Shown here: one piece after another, positions 1 to 64,000 of the stretch
How the letters are laid out: each line of letters opens with the position of its first letter
How positions within the stretch are numbered: position 1 is the first letter of the stretch
Assembly (NCBI RefSeq): GCF_000284415.1
Contig: NC_017059.1
Coordinates: 2,247,834-2,311,833 of the forward strand
Length of the DNA stretch: 64,000 nucleotides
Source: Pararhodospirillum photometricum DSM 122
Lineage (GTDB): Bacteria; Pseudomonadota; Alphaproteobacteria; Rhodospirillales; Rhodospirillaceae
Reading direction: 5' to 3'
Translations under genes and position numbers: made by a program
The notes under the pieces: generated by a model
The model's input: the letters and a program-made list of their open reading frames with translations, nothing else
Told to the model about the DNA's origin: nothing
Database searches by the model: none

Positions 1-717
1 AGCCAGTGTCCGCAGGACTCGATAATGGGTGAGGGCGTGCTTGCCGCCCTTGGAAACCACGGCCATTTTCTGGCGGTGGGTAGGGTGGCGGCCAATGGCC
101 CCCTCCACCTGACCGTGAGGCGGCCGGGGCAGGCCCCACACCAAGGCCTTGTACGCCCGGGTCAGGGAGTGGGCCGCGAATTGGGCGGCCAAGCCCTGGT
201 GGGCAAGATCGGTTTTGGCGGCGACCATCAGGCCGCTGGTGTCTTTGTCGAGCCGGTGCACGATGCCCGGCCGGCGCGTGCCACCAATGCCCGACAAGGA
301 GTCCCCACAGTGGGCGAGCAGGGCATTGACCAAGGTTCCGTCCGGGTTGCCCGCCGCCGGATGCACGACCAAGCCAGGGGGCTTGTTGAGGATGATCAGG
401 TCTTCGTCTTCGTACACCACGTCAAGGGCGATGGCCTGTGGCACGGGGAGGGCGTCAACGGGCGGCGGTTCCTCAATACGCGCGACTTGCCCTGGTTTGA
501 CCCTGCGGGCCGCGTCGCCTAGGATGACCCCGTCTAAGGTGACGCGGCCCTCGGCAATCAAGGCTTGCAGCCTAGCGCGCGAGAGGCCCGTATCGGCCTC
601 GGCCAGCCATTTGTCCACGCGTTTGCCCGCGTCGTCCGCCTGGGCGATGCGTTCGTGAACGGTGTCGGTTGGTCCGGGAGCGGTCCCGGACTCTGGAAGA
701 GAGTGTGTGTCGGACAT
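1..717 (-). CDS. rluD: RluD-family 23S rRNA pseudouridine synthase (3' end outside window)
   Basis: The minus strand reads an open frame from the ATG at 715-717 to the window edge, about 239 codons. The N-terminal part looks like an S4 RNA-binding domain (KRVDKWLAEADTGLSRARLQ). It is followed by the RluA/RluD catalytic signature HRLDKDTSGL, whose Asp attacks uridine C5. The family makes pseudouridines in helix 69 of 23S rRNA (RluD) or at nearby sites (RluC). The S4 domain and overall layout favour RluD, but RluC cannot be excluded without the C-terminus. It is divergent from the next gene, with about 48 bp between start codons. Confidence 0.88.
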   Translation of the reverse strand, partial: MSDTHSLPESGTAPGPTDTVHERIAQADDAGKRVDKWLAEADTGLSRARLQALIAEGRVTLDGVILGDAARRVKPGQVARIEEPPPVDALPVPQAIALDVVYEDEDLIILNKPPGLVVHPAAGNPDGTLVNALLAHCGDSLSGIGGTRRPGIVHRLDKDTSGLMVAAKTDLAHQGLAAQFAAHSLTRAYKALVWGLPRPPHGQVEGAIGRHPTHRQKMAVVSKGGKHALTHYRVLRTLA

Positions 718-765
718 GGGCCAAGCGTGGCCCGGACCCGGGATGGAAATCAAGGGAGGATGCGG

Positions 766-1251
766 ATGGTCCAGGCGGTCAAGGCCCTGGTCGCGATCAT
801 GGGACTTTTTATTGTAGGCGGCCTCGGTCTGCTGGGCTACGGGCTGGTCCATGACTGGCACCGTCCGGCCAAGGAAAGCGCGTCCGGGGTGCCGGCGCCG
901 GAGCCCGGCCTTGCGCCTGCCGCGCCTGCCCCCGTTTCCGCCGCGCCGCCGGCGACGCCCTGGCCGGGCCCCGCGACCCAGCCGGCGGCGCCCGGGCAGA
1001 TCGCCGGGTCGTGGTCTGGTCTTGTCGCGTCGCCCGCTGCCCCGTCCACGGCTCCGCTCCCAGGGCCGGCCGGCGCTTTTGGCACGGTGGTGTTGACCGA
1101 GCCCGTGGAGACCGAGCTGCGCTCTTATGAAGTCAGCGGGACGCGGCTGGTGGTGGAGGTCGGAATCGGCGACGGGCCGTCGCGCCTCGTGATCGTCGAT
1201 CTTGCCACCGGCGCCGTGTTGGGCCGGGTGGTGGTCGGTGGTGGCGGCTGA
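766..1251 (+). CDS. DUF6476-like single-pass membrane protein
   Basis: A short protein of about 161 residues. One hydrophobic segment near residues 5-26 is followed by a long Pro/Ala-rich linker (about residues 35-95) and a compact C-terminal domain ending in LATGAVLGRVVVGGGG. The layout matches the alphaproteobacterial DUF6476 family, whose function is unknown. The ATG at 766 is chosen because the GGGAGG at 754-759 lies about 6 bases upstream; the ATG at 760 is too close. The frame overlaps the next gene's start, so the two are probably co-translated. Family assignment is from recall of the pattern. Confidence 0.6.
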   Translation: MVQAVKALVAIMGLFIVGGLGLLGYGLVHDWHRPAKESASGVPAPEPGLAPAAPAPVSAAPPATPWPGPATQPAAPGQIAGSWSGLVASPAAPSTAPLPGPAGAFGTVVLTEPVETELRSYEVSGTRLVVEVGIGDGPSRLVIVDLATGAVLGRVVVGGGG

Positions 1252-1723
1252 TCCGCTGCGGCGCCTGATCCTTCCCAAGACCTTGGCCGAGGCCTTGGTC
1301 GCCGGGGCCCGCGAGGCCCTGCCGTGCGAGGTCTGTGGCCTGCTCGTCGGTCGCCGTGTGGGCGACGCGGCGGTGGTCGAGGCCGGGGTGGCGGTGGCCA
1401 ACACCGATCCCCGGCCCGAGACAGGCTTTGCCATTAACCCTTACGACCGCTTGGCCGTGCAGCGCGCGGCGCGGGCCGAGGGGTGGGGGGTGCTGGGATC
1501 TTGGCATTCCCACCCCAGCGGCGAGGCCCGGCCCTCGGCTCGCGATGCGGCCCAGGCCACCGAGGGGGGGCTGGTCTGGCTGATCGTGGCCCCCCACGTG
1601 GCGGAGGTCGCGGCCTTTGTTGCAGTTTGCGGGGCGGGGCAGGGGGCTTTCCTGGCTTTGGAGATTGTTTTATCGGGGCCTGGGCCTGCCTCCCCAGCCT
1701 GTCCTTTCCCGCCCTATTTGTGA
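1241..1723 (+). CDS. Mov34/MPN/PAD-1 (JAMM) family metalloprotease
   Basis: About 160 residues with the full zinc-binding JAMM signature: an upstream Glu in PCEVCGLLVG, then SWHSHPSGEARPSARD (H-x-H-P-x5-PS-x2-D). JAMM proteins are zinc isopeptidases or proteases; bacterial stand-alone members often trim ubiquitin-like or sulfur-carrier proteins, but no such partner is encoded here. The start is probably GTG 1238 or 1241, inside the end of the upstream frame. The next gene is downstream on the same strand after about 90-140 bp. The substrate is unknown. Confidence 0.82.
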   Translation: MAADPLRRLILPKTLAEALVAGAREALPCEVCGLLVGRRVGDAAVVEAGVAVANTDPRPETGFAINPYDRLAVQRAARAEGWGVLGSWHSHPSGEARPSARDAAQATEGGLVWLIVAPHVAEVAAFVAVCGAGQGAFLALEIVLSGPGPASPACPFPPYL

Positions 1724-1867
1724 TAGGCTGTCCCTACAAGGAAATGAGGGCTTGGGCCGGGCGATCGAGCCCGGCATACTCGCCGCGCGCCGTCGAGGGC
1801 GGGGCGTGGGGTGTTTATGCCCCCCTTTGGTCACCCCCTGAACCAGGAGGCTCGGGCCGTTTCATGC

Positions 1868-3283
1868 GTGCGTCTGCCCCCCCCCCGGATCCTGTTGGTC
1901 GAGGATACGCCGGTGCAAGCCCGGTTGCTGCTGGATCATTTAAGCGGCGGGGCGTGGCGTGTGGACCATGTCGAGACCGGCGCCGAGGCCTTGCGCCGTC
2001 TCGGCGAGCCGCCCCTGCCTGACGTGCTCTTGCTCGATATCATGCTGCCCGACATGAGCGGGATGGACATCTTGCGCAAGATACGGGCAGAAGCGGCGGC
2101 CATCGGAGTGGTGGTCATCACGTCCAACGGTTCGGTGGCCCTGGCGGTCGATGCCATGCGGGCCGGCGCCGATGATTTCCTGGTGAAGCCCTTCAGCCGC
2201 GAGCGCTTGCTCGTTACCTTGCGCAACGTCATTGATCATCAACACCTTTCTCGCGAGGTCGAATCCTTACGCGAAAACCTGGGGATTGCCGCCTTCCAGG
2301 GCTTCGTCGGATCGTCGGCGGCCATGCAGCGCGTTTATCGCCGCATCGAGGCATCGTCGGCCAGCGGCGCTACCGTGTTCATCACCGGCGAAAGCGGCAC
2401 CGGAAAAGAACTGGCTGCCGAGGCCTTGCACCGCAACAGTCCCCGCGCCAAGGGCCGTTTTGTCGCACTCAATTGCGGCGCCATCCCGCGCGACCTCATG
2501 GAAAGCGAGATCTTTGGCCACGTGAAGGGGGCCTTCACCGGCGCCATTGCCGATCGCGACGGCGCCGCTACCCAGGCCGATGGCGGGACCTTGTTTCTGG
2601 ATGAAATCTGCGAAATGGATTTCAATCTCCAGTCCAAGCTCCTTCGCTTCTTGCAGTCCGGCGTCGTGCAGCGGGTTGGGGATGATCGACCGCGCCCGGT
2701 GGACGTGCGCATCGTCTGCGCCACCAACCGCGATCCTCTGGCCGAGGTGCGGGCCGGGCGTTTTCGGGAAGACCTGTATTACCGCTTGCATGTCATTCCC
2801 TTGCGGATGCCGGCCCTGCGCGAGCGCGGCGGCGATGTCCTGGAACTGGCCGACCACTATCTGGCGCGTATCAACGCCGAGGAGCACAAAAACTTTCGCG
2901 GGTTCACCCCCGATGCCGCCCAGGCCATGCTGGCCCATTCCTGGCCGGGCAATGTGCGTGAGTTGGTCAATGTGTTGCGTAATATCGTCGTTTTAAATCA
3001 GGGCAGCGAAATTACCCTGACCATGCTGCCCGCCCCCCTCAACCTGTCGGGCGAGTCCGTCGAGTCCCCCGCCCCGCCCCGCGCCGTGCCGCCGCCCGAG
3101 CGCGAAGAAGAGGCGATTCCCCGCCAAGAAGACATCGAACCGCTCTGGCAAGTCGAGCGCCGCGCCATTGAACGGGCGATTCTGGCCTGCGGCGGGAACG
3201 TGCCGCGCGCCGCCGCCCTCCTGCGCGTCAGTCCCTCCACCCTCTATCGCAAAAAGCAGATGTGGGAAGAGGGCGGGCGATAA
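1868..3283 (+). CDS. NtrC-family sigma-54-dependent response regulator
   Basis: Three domains are visible. The receiver domain has acidic residues near 12-13, phospho-acceptor Asp about 57 and Lys about 107. The AAA+ domain has Walker A GESGTGKE (about 174-181), the sigma-54 contact loop GAFTGA (about 221-226) and GGTLFLDEICEMD. A Fis-type helix-turn-helix lies at the C-terminus (RAAALLRVSPSTLYRKK). It should activate sigma-54 promoters when phosphorylated. No histidine kinase is adjacent. The start is uncertain: in-frame options are GTG 1811, ATG 1817 and GTG 1868. A better placed ATG at 1864 is out of frame because of a run of ten C at 1877-1886; with nine C it would give a normal N-terminus. 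Confidence 0.9.
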   Translation: MRLPPPRILLVEDTPVQARLLLDHLSGGAWRVDHVETGAEALRRLGEPPLPDVLLLDIMLPDMSGMDILRKIRAEAAAIGVVVITSNGSVALAVDAMRAGADDFLVKPFSRERLLVTLRNVIDHQHLSREVESLRENLGIAAFQGFVGSSAAMQRVYRRIEASSASGATVFITGESGTGKELAAEALHRNSPRAKGRFVALNCGAIPRDLMESEIFGHVKGAFTGAIADRDGAATQADGGTLFLDEICEMDFNLQSKLLRFLQSGVVQRVGDDRPRPVDVRIVCATNRDPLAEVRAGRFREDLYYRLHVIPLRMPALRERGGDVLELADHYLARINAEEHKNFRGFTPDAAQAMLAHSWPGNVRELVNVLRNIVVLNQGSEITLTMLPAPLNLSGESVESPAPPRAVPPPEREEEAIPRQEDIEPLWQVERRAIERAILACGGNVPRAAALLRVSPSTLYRKKQMWEEGGR

Positions 3284-3290
3284 GGAGGTT

Positions 3291-3515
3291 GTCGGCCGGG
3301 GTAACGCGGGGGCTGCCGCCCCGGACCCCGCCTGGAGGCGATGCCTCCAGACCTCCCTTTCTTTTATTGATTGCCCCCGCCTTCTCCCCCTTTTGAAAAG
3401 CGTGCTTTTCAAAAGGGGGAGAAGGCGGGGGCATGAACAAAATAAAAAGGGGGTTTGGGGCATCGCCCCAAGCGGGGCCCGGGGCGGCAGCCCCGCGTTA
3501 CCCCGGCCGATCGTC
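3291..3515. repeat. Large imperfect palindrome, family L, copy 1
   Basis: This fills the gene-free interval between the NtrC-type regulator and the transporter operon. The outer arms (about 3293-3330 and 3475-3512) are inverted copies rich in CCGGGGTAACGCGGGG. The core at 3373-3432 is a perfect hairpin with two 29-base arms around a GT loop. A related copy lies at 34196-34410, with partial copies at 11279-11327 and 51951-52005. The core could terminate transcription in both directions. The rest of the interval, 3516-3662, is the AT-richer leader of the transporter operon. Confidence 0.85.
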
Positions 3516-3662
3516 GCCTTACGGCGCGGTGGTAAGCGGGGTTATTCTATTTTTAAGGGAAAAATTGGGTCCTATTGCCCGGGGGTGATGCACGGGCTTG
3601 CCGAGCGCTGCGGACTTGCGCATTGTATCCGCCTGCGAGGGCAATTTTAGAGAGGCCTGTCG

Positions 3663-4751
3663 ATGGGAGAGGATATCCTCGTCGCGTTCCGAGGCGTACA
3701 GAAGACCTACGACGGTGACTCCCTGGTCGTGAAGGATCTGAACCTGGACATCAGGCGCGGGGAGTTTCTCACCCTGCTCGGACCATCGGGATCGGGCAAG
3801 ACCACGTCCTTGATGATGCTCGCTGGATTTGAGGTTCCGACCCACGGGGACATCATGCTGGCCGGGAAATCCTTGCGGGCGACCCCGCCGCACCGGCGCG
3901 ATATTGGCATGGTCTTTCAGAACTACGCCTTGTTTCCCCACATGACGATCCTGGAAAACGTCATGTTCCCCCTGAAAGTCCGGCGCGTTGCCAGCGATGA
4001 CGCCCGCCAGCGCGCGCGGGACGCCTTGGCCATGGTTCGGCTGGATGCCCTGGAAAGCCGCCGCCCGGCCCAATTGTCCGGGGGCCAGCAGCAGCGCGTT
4101 GCCCTGGCCCGGGCCTTGGTGTTCCGGCCGCAGTTGGTGTTGATGGACGAGCCGCTGGGCGCCCTCGACAAGCAGTTGCGCGAGCATATGCAAATAGAAA
4201 TCAAGCATTTGCACGCCCAACTCGGGGTGACGGTGGTTTACGTCACCCACGACCAGACCGAGGCGCTGACCATGTCGGACCGCATTGCGGTGTTCAACGA
4301 TGGGGTGATCCAGCAACTCGATTCCCCGCGGGGTCTTTATGAGCTGCCGCGCAACAGCTTTGTGGCCCACTTCATCGGCGAAAACAACGTCTTGCACGGT
4401 ACTGTTGAGAGTGTGACCGAGGGCTTTGTCCAGGTGCGTCTCGACGACGGCCAGCGCATCACGGCGCGGGCCGTCGTGGGGGCGGGGCCGGGCAGCCGGA
4501 CCAGCGTGTCCATTCGCCCCGAGCGGATTCACCTCGACGATATCGGTCCCGAGGCCAACCAGCTTCCCGGTCTGATCGAGGAAACCATTTATCACGGCGA
4601 CCATGTTCGGGTGCGGGCCCGTATCGCGGGCAACCCGGACTTTACCATCAAATTGCGCTACCGGGCGTCGCGCATCCTCCCCGAGACGGGCGCGGCCGTG
4701 GTGGCCGCCGTCGCGCCGGAGGATTGTCTCGCGCTGGATCCGGTGGGCTGA
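3663..4751 (+). CDS. potA: Polyamine-type ABC transporter ATP-binding protein (PotA-like)
   Basis: 362 residues. Walker A GPSGSGKTT, the signature LSGGQQQRVALARAL and Walker B LVLMDEPLGALD are all present, followed by a C-terminal TOBE-like regulatory domain (about residues 240-360) as in PotA/FbpC-type subunits. It would energise import of spermidine/putrescine or a related cationic solute. It is the first gene of a four-gene operon (ATPase, binding protein, two permeases). The substrate is inferred from family resemblance only; other opine/putrescine-type substrates are possible. Confidence 0.88.
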   Translation: MGEDILVAFRGVQKTYDGDSLVVKDLNLDIRRGEFLTLLGPSGSGKTTSLMMLAGFEVPTHGDIMLAGKSLRATPPHRRDIGMVFQNYALFPHMTILENVMFPLKVRRVASDDARQRARDALAMVRLDALESRRPAQLSGGQQQRVALARALVFRPQLVLMDEPLGALDKQLREHMQIEIKHLHAQLGVTVVYVTHDQTEALTMSDRIAVFNDGVIQQLDSPRGLYELPRNSFVAHFIGENNVLHGTVESVTEGFVQVRLDDGQRITARAVVGAGPGSRTSVSIRPERIHLDDIGPEANQLPGLIEETIYHGDHVRVRARIAGNPDFTIKLRYRASRILPETGAAVVAAVAPEDCLALDPVG

Positions 4752-4796
4752 ACGCCGCGCTCGCGCGGTATCCAAGGTGACCAAGGAGACCTGTTC

Positions 4797-5849
4797 ATGC
4801 GACCGATTGCCCAAACGCTTGCCGGTTCCGCTGTCCTCCTGGCCGTCGCGGCCCTGGCGCTGCCGGCCCAGGCCCGCGATCTGACGGTCGTGTCCTGGGG
4901 CGGAGCGTACCAGGAAGCCCAGAAGAAAGTTTATTTCCAGCCGTTTGCCAAGGAAACCAACACGCCCACTCTCGACGAGTCGTGGGACGGCGGCATCGGT
5001 GTGCTGCGCGCCAAGGTGGAAGGCGGGCAGGCCACCTGGGATGTCGTCCAGGTCGAAAGCGAGGAACTCGCCCTGGGCTGCGACGAAGGCCTGTTCGAGA
5101 CCCTTGATTTCGCCCGCCTGGGCGGCGCCGACCAATACATGAAGGAAGCCGTCTCGACCTGTGGCGTCGGCTCCATCGTGTACAACTTCGTGCTGGGTTA
5201 CGACAAGAACGTGCTCAAGGACGCCCCCAAGGGCTGGGCCGACTTCTTTGATACCACCAAGTACCCGGGCAAACGCGCGTTGCGTGGCGGCCCCAAAACC
5301 ACCTTGGAAATCGCCCTCATCGCCGACGGCGTGGCCCCCAAGGATGTGTACAAGCTGCTGGCCACCGACGAGGGTGTGGACCGCGCCTTCCGCAAACTCG
5401 ACACCATCAAAAGCTCTTTGGTGTTCTGGAAGTCGGGCGCCCAGCCGCCCCAGTTGCTGGCCTCGGGCGACGTGGTCATGACCTCGATTTATAACGGCCG
5501 CGTTGATGCCGCCAACCGCGAGAGCGGGCGCAACTTCGGCATCGTCTGGGATGGGTCTTTGTTCACCCTGGACAGCTGGGTCATCCTCAAGGGCTCGCCC
5601 AACGCCGAACAGGCCTACAAGTTCCTGGAGTACGTCGGCCGCGCCCCCGTGCAGGCCGGGCTGCCCCAGGCGATTGCCTATGGTGTGACCAACAAGGGCG
5701 CCAACGCCCTGATCCCGCCGGCCCGCGTTGCCGATCTGCCCACCGCCGAAGCCAACATGGCCAACGCCGTTGAAATTTCCTCGGCCTTCTGGCTGGAGAA
5801 CATCGACCGCCTGACCGAGCGCTTCAACAAGTGGGCCTCCGTCCAGTAA
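4797..5849 (+). CDS. potD: Polyamine-type periplasmic binding protein (PotD-like)
   Basis: 350 residues beginning with a clear Sec signal peptide (positively charged start, hydrophobic core to about residue 24, AQA cleavage site). The mature start DLTVVSWGGAYQEAQKK is typical of family 1 solute-binding proteins for polyamines and related compounds. It captures solute in the periplasm for the permease pair downstream. It follows the ATPase gene by about 45 bp with a ribosome site (AAGGAG) before the ATG. The substrate is not proven. Confidence 0.85.
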   Translation: MRPIAQTLAGSAVLLAVAALALPAQARDLTVVSWGGAYQEAQKKVYFQPFAKETNTPTLDESWDGGIGVLRAKVEGGQATWDVVQVESEELALGCDEGLFETLDFARLGGADQYMKEAVSTCGVGSIVYNFVLGYDKNVLKDAPKGWADFFDTTKYPGKRALRGGPKTTLEIALIADGVAPKDVYKLLATDEGVDRAFRKLDTIKSSLVFWKSGAQPPQLLASGDVVMTSIYNGRVDAANRESGRNFGIVWDGSLFTLDSWVILKGSPNAEQAYKFLEYVGRAPVQAGLPQAIAYGVTNKGANALIPPARVADLPTAEANMANAVEISSAFWLENIDRLTERFNKWASVQ

Positions 5850-5918
5850 TGTTCCGGCCCCGGGGGGGGGGACTCTCTCCCCCGGACACCGGCCCTCCCT
5901 GACCCTCGGAGCGCCCGC

Positions 5919-7133
5919 ATGACCACCAGTCTCAAAACCCGTCTGCGTCGCGCCGAACGGCGGCGCCAACTGGGGGCCTTCGGCCTGATCGCCCCGCTTT
6001 TGCTGTTTTTGGCGATCACGTTCGTGGTGCCCATCGCCGACATGATGCGTCGCGCCGTCCACGATACCGAATTGTCGGCGGTGTGGCCCCGCGTCACGTC
6101 GGCCATGGTCACGTGGTCGGATCGCTCCCGCGCGCCTGAGGAACTGGTGTTTGCCGCCCTGGCCGCCGATCTGCGCGACAGCCAGAAGGCGAAGACCCTG
6201 GCCACCGCCGCGCGGCGCCTCAACTACGATTACAATGGCGCGCGCTCCTTGGTGTTCTCCACCGCCCGCGCGCTGCCCGCCAGCGCCACCGCCTGGACCG
6301 AGGTCATCGTCAAGGCCGACCCGCGCTGGCAAGATCCCGAGGTCTGGGCGGCCATCGACCGGGCAAGCGGCCCGCTGACCAGCTTTTTCTTGCTCCAGGC
6401 CCTTGATCTGGAACGCGATCCCCAGGGCGCCTTGCGCGCGGCGCCGGCTAACGAATCCATTTATCTCAATGTGTTGGGCCGGACGTTTAGCGTGGCGTTC
6501 AGCGTCACCGTGATGTGCCTTCTGCTGGGCTTTCCCGTGGCCTACCTGCTGGCCGTTTTGCCCGATCGCCACGCCTATCCCCTGATGATCCTGGTCATGC
6601 TGCCTTTTTGGACCTCGCTCCTGGTGCGCACCGCTGCCTGGGTGGTTTTGTTGCAAGACAAGGGGTTGGTCAACGAGGCCCTGCTGACCCTGGGGGTGAT
6701 CGACGAGCCTTTGCGGCTGATCTTCAACCGGGTGGGTGTCGTCATCGCCATGACCCATGTGCTGCTGCCCTTCCTGATCTTGCCGCTGTACTCGGTCATG
6801 AAGGGGATCAAGCCGGTCTACATGCGGGCCGCCTTGTCGCTGGGGGCCCGGCCCACCGTGGCCTTCCTCAAGGTGTATATCCCCCAGACCCTGCCCGGGG
6901 TGGCGGCGGGCACCTTGCTGACCTTCATTCTGGCGCTGGGCTACTACATCACCCCGGCCCTGGTCGGCGGGGCCTCGGACCAGATGATCAGTCATTTTAT
7001 TGCCTTCTACACCTCCGACACGGTCAACTGGGGCATGGCCGCCGCGCTGGGGTCGGTGCTGCTGGTCGCCACCTTGATCCTCTATAGCGTGTATACGCGC
7101 CTCGTCGGCGGCACGCAGATGAAAAACGGCTGA
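5919..7133 (+). CDS. potB: Polyamine-type ABC transporter permease (PotB-like) with long periplasmic insertion
   Basis: 404 residues, well above the roughly 280-320 usual for PotB. The first membrane helix (about residues 25-45) is separated from the conserved permease core by about 130 hydrophilic residues (about 46-180). The core then shows five further helices and the ATPase-contact loop ALSLGARPTVAFLKVYIPQT. It forms the channel together with the next gene. The insertion faces the periplasm by topology, so it may contact the binding protein (inference). A run of G at 5862-5871 lies in the short leader. Confidence 0.85.
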   Translation: MTTSLKTRLRRAERRRQLGAFGLIAPLLLFLAITFVVPIADMMRRAVHDTELSAVWPRVTSAMVTWSDRSRAPEELVFAALAADLRDSQKAKTLATAARRLNYDYNGARSLVFSTARALPASATAWTEVIVKADPRWQDPEVWAAIDRASGPLTSFFLLQALDLERDPQGALRAAPANESIYLNVLGRTFSVAFSVTVMCLLLGFPVAYLLAVLPDRHAYPLMILVMLPFWTSLLVRTAAWVVLLQDKGLVNEALLTLGVIDEPLRLIFNRVGVVIAMTHVLLPFLILPLYSVMKGIKPVYMRAALSLGARPTVAFLKVYIPQTLPGVAAGTLLTFILALGYYITPALVGGASDQMISHFIAFYTSDTVNWGMAAALGSVLLVATLILYSVYTRLVGGTQMKNG

Positions 7134-7150
7134 TCCTCGGGAGACGCGCC

Positions 7151-7975
7151 ATGCAAGGTCATTCCCTCACCCTTGAGGAACGCGCCTGGAAGACGGCTTT
7201 GTGGACGGCCGCCGTTCTGACGTTCGTGTTCCTCATCGCGCCACTGCTCGCCATTGTACCTCTGTCCTTCAACGGCGGCCCGTTCCTCACCTATCCCATG
7301 CAGGGCTTTTCCCTGAAGTGGTACGAGATCGTGTTTACCGATCCGGCCTGGGCTCGTTCCTTGAAGAACAGCCTGATCGTTGGCGTGACCTCCACCCTCC
7401 TGGCCACCGTGTTGGGTACCTTGGCGGCGGTGGGCTTGCAGCGGGCGCGGTTTCGCGGCCGGGGGCTGATTATGGCGGTGTTGCTGTCGCCGATGATTGT
7501 GCCGGTGGTTATCGTTGGCGTGGGCTTTTACCTGTTTTTTGCGCCGCTCGGCCTCACCGCCTCCTATGGCGGCCTGATCTTGGCCCACACCGCGTTGGCG
7601 GCGCCGTTTGTGGTGATCACCGTCAACGCGACCTTGCAGGGTTTCGACACGTCGTTGGCCCGCGCCGCCTCCAGCCTGGGGGCGGGGCCTTTGCTGACCT
7701 TTCGCAAGATCACTTTGCCCCTGATCGCGCCTGGGGTGGCCTCTGGCGCCTTGTTTGCCTTTGCCACGTCGTTTGATGAGGTGGTGGTCGTGTTGCTGGT
7801 GGCGGGGCCGGGGCAGCGGACCTTGCCGCGCGAGATGTTTAGCGGCATTCGCGAGAACATCAGCCCGACCATCATGGCCGTCGCCACCTTGCTGATCGTG
7901 TTTTCGACGGCCTTGCTGGTGACGTTGGAGATCTTGCGTCGGCGCAACGAGAAAATGCGCGGGGTGCGCTCTTAA
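7151..7975 (+). CDS. potC: Polyamine-type ABC transporter permease (PotC-like)
   Basis: 274 residues with six predicted membrane helices and the EAA-type loop AASSLGAGPLLTFRKITLPL that docks to the ATPase. Size and layout fit PotC. It lies 17 bp after the PotB-like gene, with GGGAG before the ATG. It is the last gene of the transporter operon and is followed directly by a repeat hairpin at 7981-8013 that could terminate the operon. Confidence 0.87.
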   Translation: MQGHSLTLEERAWKTALWTAAVLTFVFLIAPLLAIVPLSFNGGPFLTYPMQGFSLKWYEIVFTDPAWARSLKNSLIVGVTSTLLATVLGTLAAVGLQRARFRGRGLIMAVLLSPMIVPVVIVGVGFYLFFAPLGLTASYGGLILAHTALAAPFVVITVNATLQGFDTSLARAASSLGAGPLLTFRKITLPLIAPGVASGALFAFATSFDEVVVVLLVAGPGQRTLPREMFSGIRENISPTIMAVATLLIVFSTALLVTLEILRRRNEKMRGVRS

Positions 7976-7980
7976 AAAGG

Positions 7981-8013
7981 AAGGCTGGGGAGGCGCGGCC
8001 TCCCCAGACCCCT
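7981..8013. repeat. Short palindromic repeat (family S), single copy
   Basis: A 33-base unit of the common family: AAGGCTGGGGAGGC, short centre, GCCTCCCCAGACCCCT. The stem pairs GGGGAGGC with GCCTCCCC. It sits between the convergent potC and COQ9 genes and may act as a bidirectional terminator. Confidence 0.85.
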
Positions 8014-8020
8014 ATTGCGA

Positions 8021-8680
8021 TTAGTGGATTTGCACCGAGCGACGCAGGCCGGCCGGCTTGTGGGCGAGGCGCGACAGGGGGGTTGAGAGGCGCTGGAGGC
8101 TGCGGCGCACGCGGTCGCGGGCTTTGCGCAGGCGCACGGCTTCGTTCAGGCGGCGGTCGAGGAAGGCCCAGGTCTGGACCGAGTCCTCCGAGGCATCGTC
8201 GAGCCACACCAACAGGGTCGAGGCATAGATACCGGCCAGTTCGGCCCGCTTGGTGTAGAAGTTGATGTCCATGCTGCGGTCGCCGGCCGTGTGCCACAGG
8301 GCATCGACGGTGCGATAGAGCGAACGCACCGAGGCGGCGGCGTTGGGCGGCAGGGCCAGCAAGGCGGCGGCCCGGCGCACGGCCTCGCGGTGCAAACTCC
8401 AGCGCTCCAGGCGCAAATGGATGGCCAAGCGAACCCGTTCATGCAGGCGGAGCACCGAGGTGTCGGCGGCGGCCATGTCGGCGGCCATCAGGCGGTCGGC
8501 AAGGTCGATGAAATGGATGACCGCGTCCAGCGCTCCCCCAGGGAAGGCCCGCTCGGCCGCACTGGGCTCCAGCCCGGCGGCCACCGCCCCCTCGCGTAAG
8601 CTGTGGGCCGACCACCCGTCGAGAGGGACCCCGGGGAGGGCGGCGAGTAAGATCCGGTCCTTGAGTTCGGTCATATCCAT
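8021..8680 (-). CDS. COQ9-family protein, ubiquinone biosynthesis
   Basis: 219 residues, all helical in appearance. The N-terminal part resembles a TetR-like helix-turn-helix fold and the C-terminal half carries the COQ9 pattern with DINFYTKRAELAGIYASTLL and a WAFLDRRL segment. COQ9 proteins bind lipids and assist the Coq7 hydroxylase; a coq7 gene is present at 52.0-52.6 kb. The ATG at 8680 has GGAGG six bases upstream. It is convergent with the transporter operon and follows def on the same strand after 40 bp. Confidence 0.85.
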   Translation of the reverse strand: MDMTELKDRILLAALPGVPLDGWSAHSLREGAVAAGLEPSAAERAFPGGALDAVIHFIDLADRLMAADMAAADTSVLRLHERVRLAIHLRLERWSLHREAVRRAAALLALPPNAAASVRSLYRTVDALWHTAGDRSMDINFYTKRAELAGIYASTLLVWLDDASEDSVQTWAFLDRRLNEAVRLRKARDRVRRSLQRLSTPLSRLAHKPAGLRRSVQIH

Positions 8681-8719
8681 GGGGGACCTCCTGGGAACGA
8701 AAGTGCACCTGCTCTAGAC

Positions 8720-9253
8720 TTAGGGATCCTCGGGGGACGGTGCCAGAGCCCGACGGATTTCTTCAACAAAACCAAAATCAGCGAGGTCGTTCAGGCGCAT
8801 GGGGTACAAGACCCCGTTGAGATGATCGAGTTCGTGTTGGACGACGCGCGCATGGAAGCCCTCGGCGTCGCGCACCACCATGCGGCCCATCAGGTCGTAG
8901 CCCTGATAGCGGATGGCGCGCGGCCGGGCCACGCGCCCTGTGAGGCCGGGCAGCGATAGGCAGCCTTCCCACTCGGCGGCTTCGGTGTCGTCCAAGACGG
9001 TGAGGGAGGGGTTGATCAGGGTCGTGAGCGGCACAGCCTCGCCGCCCGAGCGCTCGGCCGGGACATGGAACAAGATCACCCGCAAAGGAACGTGAACCTG
9101 CGGCGCGGCCAAGCCAACGCCCCCGGAGTCGGCCAGGGTTTCGGCCATGTCGGCCATCAGATGGGCGATCTCCGGGGCCATGGGGTCGTCCACCAGGCGG
9201 GCGACATTGACCAACACCGGGCTTCCCATGCGGGCGATCTTGAGCAGGGCCAT
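8720..9253 (-). CDS. def: Peptide deformylase
   Basis: 177 residues with all three deformylase motifs: GVGLAAPQ, EGCLSLPG and QHELDHLNG. These supply the metal-binding Cys, two His and the catalytic Glu. It removes the formyl group from nascent proteins. The ATG at 9253 is preferred over an in-frame upstream start at 9298 because GGGAGGAG lies seven bases before it. The loop after motif 1 and the short C-terminus could also fit a type I/III variant. It is probably co-transcribed with COQ9. Confidence 0.93.
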   Translation of the reverse strand: MALLKIARMGSPVLVNVARLVDDPMAPEIAHLMADMAETLADSGGVGLAAPQVHVPLRVILFHVPAERSGGEAVPLTTLINPSLTVLDDTEAAEWEGCLSLPGLTGRVARPRAIRYQGYDLMGRMVVRDAEGFHARVVQHELDHLNGVLYPMRLNDLADFGFVEEIRRALAPSPEDP

Positions 9254-9332
9254 GAAAAACTCCTCCCGGTCTGGGTGCTCCTTTACGGTCTGAGCCATCT
9301 TAGCACGATTTTTCAGTGCTTGAGAGAAGGAG

Positions 9333-9425
9333 AAGGCTGGGGAGGCGAGGCCTCCCCAGACCCCTCATTCGTCGGCGATGCCCCAGGAATCGAGGGGTCT
9401 GGGGAGGCCTCGCCTCCCCAGCCTT
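9333..9425. repeat. Family S repeat, inverted pair
   Basis: Two family S units face each other (9333-9366 and 9392-9425) with a 25-base spacer. The second unit is an exact reverse complement of the first, including the centre GCGAGGC, so the locus can form one long hairpin. It fills most of the gap between def and rpsU. The remainder (9426-9624) is the rpsU leader, with a small GGGC/GCCC hairpin just before its ribosome site. Confidence 0.9.
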
Positions 9426-9624
9426 CTTTAACCACCCGGAGGCCCCGATTGCTCTGTGTGGCGCTTATGGAATCTCTTTTCCTAGGCGTCGGCGTGTGGT
9501 AGGACATCGCTTCTCGGGCCGGTGCGATATCCGGGCCATGTTTTTTTTGTCCTCGGGTCACTGGTGAGTGTAACCGGGCGTGGGCCTTCAAAGCCCGGCG
9601 CCCCTCAGGCAAGGAGATGGAGCC

Positions 9625-9831
9625 CTGGTTCAGGTTCTGGTGCGCGACAACAACGTCGATCAGGCGTTGAAGGCGCTGAAGAAGAAGATGCAGCGCGAGG
9701 GTGTTTTCCGCGAGATGAAGCTGCGCCGTAATTTCGAGAAGCCGTCGGAAAAGAAGGCCCGCGAAAAGGCCGAAGCCGTCCGTCGCGCCCGCAAGCTGGA
9801 GCGCAAGCGCCTGGAGCGCGAGGGCTTCTAA
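9625..9831 (+). CDS. rpsU: 30S ribosomal protein S21
   Basis: About 68 residues: [20 protein letters not shown], then the basic tail ending [13 protein letters not shown], clearly bS21. It helps 30S subunits bind mRNA. No ATG is in frame. The CTG at 9625 is chosen because AAGGAG at 9611-9616 lies eight bases upstream and it gives the expected N-terminus (M)VQVLVRDNN. The only in-frame standard start, GTG 9580, would add 15 residues unlike any S21. A one-base error in the leader is the alternative explanation. Confidence 0.9.
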
Positions 9832-9922
9832 GGGCCGTCTCCCCGCTTTGGGGTCAGGGCACCGCCGATCACCGCCCCCCGCCTTGTGCGGTCTGGGCGG
9901 TATTGGCGTTTGGGCAGAAAAA

Positions 9923-9955
9923 AAGGCTGGGGAGGCGGGCCTCCCCAGACCCCTT
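9923..9955. repeat. Family S repeat, single copy
   Basis: One family S unit with centre GCGGGCC, between the convergent rpsU and ModC-like genes. Its position suits a shared terminator. Confidence 0.85.
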
Positions 9956-9962
9956 GGGGCTT

Positions 9963-10586
9963 CTAGACCAAGTGGCCGTTGACCAAGTGCATGGTCCGGT
10001 CGGCGAGGCGGGCCGCCTCTTCGGGGCTGTGGGTGACCAGGACCAGGGTCATGCCCAGGCGGCGGCGCAGGGCATCCACCTCGTCCCACAGGCGCCGACG
10101 GGTGGGCGGGTCGAGGGCGGCAAAGGGCTCGTCGAGCAGCAAAAGGCGCGGGCGGCGCACCAGGGCCCGCGCCAGGGCGGCCCGCTGGCGTTCACCGCCC
10201 GAGAGGGTGGCCGGCCGGCGATCGGCTCGGTGGTCGATGGCACACAGGTGCAGGGTTTCCGCCGTGCGGGCGCCGCGCTGTCCGGCGCTGGCTCGGTCGA
10301 AGAGCAGGACAAGGCGCAAGCTGGTGTCGATCCGCAGATGGGGGAAGAGCAGGGGGTCCTGGCTCATGTACCCTAAGCCTCGGCGATGGGCCGGGACTCG
10401 GCTCATGTCGCGCTCGTCGAAGTAGACCCGGCCCTGGTGGGGGAGCAGGCCGGCGATGATCTTCAACAAGGTGCTTTTGCCCGATCCCGAGGGACCGAGC
10501 AGCGCCACGGACTCTCCCTCGGCGACGCTGAAGGACAGCGGCCCCAAGATGGCGTTGGCCACGCCCTCAAGCCGCAGGGCGGGCAT
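9963..10586 (-). CDS. ABC transporter ATP-binding protein, molybdate/thiamine type (ModC-like)
   Basis: A short ATPase of 207 residues with Walker A GPSGSGKST, signature LSGGERQRAALARAL and Walker B RLLLLDEPFAALDP. It lacks the C-terminal mop/TOBE domain of classical ModC, so on its own it also resembles ThiQ. Its start overlaps the end of the permease gene by 20 bp, so the two are translationally coupled. The substrate is judged from the permease. Confidence 0.8.
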   Translation of the reverse strand: MPALRLEGVANAILGPLSFSVAEGESVALLGPSGSGKSTLLKIIAGLLPHQGRVYFDERDMSRVPAHRRGLGYMSQDPLLFPHLRIDTSLRLVLLFDRASAGQRGARTAETLHLCAIDHRADRRPATLSGGERQRAALARALVRRPRLLLLDEPFAALDPPTRRRLWDEVDALRRRLGMTLVLVTHSPEEAARLADRTMHLVNGHLV

Positions 10587-11277
10587 GGGCCGAGGGTCCG
10601 CGGGCGGGGTGACTGGAGAGGGCGCGCAGCAGCAAGAGCAAGGTCAGGGCCAGGGTCATCAGCACCAGGGCGCAGGCGATGGCGATGCCGGGCTCGCCGC
10701 TGGCGATGTTGAGATAAATAGCCATGGGCAGGGTTTCCGTGTGAAGGCGGGTGGCGCCGGCTACCATCAAGGTGGCGCCAAATTCTCCCAGGGCGCGGGC
10801 CCAGCCGAGCACGGCGGCGCTCACCAGACCGCGTCCGGCCATCGGAACTTCGATCAGGAGAAACACCCAGCCGGGGCTGAGGCCCAAGGTGGCGGCCACG
10901 CCGGCAACTTCGGGATCCACCGCCTCGAAAGCGGCGCGGGCGCCACGCACCAAGACCGACAGCGCCACATAGGCCTGGGCGACGATGATGCCGGCCGGTG
11001 AGAACAGCACCGCAAGGCCGGCGTCGGCCAGCAGCCCGCCCACCGGGGCGTCGCGGCCGAGCAGGAACAACAGGCCCATGCCGGCGATCAGGGGCGGCGT
11101 GACCATCGGCAGGTCGAGCAGGCCCTCGATCAGGGCCTTGCCGGGAAACGCGTGCCGGGCCAGGACATAGGCGGCCGGCACGCCGAACAGCAGCGCGAGG
11201 CCCAGGGCGGTCAGTGATGTTTTGAGCGAGAGACCGGCCGCGAACAGGGTTTCGCGCTCTTGCACGGCGGCCCACAA
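10567..11277 (-). CDS. modB: Molybdate-type ABC transporter permease (ModB-like)
   Basis: About 236 residues and several membrane helices, with the segment ALGEFGATLMVAGATRLHTE that is highly typical of molybdate/tungstate permeases. The start is probably TTG 11277 or GTG 11265; the ORF can be extended to 11292, but those codons lie in a repeat hairpin. No periplasmic binding protein (ModA) is adjacent: sucA lies upstream and rpsU downstream. ModA may be elsewhere, or the pair may use another binding protein. Confidence 0.8.
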   Translation of the reverse strand: MWAAVQERETLFAAGLSLKTSLTALGLALLFGVPAAYVLARHAFPGKALIEGLLDLPMVTPPLIAGMGLLFLLGRDAPVGGLLADAGLAVLFSPAGIIVAQAYVALSVLVRGARAAFEAVDPEVAGVAATLGLSPGWVFLLIEVPMAGRGLVSAAVLGWARALGEFGATLMVAGATRLHTETLPMAIYLNIASGEPGIAIACALVLMTLALTLLLLLRALSSHPARGPSAHARPAA

Positions 11278-11278
11278 G

Positions 11279-11327
11279 GGGGTCTGGGGCATCGCCCCAG
11301 GCGGGGCCCGGGGCGGCAGCCCCGGAA
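11279..11327. repeat. Family L repeat, partial copy
   Basis: GGGGTCTGGGGCATCGCCCC followed by a GGGGCCCGGGGCGGCAGCCCC-like palindrome, matching the right arms of the large copies at 3.3-3.5 kb and 34.2-34.4 kb. It separates sucA from the ModB-like gene and may terminate sucA transcription. Confidence 0.8.
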
Positions 11328-11353
11328 GGGCCGGGACAGAAGGCCCCCTTGCC

Positions 11354-14308
11354 TTAGGCGATGGCGCTCATGCGCGTGACCCGGCGGAAGGGCTGGGGCA
11401 AGGTATCGCGCGGCCACTTGAGGGCCTGCTCAACCAAGACCGCCTGCTCGGCGTTGTGCTTGCGATACAAGCCGGTGGCCGGCGAGGCCGAAGACGGCCG
11501 GCCAGCATAGATGGCCCGGCGCTGCACCGTGCTGCCCAGTTCTTCCAAGATGTATTCCAAGCGCCGGTCCACGAAGCTCCAAGCCCCCATGTTGGCCGGC
11601 TCTTCCTGGCACCACAGCACTTCGGCGCCGGGATAGGCCTTGAGGCAGCGCATCAAGGTGTCCTTGGGCCAGGGATAGAGCTGCTCGACGCGCACGATAG
11701 CCACGTCGTCGATTTCCCGATCCTCGCGCGCCTGCACCAGATCGTAATAGACCTTGCCGGTGCACAGGACCACGCGGCGCACCTTCTCGGGGACGATGGT
11801 GGAATCGACCTCGCCGATGACGCGCTGGAAGCCAGCCTGGGTAAAGGCCTCAATGTCGCTCACACAGCGCTTGTGCCGCAGCAGGGACTTGGGTGTGAAC
11901 AAGATCAAGGGCTTGCGAAAGTTGCGCCGAACCTGACGGCGCAGCACATGGAAGTAGTTGGCCGGGGTGGAGACGTTGGCCACCTGCATGTTGTCCTCGG
12001 CGCACAACTGCAAATAGCGCTCTGGCCGGGCCGACGAGTGCTCGGGACCCTGGCCCTCATAGCCATGGGGCAGCAGCACGACCAAGCCGGACATGCGCAG
12101 CCACTTGGATTCGCCCGAACTGATGAACTGGTCGAAAATGACCTGGGCACCGTTGGCGAAGTCGCCGAACTGGGCCTCCCACATCACCAGCCCCTTGGGC
12201 TCGGCCAGGGAATAGCCGTACTCGAAGCCCAGCACCGAGAATTCGGATAGCGGGCTGTCGATGACCTCGAAGCGCGCCTGATCGGGGCCCAAGTGCTCCA
12301 AGGGGATGAAGCGAGCCTCGGTGGCCTGATCGTGCAGCACAGCATGGCGATGGGAGAAGGTGCCGCGCCCCGAGTCCTGGCCCGAGAGGCGCACCGGCAC
12401 CCCTTCTTGCAGCAAGGTGCCAAAGGCCAGCGCTTCGGCCGTGCCCCAGTCGAAGCCTCGGCCGGTGCGCACCATTTCGGCCTTGGCCTTGAGCTGGCGC
12501 AAGATTTTGGGGTTGGTCTCGAAGCCCTCGGGCGGCGTGCTGAGAACCTTGCCGACGGCGCGCAGGGTTTCGGGCGTGACCGACGTGGGGTCTTGGCGGA
12601 ACTCCTCCTCGCCGTTCATGGCCTCCAGCCCTTCCCACTTGCCGGCCAGCCAGTCGGCGCGGTTGGGGCGGTAGGTGTCGGCGGCCTTGTACTCCTCCTC
12701 CAGGCGGGCCGTGAAGTTGGTGACCATCTGGTCGGCGTCGGCCTGGGTCAGCACACCTTCGGCGACCAGCACCCGGGCATAGAGGGTGCGGGTGGTTTCA
12801 TGGCGGGCGATGGACTTGTACATCAGGGGCTGGGTGAAGGCCGGCTCGTCGGCTTCGTTGTGGCCCTGCCGCCGGTAGCACACCATGTCCACGACCACGT
12901 CCACGCCAAACTCTTGACGGAATTCGGTGGCGATGCGCGCGGCGTGGACCACCGCCTCGGGGTCGTCGCCATTAACGTGCAAAATAGGGGCCTGAACCAT
13001 CTTGGCGATGTCGGTGCAGTACTGGCCGGAACGGCTGTACTGCGGGCTGGTGGTGAAGCCAATCTGGTTGTTGATGACAAAGTGGATGGTGCCGCCCGTG
13101 CGGTAGCCCTTGAGCCGCGACAGGCCGAAGCACTCGGCCACGATGCCCTGGCCGGAGAAGGCGGCATCGCCATGGATCAAAACGGCCACGGCCTTGGTGC
13201 GGTCGGTGTCGCCGATCTGGGCTTGCTTGGCGCGGACCTTGCCCAGCACCACCGGGTCGGCGGCTTCGAGGTGCGACGGGTTGGCCTGCAAGGACATGTG
13301 CACGGTCACGCCGTCGAACTCGCGGCTGGCCGAGGTCCCCAGGTGGTACTTCACGTCGCCCGAGCCCTGCACGTCCTCGGGGTTGGCGCTGTTGCCCTGG
13401 AACTCGCTGAAGATCGCCCGATAGGGCTTGTGCATGATGGCGGTCAGCACGTTCAGGCGGCCGCGATGGGCCATGCCGACGTTGATCTCGGTCATGCCGA
13501 GTTGGCTGCCGCGCTTGAGGACCTGCTTCAGGGCGGGGATCAGGGTCTCGCCGCCCTCCAGGCCGAAGCGCTTGGTGCCCGTGTACTTGACCTGCAAGAA
13601 GCGCTCGAAGCCCTCGGCCTCGGTCAGGCGCTCCAAGATGGCGCGCTTGCCCTCGGGGGTGAATTTGGTGTGATTGCGCTCGCCCTCGATCCGGCGCTGG
13701 ATCCAGCTTTTTTGCTCGGGCGACTGGATGTGCATGAACTCGACGCCGATGGTGCCGCAGTAGGTCTCGCGGATCACCTCAATGATCTTGGCGAGCGATG
13801 CCTTTTCCAGCCCCAGGACGTTGTCGATGAAGATTTCGCGCGATAGATCTTTTTCCGTGAACCCATAGGTGCGATAGTCCAGCTCGGGATGTTCCTCGGG
13901 CGGACACAGGTTCAAGGGATCGAGCTTGGCCATCAGATGACCGCGGACTCGATAGGTGCGGATCATCATCAGGGCGCGAATGGAATCCAAGATGTGCTGG
14001 CGCGTTTCCTCTAGCGGGACGGTGGGCGTGGCGGCGCGGGCCTCGCGCGGCGCTTCCTTGGCCGGCGCCTTGGCGGGTTTGGCCGGGGAGGCGTCGGGAT
14101 CGGCGGCGCCAATGACCTTGTTGCCCCGTGTGCGCCACGACGGCCCCCGTAAATCCCCGATCAGGTCGGTCAGATCCTGCCCGCCGCTGGTCAGGTCCTG
14201 GAAAAAAGCGGTCCAACTCGGGTCTACCGAGGCCGGATCCTCAAGATAGCGGCTGTAAACTTCCGCAATGTAGACCGCGTTGGCGCCATTCAGAAAAGAC
14301 GGTTCCAC
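11354..14308 (-). CDS. sucA: 2-oxoglutarate dehydrogenase E1 component
   Basis: 984 residues from GTG 14308. The N-terminus SFLNGANAVYIAEVYSRYLE is the E1o-specific segment that binds E2. The thiamine diphosphate and transketolase-type domains follow (for example GMAHRGRLNVL, GDAAFSGQGIVAE and FVINNQIGFTTSP). It decarboxylates 2-oxoglutarate in the TCA cycle. AGGGGT lies seven bases before the GTG. The frame stays open to 14599, but that extension only translates repeat units, so it is rejected. sucB, usually next downstream, is replaced here by a repeat and the ModB-like gene. Confidence 0.95.
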   Translation of the reverse strand: MEPSFLNGANAVYIAEVYSRYLEDPASVDPSWTAFFQDLTSGGQDLTDLIGDLRGPSWRTRGNKVIGAADPDASPAKPAKAPAKEAPREARAATPTVPLEETRQHILDSIRALMMIRTYRVRGHLMAKLDPLNLCPPEEHPELDYRTYGFTEKDLSREIFIDNVLGLEKASLAKIIEVIRETYCGTIGVEFMHIQSPEQKSWIQRRIEGERNHTKFTPEGKRAILERLTEAEGFERFLQVKYTGTKRFGLEGGETLIPALKQVLKRGSQLGMTEINVGMAHRGRLNVLTAIMHKPYRAIFSEFQGNSANPEDVQGSGDVKYHLGTSASREFDGVTVHMSLQANPSHLEAADPVVLGKVRAKQAQIGDTDRTKAVAVLIHGDAAFSGQGIVAECFGLSRLKGYRTGGTIHFVINNQIGFTTSPQYSRSGQYCTDIAKMVQAPILHVNGDDPEAVVHAARIATEFRQEFGVDVVVDMVCYRRQGHNEADEPAFTQPLMYKSIARHETTRTLYARVLVAEGVLTQADADQMVTNFTARLEEEYKAADTYRPNRADWLAGKWEGLEAMNGEEEFRQDPTSVTPETLRAVGKVLSTPPEGFETNPKILRQLKAKAEMVRTGRGFDWGTAEALAFGTLLQEGVPVRLSGQDSGRGTFSHRHAVLHDQATEARFIPLEHLGPDQARFEVIDSPLSEFSVLGFEYGYSLAEPKGLVMWEAQFGDFANGAQVIFDQFISSGESKWLRMSGLVVLLPHGYEGQGPEHSSARPERYLQLCAEDNMQVANVSTPANYFHVLRRQVRRNFRKPLILFTPKSLLRHKRCVSDIEAFTQAGFQRVIGEVDSTIVPEKVRRVVLCTGKVYYDLVQAREDREIDDVAIVRVEQLYPWPKDTLMRCLKAYPGAEVLWCQEEPANMGAWSFVDRRLEYILEELGSTVQRRAIYAGRPSSASPATGLYRKHNAEQAVLVEQALKWPRDTLPQPFRRVTRMSAIA

Positions 14309-14483
14309 GTCAGCACCCCTGTCCGCGCGGGGCGCGGCGGTTCGGACAAGGGGCACGCTTTCCCTGGGGGAAAGGGGAGAGCGCACACCCGCCCCGACGC
14401 CGCGCCGGCATCGAGTTTTTATAGACTTGCCTATCCAATTAACCATGGTCGTCGCTCGGTTTCCAGACCCGAGAGACAAAAAG

Positions 14484-14660
14484 AAGGCTGGGGAGGCGCG
14501 GCCTCCCCAGACCCCTCGCTTCTTGGGGCGGACCAACGCGAACGAGGGGTCTGGGGAGGCCGCGCCTCCCCAGCCTTCCCTTCCCGACTCCTCCAACAAA
14601 AACCCCCTCTCCCGGTCGGGAAGAGGGGTCGTGGGGAGGCCGTGCCTCCCCAGCCTTCCT
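14484..14660. repeat. Family S repeat, three units
   Basis: Units at 14484-14517, 14544-14578 and 14623-14659. The first two form an exact inverted pair with centre GCGCGGCC; the third is a variant (GGGGTCGTGGGGAGGC). They occupy the divergent region between sucA and rplU. Sequence 14309-14483 is otherwise unassigned leader DNA of sucA. Confidence 0.88.
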
Positions 14661-14690
14661 TTTTTCTCCGCTCACGTCTCACGCCCTTTG

Positions 14691-14718
14691 TTGACTCCGA
14701 GACGTAGAAGGGTATAGT
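14691..14718 (+). promoter_or_regulatory. Probable sigma-70-type promoter for rplU-rpmA
   Basis: TTGACT at 14691-14696 and TATAGT at 14713-14718 with a 16-base spacer, about 80 bases before the rplU start. Both hexamers are close to the housekeeping consensus, and no other candidate is as good in this interval. Confidence 0.65.
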
Positions 14719-14795
14719 GCGCCCCTCGCCGTGGCTTCCGAGCGGAGCCATAGGCGTGTGCATTTCCGTTTCCGTTTCATCCGAAGGACTCAGTC

Positions 14796-15098
14796 ATGTT
14801 CGCGGTCATCAAGACGGGCGGCAAGCAGTACAAGGTCGCCGAGAACGACGTCATCGACGTCGAGAAGCTCGATGCCGAAGAGGGCGCCACGGTGGCGTTC
14901 GACGCCGTTCTCGCCGTTGGCGACCGCGTCGGCGCGCCCCTCGTGGAGGGTGCCTCTGTGTCTGCCGAAGTCGTCTCTCAGTTTCGCGCCGAGAAGGTTA
15001 TCATCTTCAAGAAGCGCCGTCGGCAGAATTACCGCCGCAAGGGCGGTCATCGCCAGCACCTGACCCGGGTGCGCATCACGGGTATCGCCGGCGCCTAA
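14796..15098 (+). CDS. rplU: 50S ribosomal protein L21
   Basis: 100 residues starting [20 protein letters not shown] and ending in the basic [16 protein letters not shown] and TRVRITGI segments, diagnostic of bL21. It binds 23S rRNA. The ATG follows GAAGGAC. It is transcribed with rpmA, 62 bp downstream, then obg, as in most bacteria. Confidence 0.97.
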
Positions 15099-15160
15099 GC
15101 GTCGTTTGAGTGTTTCCTTCGGCTTTCAGCCGGAGGTGGTTTACTGGAGGAGATCTCCCA

Positions 15161-15418
15161 ATGGCACATAAAAAGGCCGGTGGCAGTTCCCGTAACGGAC
15201 GCGATTCCGAGGGCCGTCGCCTTGGCGTTAAGAAGTTCGGCGGCGAAGCCGTCGTTTCGGGGAACATTATTCTGCGTCAGCGCGGCACCAAGTACCACCC
15301 GGGCGCCAACGTGGGTTTGGGCAAGGATCACACGATCTTCGCCGTGACCGATGGCGCCGTGAAGTTCCATAAGGGCTTCCGGGGTCGGATGTTTGTTTCG
15401 GTGGTGCCGGCGGCGTAA
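15161..15418 (+). CDS. rpmA: 50S ribosomal protein L27
   Basis: 85 residues beginning [20 protein letters not shown], the conserved N-terminus that reaches the peptidyl-transferase centre. The ATG at 15161 has GGAGGAG upstream; an in-frame start at 15110 would add unrelated residues. It lies between rplU and obg. Confidence 0.97.
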
Positions 15419-15497
15419 GGCCGCCCGACATCCTTCTCGCGCCCGACCCGGCGACGAGACCGTTGTCGGGGGGGAATGTTCGCATTCCCCCCTTTAG

Positions 15498-19016
<3,519 letters not shown>

Positions 19017-19029
<13 letters not shown>

Positions 19030-19697
19030 CGTCGCGGACCCCGTCGCCCTGGGGCGACCGGCGCCGCCTGCGCGTCGGTCTCCTGGGGGGCTCCTTCAAT
19101 CCGGCTCACGCCGGCCACCGCCACATCAGCGAGGAAGCCCTGGCCCGGTTGCGGCTTGATGCGGTGTGGTGGCTGGTCAGTCCCCATAATCCTCTGAAGC
19201 CGCGGGGGTCCCTGGCGCCGTTTGCCGCCCGGCTGGCCTCGGCTCAGGCCTGCGTCGGCCGCGATCCTCGTTTGGTGCCCCTCGGCGTCGAGCAACGCTG
19301 GGGCGTGGTGCGCACCTACGACACCTTGGTCCGCCTCGGGCAGCGCTTTCCCCGGGTAACCTTTATCTGGTTAATGGGCGCCGACAATCTGGCCCAGTTT
19401 CCCCGCTGGCATCGCTGGCTCGACATCGTGCGCCGCGTGCCCATTGCGGTTTTCGACCGCGCGCCGTATTCTTCCCGGGCCCTGGCCGGGCGGGCGGCGC
19501 ATCGGTTGGCGCCGTGGCGACGGCCAGCGCGCGCGGCGACCCGCCTGAGCCGGGCGCCGGCGTGGGTATTCCTGCCGATCCGCCGCCATGGCGCCTCGGC
19601 GACAGCAATCCGGGCGCGTGTTCCCGGATGGACCGCGGGGTCACGTGACCACCCCCCGGGCTCCTGCCCCCCTCATTCTCTGTCCCTCAAGGAATGA
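19017..19697 (+). CDS. nadD: Nicotinate-nucleotide adenylyltransferase
   Basis: About 226 residues with the nucleotidyltransferase motif [18 protein letters not shown], then [10 protein letters not shown] and [16 protein letters not shown], typical of NadD. The C-terminal ATAIRA motif (usually S-x-T-x-I-R) is present. It makes deamido-NAD in NAD synthesis. The ATG at 19017 lies inside the end of proA. The last residues read into a family S repeat, so the natural C-terminus may be slightly disturbed. Confidence 0.93.
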
Positions 19698-19730
19698 GGG
19701 GTCTGGGGAGGCCCGCCTCCCCAGCCTTCT
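19696..19730. repeat. Family S repeat, single copy
   Basis: One unit in reverse orientation with centre GCCCGCC, starting within the last codons of nadD. The repeat contributes to the end of the coding frame, which suggests insertion at the 3' end of the gene. Confidence 0.85.
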
Positions 19731-19811
19731 CTTTTTTGTTCTCAAGCCCCTCCTCCCCTTGCCAATGGAGAAGACCATAAGCACATCCCCCCCCCGCAAG
19801 GCCCGGGTTCC

Positions 19812-20162
19812 CTGGCCGCTCTTGTCGAAGCACTGCTGGATGCGGAAAAAGCCGAGAATATCACGGTGATTGATCTGGCGGGCAAATCGAGCATCGCCGA
19901 TCACATGATCGTCGCCACGGGCCGTTCGGCCCGTCACATCGGCGCCCTGGCCGACCATCTCGCCGAGCGCCTGAAGGCCGAGGGCCTGCCGGTCGCCACC
20001 GAGGGCATGCCCCAATGCGACTGGGTCCTGCTTGATGCCGGGGACCTGATCGTCCACCTGTTCCGCCCCGAGGTCCGCGCCTACTACAACCTGGAAAAAA
20101 TGTGGGGAGCCCCCGTGGTCGCCCTCACCGGCACCGACGGTCCCGGCGCCTGGGCTCACTGA
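19812..20162 (+). CDS. rsfS: Ribosomal silencing factor RsfS (5' end disrupted)
   Basis: The conserved RsfS core is clear: LVEALLDAEKAENITVIDLA, KSSIADHMIVATGRSARHIG and FRPEVRAYYNLEKMW. RsfS binds L14 and keeps subunits apart in starvation. Coding similarity begins near 19806, but no standard start lies in frame before GTG 19866, which would cut off a conserved helix. An ATG at 19765 would read in frame if the C-run at 19787-19795 had ten rather than nine C. The true start is therefore unresolved; CTG 19812 marks where coding is certain. Confidence 0.85.
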   Translation: MAALVEALLDAEKAENITVIDLAGKSSIADHMIVATGRSARHIGALADHLAERLKAEGLPVATEGMPQCDWVLLDAGDLIVHLFRPEVRAYYNLEKMWGAPVVALTGTDGPGAWAH

Positions 20163-20169
20163 GGCAGCC

Positions 20170-20628
20170 TTGAAGACCCTCATCCTGGCGGTCGGCCGGG
20201 CCCGTCCGGGCCCGGAGAAGACCTTGTTCGATCATTACGCGAGCCGGCTGCGCGGCGGGCTCGCGGTGGTCGAGGTGGAGGAAAAGCGCCCCTTGCCGGT
20301 TCCGGCCCGCAAGGAGCGTGAAGCCGAGTTGCTGCTGGCCCAGGTCCCCCCCGGCGCCGTCCTGGTCGCCCTCGACGAGCACGGCAAGGCGTGGAGTTCC
20401 CTGGCCCTGGCCCGCGCCCTGGAAAAATGGCAAGACGACAGCCGGCCGGCTCTGGCCTTTGCCATCGGGGGCGCGGATGGCCATGGAACAGCGTTGCTGG
20501 CCCGAGCCGATGTGGTCGTGTCCTTAGGCGCCCTCACGTGGCCCCATATGCTGGTGCGAGCCTTGATCGCCGAGCAAGTCTATCGCGCCCAGTGTATCCT
20601 GGGCGGGCATCCCTATCATCGTGAGTAG
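20170..20628 (+). CDS. rlmH: 23S rRNA (pseudouridine1915-N3)-methyltransferase RlmH
   Basis: 152 residues of the SPOUT fold with the knot motifs FAIGGADGHG and LGALTWPHMLVRALIAEQ, ending in GGHPYHRE. It methylates pseudouridine 1915 in helix 69, the same region modified by RluD. It starts at TTG 20170, seven bp after rsfS, the usual order. Confidence 0.95.
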   Translation: MKTLILAVGRARPGPEKTLFDHYASRLRGGLAVVEVEEKRPLPVPARKEREAELLLAQVPPGAVLVALDEHGKAWSSLALARALEKWQDDSRPALAFAIGGADGHGTALLARADVVVSLGALTWPHMLVRALIAEQVYRAQCILGGHPYHRE

Positions 20629-20670
20629 CGTCTGTTCGCAGGGGCAGATGGGCCCCCGGCCCGCTCAAGA

Positions 20671-20706
20671 AAAAGGGTCGCCGTTCCGAAGAATGGCGAC
20701 CCTTTC
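20671..20706 (-). terminator. Terminator of tRNA-Pro copy 1
   Basis: On the minus strand AAAGGGTCGCC pairs with GGCGACCCTTT around a short loop, followed by T residues. It lies ten bases after the tRNA 3' end and is nearly identical to the terminator of copy 2. Confidence 0.85.
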
Positions 20707-20715
20707 ATCTTACGC

Positions 20716-20792
20716 TGGTCGGAGTGAGAGGATTCGAACCTCCGGCCCCTGCCTCCCGAAGACAGTGCTCTACCAGGCTGAGCTACACTCCG
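20716..20792 (-). tRNA. tRNA-Pro (CGG), copy 1
   Basis: 77 bases with encoded CCA. The minus strand starts CGGAGTGTAGCTCAGCCTGG and folds into a standard cloverleaf. The anticodon stem CTGTC/GGCAG encloses the loop TTCGGGA, so the anticodon is CGG. The T arm contains GGTTCGAATCC. It is identical to copy 2. Confidence 0.96.
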
Positions 20793-20809
20793 TGCCGTCG
20801 AGGAGGCGG

Positions 20810-20838
20810 TTTATACGCGGCGGCTGGTCGTCTGGCAA
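20810..20838 (-). promoter_or_regulatory. Promoter of tRNA-Pro copy 1
   Basis: On the minus strand TTGCCA (20833-20838) and TATAAA (20810-20815) are separated by 17 bases, about 18 bases before the tRNA. The same two hexamers and spacing occur before copy 2. Confidence 0.7.
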
Positions 20839-20866
20839 GATGAAAAGTGAGGCTTACAAAAAAAGA

Positions 20867-20900
20867 AAGGCTGGGGAGGCGGGGCCTCCCCAGACCCCTC
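20867..20900. repeat. Family S repeat between the two tRNA-Pro genes
   Basis: A single unit with centre GCGGGGCC. It lies between the terminator of copy 2 and the promoter of copy 1. No unit lies at the equivalent position beyond copy 1, so it is not part of the duplicated segment. Confidence 0.85.
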
Positions 20901-20912
20901 GATTCCTTAAAG

Positions 20913-20951
20913 AAAAAGGGTCGCCGTTCCGAAGAACGAGCGACCCTTTTC
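20913..20951 (-). terminator. Terminator of tRNA-Pro copy 2
   Basis: The same GGGTCGC/GCGACCC hairpin and T-tract as copy 1, differing by a few loop bases. Confidence 0.85.
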
Positions 20952-20957
20952 TTATGC

Positions 20958-21034
20958 TGGTCGGAGTGAGAGGATTCGAACCTCCGGCCCCTGCCTCCCG
21001 AAGACAGTGCTCTACCAGGCTGAGCTACACTCCG
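20958..21034 (-). tRNA. tRNA-Pro (CGG), copy 2
   Basis: Identical over all 77 bases to the copy at 20716-20792, offset by 242 bp in the same orientation. Anticodon CGG and encoded CCA. Confidence 0.96.
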
Positions 21035-21051
21035 TGCCGTCGAGGAAGCGG

Positions 21052-21080
21052 TTTATACCGGCCTTCCTCGGGGTTGGCAA
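21052..21080 (-). promoter_or_regulatory. Promoter of tRNA-Pro copy 2
   Basis: TTGCCA (21075-21080) and TATAAA (21052-21057) on the minus strand with a 17-base spacer, matching copy 1. Confidence 0.7.
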
Positions 21081-21090
21081 GCAAAAAAGA

Positions 21091-22122
21091 TCAGTAGGCC
21101 CGATCAATGCAGAAATCGACAATGCCCACCAAGGCGCTCTTCGCCTCGCTGTCCGGGAACACGGACAGCGCTTGGCGAGCCTTTTCGCCATAGGCACGGG
21201 CCCGGGTGATGGTCTCCGACAAGGTGTCGTAGCGGGTCATCATCTCCATGGCGCGGGCAAGGTCGGCCTGGAACTCGGGCATCTCCTGGTCTTCCAGGCA
21301 GCGGCGCAGGAAGGCTCTTTCCTCCTCCGTGCCCCGGGCATAGGCCAGGATGACCGGCAGGGTGATCTTGCCATCCATAAAGTCGTCGCCGACTGTCTTG
21401 CCCAGGTCCTGCTGTTTGGCGGAGTAGTCGAGGTAGTCATCCACCAACTGGAAGGCGATGCCCAGGTTCATGCCGTAGTCGTGCAGCGCCTGTTCCTCGA
21501 CCTCGGGGCGCTCGGCCACGACGGCCCCAACCTGACAAGCCGCCGCGAACAACTGGGCGGTCTTGGCGCGGATCACCGCCATATAGGCGTCCTCGGTGGT
21601 CGAGGTATCGTTGGCGGTGACAAGCTGCAACACCTCGCCCTCGGCCAGCACCGAGGTCGCATGGGACAAGATGGCCAGCACCTTGAGCGAGCCGTCCTCG
21701 ACCATGAGCTGGAAGGAGCGGGCGAAGAGGAAGTCGCCGACCAGAACGCTGGCCTTATTGCCCCACACAGCGTTGGCCGAATCGCGGCCCCGGCGCAACA
21801 TGCTCTCATCGACCACGTCGTCGTGGAGCAAGGTGGCGGTGTGGATGAACTCCACGCAGGCGGCGAGATGGGCGTGGCGCTCGCCCTCAAAGCCGCACAG
21901 GCGCGCCGCAGCGAGGGTGAGAAGGGGTCGCAGGCGCTTTCCGCCGGCGGCAATGATGTAGCCCCCAAGCTGAGGGATCAGCCCGACCGGGCTGTCCATG
22001 CGGGCGACGATGGATTGGTTGACGCGGGTCAGATCGTCTCCGACGACCCTCATCAGGGCGTCGAGGGCGGCATCCATGCCCGCTCCCCGAGCACCCTCTT
22101 GTGCGTTGACGGCGTTGGACAA
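21091..22122 (-). CDS. ispB: Long-chain polyprenyl diphosphate synthase (quinone side chain)
   Basis: About 343 residues with both Asp-rich motifs, LLHDDVVDESMLRRG and QLVDDYLDYS, plus GGKRLRPLL near the N-terminus. It condenses isopentenyl units into the octa- to decaprenyl chain for quinones; chain length cannot be read reliably here. The start is taken as TTG 22122 (AGGGTGGA upstream); ATG 22077 or the longer frame to 22215 are alternatives. It is divergent from the methyltransferase gene. Confidence 0.9.
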   Translation of the reverse strand: MSNAVNAQEGARGAGMDAALDALMRVVGDDLTRVNQSIVARMDSPVGLIPQLGGYIIAAGGKRLRPLLTLAAARLCGFEGERHAHLAACVEFIHTATLLHDDVVDESMLRRGRDSANAVWGNKASVLVGDFLFARSFQLMVEDGSLKVLAILSHATSVLAEGEVLQLVTANDTSTTEDAYMAVIRAKTAQLFAAACQVGAVVAERPEVEEQALHDYGMNLGIAFQLVDDYLDYSAKQQDLGKTVGDDFMDGKITLPVILAYARGTEEERAFLRRCLEDQEMPEFQADLARAMEMMTRYDTLSETITRARAYGEKARQALSVFPDSEAKSALVGIVDFCIDRAY

Positions 22123-22254
22123 GGTCCACCCTGACTTTCTGCTGGAAGGCGCCGGTGCGCCCGTGAAAAAAACGTCGTCGGAGAATAGGAGTCCCCATCC
22201 CGGGCGGTCAAGCAAGCGATCGCCCTTTCCCTGGAAAAAGCGTCCTTGGTGCTC

Positions 22255-23058
22255 ATGTCTGACCCATCGCCCGGTTTTTTGTCACCTTTCGGCCGCCCCG
22301 ACGGCCCGCCCGCGTGGCGTGAGGATGCCTTGTTGGGGGGACGGGTGCGCCTGCTTCAGCCCCTGGCGGGCTACCGCGCCGCCATTGATCCCGTATTGCT
22401 GGCGGCGGCGGCCGATCCGGCGCCCGGCGCCCGGGTGCTTGATGCCGGCACGGGGACCGGGGCGGCGCTTTTGTGCTTGGCGGCGCGCCGGCCCGACCTC
22501 GACGTCACGGGCCTGGAGCTTCAGGCCCTGCCGGCGGCGCTGGCCGCGATGGCCCTGGCGCACACGGGGGGGCGGGGGCGGATTTGGGCCGGCGATCTGG
22601 GACACCCGCCGCCGGAACTGGGGCCGGCCTTTGACATGGTGATCACCAATCCGCCCTACCGCGCGGCAGGCACCGGCACCGAGGCCCCGCACGCCCAGCG
22701 TCGCCGGGCCCACCATGAAACCCCGGACATGCCGCTGGCCCGCTGGATCGCGTGTTGCCTAGCCTTGCTCAAGCCGCGCGGTCGCTTGCTGCTGATCCAG
22801 CGGGCCGACCGGCTCGATGCGATCGTGAGCGCGCTCCAGGGACCGGCCGGGGACCTCACGATTTTTCCGGTGTGGCCGCGCGCCGGCCAACCGGCGCACC
22901 GGGTGATCGTGGCGGCACGCAAGGGCGGGCGAGGCCCCTTGCGCCTGCTGGCCGGCTTGTGCCTGCACGAAAACGACAGCAGCCGCTACACCCCGGACGC
23001 CGAAGCGGTGCTAAGGGATGCGGCGGCCCTTGACCTTGACCCCCGCGGCCGCCGATAA
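22255..23058 (+). CDS. TrmN6-like tRNA (adenine-N6) methyltransferase
   Basis: 267 residues with a Rossmann SAM-binding motif (VLDAGTGTGAALLCLAARRP) and the amino-methyltransferase motif NPPYRA. The layout matches the TrmN6/YfiC group that methylates adenine 37 of valine tRNA. The exact target is inferred; related RNA or protein N-methyltransferases share these motifs. The ATG at 22255 is used. Confidence 0.8.
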   Translation: MSDPSPGFLSPFGRPDGPPAWREDALLGGRVRLLQPLAGYRAAIDPVLLAAAADPAPGARVLDAGTGTGAALLCLAARRPDLDVTGLELQALPAALAAMALAHTGGRGRIWAGDLGHPPPELGPAFDMVITNPPYRAAGTGTEAPHAQRRRAHHETPDMPLARWIACCLALLKPRGRLLLIQRADRLDAIVSALQGPAGDLTIFPVWPRAGQPAHRVIVAARKGGRGPLRLLAGLCLHENDSSRYTPDAEAVLRDAAALDLDPRGRR

Positions 23059-23068
23059 ACTCCCTTTT

Positions 23069-23329
23069 ATGATCAGTCTCGCCAAAATCCTGTTCACGCT
23101 GGCCGCCGTGATCGGCGTCTGGACCGTGTTCCGCCTCGTGCGCCGCTGGGCCTCGGGCCAGCCTCGGGTCACGCCCGCCGAGCGGGGCGCCCAAGCTGCG
23201 CGCGATTCCGTGGAAGGCCGCTGGACCGACCCCGCCCGAACGCCGGAGCTGGATCTGGTGCGGTGTCCGGCGTGTGGCAGCTATGGGCCGCGCGGTCAGG
23301 CCTGCCCGTGTGGCCGCGACCACCCCTGA
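23069..23329 (+). CDS. Small membrane protein with C-terminal zinc-ribbon-like motif
   Basis: 86 residues. One N-terminal membrane helix (about 4-22) is followed by a hydrophilic linker and a short Cys cluster, CPACGSYGPRGQACPCG (C-x2-C-x9-C-x-C), that could bind a metal. No named family is recognised. It follows the methyltransferase by 10 bp and is probably co-transcribed. Confidence 0.7.
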   Translation: MISLAKILFTLAAVIGVWTVFRLVRRWASGQPRVTPAERGAQAARDSVEGRWTDPARTPELDLVRCPACGSYGPRGQACPCGRDHP

Positions 23330-23345
23330 GGGCTGGGACGGGAGG

Positions 23346-23457
23346 AAGGCTGGGGAGGCGGGGGCCTCCCCAGACCCCTCGTTCCCCGGGGATCCTTCGC
23401 GCGAGGCACTCCCCATGAGCGGAGGGGTCTGGGGAGGCCCCGCCTCCCCAGCCTTCC
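23346..23457. repeat. Family S repeat, inverted pair
   Basis: Units at 23346-23380 and 23422-23457 in opposite orientation, identical except for one G in the centre (GGGGG versus GGGG). The pair lies in the 236-base gap before glyQ; the rest of that gap shows nothing recognisable. Confidence 0.88.
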
Positions 23458-23565
23458 CTTTATCGGCCTTGTTTGTGCCCGCTTCCCGTCCTAAGACCCC
23501 AGTCCACGCCGGCGTGAGGGACGTTTTTCCGCCGCTTTCCGAATGTCTGTCATCCAGGGTTTCCC

Positions 23566-24456
23566 ATGGCCGATCTCCCCAGTTTTCAGGCGCTGATCCT
23601 AAGGCTTCAGCAGTATTGGGCGGCGCAAGGCTGCGTGCTGCTCCAGCCCTATGACATGGAGGTGGGGGCCGGGACGTTTCATCCCGCCACCACCTTACGC
23701 GCGCTCGGTCCCGAGCCCTGGAGCGCTGCCTATGTCCAGCCCTCCCGGCGCCCCGCCGATGGCCGCTATGGCGAGAACCCCAATCGCCTCCAGCACTACT
23801 ACCAGTTCCAGGTGATCATGAAGCCCTCGCCGGCCGATCCCCAGGCGCTGTACCTGGACTCGTTGCGGGCGCTTGGCATTGATCCCCTGGCCCACGACAT
23901 CCGCTTTGTCGAGGACGACTGGGAAAGCCCGACCCTGGGCGCCTGGGGCCTGGGCTGGGAAGTGTGGTGCGATGGCATGGAAGTCTCGCAGTTCACTTAC
24001 TTCCAGCAGGTCGGCGGTTTTGATTGCGACCCGGTACCGGTTGAACTGACCTATGGCCTGGAACGCCTCGCCATGTACATCCAAGGCGTCGAGAACGTTT
24101 ACGATCTCGATTTCAATGGCCAGGGCGTAACCTACGGCGACGTGTTCTTGCAGGCCGAACGCGAATACTCGGCCCATAACTTCGAGTTCGCCAACACCGA
24201 GGCCCTGCTGCGCCACTTCAACGACGCCGAGGCCGAGTGCCAAGCCCTATTGGCCCGGGGGCTGCCCCTGCCGGCCTATGACCAGTGCATCAAGGCCAGC
24301 CACCGTTTCAATCTTCTCGATGCCCGGGGGGTCATCAGCGTGACCGAGCGCGCCGCCTATATCGGCCGCGTGCGCGCGCTGGCCAAGGCCTGTTGCGAGG
24401 GCTGGTTGCGCGCGCGCGGCCACCTCGCCCCCGTCGTCGCCGACTCGGAGGCCTGA
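23566..24456 (+). CDS. glyQ: Glycyl-tRNA synthetase alpha subunit
   Basis: 296 residues with class II motifs, including [40 protein letters not shown] and [20 protein letters not shown]. It forms the catalytic subunit of the alpha2beta2 enzyme. It is followed by glyS two bp after its stop. Confidence 0.97.
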
Positions 24457-24458
24457 TC

Positions 24459-26540
24459 ATGGCCGAACTGCTTTTGGAACTCCTGGGCGAGGAACTCCCC
24501 GCCCGTATGCAAGCCCGCGCCGCCGAGGATCTGGGCCGTCTGCTGGCCGCCGGTCTTCAGGAGGCCGGGCTGACCCACGAGGGCATCAAGACCTTCGTCA
24601 CGCCGCGCCGCCTGGGCGCCGTGGTCCGCGGCCTGCCCGTGGCCCAGCCCGATGTGCGCGAGGAAAAGCGCGGGCCGCGCGCCGATGCCCCGGCCAAGGC
24701 CATCGAGGGCTTTTTAGCCTCGGTCGGCCTGAGCCTTGATCAGATCGAGCGCCGCGAGACCCCCAAGGGGACCTTCCTGTTCGCGGTGATCGAGCGGGCC
24801 GGACAGCCGACCGCCGCCGTTCTCCCCGGCCTCATCACCAAGGCCCTGCTCGCCCTGCCCTGGCCCAAGGCCATGCGCTGGGGCCGGGGTCGGCTGGCCT
24901 GGGTGCGTCCCTTGCACTCGCTGATTGGCCTGTTCGACGGACAGGTGCTGGCCGGGGGCCTGGACCTGGGCGATCGCATTTTGCCGTTTGGCGAGACGAC
25001 CCGGGGCCATCGCTTCTTGGCGCCCGAGCCCTTTGCCGTGCGCGACTTCGCCGACTATGCGGCCAAGCTGGCGGCGGCCCACGTGGTGCTGGAAGTCGGC
25101 GAGCGCCGCGCCCTGATCGCCCAGGGGCTGGAAGCGCTGGCCGCCGGCGAGGGGCTGGTGGTGCGCCAGGATCCGGGCTTGCTCGACGAGGTGGCTGGGC
25201 TGGTCGAGGCCCCGACCCCTCTGATGGGCCACATCGACACCGCCTTCATGGACCTACCGCCCGAGGTGCTGGTCACCTCCTTGCGCGAGCACCAGAAGTA
25301 TTTCTGCCTGGAGACCGTGGACGGCCGCTTGTCGCCGCGCTTCGTGGTGGTGGCCAACGGGCCGCGCGCTGAGGGCAGCGCCCGCATTGTCGCCGGCAAC
25401 GAAAGGGTGCTGCGCGCGCGCTTGTCGGATGCCCGCTTCTTCTGGGACCAGGACCGCCACGTGCCCCTGGCCTCGCGGGTCGAGTCCCTGGGGGCGCGCA
25501 TTTTCCACGCCAAGCTGGGCACCGACCGGGAGCGGGTCGAGCGTCTGCGCGCCCTGGCCGGCGCCCTGGCCGCCTTCGTGCCCGGCGCCGATCCGGCCCT
25601 GGTCGATCGCGCCGCCTTGCTGGCCAAGGCCGACCTTGTGACCGGCATGGTCGGCGAGTTCCCCGAGCTTCAGGGCCTGATGGGCGCCTACTACGCCCGC
25701 CACGACGGCGAGCCGGCCGCCGTGGCCGGGGCGATCCGCGATCACTACGCCCCCGTTGGCCCTGGTGACGCCTGCCCCACCGACCCGGTGGCGGTGTGCG
25801 TGGCCCTGGCCGACAAGCTTGACACCCTGGCCGGCTTCTGGCTGATCGACGAGAAGCCCACGGGCTCCAAGGATCCCTTTGCCCTGCGCCGCGCTGCGCT
25901 CGGCGTGCTGCGCCTGATCTTGGAAAACCGCCTGCGCCTGCCCTTGCTGCCGGTGCTGGACCGGGCCGCCGAGGGACACCGGGCGGCGCGCCCGGCCCTC
26001 AGCGCCGACATTGCCGGGGATCTGCTCGACTTCCTGGCCGAGCGGCTCAAGGTGCAGCAGCGCGACAAGGGCGTGCGCCATGACCTGATCGCCGCCGTTC
26101 TCGCCCTGGGCGGCGAGGACGATCTGGTGCGCCTTCTGGCCCGGGTCGAGGCCTTGGCCGGCTTTGTCGGCTCGGCCGAGGGCGCTAACTTGCTGGCCGC
26201 GCAGCGCCGGGCCATGAACATCGTGCGTATCGAGGAAAAGCGCGACGGCGCCCCGGTGGCCGGCGCGGTGGATCCCGCCTTGTTCGCCCAGGACGAGGAA
26301 TGCGCTTTGTTCCAGGCCCTGGACGAGGGCGAGGCCGCCCTGGCCCCCGTACTGGCCGCCGAGGCCTTTACCGACGCCATGGCCGTGTTGGCTGGCTGGC
26401 GTGCGAGTGTCGATGCCTTCTTCGACCGGGTCACCGTCAATGCCGATGACCCCTCCTTGCGTCGCAACCGTCTGCGCCTTCTGGCGCGCATCGGCGCCGC
26501 CATGAACCGGGTGGCGGATTTCTCCAAGATCGAGGGATGA
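24459..26540 (+). CDS. glyS: Glycyl-tRNA synthetase beta subunit
   Basis: 693 residues starting [18 protein letters not shown], the standard GlyS N-terminus. It carries the GlyS-specific [14 protein letters not shown] and an HD-like region, and a C-terminal anticodon-binding part. It recognises tRNA-Gly. The ATG at 24459 is used although the frame is open to 24285. The stop overlaps the possible ppdK start at 26537. Confidence 0.97.
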
Positions 26541-26542
26541 CC

Positions 26543-29209
<2,667 letters not shown>

Positions 29210-29213
<4 letters not shown>

Positions 29214-30173
29214 GCGAGCCACGGGAAGGGGGAGGAGAGGGCAACCTCTCCGGCCCCGCCCGGCTCGCCTTGGTGCGGGCCGGCGGCAAGCGGGCCCTGG
29301 CGCAAGCGCTGGTGCAGTTGGAAACCCGGCCGGAAGCGGCGGCCACCCTCGATCTCCTGGCCGCCGCCGCCGAGGCCCCCCCAGGCCCATGTCATCGGCA
29401 TCACCGGGCCGCCCGGGGTGGGCAAATCCTCCCTGGTCAATGCCCTGATTGCCGGCTGGCGGGCCCAGGGGCGCACGGTGGGCGTGCTGGCCGTCGATCC
29501 CAGCTCGCGGCGCAGCGGTGGCGCCTTGCTCGGCGACCGGGCCCGCATGGTGCTCGATCCCGAGGACACCGGGGTGTTCGTGCGTTCCATGGCGGCGCGC
29601 GACCATCTGGGCGGGCTGGCCGCGCTGACCGTGGCCGGCATGGTCTTGCTGCGCGCCTTGTTCGATGTCGTGCTGATCGAGACCGTTGGCGTCGGCCAGT
29701 CCGAGACCGAGGTGGTGCGGGTGGCTGACACCGTGGTGTTCTGCGTTCAGCCCGGCTCGGGCGATAGCTTGCAGTACATGAAGGCCGGGATCGCCGAAAT
29801 CCCCCATGTGGTGGTGGTCACCAAGGCCGACATGACGCGTGAGGCCCAGCGCGCCCAGGCCGACGTCGAGGGGGCCCTGGCGTTGGGCGGTAGTGAGGAC
29901 GAGGAGTGGCATCCCCGCGTGCTGCGCGTCTCGGCCCGCAATCAGGAGGGTCTGGCGCCCTTGCGGGAGGCGCTGGAAGCTCATGCGGCGCATCTGGCCC
30001 AAGATGGCCGGTTGGCGCGGCAGCGTCAGCAGCAGGCCGAGGCGTGGTTGGTGGACGCTCTGCGCGAGCGTTTTGGCCGGGAGGGCGTGCGCCGGGCTGG
30101 GGGGGCTCTGGCCTTGGCCCCGGGGGAGACGCCGTTTGCTCGTCTTGCCGCCCTAGCGCGCGATTGGACGTAA
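29210..30173 (+). CDS. meaB: MeaB/ArgK-type G3E GTPase (broken by one extra base)
   Basis: About 320 residues across a frameshift. The N-terminal helix region starts at GTG 29210, overlapping the ppdK stop. Walker A ([16 protein letters not shown]), [28 protein letters not shown] and the TKAD base motif are all MeaB-like. MeaB protects methylmalonyl-CoA mutase; no mutase gene is in the window. The run of seven C at 29376-29382 should be six for one continuous frame. As it stands only the part from 29418 has a start in frame, and it lacks the first Walker A residues. Confidence 0.88.
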
Positions 30174-30188
30174 CGGGGGGGCACAGGG

Positions 30189-30220
30189 AAGGCTGGGGAG
30201 GCGGGCCTCCCAGATCCCTC
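30189..30220. repeat. Family S repeat, degenerate copy
   Basis: A unit with one C fewer in the right arm and AGATCCCTC in place of AGACCCCTC. It separates meaB from the LptF-like gene. Confidence 0.75.
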
Positions 30221-30272
30221 TTTCCTTGGGACACGACCTGGCCGTCTCTTTGGCATTTCGAGGACCGTCATT

Positions 30273-31418
30273 GTGAGCACCCTGGACCGCTATATCCTGC
30301 GTTCGCTGGTCTCCGGGCTGGCCGTTGGCTCGGTTGGCCTCGTCGCGCTGATCTGGCTGATCAACTCGCTCAAGTTCCTCGACTGGTTTGTCAACAAGGG
30401 CCTCTCGCTTGGGACCTTTCTTCAGGTCACCTTACTGTTGATGCCGGGTTTTCTCACGGTATTCCTGCCGCTGGGCTTGTTCGGCATTGCCTTGTTTGTG
30501 TACAGCAAGCTTTCCGACGACCGCGAACTCATTGTCATGCGGGCGGCGGGCATGAGCCCCTGGCGCTTGGCCCGGCCTGCCTTGCTGTTGTGCGCGGTGA
30601 TGACCGTGTTCGGCTATGTCCTGACCTTTGCCGTGGTGCCGGAGCTGGAACGGCGCTTCGATGACATCAAGGTCCAGGTCCGCGACGACATTTCCGGTCT
30701 GGTCCTGCGCGAGGGCCAGTTCAACCAGATCGACAAGACCCTGGTGGTGTACGTCGGCCGCCGCTCGCCCGATGGCACCTTGCACGACATCATGATCCAC
30801 GACGCCGGCAGCCGGGATCGCGAATCGACCGTGATCGCCGAAACCGGCGCCTTGGTGCGAACCGGGGGCGACGCCAAGCTCGTGATGGTCAACGGCAACC
30901 GCCAGGAGCGCGAAGCCGGGGATTTTCGCGTGACCTTCCTGTATTTCGATTCCTACGTCCTCAACCTTTCCGATGAACGTGTCGCCGAAAAGTTCCGCTA
31001 CCGAGACGAGCGTCAGCGCACGACCGTCGATCTCATGAGCCTTCAGGTGGGCGACCGCATGGACCCCGACTTTCCTTACGTTTACGAAAACCGCCACATC
31101 ATGCGCCTGCGCATGGAACTGCACCTGCGCGTCTTGCGCCCCCTGGCCCATGTGGGCTTTTTGCTGCTGGGTCTGGGCGCGGTGCTGTCGGGGGAATTTA
31201 ACCGCCGCGGCAACTCAACCCCGGCGGTTTTGGCCGTGACCCTGGTCGTTTTGTTCCAAGCCGGCAGCTTGGCCGCCGCCAGCATGGCCAAGAAGAGCTA
31301 CGAAGCCCTCTACGCCCTAGATGCCCTGGCCGTGGCCCCCATCGTGCTTGGCCTGTTCTGGCTGGCGGGCGGCTTTGGCTGGCTCAAGGATCGCTGGAGA
31401 GGGAGGGCCGGCGCGTGA
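30273..31418 (+). CDS. lptF: LptF/LptG-family permease (LptF-like)
   Basis: 381 residues: three N-terminal helices, a large periplasmic jelly-roll-like domain (about 130-270) and three C-terminal helices, the YjgP/YjgQ layout. LptF and LptG form the membrane part of the LPS extraction machine. The N-terminus with LDRYILRSLVSGLAVGSVGL suggests LptF. No second (LptG) gene is adjacent; an MsbA-like exporter overlaps its stop by 4 bp instead. Confidence 0.85.
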   Translation: MSTLDRYILRSLVSGLAVGSVGLVALIWLINSLKFLDWFVNKGLSLGTFLQVTLLLMPGFLTVFLPLGLFGIALFVYSKLSDDRELIVMRAAGMSPWRLARPALLLCAVMTVFGYVLTFAVVPELERRFDDIKVQVRDDISGLVLREGQFNQIDKTLVVYVGRRSPDGTLHDIMIHDAGSRDRESTVIAETGALVRTGGDAKLVMVNGNRQEREAGDFRVTFLYFDSYVLNLSDERVAEKFRYRDERQRTTVDLMSLQVGDRMDPDFPYVYENRHIMRLRMELHLRVLRPLAHVGFLLLGLGAVLSGEFNRRGNSTPAVLAVTLVVLFQAGSLAAASMAKKSYEALYALDALAVAPIVLGLFWLAGGFGWLKDRWRGRAGA

Positions 31419-33154
31419 CGGGCTGGGGACTGTTGCTGCGTCTGGCCCGCGAGCACCTGCCCTCACAGGCTCTGTGGATGGCCTTGGGGGTGGCGTGCAT
31501 GTTGGGCGTGGCCGGGGCCACCGCCGCCATTGCGTGGCTGATGGAGCCGGCCTTCAATCAGGTGTTCGTGGGCGGCAATCGCGATACCTTGGTGTGGCTG
31601 GGCCTCGCCTTTCCCGTGGTGTTCGTGACCAAGGGCCTTGCCAATTACGGCCAGCGCACCTTCATGAACCGGGTCGGCCTAGAGATCGTCGCGCGCTATC
31701 GCCGCGCCCTTTACGACCACTTGCTCGGCATGGACATCGCCTTCCTCGGGACGCAGCGCACCGCCGATCTGGTGACCCGCTTCACCGTCGATCTGACCAT
31801 GCTCAAGAACACCATCACCTCGGCCACCATGGCCCTGGGCCGTGACATCGCCACCTTGCTCGGGCTGGTCGGCACCTTGGTGGCCCTGGATCCTACCTTG
31901 GCCGCCCTGGCGCTGGCGTTGTTCCCGGTGGCCGGGGTGCCGATTTTCCTGATGGGGCGGGCGGCGCGCAACGCGGTGCGCGGCATGCAGTCGGAGTCGG
32001 GCCGGCTCGATGGCGTGGTGATCCAGGCCCTGGGTGGCTTGCGGGTCGTGCGCCTGTTCGGGGGACAGGCGTTTGAGGAAGCCCGGGTCGGTGCCACCTT
32101 GGATCTGATCCACCGCCACATGATGCGCACCGAACGCCTCGCCGCCTCCTTGTCCATGGGCCTGGAAATCCTCTCGGGCGTGGTGTTCGCCGGGGTGGTG
32201 GTGTACGGCGGACTGCGGGTGTCCGAGGGCAGCTTGTTGCCCGGCACCTTCTTTGCGTTCGTCACCTCGGTGTTCCTGCTCTACCAGCCGATGAAGCGGC
32301 TGGGCAAGATCAACGTGGTGACCCAGGAGGGCATCTCGGCTCTGGAGCGCACCTACGCCATCCTCGACGCCCGCCCCACCTTGCAAGATCCCCCCAACGC
32401 CCCGGACCTGCGCGTAACCGGGGGCGAGATCGTCTTTGACCGGGTTCGCCTGACCTATCCCGGCGAGGACCACCCGGCCCTTGAGGACCTGAGCGTGCGC
32501 CTCGCCCCTGGTCAGACGGCAGCCCTGGTCGGCCCGTCGGGGGCTGGCAAATCCTCGGCCCTGGCCCTGCTGGCCCGCTTTCGCGATCCCGACCAGGGGC
32601 AGATCCGCCTCGACGGGCAGGACATCAAAACCGTGTCGCTGCGCTCCTTGTGGGCGTCGCTGGCCGTGGTGACCCAGGACGTGGTGTTGTTCGACGACAC
32701 GGTGCTGGCCAACATCGCCTATGGCCGTCCCGGCGCCCCGCGCGAGGCCGTGATTGAGGCCGCCGAGGCGGCGGGCGCCCATACGTTCATCAGCGCCCTG
32801 CCCCAGGGCTACGACACCGTGATCGGGGAAGAGGGCGCCACCTTGTCGGGCGGCCAGCGCCAACGTCTGATGCTGGCCCGCGCCTTCCTCAAGGACGCCC
32901 CGATCCTGATCCTGGACGAAGCCACCAGCGCCCTCGACCCCGAGAGCGAACGCGGCGTGCGTCAGGCCTTCGACCGGGTGCGCACCGGCCGCACCTGTCT
33001 GGTGATCGCCCACCGTTTGGCCACCGTGCGCAACGCCGATGTCATCCACGTGCTGGATCAGGGCCGGATCATCGCCTCGGGGCGGCACGACACCTTGCTC
33101 ACGTCGTGCCCGCTTTATGCCCGGCTGTGCGCCTCCGGTACCTTGGAGGCCTGA
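31415..33154 (+). CDS. msbA: MsbA-like lipid/multidrug ABC exporter
   Basis: 579 residues. Six membrane helices (about 1-310) are followed by an ATPase with Walker A GPSGAGKSS, signature LSGGQRQR and Walker B ILILDEATSALDPESE. This is a half-transporter that works as a dimer, flipping lipid A or other lipids at the inner membrane. The GTG start at 31415 overlaps the LptF-like stop, so both probably serve one envelope pathway. The lipid A substrate is inferred from that context. Confidence 0.85.
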   Translation: MTGWGLLLRLAREHLPSQALWMALGVACMLGVAGATAAIAWLMEPAFNQVFVGGNRDTLVWLGLAFPVVFVTKGLANYGQRTFMNRVGLEIVARYRRALYDHLLGMDIAFLGTQRTADLVTRFTVDLTMLKNTITSATMALGRDIATLLGLVGTLVALDPTLAALALALFPVAGVPIFLMGRAARNAVRGMQSESGRLDGVVIQALGGLRVVRLFGGQAFEEARVGATLDLIHRHMMRTERLAASLSMGLEILSGVVFAGVVVYGGLRVSEGSLLPGTFFAFVTSVFLLYQPMKRLGKINVVTQEGISALERTYAILDARPTLQDPPNAPDLRVTGGEIVFDRVRLTYPGEDHPALEDLSVRLAPGQTAALVGPSGAGKSSALALLARFRDPDQGQIRLDGQDIKTVSLRSLWASLAVVTQDVVLFDDTVLANIAYGRPGAPREAVIEAAEAAGAHTFISALPQGYDTVIGEEGATLSGGQRQRLMLARAFLKDAPILILDEATSALDPESERGVRQAFDRVRTGRTCLVIAHRLATVRNADVIHVLDQGRIIASGRHDTLLTSCPLYARLCASGTLEA

Positions 33155-33186
33155 AGGATCTGGGGAGGTCCCTCCCTCCCCAGACC
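33154..33186. repeat. Family S repeat, divergent copy
   Basis: GGATCTGGGGAGG...CCTCCCTCCCCAGACC, a diverged unit between the convergent MsbA-like and EamA genes. The AAGGCT arm is missing. Confidence 0.6.
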
Positions 33187-33191
33187 AGCGT

Positions 33192-34067
33192 TTACCCGCG
33201 CCGACTCATCATGGCGGTGCCGATGGAGGCCCCGACCACGGCGACAATGCCCAGCCAGTGCGACAGCGGCAGCATTTCGCCCAGAAGCAGCATGCCCATC
33301 ACCGCGCCCACCGCCGGCTCGCCGCTGGTCAGGATGCCAAAGCTGCGGGCCGGCAGGCGGCGCAGGGCAATCATCTCCAGCGAGTAGGGAATGGCGCTCG
33401 ACAGCACGGCCACGGCCAGACCACTCATCAAGATGGCGGGCTGGAGCAGGGCCGTTCCCGCTTCCCACACCCCAAACGGCGCCACGGCCAGGGCGGCGAC
33501 AATCATCCCCAGCATCGGTGCCTGGGCGCCCAGCACAGCGCCGGCCCGCTGGCCGGTGACAATGTAGGCGGCCCAGAACACCCCGGCCGCTAGGGCCAGG
33601 GCAACGCCCAGCGGATCCAAGGCCGCGTCGCTGGCCTCCAAGGGCAGCAGCAGCAACAGACCGGCCACCGCCAAGGCGATCCACACAAAGTCGGTCCGCT
33701 GGCGGGAATAAAACAGGGCCAGCGCCAAGGGGCCGGTAAACTCGATGGCCAGGGCGATCCCCAGCGGCAGGCGCTGAATGGAGAGATAAAACAGTAGGTT
33801 CATCGCGCCCATGACCAAGCCATAGGGCAGCGCGGCGACCACAGTGCGGCGGGTCAGGCGCACCCGCCAGAGTCCCAGAACCAACGATAAAATCACGGCG
33901 GCCAGGGCCAGACGCAAGGTCGTGGTTCCAGCGGCACCAATCGCGGGGAACAGCCCCTTGGCAAACGACGCCCCCAGGGTGATCGACACCATGGCCAAAA
34001 CAGCGGCGCCAAGGGGGGCCAGCGTCGCCACCGAGGACGACGGCAGGGCAAGGCTACGGACAGTCAT
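33192..34067 (-). CDS. EamA/DMT-family transporter
   Basis: About 291 residues with ten predicted membrane helices in two EamA repeats, including YLSIQRLPLGIALAIEFTGP and YSLEMIALRRLPARSFGILT, the segments typical of RhtA/YdcZ-like metabolite exporters. It probably exports amino acids or related metabolites; the substrate is unknown. The ATG at 34067 has GAGGA six bases upstream. Confidence 0.85.
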   Translation of the reverse strand: MTVRSLALPSSSVATLAPLGAAVLAMVSITLGASFAKGLFPAIGAAGTTTLRLALAAVILSLVLGLWRVRLTRRTVVAALPYGLVMGAMNLLFYLSIQRLPLGIALAIEFTGPLALALFYSRQRTDFVWIALAVAGLLLLLPLEASDAALDPLGVALALAAGVFWAAYIVTGQRAGAVLGAQAPMLGMIVAALAVAPFGVWEAGTALLQPAILMSGLAVAVLSSAIPYSLEMIALRRLPARSFGILTSGEPAVGAVMGMLLLGEMLPLSHWLGIVAVVGASIGTAMMSRRG

Positions 34068-34195
34068 CTTCAATCCTCAAACGCAGGGATCCGGCAATCC
34101 TATCGGTCCCCCACGATAAGAACGGTTGATATTAGCGCCGAAGCGATAAACTTTATCCCTTTCCTCCCTCCCCTTGAGAATTTTGGAGGGGGCTT

Positions 34196-34410
34196 CGCTT
34201 CGGGGCAACCGGGGCTGTCGCCCCGGACCCCACCTGGAGGCTGACGCCTCCAGACCTCCGCTTTCTTTTATTTATTGGCCCCCTTCCCCCTCCCTTTTGA
34301 AAAGCACGCTTTTCAAAAGGGAGGGGGAAGGGAGGGCCATGAACAGAAGAAAAAGGGGGTCTGGGGCATCGCCCCAGGCGGGGCCCGGGGCGGCAGCCCC
34401 GTGTTCCCCG
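34196..34410. repeat. Large imperfect palindrome, family L, copy 2
   Basis: A second large copy of the element seen at 3.3-3.5 kb, with the same outer GGGGCTGTCGCCCC / GGGGCGGCAGCCCC blocks. The core at 34277-34338 has arms that match except for about two positions around an AC loop. It fills the gap 34074-34424 between the EamA gene and the small paralogue genes. Nothing else is seen in that gap. Confidence 0.85.
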
Positions 34411-34424
34411 GTCCGGCCCCTCGC

Positions 34425-34580
34425 CTAGGACGACAGGCGAGGCATGAGGGGGCGTCGCTCGCAGGCGAGGGCGCGATCAAAGGCGGCCTCTTCCGAGGGG
34501 GCGTGCTCGGCCCAGTGGCGGGAGAAAGCGAAGGGGCGGCACAGGCCCAGGGCCTCGGCGGCCAGGAAAAAGCGGTTCAT
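34425..34580 (-). CDS. Small conserved protein, paralogue A (51 aa)
   Basis: A minus-strand frame from ATG 34580 to TAG 34425. It begins MNRFFLAAEALGLCRPFAFS and continues RHWAEHAPSEEAAFDRAL. It aligns without gaps to the next small gene upstream (26 identities over 44 positions). Shared features are MxRFFL, GLxRP, RHWxEH, SEExAFxRAL and RxP. AAGGA lies about nine bases before the ATG. No membrane segment or known domain is recognised. The similarity of two neighbouring frames is strong evidence that both are translated. Confidence 0.75.
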   Translation of the reverse strand: MNRFFLAAEALGLCRPFAFSRHWAEHAPSEEAAFDRALACERRPLMPRLSS

Positions 34581-34609
34581 CGTATCCATCCTTCAGGACA
34601 AGAACTGGC

Positions 34610-34774
34610 TCACAACCACGTCCAGGGCACTGGCGCAAAGGGGTGACGTTTGCTCGTCAACGCCCGGGTAAAAGCGCCCTCCTCCGAGGCCGTATGCTCA
34701 TCCCAGTGACGACCGTAAGTCGCGGGGCGCGAGAGCCCCATGGCCTGGGCAACCAGAAAAAACCGGCTCATCAT
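34610..34774 (-). CDS. Small conserved protein, paralogue B (54 aa)
   Basis: A minus-strand frame from ATG 34774 (or 34771) to TGA 34610, starting MMSRFFLVAQAMGLSRPATY, then GRHWDEHTASEEGAFTRALT. An excellent ribosome site (GGAGGA) lies about eight bases before the first ATG. It is 29 bp upstream of paralogue A and shares about 59% identity with it over 44 residues; the C-terminal tails differ. The two form a probable bicistronic unit from the promoter at 34896-34924. Function unknown. Confidence 0.78.
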   Translation of the reverse strand: MMSRFFLVAQAMGLSRPATYGRHWDEHTASEEGAFTRALTSKRHPFAPVPWTWL

Positions 34775-34895
34775 GACGCGGTCCTCCAGTTGTTTTGTTT
34801 TTGTCGTCCGGCCCTTGGCCGGCAGCGAAGAACGACCGGTGTGTTTGCCTTTCCTTCCCGGGATCAGTTTCGACCCGTGTCGTTGTCATAAAGGG

Positions 34896-34924
34896 GATAT
34901 AGCGCACAATGTGCGCGGCCGCAA
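34896..34924 (-). promoter_or_regulatory. Promoter with palindromic operator-like spacer upstream of the small paralogues
   Basis: On the minus strand TTGCGG (34919-34924) and TATATC (34896-34901) are 17 bases apart. The spacer contains the 15-base palindrome GCGCACATTGTGCGC (34902-34916). A repressor binding there would block RNA polymerase. The leader to paralogue B is about 115 bases and includes a CCGGCC/GGCCGG hairpin near 34812-34830. The interval 34925-35103 is AT-richer and shows no gene. Confidence 0.5.
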
Positions 34925-35103
34925 GGGGCGAGGCAAAAATTAAATCCTGGGGCCTCAAGCGCTTAACCGTTGGATGTCATCGGGTTGTCATAATTCTGAC
35001 GCTGACGCCGAAAAGAATCAGTCCAAACAAGCCTCTGGGCTCCACGCCCAACCAAGGGGCGGGGCAAGGCAGGGGGTTGTGAAATCTGGGGTGAAGAAAG
35101 AAG

Positions 35104-35138
35104 AAGGCTGGGGAGGCGCGGCCTCCCCAGCCCCCTCG
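35104..35138. repeat. Family S repeat, single copy
   Basis: One unit with centre GCGCGGCC and a CCAGCCCCCTC tail variant, just after the 3' end of the nucleotidyltransferase-like gene, in a position to terminate it. Confidence 0.82.
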
Positions 35139-35147
35139 CCAAGGGCG

Positions 35148-36089
35148 TCAGGCGGGGAGCGTCTCGGGCAGGCGGGGAAAGACTGGGCCCAGGAGATCAC
35201 GCCACACCGCGCTGGCTGGCCCAACCTCGCCGCTGGCCGCTAGATGCCGGGCGCGGACGCAACGCCAGTAGGCGGAAACGGTGGCGCCCTGGAGGCCCTT
35301 GCCCAGAAACAAGCGGCGAGACGCGCCGGGCAAGGCAAAGGCACCGGGCAAAGCGTCGCGCGCCCAGGCCATGAACATCTCGAACAGCAAAGGCAGGCCG
35401 GCGGGGGTTCGTGTGCTCTGGAAGTAGGCGCCGACCAGGATCTCCAGGGCATAGCCCGAAACCGGCACCCGGTTACGCACCCGCCACGCCTTCAGCAAGC
35501 ACAACAAGCGCCGAGGGCGCGGGCCCTCCAGGTGATCCAAACGACGCAAGCAGGCGACCTCGGCCCCCGGGTCATGCTCCACCCACTGGGGCAGCCCCTC
35601 GGGATCGCGGCCGGGAACCAGCAGGCGTGCCCCCTGGCGGCACACCGGCAGCAAGGCGATGGGCAGGTCCTCCAGGCGCAAGACGATTGCCCGACCGTCC
35701 GGGCGCGGCACGGCACGGCCCAGCCCGGTTTCCACCACGGCCCGCGCCAGGCAGGCCAGGGCAGCGGCCGGGGTTTCGCTGTCGGCGTCCGAGACCAGGG
35801 GCAAAAACAAGTCGGCGGTCGGCGGCAGGGCCTCGATCTGGATCGCCGTACAGCGTCCCACCGCCCCCCCACCCACGGCTGATCCCCATCGCCCGGCGTG
35901 GGGGGACAGCAACCCCCGGGCCTGAAGACAAGCCACCACCCGCTGGCTGGCGCCATAAAGGCGGTTGATCACGAGATCGCTGGGCCGCAGGCCGTTGACC
36001 GCAGCCAGAAAGGCGGCGGCCACCGCGTCCGAGGCATCGCCGGGGCCGGCCAACGGATTAATCCAGGAAATCACGCCGTCGTCGGGCAT
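35148..36089 (-). CDS. Degenerate nucleotidyltransferase-like protein (CD-NTase/OAS fold suspected)
   Basis: 313 residues with no strong family match by eye. The order of segments resembles CD-NTase/2'-5'-OAS-type enzymes: GRCTAIQ then TADLFLPL where G-S...DxD would lie (about 78-98), LPIALLPV where the third Asp usually sits (about 142-149), LPQWVEHDP (about 166-174), and LLCLLKAWRVRNRVPVSGYA (about 195-214), a helical-domain signature. The catalytic Asp pattern is largely missing, so it may be inactive or act as a binder. The assignment is tentative. It lies upstream of the small paralogues on the same strand. Confidence 0.45.
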   Translation of the reverse strand: MPDDGVISWINPLAGPGDASDAVAAAFLAAVNGLRPSDLVINRLYGASQRVVACLQARGLLSPHAGRWGSAVGGGAVGRCTAIQIEALPPTADLFLPLVSDADSETPAAALACLARAVVETGLGRAVPRPDGRAIVLRLEDLPIALLPVCRQGARLLVPGRDPEGLPQWVEHDPGAEVACLRRLDHLEGPRPRRLLCLLKAWRVRNRVPVSGYALEILVGAYFQSTRTPAGLPLLFEMFMAWARDALPGAFALPGASRRLFLGKGLQGATVSAYWRCVRARHLAASGEVGPASAVWRDLLGPVFPRLPETLPA

Positions 36090-36183
36090 GGCCGCCGTGT
36101 CCTCCCAGGGCCAAACTCAGGAAGGGTCATAACACGCCGGGAAGATGAACATTCCGTTGCTTCGGGAGTGACTGGGACAAAGG

Positions 36184-36293
36184 AAGGCTGGGGAGGCTTG
36201 CCTCCCCAGACCCCTCGGTCCCGCTGGCCCTTCGCGTTGAGGGAAGGCCTCAGGATCGGAGGGGTCTGGGGAGGCGAGCCTCCCCAGCCTTCC
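36184..36293. repeat. Family S repeat, inverted pair
   Basis: Units at 36184-36217 and 36259-36293, inverted copies that differ at one central base (GGCTTGCC versus GGCTCGCC). They lie in the divergent gap 36090-36390, which otherwise shows nothing recognisable. Confidence 0.87.
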
Positions 36294-36390
36294 CTTTTGC
36301 CCGCGTTCCCGGCCTGTGCTCCAGAACTTGACCCAAGCCGCCCCCCTCCCCTTCTATGAAGCCCAGACCTTCGCGCCAAGGATCCCGCCG

Positions 36391-36957
36391 ATGGCCCGCA
36401 CCGAGACCCCCGATGTCGAGATTGACCGCCCCTGTCCCCCCTTCAGCCTGCCCGAACCCCTCACCGGGCGCTTGTGGTCGCAAGACGACGTCCGCGGCCC
36501 CCGGGGCCTGCTGGTCGCCTTTTTGTGCAACCACTGCCCCTATGTGAAAGGCATGATCGGGCGCTTTGTCGCCGATGCCCGGCTGTTGCAGGCCGAGGGC
36601 GTGGGGGTGGTGGCGATCATGCCCAATGACATTGAGGCTTATCCCGAGGACGCGCCGGATCTGATGAAAGTCTTTGCCCGGGACCACGATTTTTCCTTCC
36701 CCTACCTCTATGACGAGACGCAGGCAGTGGCCCGAGCCTTTGGCGCGGTGTGCACCCCCGATTTCTTTGGCTATGACCGGGGACTGCGCCTTAAGTACCG
36801 GGGCCGGCTGGACGAGGGCCGCAAGGACCCACCGCCGCCCGACGCCCCGCGCGAGTTGCTTCAGGCCATGCGGACGGTAGCGGCCGATCCCACCCACGTG
36901 CCAACCCCCCAGGTGCCCTCCCTGGGATGTTCCCTCAAGTGGCGGGGGGAGGCGTGA
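36391..36957 (+). CDS. Thioredoxin-fold (AhpC/TSA-type) protein
   Basis: 188 residues. After an N-terminal PPFSLPEPLTG region comes FLCNHCPYVKGMIGRFV, the C-x2-C thioredoxin-fold site of a family often annotated as thioredoxin-like or peroxiredoxin-like, then AFGAVCTPDFFGYD. It is probably a cytoplasmic thiol reductase or peroxidase; no signal peptide is seen. The ATG at 36391 is preferred over earlier in-frame starts that would add unconserved residues. Its stop overlaps the ubiX start. Confidence 0.82.
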   Translation: MARTETPDVEIDRPCPPFSLPEPLTGRLWSQDDVRGPRGLLVAFLCNHCPYVKGMIGRFVADARLLQAEGVGVVAIMPNDIEAYPEDAPDLMKVFARDHDFSFPYLYDETQAVARAFGAVCTPDFFGYDRGLRLKYRGRLDEGRKDPPPPDAPRELLQAMRTVAADPTHVPTPQVPSLGCSLKWRGEA

Positions 36958-37547
36958 CCCGCCGAGTGATCGTGGCCCTGTCCGGCGCGTCGGGAGCGAT
37001 TTACGGGGTTCGGCTCTTGCTGGCCCTGAGCCGAGTCCCTGACGTGGAGCGGCACTTGATCTTGTCGCAGGCGGCCTTGCGTACCCTGGCCGCCGAAACC
37101 GATGTCTCGCCCGTTGCCCTCCGCGCCTTGGCTGACGTGGTGCATGACCACCGCGACATTGGGGCATCGCTGGCCAGTGGATCGTTCAAGACCTTGGGGA
37201 TGATCGTGGCGCCGTGCTCGATCAAGACCTTGTCGGGCATTGTGAACTGCTATAGCGACAACCTCACGGTGCGCGCCGCCGATGTCTGCCTCAAGGAGCG
37301 CCGCCGGCTGGTTCTGCTGGTTCGTGAAACGCCCCTTCACCTGGGCCACCTCGACCTCATGACCCGGGCCACTGCCGCCGGCGCCATTGTGATGCCGCCG
37401 GTCCCGGCTTTCTACCAGCGCCCGACCACGCTTTTGGAGATGGTGGATCAGACCGTGGGCCGGGCGCTCGACCTGCTCGATATCGACAGCGGTTTGGTTC
37501 AGCGGTGGACGGGCACCTCCCCGTGTCCCCCTGCCCCAAGGGAGTAA
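36954..37547 (+). CDS. ubiX: Flavin prenyltransferase UbiX
   Basis: 197 residues from GTG 36954, with VIVALSGASGAIYGVRLL, APCSIKTLSGI, RRLVLLVRETPLHLGHL and MPPVPAFYQRP, all diagnostic of UbiX. It makes prenylated FMN for the UbiD decarboxylase in ubiquinone synthesis. The start overlaps the preceding stop by 4 bp. Confidence 0.95.
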   Translation: MTRRVIVALSGASGAIYGVRLLLALSRVPDVERHLILSQAALRTLAAETDVSPVALRALADVVHDHRDIGASLASGSFKTLGMIVAPCSIKTLSGIVNCYSDNLTVRAADVCLKERRRLVLLVRETPLHLGHLDLMTRATAAGAIVMPPVPAFYQRPTTLLEMVDQTVGRALDLLDIDSGLVQRWTGTSPCPPAPRE

Positions 37548-37551
37548 AAGG

Positions 37552-37586
37552 CAGGCTGGGGAGGCGCGGCCTCCCCAGACCCCTCA
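37552..37586. repeat. Family S repeat, single copy
   Basis: One unit (GGCAGGCTGGGGAGGCGCGG then CCTCCCCAGACCCCTC) just after ubiX, a likely terminator before the ccoG leader. Confidence 0.82.
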
Positions 37587-37599
37587 TTCTGTTGGGGCT

Positions 37600-37622
37600 T
37601 CAATTGTAATGATTAAAATTGA
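37600..37622. promoter_or_regulatory. AT-rich inverted repeat upstream of ccoG
   Basis: TCAATT-N11-AATTGA in an AT-rich island about 65 bases before ccoG. It resembles a regulator site but does not match the FNR/FixK consensus TTGAT-N4-ATCAA well. The regulator is unknown. Confidence 0.35.
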
Positions 37623-37686
37623 TCTTGTGACCCCAGCGTCGCTGCCGTATACCTCCTAAAGGAGATTGAAACGGAGGGATGCCAGG

Positions 37687-39118
37687 GTGACACAGGATCT
37701 CCAGCCCTCCACCCCCGACGACGCCGGGGTTTATGCGGCGCACCGCAAGATTTATCCCCGCTCCATCACCGGTCCCTTTCGCCGCCTGAAAACCCTGGCA
37801 ATGGTTGTGTTGTTGGGGATTTTTTGGGGGGGACCGTGGTTGCGCTGGGATCGCGGCCCCGGGGTGCCAGATCAGGCGATCTTTTTGGATCTGCCGGGGC
37901 GCCGGGCCTATCTTTTTAATCTTGAGTTGTGGCCTCAGGAGGTTTACTACCTGACGGCTCTTTTGGTGTTCGCCGCCTTGCTGCTGTTTTTCGCCACGGC
38001 CCTGGCGGGTCGGGTGTGGTGCGGCTTTGCCTGCTTCCAGACGGTGTTCACCGATTTGTTCGTGATGCTGGAACGGAAGATCGAAGGCGAGCGGCCGGCG
38101 CGCATCGCCCTCGACAAGGCGCCGTGGACCTTGAAAAAACTGGGGCGCAAGGGGCTCAAAACCTTTGTGTGGGCGCTGATCTCGGCCGGGGTGGGCGTTG
38201 GGTTCACCCTCTATTTCCTGCCCGACCCGGCGGCCGCCTGGATCTCGGTCCTAAGCGGACAGGCCGGGCTGCTCCCCTATACCAGCATTGCCGTGGTCGG
38301 CGGCTTTTGCTTCTTGCTGGCCGGCTACGCCCGCGAGCAGGTGTGCATTTACATGTGTCCCTATGGCCGCTTTCAAGGGGCGATGACCGACGAACACTCG
38401 CGGGTGGTCACGTATCTGGCGGCCCGGGGGGAACCGCGCGCGCCGTATCGCAAAAACGCCGATTTCAGCCAACGCGGCCACTGCGTGGACTGCGGTTTGT
38501 GCGTGCAGGTCTGCCCGACCGGCGTGGATATCCGGGCGGGTCAGCAACTCGCCTGCATTCGGCTGTGCCTTGTGCGTGGATGCCTGTGCCCAGATCATGC
38601 GCCGCTACGACCTGCCCGAGGGCCTGATCGCCTACGACTCCCAGGCGCGGATCGCGGCCCGCGCGGCCGGGCGGCCCGAGCCCCGGGGCTGGCGGCGGCC
38701 GCGACTCCTGATCTATGCCTTGGTTCTCGGGGCCCTGGCGACGGCGCTCGCCTGGAGCTTGGCGACGCGCGCCCGCTTGGATCTCACGGTATTGCACGAA
38801 CGCAGCCCGTTGTTCGTGACCCTGGCCGATGGCTCGATCCGCAACGCCTACACCCTCAAGATCCTGAACATGGCCCGCCAGGACGCACGCTTTCGTCTGG
38901 AAGTGGACGGCCCGCTGGGAGCGCGGCTCGAAACCCCCGACCACCCCCAGCCGGCCCAGGGACCTCTTGAGATCGCGGTGGGCCCGGCACGGGTCGGCCA
39001 GTTTCGTGTGTTCGTCTCCCTACCCCGGGGCACGGGGGACACGGAGGTGACCTTGATCTTGACCGACACCGCGACCGGCCAACGCCTGGAAGCGCCTAGT
39101 TTGTTTGCGCGCCCGTGA
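37687..39118 (+). CDS. ccoG: Cytochrome c oxidase accessory protein CcoG (broken by one extra base)
   Basis: About 476 residues across a frameshift. There are N-terminal membrane helices, Cys-containing helices (GRVWCGFACFQTVFTDLFV, YAREQVCIYMCPYGRFQGAM) and a ferredoxin motif HCVDCGLCVQVCPTGVDIR. The expected second motif CIGCALCVDAC is split because ATTCGGCTG at 38557-38565 has one C too many, near 38560. The remainder continues in frame from about 38570 to 39118. CcoG (RdxA/FixG) reduces copper for cbb3 oxidase assembly. The GTG at 37687 has GGAGGG eight bases upstream. Confidence 0.9.
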
Positions 39119-39130
39119 TGGGAGGTTCTG

Positions 39131-39652
39131 ATGAGCGCATCTTCTTCCTCGGTCTCCCCCCTGGCCCGGGGGCGCTGGATTCCTTGGGTCCTGGGGGGCG
39201 GCTTCGCGGTGGTGTTGGCGGTCAACGCCACCTTGCTCTTCCTGGCCAACGCCACCTTCGGCGGCTTCAGCACGACCTCGGCCTACACCGAGGGCCTGAC
39301 CTATAACCGCGAAATCGCCCGCGCCGAGGCCCAGGAGCGCCTGGGGTGGACACCACAGGTGCGCGTCGTTCCGGGCCAGCCGACAAACGGCGGTTGGCCG
39401 GTCCACGTCACGGCAGAGGTTGATGACCCGCACGGCACGCCCATCACCGGCTTACAGGCGACGGCGGATCTGCGCCGCCCGGCCGACGCCCGCTTAGACC
39501 GCGCCTTGCTGCTGGCCGAGACCACGCCGGGACGCTGGCAAGGCACGGTCAACCTGCCGGCGCCGGGACTGTGGGAGATCCGCTTCGCGGCGGGACGCGA
39601 CGACGGCAGCGTGGCCCGCCTGCGCCAGCGGGTCGTGGTGCCGGCCCCGTGA
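39131..39652 (+). CDS. ccoH: FixH/CcoH family protein
   Basis: 173 residues with one N-terminal membrane helix (about 17-40) and a periplasmic FixH domain (YTEGLTYNREIARAEAQERL, then a beta-rich part). CcoH helps assemble or stabilise cbb3 oxidase. The ATG has GGGAGG upstream, 12 bp after the ccoG stop. Confidence 0.9.
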   Translation: MSASSSSVSPLARGRWIPWVLGGGFAVVLAVNATLLFLANATFGGFSTTSAYTEGLTYNREIARAEAQERLGWTPQVRVVPGQPTNGGWPVHVTAEVDDPHGTPITGLQATADLRRPADARLDRALLLAETTPGRWQGTVNLPAPGLWEIRFAAGRDDGSVARLRQRVVVPAP

Positions 39653-39701
39653 CCTTGGGCCATCGGGTGAGGAGGGGGCTGACCAGAAACGACAAAAAAG
39701 G

Positions 39702-39810
39702 AAGGCTGGGGAGGCGGGCCTCCCCAGACCCCTCCATTCCTGGGGCATCCCTCACCGTGAAGGGCGACCATGAACGAGGGGTCTGGGGAGGCCCGCCTCC
39801 CCAGCCTTCC
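39702..39810. repeat. Family S repeat, inverted pair
   Basis: Units at 39702-39735 and 39776-39810 are exact reverse complements with centre GCGGGCC. They interrupt the cco cluster between ccoH and ccoI. The rest of this 227-base gap shows no gene. Confidence 0.9.
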
Positions 39811-39879
39811 CTTTTTCTTACACCTGATGTCCTACCGTGACCCCAAGGGGGCCTTGAGCAAGCCCCTCGGATAGCGCTA

Positions 39880-42366
39880 TTGACGGCAGTCCCCTGCACC
39901 CTGGGAGCAACGCTCTTGCGCGCCTGTCTTCATTGCGGTCAGCCGGTCCCCCCGGGGTCGGCGGGCGGCCCCGACTACTGCTGTGCCGGCTGCCAAGCCG
40001 CGCGTGCCCTGATTGAGGGGAGCGGCCTTGGGGGGTATTACGAGCGCCGCTGCCTGGACCCCACGGCGCGCCCCCTCACCCCCGATCCCCTGGAGATCCC
40101 GGGCTTTGAGGGTCACCTGCGCCTGGAGCCCCGCCCTGATGGCACCGCCGAGGCGTCGCTGGCCCTGATGATCGAGGGCCTCCAGTGCGCCGCCTGCGTC
40201 TGGTTGATCGAGCATCTCCTAGCGCGCCAGCCCGAGGTGCTGTGGGCCCGGCTTAACATGACGACGCGCCGCCTGACCTTGCGCTTCATCCCCACCCCCA
40301 GTGATCCCCTGACCGCGACCGCCGCCTTGGAGGCCGGCGCCGACCTGGGGGTGGGACGGATTTTAGAGCCGGTGTGGCGCATCGGCTATCGCCTGATCCC
40401 TTTTGACCCCGAACGCCTCGACCGGGCCGAGATCACCCAGTCGCGGCGCCTGATGCGAGCCCTGGCCGTGGCCGGGTTTGCGGCGGGCAACATCATGATG
40501 CTTTCGGCCGGGGTGTGGTCGGGGGCCGGCATGGGGCCGCTGACCCGCGACCTGATGCACTGGCTCTCGGCCCTGATCGCGGTGCCGGCGGTGCTATATG
40601 CCGTGGGACCCTTTGCCCGACCCGCCCTCCAGGCCTTGCGGGCTGGCCACGTGACCATGGACGTGCCCATCACCCTGGCCGTGGTGCTGGCCACGGCGGT
40701 CAGTCTGGCCGAAACGGCCCAGGGCGGCGAACACGCCTACTTTGATGCCGCCACCATGCTGTTGTTCTTCTTGCTGGTGGGACGGGTGCTGGAAAACCGG
40801 GCGCGCAGCCGGGCGCGGCGCATGGCGGGGCAGTGGCTGGGCCTGGAGGCGGCGGCCCTGACCGTGCTGGATGCCGAGGGTCGTCCGGTGCAGCGCCCAC
40901 CGGGGAAGGTCCGGCGCGGCGATATCGTGCTGGTGGCCACGGGCGAGCGCATCGGGGTGGATGGCACGGTGCTGGAGGGCCTGTCCTCGATTGATGCCAG
41001 CATGCTGACCGGCGAAAGCCTGCCCCAGCCGGTGGGACCAGGAAGCCCGGTGTTCGCCGGCACCGTTAACCGCGAGGGCCCCTTGCGCCTGCGGACCGAG
41101 GCCTTGGGGCCCGACACGGTGCTGGCCGATATCGTTCGCCTGATGGAAACCGCGACCCAGGGCAAGGCGCGTTATGTGGCGCTGGCCGACCGGGTGGCCC
41201 GCCTGTATGGCCCGGGGGTGCACCTGCTGGCGCTGGCCACCTTTTTTGGCTGGTGGCAAGGAGCGGGGGCGGCGCTCTCCGAGGCGGTGATGATCGCCAC
41301 CGCGGTTTTGATTGTCACCTGCCCCTGCGCCCTGGCCCTGGCGGCGCCCGCCGTGGGGGTGGTGGCCTGTGGCCGCCTGCTGCGCCGGGGCATCTTGGTG
41401 AAATCCCCGACCGCGCTAGAGCGTCTGGCGCGCATTGACCATGTGGTGTTCGACAAGACGGGCACCTTGACCACCGGCACCCCAGACCTGCATCCGGCGA
41501 CCCCCTCCTTGCCCCTGGGCTGGGACGCGGCCGACCTGCTGGCGGCGGCGGCGGTGGCCGCCAACAGCCGCCATCCCCTGGCCCGCGCCCTGGTGCGCGC
41601 CGCGGGTCCGGTGGCCCCCCTGGCCGGGGTGCGCGAGCATCCGGGGGAGGGGCTGTCCTGGGCCGGGCCGCTGGGCCAAACCCACCTGGGGGCCCGGGCC
41701 TTTTGCCTGGAGGCCGGGGACAGCGTGGTGTTGCCGGCCCAGGATCTTCTCGATCCCGAGGAGGCCGGACCGCCTGGACCCGAACTGTGGTTCGCCCGAC
41801 CGGGCCGCCCCTTGGTGCGCTTTGTGTTCGAGGACCGGCCGCGCGCCGATGCCCGCGAAACCATCCGTGCCTTGCGCCGCCAGGGTATGGGCGTTGAGGT
41901 GCTCTCGGGCGATCGCCCGGCGGTGGTGGCCACCATCGCCCAGCAAGTGGGCTTGGGGGTGTGGTGGGCGGGGCGCTCGCCGGCCGACAAGGCGGCCCGG
42001 CTGGCCGATCTGGCCGCCGATGGACACCGGGTGCTGATGGTGGGCGATGGGCTTAACGATGCGCCGGCCCTGGCGGGGGCCTCGGTGTCGATGTCGCCGA
42101 CCACGGCCCTTGATCTGGCCCGCACCGTGGCCGACATCGTTTTCCAGGGCGAACGGTTGATCTCGGTGATGGAGGCGTGGCAGGTGGCACGCCAGAGCGA
42201 AGCGGTGATCCGACAGAACCTCGCGTTCTCTCTGGTTTATAACCTCGCCCTGGTCCCGCTTGCGATGCTAGGCGAGGTCACGCCGTTGATCGCGGCCGCG
42301 TTGATGAGTGGGTCGAGTCTTGTCGTCACCCTCAACGCCCTGCGGGTGGGGCGACGCTTGGCATGA
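39880..42366 (+). CDS. ccoI: Copper-translocating P-type ATPase CcoI/FixI
   Basis: 828 residues from TTG 39880. The N-terminal Cys-rich module (CLHCGQPVP, YCCAGCQAA) and an HMA-like domain with QCAAC (Cys 103) precede the P1B ATPase core: metal site CPC near 481-483, phosphorylation motif DKTGTLT from Asp 525, and GDGLNDAPALAGA near the end. It exports copper for the cbb3 oxidase active site. The order ccoG-H-I-S is standard; ccoNOPQ are not present on either side. Confidence 0.95.
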   Translation: MTAVPCTLGATLLRACLHCGQPVPPGSAGGPDYCCAGCQAARALIEGSGLGGYYERRCLDPTARPLTPDPLEIPGFEGHLRLEPRPDGTAEASLALMIEGLQCAACVWLIEHLLARQPEVLWARLNMTTRRLTLRFIPTPSDPLTATAALEAGADLGVGRILEPVWRIGYRLIPFDPERLDRAEITQSRRLMRALAVAGFAAGNIMMLSAGVWSGAGMGPLTRDLMHWLSALIAVPAVLYAVGPFARPALQALRAGHVTMDVPITLAVVLATAVSLAETAQGGEHAYFDAATMLLFFLLVGRVLENRARSRARRMAGQWLGLEAAALTVLDAEGRPVQRPPGKVRRGDIVLVATGERIGVDGTVLEGLSSIDASMLTGESLPQPVGPGSPVFAGTVNREGPLRLRTEALGPDTVLADIVRLMETATQGKARYVALADRVARLYGPGVHLLALATFFGWWQGAGAALSEAVMIATAVLIVTCPCALALAAPAVGVVACGRLLRRGILVKSPTALERLARIDHVVFDKTGTLTTGTPDLHPATPSLPLGWDAADLLAAAAVAANSRHPLARALVRAAGPVAPLAGVREHPGEGLSWAGPLGQTHLGARAFCLEAGDSVVLPAQDLLDPEEAGPPGPELWFARPGRPLVRFVFEDRPRADARETIRALRRQGMGVEVLSGDRPAVVATIAQQVGLGVWWAGRSPADKAARLADLAADGHRVLMVGDGLNDAPALAGASVSMSPTTALDLARTVADIVFQGERLISVMEAWQVARQSEAVIRQNLAFSLVYNLALVPLAMLGEVTPLIAAALMSGSSLVVTLNALRVGRRLA

Positions 42367-42382
42367 GCCGGGGAGGCCCCGC

Positions 42383-42571
42383 ATGGATGTCTTGCTGTTT
42401 TTGATTCCCTTGGCCCTGGGCATGGGCGCCCTGGGACTTTTGGCCTTTTTGTGGGCCCTGGGCAACGGTCAGTTCGACGATCTGGACGGGGCCGCCGAGC
42501 GCATCTTGTTCGACGATCCGCCGCCGCCGCCCAAACCCCCTTGCACCCCGGACCCGGGCGCGCCAAATTGA
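42383..42571 (+). CDS. ccoS: Cbb3 oxidase assembly protein CcoS
   Basis: 62 residues: one membrane helix (about 3-28), then QFDDLDGAAERILFDD, the hallmark of CcoS, and a Pro-rich tail. It is required for cofactor insertion into cbb3 oxidase. ATG 42383 follows GGGAGG, 16 bp after ccoI. Its stop codon lies inside the FNR-type site described next. Confidence 0.93.
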   Translation: MDVLLFLIPLALGMGALGLLAFLWALGNGQFDDLDGAAERILFDDPPPPPKPPCTPDPGAPN

Positions 42572-42581
42572 CCTGGATCAA
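42568..42581. promoter_or_regulatory. FNR/FixK-type anaerobox upstream of the fnr gene
   Basis: TTGAC-CTGG-ATCAA matches the consensus TTGAT-N4-ATCAA at nine of ten fixed positions. It overlaps the ccoS stop and lies about 50 bases before the fnr start, so autoregulation by FnrL is likely. Confidence 0.65.
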
Positions 42582-42630
42582 CCGGATCATGATCCCCCTC
42601 TCTCCCCCCCCAGACCCAGGAGGAGCGGCC

Positions 42631-43374
42631 ATGGCGTCAGCGCCTCCCCCCGCCGGCCCGCCGGACAACGCCCCCTTTGATCCCTGCCAGCCCTGCGGCC
42701 TGGGAGGCTTGGCCCTATGTCGCGACCTGCCCGAGCGCGAACGCCTTGCCTTGATCGCCCTGCAAACCACCGTGCGCCTGGATGCCCATGAAACCTTGTT
42801 CACCGAAGGCGACCGGGCCCTTTACCTGTACACCCCGGTGGCCGGCGCCATAAAACTCTACAAAATGATGCAAGACGGCCGGCGTCAGATTACGGGCTTT
42901 TTCTTTCGCGGCGACCTGTTCGGCTTTGCGGCGGGGAGCGTACACGGCGCAACGGCGGAAGCGGTGACGCCGGTGGAGTTGTGCCGGTTTCCCTTGGCCC
43001 GCCTGGAAGCCCTGTTGCCGCAGGCGCCCACCTTGGAGCGCCTCGTGTTGCGCCGGGCGCTTGCGCGTCTGGCGCGCTATGAGGACCAAGTCCTGTTGCT
43101 GGGACGCAAGAGCGCCCCGGAAAAGCTGGCGTCGTTTTTGGTGAGCCTTGCGGAGCGGGCCCAGGAGCGCGGGGAACCGGCAAGCCCGGTGCTGGTCCCC
43201 ATGGGCCGGGCCGACGTGGCCGACTACCTGGGCCTGACCATCGAAACCGTCAGCCGGACCTTGACCCGGTTTCGCCAGGACGGCCTGATTGGGCTGCCCC
43301 GCTCGGGCACGGTGGTGGTGCTTGACGCGGCCCGCCTGCGGCGCTTGGCCGAGGGTGCCGAGATCCCACGATGA
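42631..43374 (+). CDS. fnr: Crp/Fnr-family oxygen sensor (FnrL/FnrN type)
   Basis: 247 residues with a cNMP-like sensor domain and a C-terminal helix-turn-helix (DVADYLGLTIETVSRTLTRF). Four Cys suit a [4Fe-4S] cluster: C19-x2-C22-x7-C30 and C118, the FnrL/FnrN spacing. It would activate low-oxygen genes, including cbb3 oxidase and photosynthesis functions. ATG 42631 follows AGGAGG. It is transcribed after ccoS and overlaps holC by four bases. Confidence 0.93.
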   Translation: MASAPPPAGPPDNAPFDPCQPCGLGGLALCRDLPERERLALIALQTTVRLDAHETLFTEGDRALYLYTPVAGAIKLYKMMQDGRRQITGFFFRGDLFGFAAGSVHGATAEAVTPVELCRFPLARLEALLPQAPTLERLVLRRALARLARYEDQVLLLGRKSAPEKLASFLVSLAERAQERGEPASPVLVPMGRADVADYLGLTIETVSRTLTRFRQDGLIGLPRSGTVVVLDAARLRRLAEGAEIPR

Positions 43375-43880
43375 CCGGTTGCCGGATGGATTTTTATCAC
43401 CTGCGAACCTTGCCGCTGGAAGAAGCGCTGCCACGTCTTCTTCTGAAGGCAACACAAGGGGGACGCCGGGCGGTGGTGCGGGCCGGATCGCTGGAGCGCG
43501 TGGAAGCCCTGGATGGCCTGCTGTGGACGTTTGACCCGGCGTCGTGGCTGCCCCATGGTGCAGCACGCGATGGTCAGGCCGCGCGCCAGCCGATTTGGCT
43601 CACCTGCGATGAGGACGTCCCCAACGGTGCTTGTTTTTTGTTTTTGCTCGACGGAGTGTGGCCCCGCACCTTTGAGGGCTTTGAGCGCTCTTTGGTGTTG
43701 TTTGATGGCCGGGATGACGACGCCGTGGCCCGGGCCCGCAGCCAATGGCGTGAGGCCCGCGACCTGGGGCTGGCCTTGCACTATTGGCAACAGACCCCAA
43801 CGGGAGGCTGGGAAGAGAAGGCTCATTCCCCAGGAAAACAGGCGAGTCCCCCCAAAGACTTCACCCCGGAGGGGTCTTGA
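43371..43880 (+). CDS. holC: DNA polymerase III chi subunit
   Basis: 169 residues starting MDFYHLRTLPLEEALPRLL (after a short lead), with DGLLWTFDPASWLPHG and QPIWLTCDEDVPNGA, as in HolC. It links the clamp loader to SSB. The ATG at 43371 overlaps the fnr stop (ATGA). The usual neighbour pepA is absent. The following 209 bases (43881-44089) show nothing recognisable. Confidence 0.9.
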   Translation: MTGCRMDFYHLRTLPLEEALPRLLLKATQGGRRAVVRAGSLERVEALDGLLWTFDPASWLPHGAARDGQAARQPIWLTCDEDVPNGACFLFLLDGVWPRTFEGFERSLVLFDGRDDDAVARARSQWREARDLGLALHYWQQTPTGGWEEKAHSPGKQASPPKDFTPEGS

Positions 43881-44089
43881 CCGATTCTTGTGCACGAACA
43901 GCGCGTAAACTCCGGTTAAACACGCCGGGACCATTCAAAGCCTGACCGAGAAGTCATCGGGACGATTGTCTCTTTTGCCCACCTCCGTTTATCCTTAGGT
44001 CGAGCACGGCACGAGGCAGCAAACGGAGCAGCCCTGGGCAGGGGCTGGACCGGGCAGAAGGCATTGAGGCCAACGCGGGGGACAAAGCG

Positions 44090-45796
44090 GTGTCTAAATA
44101 CGAAGTCCAGATCTACAAAGACAAACGCTGGATCACCGAGGAAATCTACGACGATGAATCCGGCGCGACCACCGCCGCCCGCCGCCATGCCAAGAGCGGA
44201 CAGGTTGACGGCGCTCGCGTTGTGAATGATCGTGTGGGTCCCGATGGCCTGCATCGTGAAAAGGTTGTGTTTGAGGAAATGGTTCGCGAAGTCTCGCAGC
44301 AGCCCTTGCGCATCACGCCCATTGACGATGTTCCCTTGTGTCAGGCCGCCGAGGATCTTTATCGCCTCGAAAGCCGGATGGCGATGGGGCGCCTGATCAA
44401 GAAATACCTGGAGCAACAGTTCGTGATCCCCTCCGAACTGTTGTATTGCTATTCGCCATTGTCGCGGTTCCAGGACATGGACGCCATGCTCCTGCCCGCC
44501 GCCGTGGACCGGGTGGTCACCTTGCATTGCCGCATGACCCCCGACCTCGACCCCAAGCAGCGCCGTGACGACATCTATCGCTGGATCGACGAAATCGGCC
44601 GTCGCTCGCGCCGCAACGAGGGCGAAAAACTCCTGTGGCGCCTGGAACTCTCCGAGTTTCGCAAGGTGCTCGCCGCGGTTGGTAAGTGCGCCTTTGTCCA
44701 CGACGAACAAGAAGCGCTGCTACGCCATGTCATCGCCCGCGAGTGCTACAAGGAACGCAACTTCCTGGGCAAGCTTGAGATCCTCCTCAACTGCCTGACG
44801 GACGACTTGTCGCGCGACGTGCTGCTGATCCTCGACGGCTTCATCGCCGACGTGCTGGCGGTGAGCCAAGTCGTGCAGGAACTCCTGGGCTCGCGCCCCA
44901 ACCTCTCCTCGGCCCTGATCGGCCTGCTCGACCTGATCGACGGCAAACCAGACAGCACCGGGGTCCAAGCCGAGCCCGACACCATCAAGGTCCTGCGCCG
45001 GTTGTTCCAAGAAGGCCGTCTGCCCGCCGGCCTCACCGTCTTGCTCGACCGCGTCACCCGCGAGTTGGGCGGCCGCCAACCCCTGTCCCGCAACGACCCA
45101 ACCAAGGAACACGAGGCGTTCTGCGCCCTGGTGCTGCGTCTGGTGGGCCGCGAGGGCGTGGTGGGCGGCGCGGCGGTGGCCGGCGCCCTGACCCGACGCT
45201 ATGCCCTGCGCCTTGAGCAAGGTGGTCAGGTCGGCTGGCGCATGTCCATTGAGGGCGTTTCCAACCTGCTGCGCGACAATGCCCGGCGCATGCACTACCT
45301 GATCGCGGTGGCCCAGGCCGGCGACGGGGATCAGCACATGACGGCGGTGTCCGAGGAAATCGTGCAGGTCGTCAAACTGGCCGCCGATATCCACCACTTC
45401 GTGGACGCCCGCCTCTCCACCACGGAAAAACTGCGCATCGTCACCAGCATCCAGCGCGCCCTCGACGCCTCGTGCCTGCCCGAGGTCCTGCGCACCCGCG
45501 TGATTGGTCGTCTCGACGACCTGCTGGCCCGCTACCTTATCGACAACGAAGTCGTCGAGCGCCTCGATGCCCCGGGCGATCCCTTGCGCATGCGCGCCCT
45601 GCGGCTGGTCAAGTTCTGCGGCTCGGGCGTGCTCATGGAGGGCAAGGCCCTGTCCATCGCGCGCATGCGCGTGCTGCACCACTTGCGCCAGCCCAGCTTT
45701 GTCGAAAACTTTACCCTGGATATTGCCGAGCCCGACCGCGACGCGGCCGTGCGCGACTTCTATCGCCTGCTCGCCGAAGCCGGCTTTAGCACCTGA
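44090..45796 (+). CDS. Conserved protein of unknown function, 568 aa
   Basis: Starts at GTG 44090 (VSKYEVQIYKDKRWITEEIY). The first 60 residues look like a compact alpha/beta module (YDDESGATTAARRHAKSG), and the rest is a long, mostly helical domain with an acidic and Arg-rich surface. No membrane segments, signal peptide or catalytic motif is seen. The soluble helical architecture could serve as a scaffold. Codon use is like that of its neighbours, so it seems long resident. It stands alone on the plus strand. I do not recognise a named family. Confidence 0.8.
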   Translation: MSKYEVQIYKDKRWITEEIYDDESGATTAARRHAKSGQVDGARVVNDRVGPDGLHREKVVFEEMVREVSQQPLRITPIDDVPLCQAAEDLYRLESRMAMGRLIKKYLEQQFVIPSELLYCYSPLSRFQDMDAMLLPAAVDRVVTLHCRMTPDLDPKQRRDDIYRWIDEIGRRSRRNEGEKLLWRLELSEFRKVLAAVGKCAFVHDEQEALLRHVIARECYKERNFLGKLEILLNCLTDDLSRDVLLILDGFIADVLAVSQVVQELLGSRPNLSSALIGLLDLIDGKPDSTGVQAEPDTIKVLRRLFQEGRLPAGLTVLLDRVTRELGGRQPLSRNDPTKEHEAFCALVLRLVGREGVVGGAAVAGALTRRYALRLEQGGQVGWRMSIEGVSNLLRDNARRMHYLIAVAQAGDGDQHMTAVSEEIVQVVKLAADIHHFVDARLSTTEKLRIVTSIQRALDASCLPEVLRTRVIGRLDDLLARYLIDNEVVERLDAPGDPLRMRALRLVKFCGSGVLMEGKALSIARMRVLHHLRQPSFVENFTLDIAEPDRDAAVRDFYRLLAEAGFST

Positions 45797-45842
45797 GGCC
45801 AAGGAGGCTGGGAAGGCGGCGCCGCGGCCTGCCCAGCCTTTC
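45797..45842. repeat. Family S repeat, divergent copy
   Basis: AAGGAGGCTGGGAAGGCGGC then GCCGCGGCCTGCCCAGCC, a longer, diverged variant between two convergent genes, probably a terminator. Confidence 0.6.
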
Positions 45843-47250
45843 AAGCAATCAGCCCGCGCCCCTCTCCCCCCAAGGGAGCGACAGGAACCGGCGGGGCCGG
45901 GGGCCGGGTGGTCTCAAAGCGCAGACTGCCGCTTAGTCCCAAGGCTGTCACCGCCTCATGCGTCAAGGCCGTGAGCCGCTGACGGTCGGCGGTGGGAAAC
46001 GGCCGGGCCGTGCGGATCACCAAGTCAAGCTGACGGCCCGTCCGCCGATAAAGCCCATCAATTTGCAAGGGCCCCAGGCGCGACAAGCTCACCTCGACCC
46101 AAAAGCGCTCCCCCTCTCGCCCCGCACCGCCTGTCCCCTCCTCGTCGGCCTCGGCACCGCCGCGCCGGGTGATCAGGCGAATGGGCGTGATCTCGCCCGC
46201 GTGCCAAAGCGGCACGGTGTGGACAACCCAGGATGCCCCGTCGCGCTCCAAAGGCTGCGGCCCCAGGTCTTCGGCCTCCCGGACCAGCGCCCGAGCGAGG
46301 TCGGCGCCGCGCCGGCCGGTACGCTCCAACGCCCGCACGGCCTCCTCCCCCGGCCAGCGCCCCCCCTCGGCGCCCGGACGCTGGGCTGCCACAAAGCTGG
46401 TCACGGCGGCGGTCAAGGCTGGCCCCAGGCGCGGCACCTTGTCGAGCAGGACCGAGGCCTCGCCCTCCAACAGCGCCAAACTTTCCTGCAAGGCTGGCCA
46501 GCCGGCGGAGGGCGTTTGAAACGGCCCGGTCGCGCCGGCCGGGGGGGGAGGCGCGGAAACCACCGGAGGCTGGACCGCCACAACCTGAAGCACAACCGGC
46601 GTCCCGGGCGCCGCACTCAGGGTCCCGCGCAAGGCGAGGACGCCAAGGGGTGTCTCCACCAGCGGCAAAGCGCCGCCCCCGGTCGCGCGCACCGCCCCAG
46701 TCAGCGCCGGCGCTTCCTCGACCCCGCTGTCCCCTCCCAAATCAGCCGTCCCCCCAGGCGCAAGGGAAGCCGAGGCCAGGGCCGGCCCCGCACCGGACAC
46801 GAGCGGCAGGGCGGACGACAGGGGAGCGGCAGCGGGAGCCTCCCCCACCTGGAGCAAGCGCACGGTCAGACGGGTGCCCACCGGGAATGCGGTCACAGGT
46901 TTGTCTCCGGCCCCGGAGAACGAAGGGGAAAGGGTCTCGGTCTCGGCGGCGTCAGCCAGCAAGAACACCGAGCGGGCCTCGCCGGCCAGCCGGGCGCGGC
47001 GCACCACCAGCCCGGCCACCGCCCGCGGCCCCCGCTCGCGTGCGGCATTGAGCAGGAGCGCCACGTCTTCCTCGATGGCCTGATCGACCTGGGCCAGCAA
47101 AAACCGCGAGGTGGCAAAAAACACGCCGCCCAGCAGCAAGGCCGAGCCGCCGCCGAACAGCAAGATGAAGCTCAGGGCAATGCGCAGCGTGGTGCTGCGC
47201 GGCATCAGGCGCCAGCGCCAACGGTCAGGCTTCGCCGGTAAGGAGGACAT
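45841..47250 (-). CDS. Chimeric protein: histidine-kinase N-terminus fused to FliK-like tail
   Basis: 469 residues from ATG 47250, overlapping the response regulator end by 26 bp, as a cognate kinase would. Residues 1-100 look like a sensor kinase: helix about 23-48, then FLLAQVDQAIEEDVALLLNA. After about residue 105 it switches to FPVGTRLTVRLLQVGEAP, Pro/Ala-rich sequence, and a C-terminal domain (about 385-460; VEVSLSRLGPLQIDGLYRR, QLDLVIRTARPF) resembling the flagellar hook-length control (FliK) C-terminus. No HAMP, HisKA or ATPase motif is present. A deletion fusing two genes is the best explanation. Confidence 0.65.
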   Translation of the reverse strand: MSSLPAKPDRWRWRLMPRSTTLRIALSFILLFGGGSALLLGGVFFATSRFLLAQVDQAIEEDVALLLNAARERGPRAVAGLVVRRARLAGEARSVFLLADAAETETLSPSFSGAGDKPVTAFPVGTRLTVRLLQVGEAPAAAPLSSALPLVSGAGPALASASLAPGGTADLGGDSGVEEAPALTGAVRATGGGALPLVETPLGVLALRGTLSAAPGTPVVLQVVAVQPPVVSAPPPPAGATGPFQTPSAGWPALQESLALLEGEASVLLDKVPRLGPALTAAVTSFVAAQRPGAEGGRWPGEEAVRALERTGRRGADLARALVREAEDLGPQPLERDGASWVVHTVPLWHAGEITPIRLITRRGGAEADEEGTGGAGREGERFWVEVSLSRLGPLQIDGLYRRTGRQLDLVIRTARPFPTADRQRLTALTHEAVTALGLSGSLRFETTRPPAPPVPVAPLGGEGRGLIA

Positions 47251-47908
47251 AGCCGGCACCCCGCACGGTTTCCAAGAAGGGCTTGTCGAAGCCCTCATCA
47301 ATTTTGCGCCGTAGCCGACTGATATGCACATCCACCACGTTGGTCTGGGGATCGAAGTGATAATCCCACACGTTTTCCAGCAACATGGTACGCGTCACCA
47401 CCTGCCCGGCGTGGCGCATCAGGTATTCCAGCAAGCGGAATTCGCGGGGTTGCAGGTCGATGACCTTAGCCGCCCGGGTGACGCGCCGCGACAACAGGTC
47501 CATCTCCAACTCGCCGGCCCGCAAACGGGTGGGCTCGCCCTCGGTGTTTTGGGCGCGGCGCGCCAGGGCATCGAGGCGGGCCAGCAATTCGGAAAAGGCA
47601 AAGGGCTTGACCAGATAGTCGTCGCCCCCGGCCCGCAAACCCTTGACCCGATCATCCACCTCGCCCAAAGCCGAGAGGATGAGAACCGGCACCGTGTTGT
47701 CGGAGGCCCGCAACGTGCGAATGATGGTGAGACCATCCACCCCCGGCAGCATGCGATCGACGATGAGCAGGTCATAAGCCTCGGTGGCCGCCTGAAACAA
47801 GCCGTCGCGCCCCTGGGTCACGCCATCGACCACATGCCCGGCCTCGCGCAGACCTTTGAGAAGGTGGGCCGAAACCTCGGGGTCGTCCTCGATCACCAGA
47901 ATACGCAT
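47225..47908 (-). CDS. OmpR-family response regulator
   Basis: About 227 residues. The receiver has Asp 7-8 (IEDD), phospho-Asp 51 and Lys 101; the winged-helix domain carries LQPREFRLLEYLMRHAGQVV and NVVDVHISRLRRKID. It would bind DNA when phosphorylated. ATG 47908 is preferred (AAGGA about nine bases upstream); 47914 is possible. The gene downstream should be its kinase but is a chimera. A PepSY gene lies upstream on the same strand. Confidence 0.93.
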   Translation of the reverse strand: MRILVIEDDPEVSAHLLKGLREAGHVVDGVTQGRDGLFQAATEAYDLLIVDRMLPGVDGLTIIRTLRASDNTVPVLILSALGEVDDRVKGLRAGGDDYLVKPFAFSELLARLDALARRAQNTEGEPTRLRAGELEMDLLSRRVTRAAKVIDLQPREFRLLEYLMRHAGQVVTRTMLLENVWDYHFDPQTNVVDVHISRLRRKIDEGFDKPFLETVRGAGYVLLTGEA

Positions 47909-47930
47909 CGCCATGCTTCCTTAAAGAAAG

Positions 47931-47965
47931 GAGGGGTCTGGGGAGGCAAGCCTCCCCAGCCTTCC
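47931..47965. repeat. Family S repeat, single copy
   Basis: A reverse-orientation unit with centre GCAAGCC between the PepSY gene and the response regulator, within one transcription direction. Confidence 0.85.
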
Positions 47966-47975
47966 CTTCTGGGGC

Positions 47976-48743
47976 TCAGTTCCAGCCGCGCCCCGGCCCC
48001 ATGCCGGGCTGACGTTCCTGGGTATTCAAGATCGCGCCACTCTCGGGGTCAACAAAGACCAGGGTAAACGCTGCCCCCGGGCCCGCCCCCTCGGCCGGAG
48101 CCGTGTCGGCCTGCGTGGCGATGCCCACCAGCCACGCCTTGTCGCCGTCGCGCTCGACCCCCTTGACCATCGCCACCTTGCCTCCCTTGACGGCCTTGGT
48201 AGCGGCCTCGACGGCCTGAAGCGCATCAATCTTGGTGCCGGTCAGATCGACGGGCGGCCCGAACGGCCCGCGGCCCTGACGCCCGCCCGGCATGCCCATC
48301 CCCATGCCCATCCCCGGATGGCCGGGCTGGGCCAGAATTCCGGTGGCGGTGCCGGCCACGCTGGCCTTGCCGGTGGCCCCATCGACGCTCACCACGCTCC
48401 GCACGCCTTTGTCGAGAATGGTGACCATAAAGGTGGGAGCCAGCGGCGGCTGGGCGAAGCTGTTGCCACGCGGGGCGGCCGGCACGGCGAACGGCACGAG
48501 GTGGGCGGCGATGACGGGGCCGGGGGCGACCTCGCGAGCCGCGGCCAAGGCACGCACAAGATCAATCTTGGTCGCGGCCACGGCCTCGCGCATCAGGCCA
48601 GGATCGCCACCGGGCCCACCAAGGCCGCCGGGGCCGCCCATGGGGCCGGGGCAATTGCCGGGGCCGCCAAAAGCAAAGGCAAGCGCGGGAAACGAAACGG
48701 CCGAAGCGGTCAGGGCCGAGATGAGAAAAGCGTTGCGTTTCAT
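47976..48743 (-). CDS. Exported protein with two PepSY-like domains
   Basis: 255 residues. A signal peptide (MKRNAFLISALTASAVSFPA to about residue 24) is followed by a Gly/Pro-rich stretch and two PepSY-like repeats (TKIDLVRALAAAREV... and TKIDALQAVEAATKAVKGGK...), the second ending VFVDPESGAIL. A Met/Gly-rich loop (GMGMGMGMPGG) lies between them and could bind metal. PepSY proteins are often encoded beside OmpR-type two-component systems and act in the periplasm. ATG 48743 is used. Confidence 0.8.
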   Translation of the reverse strand: MKRNAFLISALTASAVSFPALAFAFGGPGNCPGPMGGPGGLGGPGGDPGLMREAVAATKIDLVRALAAAREVAPGPVIAAHLVPFAVPAAPRGNSFAQPPLAPTFMVTILDKGVRSVVSVDGATGKASVAGTATGILAQPGHPGMGMGMGMPGGRQGRGPFGPPVDLTGTKIDALQAVEAATKAVKGGKVAMVKGVERDGDKAWLVGIATQADTAPAEGAGPGAAFTLVFVDPESGAILNTQERQPGMGPGRGWN

Positions 48744-48834
48744 GGCGGGTCTCCTCTTGTCCGCAAGATCGCTGACAAGAAGGATCATGACGCCCGGCCC
48801 CTGACCGGGCGGTGGCCGTTTCCTTAAACCTTTG

Positions 48835-49260
48835 TCATGCCGCTGGCGCCCCGACATCGCGGATGAAGCGCAGGAAAATGCGCCGCACGGCCTCGCCCTG
48901 GGCCTCGACGGCGGCCTCCAGTCCCGGATCGGCCAAAGGCACGGTCTCGGTGTAGGTGGCACGCACGCGCACGGTGTCGGTGGCCGGCTCGTACAACGAA
49001 AGTTCGAGGCTCACGGTGATCCCGGGGGCACTGGGCGAGACGTAATGCTGGAAGCGCAGCAGCCTCGGGGTCAGCACCAGGGTCTCGGCCGGTGCGCTGG
49101 CGGCCTCGCCGACCAAAACCCCGGCAAACGGCCCGACAGCGCGCAGGAAGCCCACGAGATCGCGGGTCAGACGCGGCGCCAGGGGTTCGTCCCAAAAAGC
49201 GTAGGGCGTGGACCACACGCTTTCGCCGCCGGGGGAGGAGAGCAAGGCGGTACCGGTCAA
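48835..49260 (-). CDS. ABC-type transport auxiliary domain protein, probably 5'-truncated
   Basis: 141 residues resembling the C-terminal part of ABC_trans_aux/PqiC-type lipoproteins: YAFWDEPLAPRLTRDLVGFL, then VSLELSLYEP and LADPGLEAAVEAQGEAVRRI. These are normally about 200 residues with a lipoprotein signal. Here the frame starts at TTG 49258-49260 and has no signal peptide or lipobox, so the first 50-60 residues seem lost. The iorA gene starts divergently at 49396. It may be a pseudogene remnant. Confidence 0.55.
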   Translation of the reverse strand: MTGTALLSSPGGESVWSTPYAFWDEPLAPRLTRDLVGFLRAVGPFAGVLVGEAASAPAETLVLTPRLLRFQHYVSPSAPGITVSLELSLYEPATDTVRVRATYTETVPLADPGLEAAVEAQGEAVRRIFLRFIRDVGAPAA

Positions 49261-49395
49261 GGCGCCTTCGGCTCCCCCTCCCCGCCGCAGAAGGATTGCG
49301 GCCCCAAGGCGATTGAGCTAAGGGATCCTGCCGCCCCAAAACGGTCATGAAGCTTTGGGGGGCCAAGGGACCCAAGGACCAGGGGAGAGCAGCCA

Positions 49396-51252
49396 ATGAA
49401 CGCAGTGACCGAGACCGGGGCCAAGCGCCTCCTGTCCGGCAACGAAGCCGTGGCGCATGCGGTATGGGAAGCAGGAGCGGCCTTGGCCAGCGCCTATCCC
49501 GGCACGCCGTCCACGGAAATCCTGGAAGTCCTGGGCGGCTACCCCGACCTGGAAGCCCAGTGGGGCGTCAACGAAAAAGTCGCCCTCGAAGTGGCCATCG
49601 GCGCCTCGCTGGCCGGGGCGCGGTCGTTCTGCGCCATGAAGCACGTGGGCCTCAATGTCGCAGCCGACGCCCTGATGAGCCAGACCCTAGCCGGCGTCAA
49701 CGGCGGTCTGGTCATCGCCGTCGCCGACGACGTCGGCCTGTCGTCGAGCCAAAACGAGCAAGACAGCCGCTACTGGGGCCGCTTCGCCCACCTGCCGGTG
49801 CTGGAGCCCGCCGACGCCCAGGAAGCCCACGCCTTTACCCTGGCCGCCTTCGTCCTCTCCGAAGAATACTCCTGCCCGGTGCTGCTGCGCCTGACCACCC
49901 GGGTCTGCCACGTCAAGACCCTGGTCACCGTCGGCCCGCGCCGTCCCGCGCCTGAGCGGCACTTCATCCGGGAGTCCCGGCGCTGGGTCATGCTGCCCGG
50001 CAACGCCCGGGCCATGATCCCCGCCCAGTTCAAGCGCGAAGCCGCCCTCGCCGAGTTCGCCGAAACCACCGACCTGACCCAGGTCTGGGAAGGGAGCGAT
50101 ACCTCCCTGGGCGTGATCACCAGCGGCCCCGCCGCCCTCTCGGCCCGCGAGGCCCTCCCCGACGTGCCGCTCCTCAAGCTGGGCCTCGGCTACCCCCTGC
50201 CCCTGGAGCGCATCCGAGCCTTCGCCGCCGGGGTCGAAAAGGTGCTGGTCATCGAGGAAACCGAGCCCCTCATCGAGCAGGAACTGCGCGCCGCCGGCCT
50301 CAGCGTCCACGGCAAAGACGTGCTGCCCCGCTTCGGCGAACTCTCGGTCACCGTGCTGCGCGCCGGCGTGCGGACCTTGCGCGGCGAACCCGCCCCAACG
50401 CCCCCGGCCGAGACCCAAACCGCCGTCGCCGCCGCCGCCCAGGTCTTCCCCCGCCCACCCACCATGTGCCCCGGCTGCCCCCACCTCTCGCCGTTCTACT
50501 GCCTATCGCGCCTGCGCAACTCCATCCTCATCAGCGGCGATATCGGCTGCTACACCCTGGGCGCCGGCCAGCCCTGGGACGCCATGGATACCTGCACCTG
50601 CATGGGCGCCTCGCTGACCCTGGCCAACGGTCTCGCCGTCGGCAAAAGCGGCCCCGATGCCAACAAAGCCGTGGTCGCCGTCATCGGCGATTCCACCTTC
50701 TTGCACATGGGCATGCAAGGCCTGCTCAACCTCGTCTACAACCGCGCCAACGTCACCGTGCTCCTCCTCGATAACCGCGCCGTCGGCATGACCGGCGGCC
50801 AAGAGCACCCCGGCACCGGCCTCGACCTCTACGGCAAAGACGCGCCCCGCGTAGACTTCGCCGCCCTGGTCAAAGCCCTCGGCGTCAAAGAAGAGCGCCT
50901 GCACACCGTGGATCCCTACCAGCTCCCCGAGCTGTTCAAGCTGATCCGCAGCGAAATCCAGGTGGACGACGTCTCGGTCATCCTCACCAACCAACCCTGC
51001 GTCCTCACCCATCGCCACAAGGCCCGCCCCGCCCTCAAAGTCGAAGAAGACCAGTGCACCGGCTGCGGCAACTGCCTGCACGTCGGCTGCCCAGCCATCC
51101 AAGTGGTTCGCCGCGACCAGCGCACCACCGCCAGCGGCGCGGTCAAGGATCTCGCCTTCGTGCGTATCGACAGCGCGTTCTGTACCGGCTGCGGCGCCTG
51201 CCTCGGCCCCTGCGGCGCCAAGTGCATCGTTCCCGTGACGGCGGAGGCCTAA
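49396..51252 (+). CDS. iorA: Indolepyruvate:ferredoxin oxidoreductase alpha subunit
   Basis: 618 residues. A pyruvate:ferredoxin-type domain (AYPGTPSTEILEVLGGYPDL) is followed by a TPP-binding domain (CPGCPHLSPFY, GDIGCYTLG near 380, VIGDSTFLHMG near 430, LDNRAVGMTGGQEHP). The C-terminal ferredoxin has two [4Fe-4S] motifs, CTGCGNCLHVGC (about 554) and CTGCGACLGPCGAKC (about 596). It oxidises aryl pyruvates to acyl-CoA, reducing ferredoxin. It is coupled to iorB five bp downstream. Confidence 0.93.
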   Translation: MNAVTETGAKRLLSGNEAVAHAVWEAGAALASAYPGTPSTEILEVLGGYPDLEAQWGVNEKVALEVAIGASLAGARSFCAMKHVGLNVAADALMSQTLAGVNGGLVIAVADDVGLSSSQNEQDSRYWGRFAHLPVLEPADAQEAHAFTLAAFVLSEEYSCPVLLRLTTRVCHVKTLVTVGPRRPAPERHFIRESRRWVMLPGNARAMIPAQFKREAALAEFAETTDLTQVWEGSDTSLGVITSGPAALSAREALPDVPLLKLGLGYPLPLERIRAFAAGVEKVLVIEETEPLIEQELRAAGLSVHGKDVLPRFGELSVTVLRAGVRTLRGEPAPTPPAETQTAVAAAAQVFPRPPTMCPGCPHLSPFYCLSRLRNSILISGDIGCYTLGAGQPWDAMDTCTCMGASLTLANGLAVGKSGPDANKAVVAVIGDSTFLHMGMQGLLNLVYNRANVTVLLLDNRAVGMTGGQEHPGTGLDLYGKDAPRVDFAALVKALGVKEERLHTVDPYQLPELFKLIRSEIQVDDVSVILTNQPCVLTHRHKARPALKVEEDQCTGCGNCLHVGCPAIQVVRRDQRTTASGAVKDLAFVRIDSAFCTGCGACLGPCGAKCIVPVTAEA

Positions 51253-51257
51253 GAAGC

Positions 51258-51890
51258 ATGAACACCTGTGTAAGCGTTCCCCCAGCGACCCTGGCCGACA
51301 CCGTCACCAACGTCATGCTCTGCGGCATCGGCGGCCAAGGCGTCCTCACCGCCGCCGAAGTTCTGGCCGCCGCCGCCGTCCGCGAAGGCTTCGATGTCAA
51401 AAAAACCGAAGTCGCCGGCATGGCCCAGCGCGGCGGCGTCGTCACCTCCCATGTCCGCATGGGCCCGCGCGTCCTCGCCCCCGCCATCGCCCCCGGCGAA
51501 GCCGATATCCTGATCGGCTTCGAGGCCGCCGAGGCCCTGCGCGGCGCCGCCCACCTGCGCCCCGGCGCCGTCATCGTCGTCAGTGACCTCCAGGTCAAAC
51601 CCCCAGTCGTCCACCAAGGCCTGTTCGCCTACCCCGACGACCCCATCAGCGCCCTGCGCGCCCAGGGCTGGACCGTCCGCGCCATCCCGGCCCGCGATAT
51701 CGCCGAGCGCCTGGGCAGCCTCCGCCTGATGAACACCGTCATGCTCGGCGCCATCGGCGACCTCCTCCCCGTCCCCGCCACCGTCCTGCGCGCCCAGGTC
51801 GTGGACAACTTCCGCAAACGCAAACCCGCCCTCGCCGACCTCAACGGCCAAGCCTTCGACGAAGGGCGTGCGGCGGCGGAGCGGGGGTAA
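51258..51890 (+). CDS. iorB: Indolepyruvate:ferredoxin oxidoreductase beta subunit
   Basis: 210 residues with NVMLCGIGGQGVLTAAEVLA and VAGMAQRGGVVTSHVRMG, the gamma-type oxidoreductase domain of IorB. It completes the enzyme with IorA. ATG 51258 is used although the frame runs back to 51054 inside iorA. The end is followed by a purine-rich GGGAAG-type low-complexity tract (51890-51931). Confidence 0.93.
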   Translation: MNTCVSVPPATLADTVTNVMLCGIGGQGVLTAAEVLAAAAVREGFDVKKTEVAGMAQRGGVVTSHVRMGPRVLAPAIAPGEADILIGFEAAEALRGAAHLRPGAVIVVSDLQVKPPVVHQGLFAYPDDPISALRAQGWTVRAIPARDIAERLGSLRLMNTVMLGAIGDLLPVPATVLRAQVVDNFRKRKPALADLNGQAFDEGRAAAERG

Positions 51891-51950
51891 GGGGAAGGGC
51901 AGAGGGGAAGGGGAAGGGAAGGGGAAGAAGGAAAAATTAATGAAAGAAAG

Positions 51951-52005
51951 CGGAGGTCTGGAGGCGTCAGCCTCCAGGCGGGTTCGGGCGGCAGCCCGAC
52001 GCTCC
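51951..52005. repeat. Family L repeat, partial copy
   Basis: GGAGGTCTGGAGGCGTCAGC, CCTCCAGGCGGG, then TTCGGGCGGCAGCCCGACGC. It matches the left half of the large copies (GCCTGGAGGCnnnnGCCTCCAGACCTCC). It lies between the convergent iorB and coq7 genes. Confidence 0.75.
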
Positions 52006-52012
52006 CGAAGCG

Positions 52013-52582
52013 CTACACCCGCTCAGAGAGCCAGATCGCGAGGCGGGTGCCGGATTTGATGGCGCCGCGCAGGAGGGGATAGGCGGGGGCTTGTTCGGCG
52101 CCGTGGGCGAGGGCTGTGGCGCGGTGGTGAGCTTCCTCGGCGCGGAAGGTTTCCAAGGTATCGCGCAGCGGGGCCTCGTCGTCGTCCAGGCTGTGAACTT
52201 GGTCCAGATAGTGGCCGTCGATGACTTCCTCGACGGCGGCGGTGCAGGCCATGGCGGCGCGATCGCCGAGAAGGGCGGTGCCGGCGCCCAGGGCAAAGCC
52301 GGCGACATGCCACAAGGGGGCTAAGAGCGTGGGGCGGGCCCGGCGTTCGACCATGAGGGTGGTGAAGGTGGCGAGGTGGTGTTCCTCGGCGGCCTGCATT
52401 TCGGCAACGACGCGGGCATGGGGCGAGCCGCGCCACGCCAAGACAGCCTGCTGGCCTTGGTAGATCCGAACGGCTCCGTATTCCCCGGCGTGATCGACTC
52501 GCAGCACGCGGTCGATGTGCTGGGCTTGGGAGGGGTCGCCGGGGCGGCGCCGGCGGGGGTGGGAACGCGAGACGGAAGGCAT
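52013..52582 (-). CDS. coq7: Coq7-type demethoxyubiquinone hydroxylase
   Basis: 189 residues with the di-iron motifs DHAGEYGAVRIYQGQ, AAEEHHLATF and later EVIDGHY and AEEAHH (ExxH repeats). It hydroxylates 5-demethoxyubiquinone in ubiquinone synthesis, working with COQ9 (8.0-8.7 kb). It has the two-repeat length of bacterial Coq7. It is convergent with iorB. Confidence 0.93.
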   Translation of the reverse strand: MPSVSRSHPRRRRPGDPSQAQHIDRVLRVDHAGEYGAVRIYQGQQAVLAWRGSPHARVVAEMQAAEEHHLATFTTLMVERRARPTLLAPLWHVAGFALGAGTALLGDRAAMACTAAVEEVIDGHYLDQVHSLDDDEAPLRDTLETFRAEEAHHRATALAHGAEQAPAYPLLRGAIKSGTRLAIWLSERV

Positions 52583-52669
52583 GGGGGGAGGCTCCTTGAC
52601 GGTCCAACGCTCTGCCCGATATGGGGCGCCACACAGCGCCCCACCAGGACCGGATCAAGGGAAGAGGCG

Positions 52670-54178
52670 CTAACGGGCGTAAAAGGCCGTGACCACGGCA
52701 AGGGGCGCTGCGACCAATCCCAAAACCGCGGCCGCGACCGGTGCCAGGGCGAGGAAAGGCCACCCCCGACGCCCCTCGCGCAGCGCGGGCAGGAGAAACA
52801 GGGTCAGGGGAAGCAGAGGGAGAAGGTATCGGCCCTGTGGCCCCTGAACACTGGGATAGTGAAGGTGGGTCCACACAAGATACTGAGAGAGATAGATTCC
52901 CTCAATACAGGCAAACAGCACGAGCAAAGCCAGGGCAGCCTCGGCCCACGCGATGCGCTTTACCGCCTCACGGCAGCTATCCCCCACCATGGCCACGGCC
53001 AGGGCGCCATAGCAAAACCCGTAATACCACGTGGGCATGAGGACCTGGAGCCATCCCAGCACCCCGATCATGGTCAAGGGGATGGTGGCATCTGCCAGCA
53101 AGGTTTTCCAGGGAAGGGTGAGGATCAACGCGGGGTGGGCCAGGAGGTAGCGGGCCTGTTCCTTGGGGTTGGGGCCTGGATAGACGAGATCGGGGCCTCC
53201 GGCCGGATTGGGCAGCACCGCCGGCGGGTGGATAATCTGTCCTCCCATCGTTCCCTGGGCGAGGATGGCCCACCCGATGGCCAAGGCGCACCCGCCGGCG
53301 ATGACCAGAAGGCGGCGCGTCAGTTCCTGGCGCACGAGGCCCGGCCACGGCAGCAGCAGGAGAGCGAGGAGGGGAAAGTAGGGGGGCTTGGCCAAGGCCA
53401 CGGCCAAAAATGCCGCTCCCGCCCCCCACCAGGCCCCCTGGTGCAGGGCTGGGCGGCTGGGGTCTTGGCGGGTGAGGAGAGCGGCTCCGAGAACACTGGT
53501 GGCGATGATCACCCCGTCTTGGTTCAAGGATCCGGCCAGCGACAAGGTCATGGGGACGCACAGTGTGCAAAGCAGCACAAGATGCCCCCGCCGGGCCACG
53601 GTTAGAGCCGCCGCGCCGAGGGTCACAAACGCCAGCAAGGAGCCCAAGCGTCCGATGATGAACACGCCATAAGGGGAATCAACAACTGGCCGGGCCAGCG
53701 CCACCAGAGCCGCCGAGGGCAGGTAAAAATGAGGGAGATAGGTGGCAATCGGGCCGATTTCGTAAAACTTTTTTTCCCCTGTCCAGGGCGTGAGCGGCAA
53801 GGAGAGGAGCTGATTTCGGCTGATGACCTCTCCTCGCAGGATGATAAATCCCATGTGATAGAGCGCAGGATCACCCTTGATGCCCGATCCGATGAATTCT
53901 TGTCCGCTGATGTGAACGGTTGAGGCCCGGTGGCCAAAGACAACGCCGTGCGAGAGCGCGTGGACCCGCAGGGCATGCGCCGTTTCGTCAGCCACTTGGC
54001 CCGGGGGGACGATGTAGGTGTAGAAAAGGCAGGCCGGGACGGCAACTCCTAGAAAAAGGATGGCGAGAAAAGGGCCTCGACGCCTCTCGAAGCGGTCAGA
54101 GAGGCTGATCAGTCGAGTAAAAATATTTTTTAACAAAGCAACGCCCTTCGCTCCCGAAGCGCTCTCCCTTCCGGGCAT
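52670..54178 (-). CDS. DUF2142-like polytopic membrane protein
   Basis: About 502 residues with some ten or more predicted membrane helices and DUF2142-like features: PPGQVADETAHALRVHALSH near the start, then VYPGPNPKEQARYLLAHP and QGRYLLPLLPLTLFLLPAL. Such proteins occur in polysaccharide and cell-surface loci and may use lipid-linked sugars. ATG 54178 is chosen (AGAGGA nine bases upstream); longer starts at 54226, 54304 or 54400 are in AT-rich leader. It is divergent from the glycosyltransferase gene. Confidence 0.75.
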   Translation of the reverse strand: MPGRESASGAKGVALLKNIFTRLISLSDRFERRRGPFLAILFLGVAVPACLFYTYIVPPGQVADETAHALRVHALSHGVVFGHRASTVHISGQEFIGSGIKGDPALYHMGFIILRGEVISRNQLLSLPLTPWTGEKKFYEIGPIATYLPHFYLPSAALVALARPVVDSPYGVFIIGRLGSLLAFVTLGAAALTVARRGHLVLLCTLCVPMTLSLAGSLNQDGVIIATSVLGAALLTRQDPSRPALHQGAWWGAGAAFLAVALAKPPYFPLLALLLLPWPGLVRQELTRRLLVIAGGCALAIGWAILAQGTMGGQIIHPPAVLPNPAGGPDLVYPGPNPKEQARYLLAHPALILTLPWKTLLADATIPLTMIGVLGWLQVLMPTWYYGFCYGALAVAMVGDSCREAVKRIAWAEAALALLVLFACIEGIYLSQYLVWTHLHYPSVQGPQGRYLLPLLPLTLFLLPALREGRRGWPFLALAPVAAAVLGLVAAPLAVVTAFYAR

Positions 54179-54360
54179 CTCACAGTTCCTCTTTTTCGGA
54201 TCATCACGCAGACATAAAGCAAGCATCTCCAGGTCTTTGTCTGAAGTCTGGATTTGCTTGATTTCGTGTTTTGTCAATGCTATCAAAGACGGCGCCCTGG
54301 CCATGATAAGCCCGGCAGGACGAACCTCTTGAAAATGAACGAGGAAGGATAAAACTCCGC

Positions 54361-55149
54361 ATGGTCGAAGGCAAGCGCGTTGCCGTCGTTCTCCCGGCAT
54401 ACAACGCGGCGCGAACCCTGGCGCAAACCGTTCAGGAAATTCCCCGCGACCTCGTCGATGACATCATCCTGACCGACGACGCCAGTACGGATGATACCCT
54501 CGCCGTTGCCAAGGCGCTGGGAATCACCACCGTGCGCCATGACCAAAACCGGGGCTATGGCGGCAATCAAAAGACCTGTTATCAGGCGGCCCTTGCGGCG
54601 GGAGCCGATGTTGTCGTCATGCTCCACCCTGATTACCAGTACTCCCCACGTCTGATCCCGGCGATGGTCGCCATGATCGCGTCCGGGCATTACGATGTGG
54701 TGTTGGGGAGCCGGATTCTCGGAACGGGGGCCCTCAAAGGGGGGATGCCCCTTTACAAATATATTGCTAACCGCGCATTGACTTTCTTTCAAAATATTAT
54801 GGTTAAGCAAAAGCTTTCAGAATACCACACGGGCTATCGAGCTTTTAGTCGCAACGTTCTGGAAGAGTTGCCTCTTCTTCGTTGTTCAGACGATTTTGTC
54901 TTCGACAACGAGATGTTGGCTCAGGCGATCTTGCGAGACTACAGAATCGGCGAAATTTCCTGTCCGACCCGCTATTTTGCCGAGGCTTCGTCCATCAACT
55001 TCCGCCGCAGTGTGGTCTATGGTCTGGGCGTGGTCGCGACCTCGCTGCGGCTGTGGGCGCACCGCCTCTCCCTGCGCCAGGACCCCCTCTTCGCCCCCGG
55101 CGACGAGGGTCGGCTCCCCAGCGCCTCAAAGGCTCCGGTCACCCCATGA
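54361..55149 (+). CDS. Family 2 glycosyltransferase
   Basis: 262 residues of the GT-A fold: [45 protein letters not shown] and [10 protein letters not shown], the last carrying the divalent-metal site. It resembles dolichyl- or undecaprenyl-phosphate sugar transferases of GT2, but has no C-terminal membrane domain. It would transfer a sugar to a lipid carrier or protein. The middle part (about 54.75-54.95 kb) is AT-richer than the window. It overlaps the next gene by four bases. Confidence 0.85.
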
Positions 55150-55841
55150 TGCAGGCCTTGCGGATCGCCCTCGCGGCGACGGTCCTTCTGCTCGCCCTCG
55201 GCGGTGCGCTCTACCAAGCCGGGGGGGGGCTCGATCCCACGGCTCTCGCCGTGTGGGCCCAATCCCTCGCACAAACCAGCGGCCATGCCTGGGTGCTGCT
55301 CCTGCTCGCCCAGGTTCTGATCGCCGCCGCCGGGATTCTTCCGGCCTCGCTTCTGTGCTTGTTGTCCGGCACCCTCTTTGGGTTTTGGGCCGGGTTTGGT
55401 CTGTCGTCCGTGGGCACCTTCTTGGGGGCATTCCTGAGCTTTGCCCTGACGCGCTCCTTTTTGCGGCCTGCTCTGGTTGCCCGTCTGGAACGTCTGCGCC
55501 GCTTTCGTCGGGTTGATACCGCCTTCGCCGCTGGCGGCTGGCGCCTCGTGTGTTTGGCCCGCCTCTCCCCGGTCATGCCCTTTGCCCTGACCAGTTTGTC
55601 GTTGGGGCTTTCTTCCGTGCGGTTTCGCGAGTATGCCCTGGGCACGCTGGCTTGCCTGCCCGCCATGGCCGGCTATGTGGCGGCTGGCACCTTGTTGACC
55701 GAGGGCCTGGGCGCTTGGCAGGACCAGCAGGAAACCTTGGGATGGCTCAGTGCCGGGGTTGGCGCCGTGGCCACCGTGGGCCTTGTCGCCTATGGCGGCC
55801 ACCTTCTGGCGCGGGCCCTGCGCGGGGCCGAAGCCTCTTAA
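55146..55841 (+). CDS. TVP38/TMEM64 (DedA-like) membrane protein
   Basis: 231 residues with five or six membrane helices and the SNARE-associated/TVP38 signature: [39 protein letters not shown] and [19 protein letters not shown]. These proteins help move lipids between leaflets. ATG 55146 overlaps the glycosyltransferase stop, so the pair is probably one unit of surface lipid or glycan biosynthesis (inference). Confidence 0.88.
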
Positions 55842-55847
55842 GAGACC

Positions 55848-55884
55848 GAGGGGTCTGGGGAGGCCGCGCCTCCCCAGCCGTCCT
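55848..55884. repeat. Family S repeat, single copy
   Basis: Reverse-orientation unit with centre GCCGCGCC, between the convergent TVP38 and dsbB genes, followed by T residues. Confidence 0.85.
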
Positions 55885-55887
55885 TTT

Positions 55888-56406
55888 TTAGGCCGTGCGC
55901 CGAGCGACCCCCGCGCTCACCGCCGCCAGAATCAAACACAGCCCAAAATTATACCCAGCAAAACTGATCCCCCCCAGCGTCCACCCGGGCTCGTCGCAGC
56001 GCGGCGTTTCCGGCTTGGCCTGCGCCAAGGCCGCCCGAAGATCGGATAGCGAGGTCGCCGCCGGCGGTTTGGGGCCCGCCCCACAGGCGGCCGTGCCAGC
56101 CCACCAATGCGCCTCGACCCCGACATGGTAGCCCGCCACCACCATGTTCACGCCCAGAACCACGGCGATCGCGCCCAGCAGGCGCCGCCGCCAGAGGTCC
56201 GAAAGCGTGGGCTGGAAGGCGAGGGCGGCCAAAACGGCCACGGCAACCCAGGGGCCCCGCTGAACCAAACAAAGGATGCACGGCTCAATCCCCAGACCGA
56301 CCTGGGCATACACGACCCCGAGCAGCACGCCGCCCGCGACCAGAAGCAGCGCAAGAGCCAGGGCACGGACCCGATCGAACGGGGCCAAGGAGACGCGGGA
56401 GGTCAT
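55888..56406 (-). CDS. dsbB: Disulfide bond formation protein DsbB
   Basis: 172 residues with four membrane helices. The first Cys pair is in EPCILCLVQR (about 42-46); the second lies in the periplasmic loop (TAACG ... RCDEP). It reoxidises DsbA with quinone. ATG 56406 is used; an in-frame TTG precedes it. It ends beside the family S repeat at 55848-55884. Confidence 0.9.
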   Translation of the reverse strand: MTSRVSLAPFDRVRALALALLLVAGGVLLGVVYAQVGLGIEPCILCLVQRGPWVAVAVLAALAFQPTLSDLWRRRLLGAIAVVLGVNMVVAGYHVGVEAHWWAGTAACGAGPKPPAATSLSDLRAALAQAKPETPRCDEPGWTLGGISFAGYNFGLCLILAAVSAGVARRTA

Positions 56407-56421
56407 CAATACATGCTCCGG

Positions 56422-57069
56422 TTAAAAGCCGCAGGGCCGTTCCAAGATCCCCAGGACCTCCTCGTCCGGCACCGGAACGTGGAATTCGCCGCGCTGGGCC
56501 AAGGCGGCCTCCAGGCGCTGGTGGTAGTCCTGACGGGGGATCTCGACAGCCCCCAGCGAGCACAGGTGGTCGGTGGTGAACTGGGTATCCAGAAGGTGGA
56601 AGCCGCCGCGCTTGAGGCGGGCCACCAGATGGCACAGGGCTACCTTGGACGCATCGGCCATGCGCGAGAACATGCTCTCGCCAAAAAAGGCCCCGCCCAG
56701 GGCCAAGCCATAGAGGCCGCCAACCAGCGAGCCCGACGACCAGCACTCGACGCTGTGGGCCATCCCTAAGCGGTGAAGGTCGCTGAAAACCCGGGTAATG
56801 CGGTCATTGATCCAGGTTTCGCGCCGTACCGGAGTGAGGGAGGCGCAGCCCTTGAGCACGGCGGAAAAGGCGCTATCGACGGTGACGCTAAAGGCGCCCT
56901 TGCGCAGGACCTTGCGCAACGAGCGCGACACCTTGAGCCCGTCGAGGGGCAAGATGCCGCGTTTTTCGGGGTCAACCCAATACAAGCGGGGATCGTCATG
57001 GGCCCGGGCCATGGGGAAAACGCCACTGGCGTAGGCCCGCACAACAACCTCGGGAGTCAGGGTGAACAT
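56422..57069 (-). CDS. aat: Leucyl/phenylalanyl-tRNA-protein transferase
   Basis: 215 residues with [47 protein letters not shown] and [20 protein letters not shown], diagnostic of Aat. It adds Leu or Phe to N-terminal Lys/Arg, marking proteins for ClpAP. It lies 15 bp upstream of dsbB on the same strand. Confidence 0.95.
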
Positions 57070-57143
57070 GGCGGAGGTCCTTGCTGGGTGACGGGGCGGT
57101 GGTCCTCGGGGAGGAGAGAGAAAAAAGACGGCGACGCCGGGGT

Positions 57144-58337
57144 TCAGGCCCGTTCATCCGGTCCCGGGGTCAGGCCATAGGGCGCAACCAGCGTCCACAG
57201 GTGGGGAGGGATCATGGCTTTGAGGCGCTTGGGGTAATGCTGGCGCAGGTGGACAATCGCCTCCAGGGCCTTCATCTCGACGCGGGTGCGGGCGAATTCC
57301 AGACCGCGTGGGCCGGTGCGCGGCATCAACCACGCGACAATGGGCCGGGCCCAATCGGGCATGGAACGCAGCGGCAGGCCGCCGGCCGCGCGCTCGACGT
57401 TGGCCAGGAAGCCCTTGACCGCGCTAAAGCGCTTGCCCGCCGAGGTGGGGGCGGACAGCCGGACCTCGTCGCCCAACAGGTCGAGCACCGCTTGGCCCCG
57501 GGCGTTGCGCACCAAGACCCACTGTTCGCCCCGGCCGCCCATATAGCCCACCGTCAGGTCGGCCAAGGCATTGGTGTAGTCCACGCAGGCCCGGCAGGTC
57601 AGGGGGAAGAAGTCGGCGGGCAGGGTGGACAACGGCAGCTTGAGGAAGGGGATGTGGCGGACCCGACCATCGGTGAAGCGCATTTCCACGTGGTAGTTGG
57701 CCAGGAACTCCAGATACGTCACCGTCTCGGGGGCCGGGGTCAGGACGCCCAGGAAGCGGTGGAAATTCTCGGTGGTGGTGTTGTCCGAGCACGGAATGCC
57801 GATCACCGTGATCTCGTCGAAGCCCAGGCTCTCTTCCAGTTCCCGCAAGGGGTAGATCTGGCAGGGCACGCCGATGACCGCCAGCCGACGGATCCCCCGG
57901 GCCCGGGCGGGTTCCAGTTCGGCCAGCAAGGGGGCATAGCCCATGCGCATGCCGCGACAGCGCTTCATGTCGGCGGGATCAGTCACCAAGGTGGGCACCG
58001 GCCGCCAGCGGTCGGCGGGGTCGGCGGCCATGGCCAGCACGGCCTCCACCTGTCCGCTCTCCAGAAGGCGCTCGGCCAGACGGGTGGTGATGCCGGTCCA
58101 CTGGGCACCCTCGCGCGGCTCCTTGAGAGCGGCTTGAACCATGGCCGTATAGGGGCCGAAAAACAGCTCGTCGGCGCGCTCGGGGTCGCGGGCGCGGCCG
58201 TGGATCCGCGCTTCCAGGCGGGCGTAATCGGGGTGGATGAACTGGCACGCCCGGCCACAGCGGCGGGGATCGCTGCTGCGCGAGACGCCGCAGTCGGTGC
58301 ACAAGGCGCGGGCGGGGGCGGTCGTTTCTGCCGTCAT
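57144..58337 (-). CDS. bciB: BciB-type (F420-hydrogenase-beta-like) divinyl chlorophyllide reductase
   Basis: 397 residues of the coenzyme F420 hydrogenase/dehydrogenase beta family. The N-terminal Cys cluster (C13, C16, C27, C31) precedes [19 protein letters not shown], and [20 protein letters not shown] carries further Cys. This layout matches BciB, the ferredoxin-dependent 8-vinyl reductase of bacteriochlorophyll synthesis. Other members reduce F420-like or unrelated substrates, so the role is inferred. It stands alone; no other photosynthesis gene is adjacent. Confidence 0.75.
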
Positions 58338-58425
58338 GGAAAGGGTCCCTGGGGTGGAGCCAGCGGCGCGACCTTAGGGCATGACTGGCTGGGACGCCAG
58401 TCCCCTCGGGGGGGGGAAGAAAGGG

Positions 58426-58490
58426 AAGGCTGGGCAGGCGGGCCTCCCCAGGAGTGGAGGGGTCTGGGGAGGCCCGCCTGCCCAGCCTTC
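58426..58490. repeat. Family S repeat, inverted pair with shared private variant
   Basis: Two units nearly back to back. Both carry GGGCAGGC where the family has GGGGAGGC, in mirror positions, and the left unit lacks its ACCCCTC arm. It lies in the 276-base divergent gap between bciB and trpB2, which shows nothing else. Confidence 0.87.
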
Positions 58491-58613
58491 CCTTCCCTTT
58501 TTCCGACGGGTTGCGCCACTTCATGGCAATCCTGTGGCAGGAGGGTTGGCAGAGGCCACGGCAAAGGCGTAGAAGGGCGGTGTTTTCCCCCCAGAAAGCG
58601 AGGGCTTTCGTTG

Positions 58614-59975
58614 ATGAGTGACAGCACCAAATACCTTCTGCCGGAAGAGCAGATGCCCAAGGCTTGGTACAACCTCGCTGCGGACTTCCCCCAGCCGGTG
58701 CCGCCGCCTCTTCACCCCGGCACGATGAAGCCGGTGACGCCCGACGATCTCGCTCCGATCTTCCCCAACGCGGTGATCGAGCAGGAGATGAGTCTGGAGC
58801 GCTGGATCGACATCCCGGAGCCTGTGCGTGAAATCTACCGTTTGTGGCGTCCCTCGCCCCTGATCCGGGCCCGGCGCCTGGAGAAGGCCCTCGATACCCC
58901 CGCCAAGATCTTCTTCAAGTATGAAGGGGTGAGCCCGGCGGGCAGCCACAAGCCGAACACGGCGGTGCCCCAGGCCTTCTACAACAAGCAAGAAGGCGTC
59001 AAGCACCTCTCGACCGAGACCGGCGCCGGTCAGTGGGGCAGCTCGCTGGCGTTTGCCGGCTCGCTGTTCGGGCTGGAAGTGTCGGTGTACATGGTGAAGG
59101 TCTCCTATCACCAGAAGCCCTACCGCCGCGCCTTGATGGAAACCTATGGCGCGAGCTGTGTGCCCAGCCCCTCGCCGCTGACCAACGCCGGGCGCGCCAT
59201 CTTGGCCCAGGACCCCGACTCCAACGGCTCGCTCGGCATCGCCATTTCCGAGGCGGTCGAGGTCGCGGCCAGCCGCGATGACACCAAGTATGCCCTGGGC
59301 AGCGTGCTCAACCACGTGTGCTTGCATCAGACCATCATCGGCGAAGAGGCGATGCTCCAGCTCGCCATGGCCGATGCCGAGCCCGATGTGGTCATCGCCT
59401 GCACCGGCGGCGGCTCCAACTTCGCTGGTCTGGCTTTCCCTTATGTGCGCGAGAAGCTGAAGGGCAGCAAGGTGCGAATCCTGGGCGTCGAGCCGGCCTC
59501 GTGTCCGACTCTCACCCGGGGCCGCTATGCCTATGACTTCGGCGACACCGGCAAACTGACGCCGCTCGTCAAGATGCACACCCTGGGCGCGACCTTCATG
59601 CCCCCCGGCTCCCACGCCGGCGGCCTGCGCTACCACGGCATGGCGCCGATGGTCAGTCATGTGAAGGAACTGGGCCTGATGGAGGCGCGCTCCTTCCACC
59701 AGACCGAATGCTTCGCCGCCGCCGTGCAGTTCGCCCGGGCCGAGGGCATTGTTCCCGCCCCGGAATCCTCGCACGCCGTCAAGGGCGCCATCGAGGAAGC
59801 CCTGCGCTGCAAGGCCGAAGGCCGGGCCGAGACGATTTTGTTCAACCTCTCGGGTCACGGTCACTTCGACATGCAGGCCTACACCGACTATTTCGGCGGT
59901 CGCCTGATCGACCCGCAGTTCGAGGAAAGCCTGCTGGAAGAGGCCCTGGCCTACCTGCCGCAAATCCCCGACTAA
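58614..59975 (+). CDS. TrpB2-type tryptophan synthase beta-like protein
   Basis: 453 residues, longer than TrpB1 (about 400). The PLP lysine lies in [35 protein letters not shown] and [18 protein letters not shown] (phosphate loop) are of the TrpB2 type. It converts indole and serine to tryptophan without TrpA. ATG 58614 is chosen after GAGGG; the open frame back to 57081 is antisense to bciB and is rejected. No other trp gene is nearby. Confidence 0.9.
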
Positions 59976-59977
59976 AC

Positions 59978-60012
59978 GAGGGGTCTGGGGAGGCCCGCCT
60001 CCCCAGCCTTCC
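59978..60012. repeat. Family S repeat, single copy
   Basis: Reverse-orientation unit with centre GCCCGCC, between the convergent trpB2 and binding-protein genes. Confidence 0.85.
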
Positions 60013-60014
60013 TT

Positions 60015-61577
60015 TTATGTTCCCGCCCGCACATAGGTAACGGCCCGCACATCGAGCACACCATCGGCCCGGATCGGCAGCCGGATCCGGTCGCGCTTGC
60101 CCCAGACCACCGGGGGATTGAGCAAGGGAACATAGGCAAGGTCGTCGCGCACCATCAGCATGGCCCGCGCGGCGAAGGCTTGGCGCTGCACCGGGTCGGT
60201 GGTCACGTTGAGACGGCGGATCAGGCGGTCCGCTTCTTCGTTGCAATAGCCGCCAAGATTGAGCGCGCCCGGTCCCGGCTCGGCGGCCTCCCCCGGACGG
60301 GTCGCCTGGGGACAGGCGGCAAGCGACGACAAACTGGCCCCGATCTCCAAGGTGGCCGGCTGCCAGCCCAGCAGATAAAACCGGCTTTCCCGTCGCAAGA
60401 TCTTGTCAAAATACCCCTCGGCCGGCTGGGTCGCCACACGGATGGGCAAGCCGGCCTGGGTCAGCATATCAGCGACCGCGCCGCACAGGCTGGCATCGTG
60501 GGCATAGTGGCCGCTGGGGCAGTCAAGGGTCAGGGGAGAGGGACGGCCCGCCGGCCCGGCGAGGCTGCGGGCCCGGGCCGGATCCGGGGCCGGGCGCATT
60601 CCCACCGCCCGGGGGAAGCCGGCGATGGCCGGGCTGGCGATGATCGCCGCCGGGGTGGCCATGCCATTGTAGAAGCGTCGGTTCAGGGCCTCGACATCGA
60701 CCGCCCGCAACACCGCTTCCCGTATTTTTTGGTCGCGAAACGGCGAGCCCGCCGATACCACATCCATGCCCAGGATCAAGGTTCGGGCGCCGCCGCTGGT
60801 GAGAGGCTCGACCCCGGCGGCGTTGCGCAAGGCCGGGAGGGCCTCGGGATCAAGGTCAAGGGCGATGTCCACCCGGTCTTCCATCAAGAAGCGCAGGCGC
60901 TCGGCAGGGCTGGCGGCGGGATAAAACGCCGCCGAGGTCAGGGCCGGGTCAAGGCGATCCCACCACAGGGGATTGACATCAAAGGTAATGGGGCCGTTGG
61001 GGGTGAAAGACGTCACCACGAAGGGCCCGGTGCCATTGGCCTTGGTGCTCTCGGGCTTGGCGTCGGGCCCCATCTGGTCGCGCGGGGCGATGGGGACCAG
61101 GGCCAAGCGCTCGGGCAGGTCGGGGATCGGATGGGTGGTGAACAGGTCTACGGTTTGGCTGTCAACGGGTTTGACCCGGCGCACCCCGGCCAGCAGGTCG
61201 GCCAGGGCCGAGCCGGGGCCCCGGGCGTGATCGAGGGAGGCCACCACGTCCTCGACCTCGAACGGCGCCCCGTTATGAAAACGCACCCCTCGGCGCACGC
61301 TGAAGCGCCAGCGGGTGTCCGTCAGGGAGCGCCAACTGGTCGCCAGTCCGGGTTCCAGGGTCAGGGCGGGGGTGCGTCGGGTCAGGCCCTCGTACACGGT
61401 GGCCAAGAGCCCTTGCTGGTCTTGGCCGGGCAGGGCGTGGGGGGCGAGGGTGGGCAGGCCGGTGGGCGCTGTCCAGCGCAGTTCGGCGGCAAAGGCCGGA
61501 CCAGCGCCCAGAAGCGCGGCGAGGCCCAGGCTAGCGGCAAGAAAAACGCTGATGGGACGACGGATGGCGCGAGCCAT
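60015..61577 (-). CDS. Family 5 (peptide/nickel-type) ABC transporter substrate-binding protein
   Basis: 520 residues. The signal peptide (MARAIRRPISVFLAASLGLA to about residue 30, ending AFA) is followed by the family 5 pattern: LATVYEGLTRRTPALTLEPG, ATSWRSLTDTRWRFSVRRGV and FHNGAPFEVEDVVASLDHAR. It probably binds peptides or similar solutes in the periplasm. No permease or ATPase genes are adjacent, so it is an orphan component. ATG 61577 has GGGAGAG upstream; the frame continues to 61925 through repeat DNA and is rejected. Confidence 0.88.
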   Translation of the reverse strand: MARAIRRPISVFLAASLGLAALLGAGPAFAAELRWTAPTGLPTLAPHALPGQDQQGLLATVYEGLTRRTPALTLEPGLATSWRSLTDTRWRFSVRRGVRFHNGAPFEVEDVVASLDHARGPGSALADLLAGVRRVKPVDSQTVDLFTTHPIPDLPERLALVPIAPRDQMGPDAKPESTKANGTGPFVVTSFTPNGPITFDVNPLWWDRLDPALTSAAFYPAASPAERLRFLMEDRVDIALDLDPEALPALRNAAGVEPLTSGGARTLILGMDVVSAGSPFRDQKIREAVLRAVDVEALNRRFYNGMATPAAIIASPAIAGFPRAVGMRPAPDPARARSLAGPAGRPSPLTLDCPSGHYAHDASLCGAVADMLTQAGLPIRVATQPAEGYFDKILRRESRFYLLGWQPATLEIGASLSSLAACPQATRPGEAAEPGPGALNLGGYCNEEADRLIRRLNVTTDPVQRQAFAARAMLMVRDDLAYVPLLNPPVVWGKRDRIRLPIRADGVLDVRAVTYVRAGT

Positions 61578-61669
61578 GATGCTCTCTCCCGGTTTGCCCA
61601 GCCCTTGACAAGAATAGCGCATCTTTTTCCTGGGGCTCAATCCTTGGGATGCGGGGGAGCCGGAAAGAT

Positions 61670-61777
61670 AAGGCTGGGGAGGCTGGCCTCCCCAGACCCC
61701 ACAGCCATGCAGGCCCCTTCGCAGGCGGCACGCCCTCAGGAACGAGGGGTCTGGGGAGGCCAGCCTCCCCAGCCTTT
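61670..61777. repeat. Family S repeat, inverted pair
   Basis: Units at 61670-61700 and 61744-61777, exact inverse copies over the stem with centre GCTGGCC. They occupy the 346-base divergent gap between the binding-protein and deacylase genes; the rest of the gap shows no gene. Confidence 0.88.
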
Positions 61778-61923
61778 CTTTAAGCCCGCTCAAGCCCTTT
61801 CCTCCCTTGGTCTGGAGTTTTGTCGCGGGACCCTGGAAAAGCCCTCGGGCTGTCGCTATCGTGCCCACGAACGCCAGTACACCAAACCAACCGGCGGCGG
61901 ATGCGGCAAGCGAGGGAGAGACC

Positions 61924-62559
61924 ATGCGTTTTCGTGCTCTGATAGGGGTCAGTCTGGCGGCGGCCCTGGCGGCGGCCCCGGTGGCCCGACCCGCCCATGC
62001 CGATCAGGCCTTCAATCTGATCTGGATGTCGAGCGCGGCCCTGCTGGCGGCCGGTGCAGTCGGCGATCTGGTGCGCGGCAACGACATCTCGTCCAACACC
62101 ATGCCGCGCGAGGTGGACCTGCTGACCTTTGGCGCCGGCATGCACAATGTCTGGTCGGACAACGAGGACGACGGCAAGCTGCGTTCCGCCCTGGCGCGCT
62201 TCGAGTACCGCCCCAGCTACTATCTGTGGATTACCCATCCCATCGCCGGCATTGAGGTAACGTCGAAGGGCGCCACCTATCTCTATGGCGGCTTCATGGC
62301 CGATGTGCGCTTTGGCAAACACTTCATCGTGTCGCCGAGTGCTGCCGTGGGCTGGTATAACCAGGGCGACGACCGCGAGATGGGCTCTCCCTTGGAGTTT
62401 CGCACCGGTCTTGAAGCCGCGTGGCGCTTTGACGACGGCTTGCGCGTCGGCGCGGCCTTTCACCATCTGTCCAATGCCGATCTTGGGGAGTCCAACCCCG
62501 GCGTCGAGGAAGCGACTCTCAATGTTTCCCTGCCGATCCAGTATTTCGTCGGACGTTGA
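61924..62559 (+). CDS. PagL-like lipid A 3-O-deacylase (acyloxyacyl hydrolase family)
   Basis: 211 residues with a signal peptide (about 1-26, ending AHA) and a beta-barrel-like remainder. The active-site segment FHHLSNADLGESNPGVEE gives H181, S183 and E195, in the H-x-S...E spacing of PagL. It would trim the 3-O acyl chain of lipid A in the outer membrane. ATG 61924 follows GAGGGAGAGACC. It is divergent from the family 5 binding protein. Confidence 0.83.
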   Translation: MRFRALIGVSLAAALAAAPVARPAHADQAFNLIWMSSAALLAAGAVGDLVRGNDISSNTMPREVDLLTFGAGMHNVWSDNEDDGKLRSALARFEYRPSYYLWITHPIAGIEVTSKGATYLYGGFMADVRFGKHFIVSPSAAVGWYNQGDDREMGSPLEFRTGLEAAWRFDDGLRVGAAFHHLSNADLGESNPGVEEATLNVSLPIQYFVGR

Positions 62560-62703
62560 CCGAATTAGGGCAAAAAGGCTTTGACTCTCGGCCAGGGGGC
62601 TCATAAGGTCCCGGCCTTCCTTTCCTGAAAAAGGGCCGGCGTGCCGGTCGGGGCTTTCGGGTTCCGTCGCGCGCCTCGGCCAGATCCGTTAAAGGGCTGA
62701 CCT

Positions 62704-62829
62704 ATGCGTGTTCGGAATTCCTTGAAGTCGGCCAAGGTGCGCGACAAGAACTGCCGCATCGTGCGCCGTAAAGGCCGCGTTCTTGTGATCAACAAGAAGA
62801 ACCCCCGGCTGAAGACCCGCCAGGGCTAA
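62704..62829 (+). CDS. rpmJ: 50S ribosomal protein L36
   Basis: 41 residues starting [20 protein letters not shown], then [21 protein letters not shown], clearly bL36. It has only one Cys and so is of the C-minus type that does not bind zinc. It stands alone, far from the main ribosomal operon, and ends at a strong hairpin. Confidence 0.95.
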
Positions 62830-62886
62830 GGCCGTTTCCGTCGGGACTTTGTTTGGGTCCCGGCGGCTTTTGACTTGCCAAGCTCA

Positions 62887-62930
62887 CACGGCCCCCGACC
62901 GGTTGACTCCGGTTGGGGGCCGTGTGTTTT
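62887..62930 (+). terminator. Strong hairpin terminator after rpmJ
   Basis: CACGGCCCCCGACCGG pairs with CCGGTTGGGGGCCGTG around TTGACT, followed by TGTTTT. The stem is about 16 bp with one GT pair, a classical intrinsic terminator. Confidence 0.85.
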
Positions 62931-62937
62931 CGCGACC

Positions 62938-62974
62938 GAGGGGTCTGGGCAGGCCGCGCCTCCCCAGCCTTCCT
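62938..62974. repeat. Family S repeat, single copy
   Basis: Reverse-orientation unit with GGGCAGGCCGCGCC in place of GGGGAGGC in one arm, between the rpmJ terminator and the end of leuA. Confidence 0.82.
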
Positions 62975-62978
62975 TTTT

Positions 62979-64000
62979 TTACGCGTCGCCCAACACCGCA
63001 TTCGCGGCACTGACCACCGCCCGCAAGGCGGCAAGCGTGGTGTCGGTATCGAGGCCCACGCCAAACACGCTCCGGCCCCCGGCCGCCTCGGCCTCTAAAA
63101 AGGCGATCGCCCGCGCCTCGGCCCCACGCTCCAGACTCTGCTCACTAAACGCCCGCACCGACAGGCACACACCCACCGACGCCAAGGCCGCCAGCGCACT
63201 GGACAGCGAGCCATTGCCCCGACCCTCCACCGCGTACGGCGGCTCCTGACCGCGGCTCACCGTCCCGCGAAACACACAGGTCTCCCCATCCCGGCTCAGG
63301 TGGTGGTCGATCAGGCGCAAAGCCGGGCTGTCCTCGACGAAATAAGCGCGGGCAAACAAGGCACAGACCGCCTCGGCGTCCAACTCGCCGCCCTGGGCGT
63401 CGGCCAAGGCCTGCACCCGCCGGCCAAAGTCGGCTTGCAGCCCCTTGGGCAAGCTGACCCCCAAGGCGCGCTCGACCACCCAGGCGGCGCCCCCCTTGCC
63501 CGACTGGCTGTTGACCCGGATCACCGCTTCGTAGGAGCGCCCGACGTCAGCGGGATCAAGGGGGAGGTAGGGGATCTCCCATCGCGCCTCGCCCCGCGCC
63601 TCGCGTGCCGCAAAGCCCTTGCGAATGGCGTCTTGGTGCGAGCCGGAAAAGGCCGTGTAGACCAGCGCGCCGGCGTAAGGATGGCGGGCCGGCACCGGCA
63701 GGCCGGTACACCACTCCAGCACCTCCTTGACCTCGTCGAGCGCCGAGAAATCAAGGCCCGGGTCAATCCCCTGGGTATAAAGGTTGAGGGCCAGGGTCAG
63801 CAGATCGACGTTGCCGGTGCGCTCGCCATTGCCAAACAAACAGCCCTCGATCCGCTCGGCCCCGGCCAGCAAGGCCTGCTCCGCCGTGGCGACCGCCGTG
63901 CCCCGGTCGTTGTGGGGGTGGACCGAGAGGGTGACGTGCTCGCGCGAGGACAGGTGGCGGTGAAACCACTCGATCTGGTCGGCAAAGGCGTTGGGCATTG
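62979..64000 (-). CDS. leuA: 2-isopropylmalate synthase (5' end outside window)
   Basis: The C-terminal 340 or so residues of a LeuA of the longer (type 2) class. The metal-binding HPHNDRGTAVATAEQALLAG and GCLFGNGERTGNVDLLTLAL lie in the barrel; the regulatory domain follows, with VFGVGLDTDTTLAALRAVVS at the end. It starts leucine synthesis from 2-oxoisovalerate and acetyl-CoA. The start lies beyond position 64000. Confidence 0.93.
   Translation of the reverse strand, partial: MPNAFADQIEWFHRHLSSREHVTLSVHPHNDRGTAVATAEQALLAGAERIEGCLFGNGERTGNVDLLTLALNLYTQGIDPGLDFSALDEVKEVLEWCTGLPVPARHPYAGALVYTAFSGSHQDAIRKGFAAREARGEARWEIPYLPLDPADVGRSYEAVIRVNSQSGKGGAAWVVERALGVSLPKGLQADFGRRVQALADAQGGELDAEAVCALFARAYFVEDSPALRLIDHHLSRDGETCVFRGTVSRGQEPPYAVEGRGNGSLSSALAALASVGVCLSVRAFSEQSLERGAEARAIAFLEAEAAGGRSVFGVGLDTDTTLAALRAVVSAANAVLGDA

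Follow-up and report, generated by a model that had tools for sequence, protein, structure and literature searches.

Two described systems join XRE-family regulators to small proteins and come closest to the locus analysed here. In Caulobacter crescentus, the gene for the small protein HfiA is directly repressed by the XRE-family proteins RtrA and RtrB, according to the available text of the two reports (PMC9648850, PMC10688885). In Streptomyces, the XRE-DUF397 systems consist of an XRE regulator with an associated small protein, as the accessible portions of the relevant papers describe them (PMC10364602, PMC6262351). The locus considered here lies in a window of 64,000 nucleotides from Pararhodospirillum photometricum DSM 122, by which we mean the whole stretch of DNA that was analysed. 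Our comparisons suggest that a pair of small genes in this window is probably one operon, coding for two lineage-specific small proteins, and that its promoter is probably kept closed by an autoregulated and conserved repressor of the XRE family (Cro/CI-type helix-turn-helix), which would be encoded elsewhere in the genome; we favour this reading without regarding it as certain.

The two adjoining minus-strand frames are found where an earlier note on this DNA had placed them (Table 1), separated by a gap of 29 nt. Copy 2 can also be read from the first of its two ATG codons, which gives a product of 54 aa and moves the boundary from 34580 to 34589. The paralogy proposed for the two products holds on recounting, with 26 of 44 residues identical in an ungapped alignment, and tblastn against the window's own genome (G000) places the pair at 2282261-2282607, with copy 1 as a match of copy 2 at E 3.4e-14 and 57% identity. 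The purine-rich ribosome site ascribed to each frame is also present. Sequence comparison confirms that both frames are real genes, duplicated and belonging to a narrow family.

Table 1. Positions in the window of the small-protein genes and their candidate control elements, with the loci at which another small gene lies divergent from the XRE gene
Feature	Position	Strand	Details
Small protein gene, copy 1	34610..34774	-	54 aa; ATGATG start; GGAGG 8 nt upstream
Small protein gene, copy 2	34425..34580	-	51 aa from second ATG; AAGG upstream
Palindromic candidate operator GCGCACATTGTGCGC (minus-strand reading)	34902..34916	.	0 mismatches; kept in 4/4 carrier genomes
Putative promoter block: TTGCGG, 17-base spacer with operator, TATATC	34896..34924	-	weak relative to consensus
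5' leader (approximate)	34775..34889	-	about 115 nt; start site placed from the -10
Terminator-like hairpin after preceding gene	35101..35137	-	would set the pair apart as its own transcription unit
Loci with divergent small gene	L064/L069, L100-L102, L108, L110, L112-L116		

The tblastn check proposed along with the original claims finds homologues in three other genomes. Strong matches are thus present in P. photometricum and in Pararhodospirillum oryzae NBRC 107573 (G001), with two tandem copies each, and in G008 and G027 of another genus, with one copy each; G027 is, we assume, probably Rhodospirillum rubrum. The strong matches number 4 among the genomes of 61 relatives (E 1.4e-6 or better), 4 among 73 genomes of the family and 4 among 317 of the order, and the remaining matches are weak: 29 more genomes of relatives at E 0.009-1, four further family genomes at E 0.003-0.009 and ten further order genomes at E 3.8e-4 or worse. 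Among 385 class genomes a single one matches at E up to 0.001, namely the window's own; these genomes are an even sample, and its matches include none of the other three carriers. Because the weak matches cover the profile only in part, and many are interrupted by stops or lie within long frames, we read them as chance.

The six sequences share 16 invariant columns (M2 R4 F5 F6 A9 G13 L14 W24 H27 E31 E32 A34 F35 R37 A38 L39), with a conserved start and similar lengths of 50-54 aa around a conserved core. The codon-position bias expected of translated genes is seen throughout: in the 41-codon core, third positions have the highest number of changes in every one of the 15 pairs, and pS is above pN in all 15 as well, a comparison that is often near saturation. 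The annotated frame also has the highest identity of the six frames in all three pairs tested. The motif RHWxEH, which the earlier note had singled out, is kept in part, with AHWFEH and ARWYGH as its forms in the other genus. In Pararhodospirillum, copy 1 of one species seems to be the orthologue of copy 1 of the other, and likewise for copy 2, to judge from the C-terminal residues (PWTWL/PWVWL and PRLSS/PRIGS); core identity, at 24-27 of 41 throughout the four listed comparisons of these copies, cross and within, is by itself no proof of separate orthology. All six proteins are neutral to basic with slightly negative overall hydropathy (-0.08 to -0.35), and they combine a conserved RFFLxA start with modest helical moments.

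The absence of a recognisable small-protein family is borne out by searches of Pfam, NCBIfam, PHROGs and PADLOC, which return no family at E up to 1 for either window protein; the family is new to these libraries. The G027 protein has one PHROG match at E 0.14. A phage, plasmid or viral origin of the pair was searched for with no match, and no RNA element matches Rfam at the gathering threshold within 32000-37500. A profile of the six sequences gives three chance-level matches among solved structures, the best at E 0.024 over 22 positions of a chlorite dismutase, and we recognised no published description of this XRE protein or of the small protein in the open-licence literature.

How the pair is transcribed can be approached from the upstream alignment, which contains one strong block in all four carrier genomes: TTG and, after five bases, GCGCACNNYGTGCGC followed by TAYA. 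The palindrome GCGCACNNYGTGCGC fills the 17-base spacer and abuts the -10. When TTGN5GCGCACNNYGTGCGCTA is searched with up to 2 mismatches, each of the four carriers yields one perfect site, always before the small gene, and the four genomes together yield three further sites with 2 mismatches each. The bare palindrome with 2 mismatches is found 14 times in the window, against 13.9 by chance, and is therefore not rarer than expected at this stringency, which leaves the exact site as the meaningful one. G008 and G027 each have two exact cores, spaced by about 133 and 143 nt respectively. Conservation of the operator rests on few lineages, since the small gene is carried by only four genomes from two genera. 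The promoter hexamers are weak relative to the consensus in three of the four genomes, and a strict sigma-70 scan of 34150-35150 returns no minus-strand promoter, the candidate block included. The promoter that had been postulated for the genes is thus supported once, before copy 1 and serving both copies, but not a second time before copy 2. Two terminator-like sites are found in 34150-35150, where shuffled sequences have a mean of 1.4; because such sites are this common in shuffles, the hairpin after the preceding gene is weak evidence on its own.

A gene for a CD-NTase-fold protein lies upstream of the small genes on the same strand in three genomes. It is missing from the corresponding place in P. 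oryzae, and is thus not an obligate neighbour. In the window it occupies 35148-36089 (-), is matched by PADLOC cyclase models (best E 7e-12) and has no Pfam match. Where we would usually expect the catalytic Asp residues, all three orthologues have T-x-D and, later in the sequence, an Ala (FAL/IAL); the protein is possibly an inactive pseudoenzyme. Between this gene and the pair, an exact TGTCA-N6-TGTCA lies at 34975-34990, with a counterpart at the matching place upstream of the P. oryzae pair (L024); the repeats presumably resemble a Pho box, and they read away from the small genes. Downstream of the pair, two perfectly complementary arms of 25 nt, with a 2-nt loop between them, make up an inverted repeat at 34281-34332. 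In G008, L025 1-2389 (-) holds one ORF, the start of which looks Cas9-like to us.

The same operator pattern points to a candidate regulator. Among the 317 order genomes, the longer pattern with at most 1 mismatch is found in five, the four carriers and G004, and in G004 a short gene for an XRE-type HTH protein lies in divergent orientation to the site (1 mismatch). HTH_3 (PF01381) scores 33.8 bits against a cut-off of 23 in the G004 orthologue, the one tested, which also has weak similarity to MqsA-type models, below cut-off. Each carrier genome has one strong orthologue of this XRE gene at 70-76% identity (G008 also has one weak second match), with CGCACNNNGTGCGC upstream of it in all four; in the window's genome it is found at G000:C1:3671103-3671309, about 1.4 Mb from the pair, and in G027 at G027:C2:840103-840306. 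In the family as a whole, XRE is present in 23 of 73 genomes (E up to 1e-12). The exact palindrome core occurs on either strand within 250 nt upstream of XRE in 12 of the 23, where 100 shuffles give a mean of 0.01 and a maximum of 1, and at least 10 of the 11 core positions are matched in 18 of the 23 (shuffle mean 0.42, maximum 2). Five XRE genomes are without a good upstream site, their best having 7-9 of 11 positions. Two sites are spaced 30-32 nt apart in 12 of the 20 XRE loci parsed. Since such sites before its own gene are what would be expected of an autoregulated repressor, the XRE protein looks like one and is, in our view, the leading candidate for control of the small-gene promoter.

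Exact cores are found at seven distinct places in the window's genome. The pair and the XRE gene have theirs in clear promoter position; of the remainder, three are inside ORFs, one is over the first codons of a 202-aa ORF (L075) and the last is just past an HNH-like ORF (L093). In G008, L083 1500-2005 has an exact and an imperfect operator-like site before a 102-aa ORF (MNAIIVYPAAYHGETRV...), which is possibly a further target of the XRE repressor. In G027, a perfect GCGCACCATGTGCGC lies between two genes around 1501-1515 of L079, which we take to be draT-like and nifH-like, and this site is probably due to chance; another lies upstream of one gene at L085, presumably ahpC-like, and may be chance as well. 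The P. oryzae genome contains GCGCACNNNGTGCGC at 20 places, 16 of which read GCGCACTCCGTGCGC or its complement, and these are a dispersed repeat distinct from the operator.

The XRE gene itself also has small partners at other loci. A different small protein faces it across shared operators in at least 11 of the 23 genomes, ten found by regular expression and one (G069) added by reading. Six of the proteins were aligned and have 74-94 aa, P. oryzae has a doubtful ORF of 63 aa, and in G004 the divergent small gene has the promoter TTGAAA, 17 bases, CATAAT. The four tested have no Pfam or NCBIfam match, and kinship with the window's proteins was rejected, hhalign giving a probability of 0.1 over one column. 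The regular expression finds no divergent small gene in the four carriers of the window's family. One tentative reading, which we hold to be possible and more doubtful than not, is that small orphan proteins are interchangeable behind the conserved autoregulated XRE protein, which would be their dedicated switch, with the operator-in-promoter design kept while the small protein is replaced between genera. It is based on the window's family being present in four genomes and duplicated in Pararhodospirillum, with an unrelated divergent small protein in at least 11. If true, small proteins specific to single genera would be marked as a set by one repressor and could be located through its operator, with no need of sequence similarity, which is the usual difficulty at a length of 50 residues.

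In the mechanism that we favour, the XRE protein would bind the spacer palindrome, and binding would repress the promoter of the pair because the palindrome overlaps the position of RNA polymerase. Some signal would lift the repressor off the palindrome and derepress the pair, upon which RNA polymerase would transcribe both small genes as one operon. Each product would be a short, soluble, largely helical protein that binds and modulates another protein. The regulatory part of this scheme is what we infer from comparison, which supports it well, and the protein-binding activity is our guess by analogy with HfiA. The earlier note had put the gene forward as a candidate regulator or stress protein; our comparisons point instead to a gene that is itself under control, as the target of a conserved XRE-type repressor.

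The small proteins might be feedback partners of XRE, made when the repressor is released and then binding it to tune or release it. Pairings of XRE regulators with small proteins are known, XRE-DUF397 of Streptomyces being one in the available accounts, and the divergent small genes described above show XRE facing small proteins across shared operators. However, the pair is unlinked to the XRE gene, its sequence gives no sign of an interaction, and 19 of the 23 genomes with XRE lack the small protein, which makes such feedback unlikely in our judgement, if still worth weighing. The palindrome could also belong to another regulator, or XRE could act there as an activator, and the pair would then not be repressed by XRE. 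XRE binding is a prediction from sequence, and the five XRE genomes without a good site would fit this alternative, but the core occurs before the XRE gene far above chance and fills the promoter spacer at the small genes, the position expected of a repressor; we think it a shade less plausible still.

Other alternatives concern the products rather than their control. If they were amphipathic peptides acting on the membrane, or toxic when made, tight repression would be accounted for, and the conserved RFFLxA start and modest helical moments are in keeping with this. The slightly negative hydropathy of all six proteins, the retention of both copies in two species and the lack of a match to any toxin family in Pfam or NCBIfam nevertheless make it very improbable. 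The transcript might instead be a regulatory RNA in which the ORFs are incidental, considering that the leader is about 115 nt long and that the product is known from its sequence alone. The consistent codon-position bias, the conserved starts and the negative Rfam search leave this explanation with hardly any weight. We retain repression of the pair by XRE as the preferred reading. It gives the small-protein family, known so far from a few purple bacteria that probably include R. rubrum, a concrete candidate regulator, operator and promoter.

Compared with type II toxin-antitoxin systems containing MqsA- or HipB-type HTH proteins, the likeness lies in the regulator, with HTH_3 above its cut-off, MqsA-type similarity below, and an XRE gene that looks autoregulated. 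Type II systems have two unlike genes in an operon, one encoding a DNA-binding antitoxin, whereas the window's genes are paralogues without an HTH match and no toxin partner was seen. XRE-DUF397 shares with our locus an XRE regulator and a small protein without assigned function. In Streptomyces, as far as the available descriptions go, the gene order is XRE first and then the small gene, whose product carries the DUF397 domain, whereas the window's pair is unlinked to XRE, has no Pfam match and does not form such a pair. HfiA under RtrA and RtrB, in what the accessible accounts describe, resembles our locus in being an alphaproteobacterial small protein with a gene under XRE-family repressors, here a predicted one; the likeness is one of description and not of sequence, and does not imply holdfast inhibition for the pair. 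What an XRE target would be expected to display is found here, namely HTH_3 in the candidate regulator and the same palindrome before both regulator and target.
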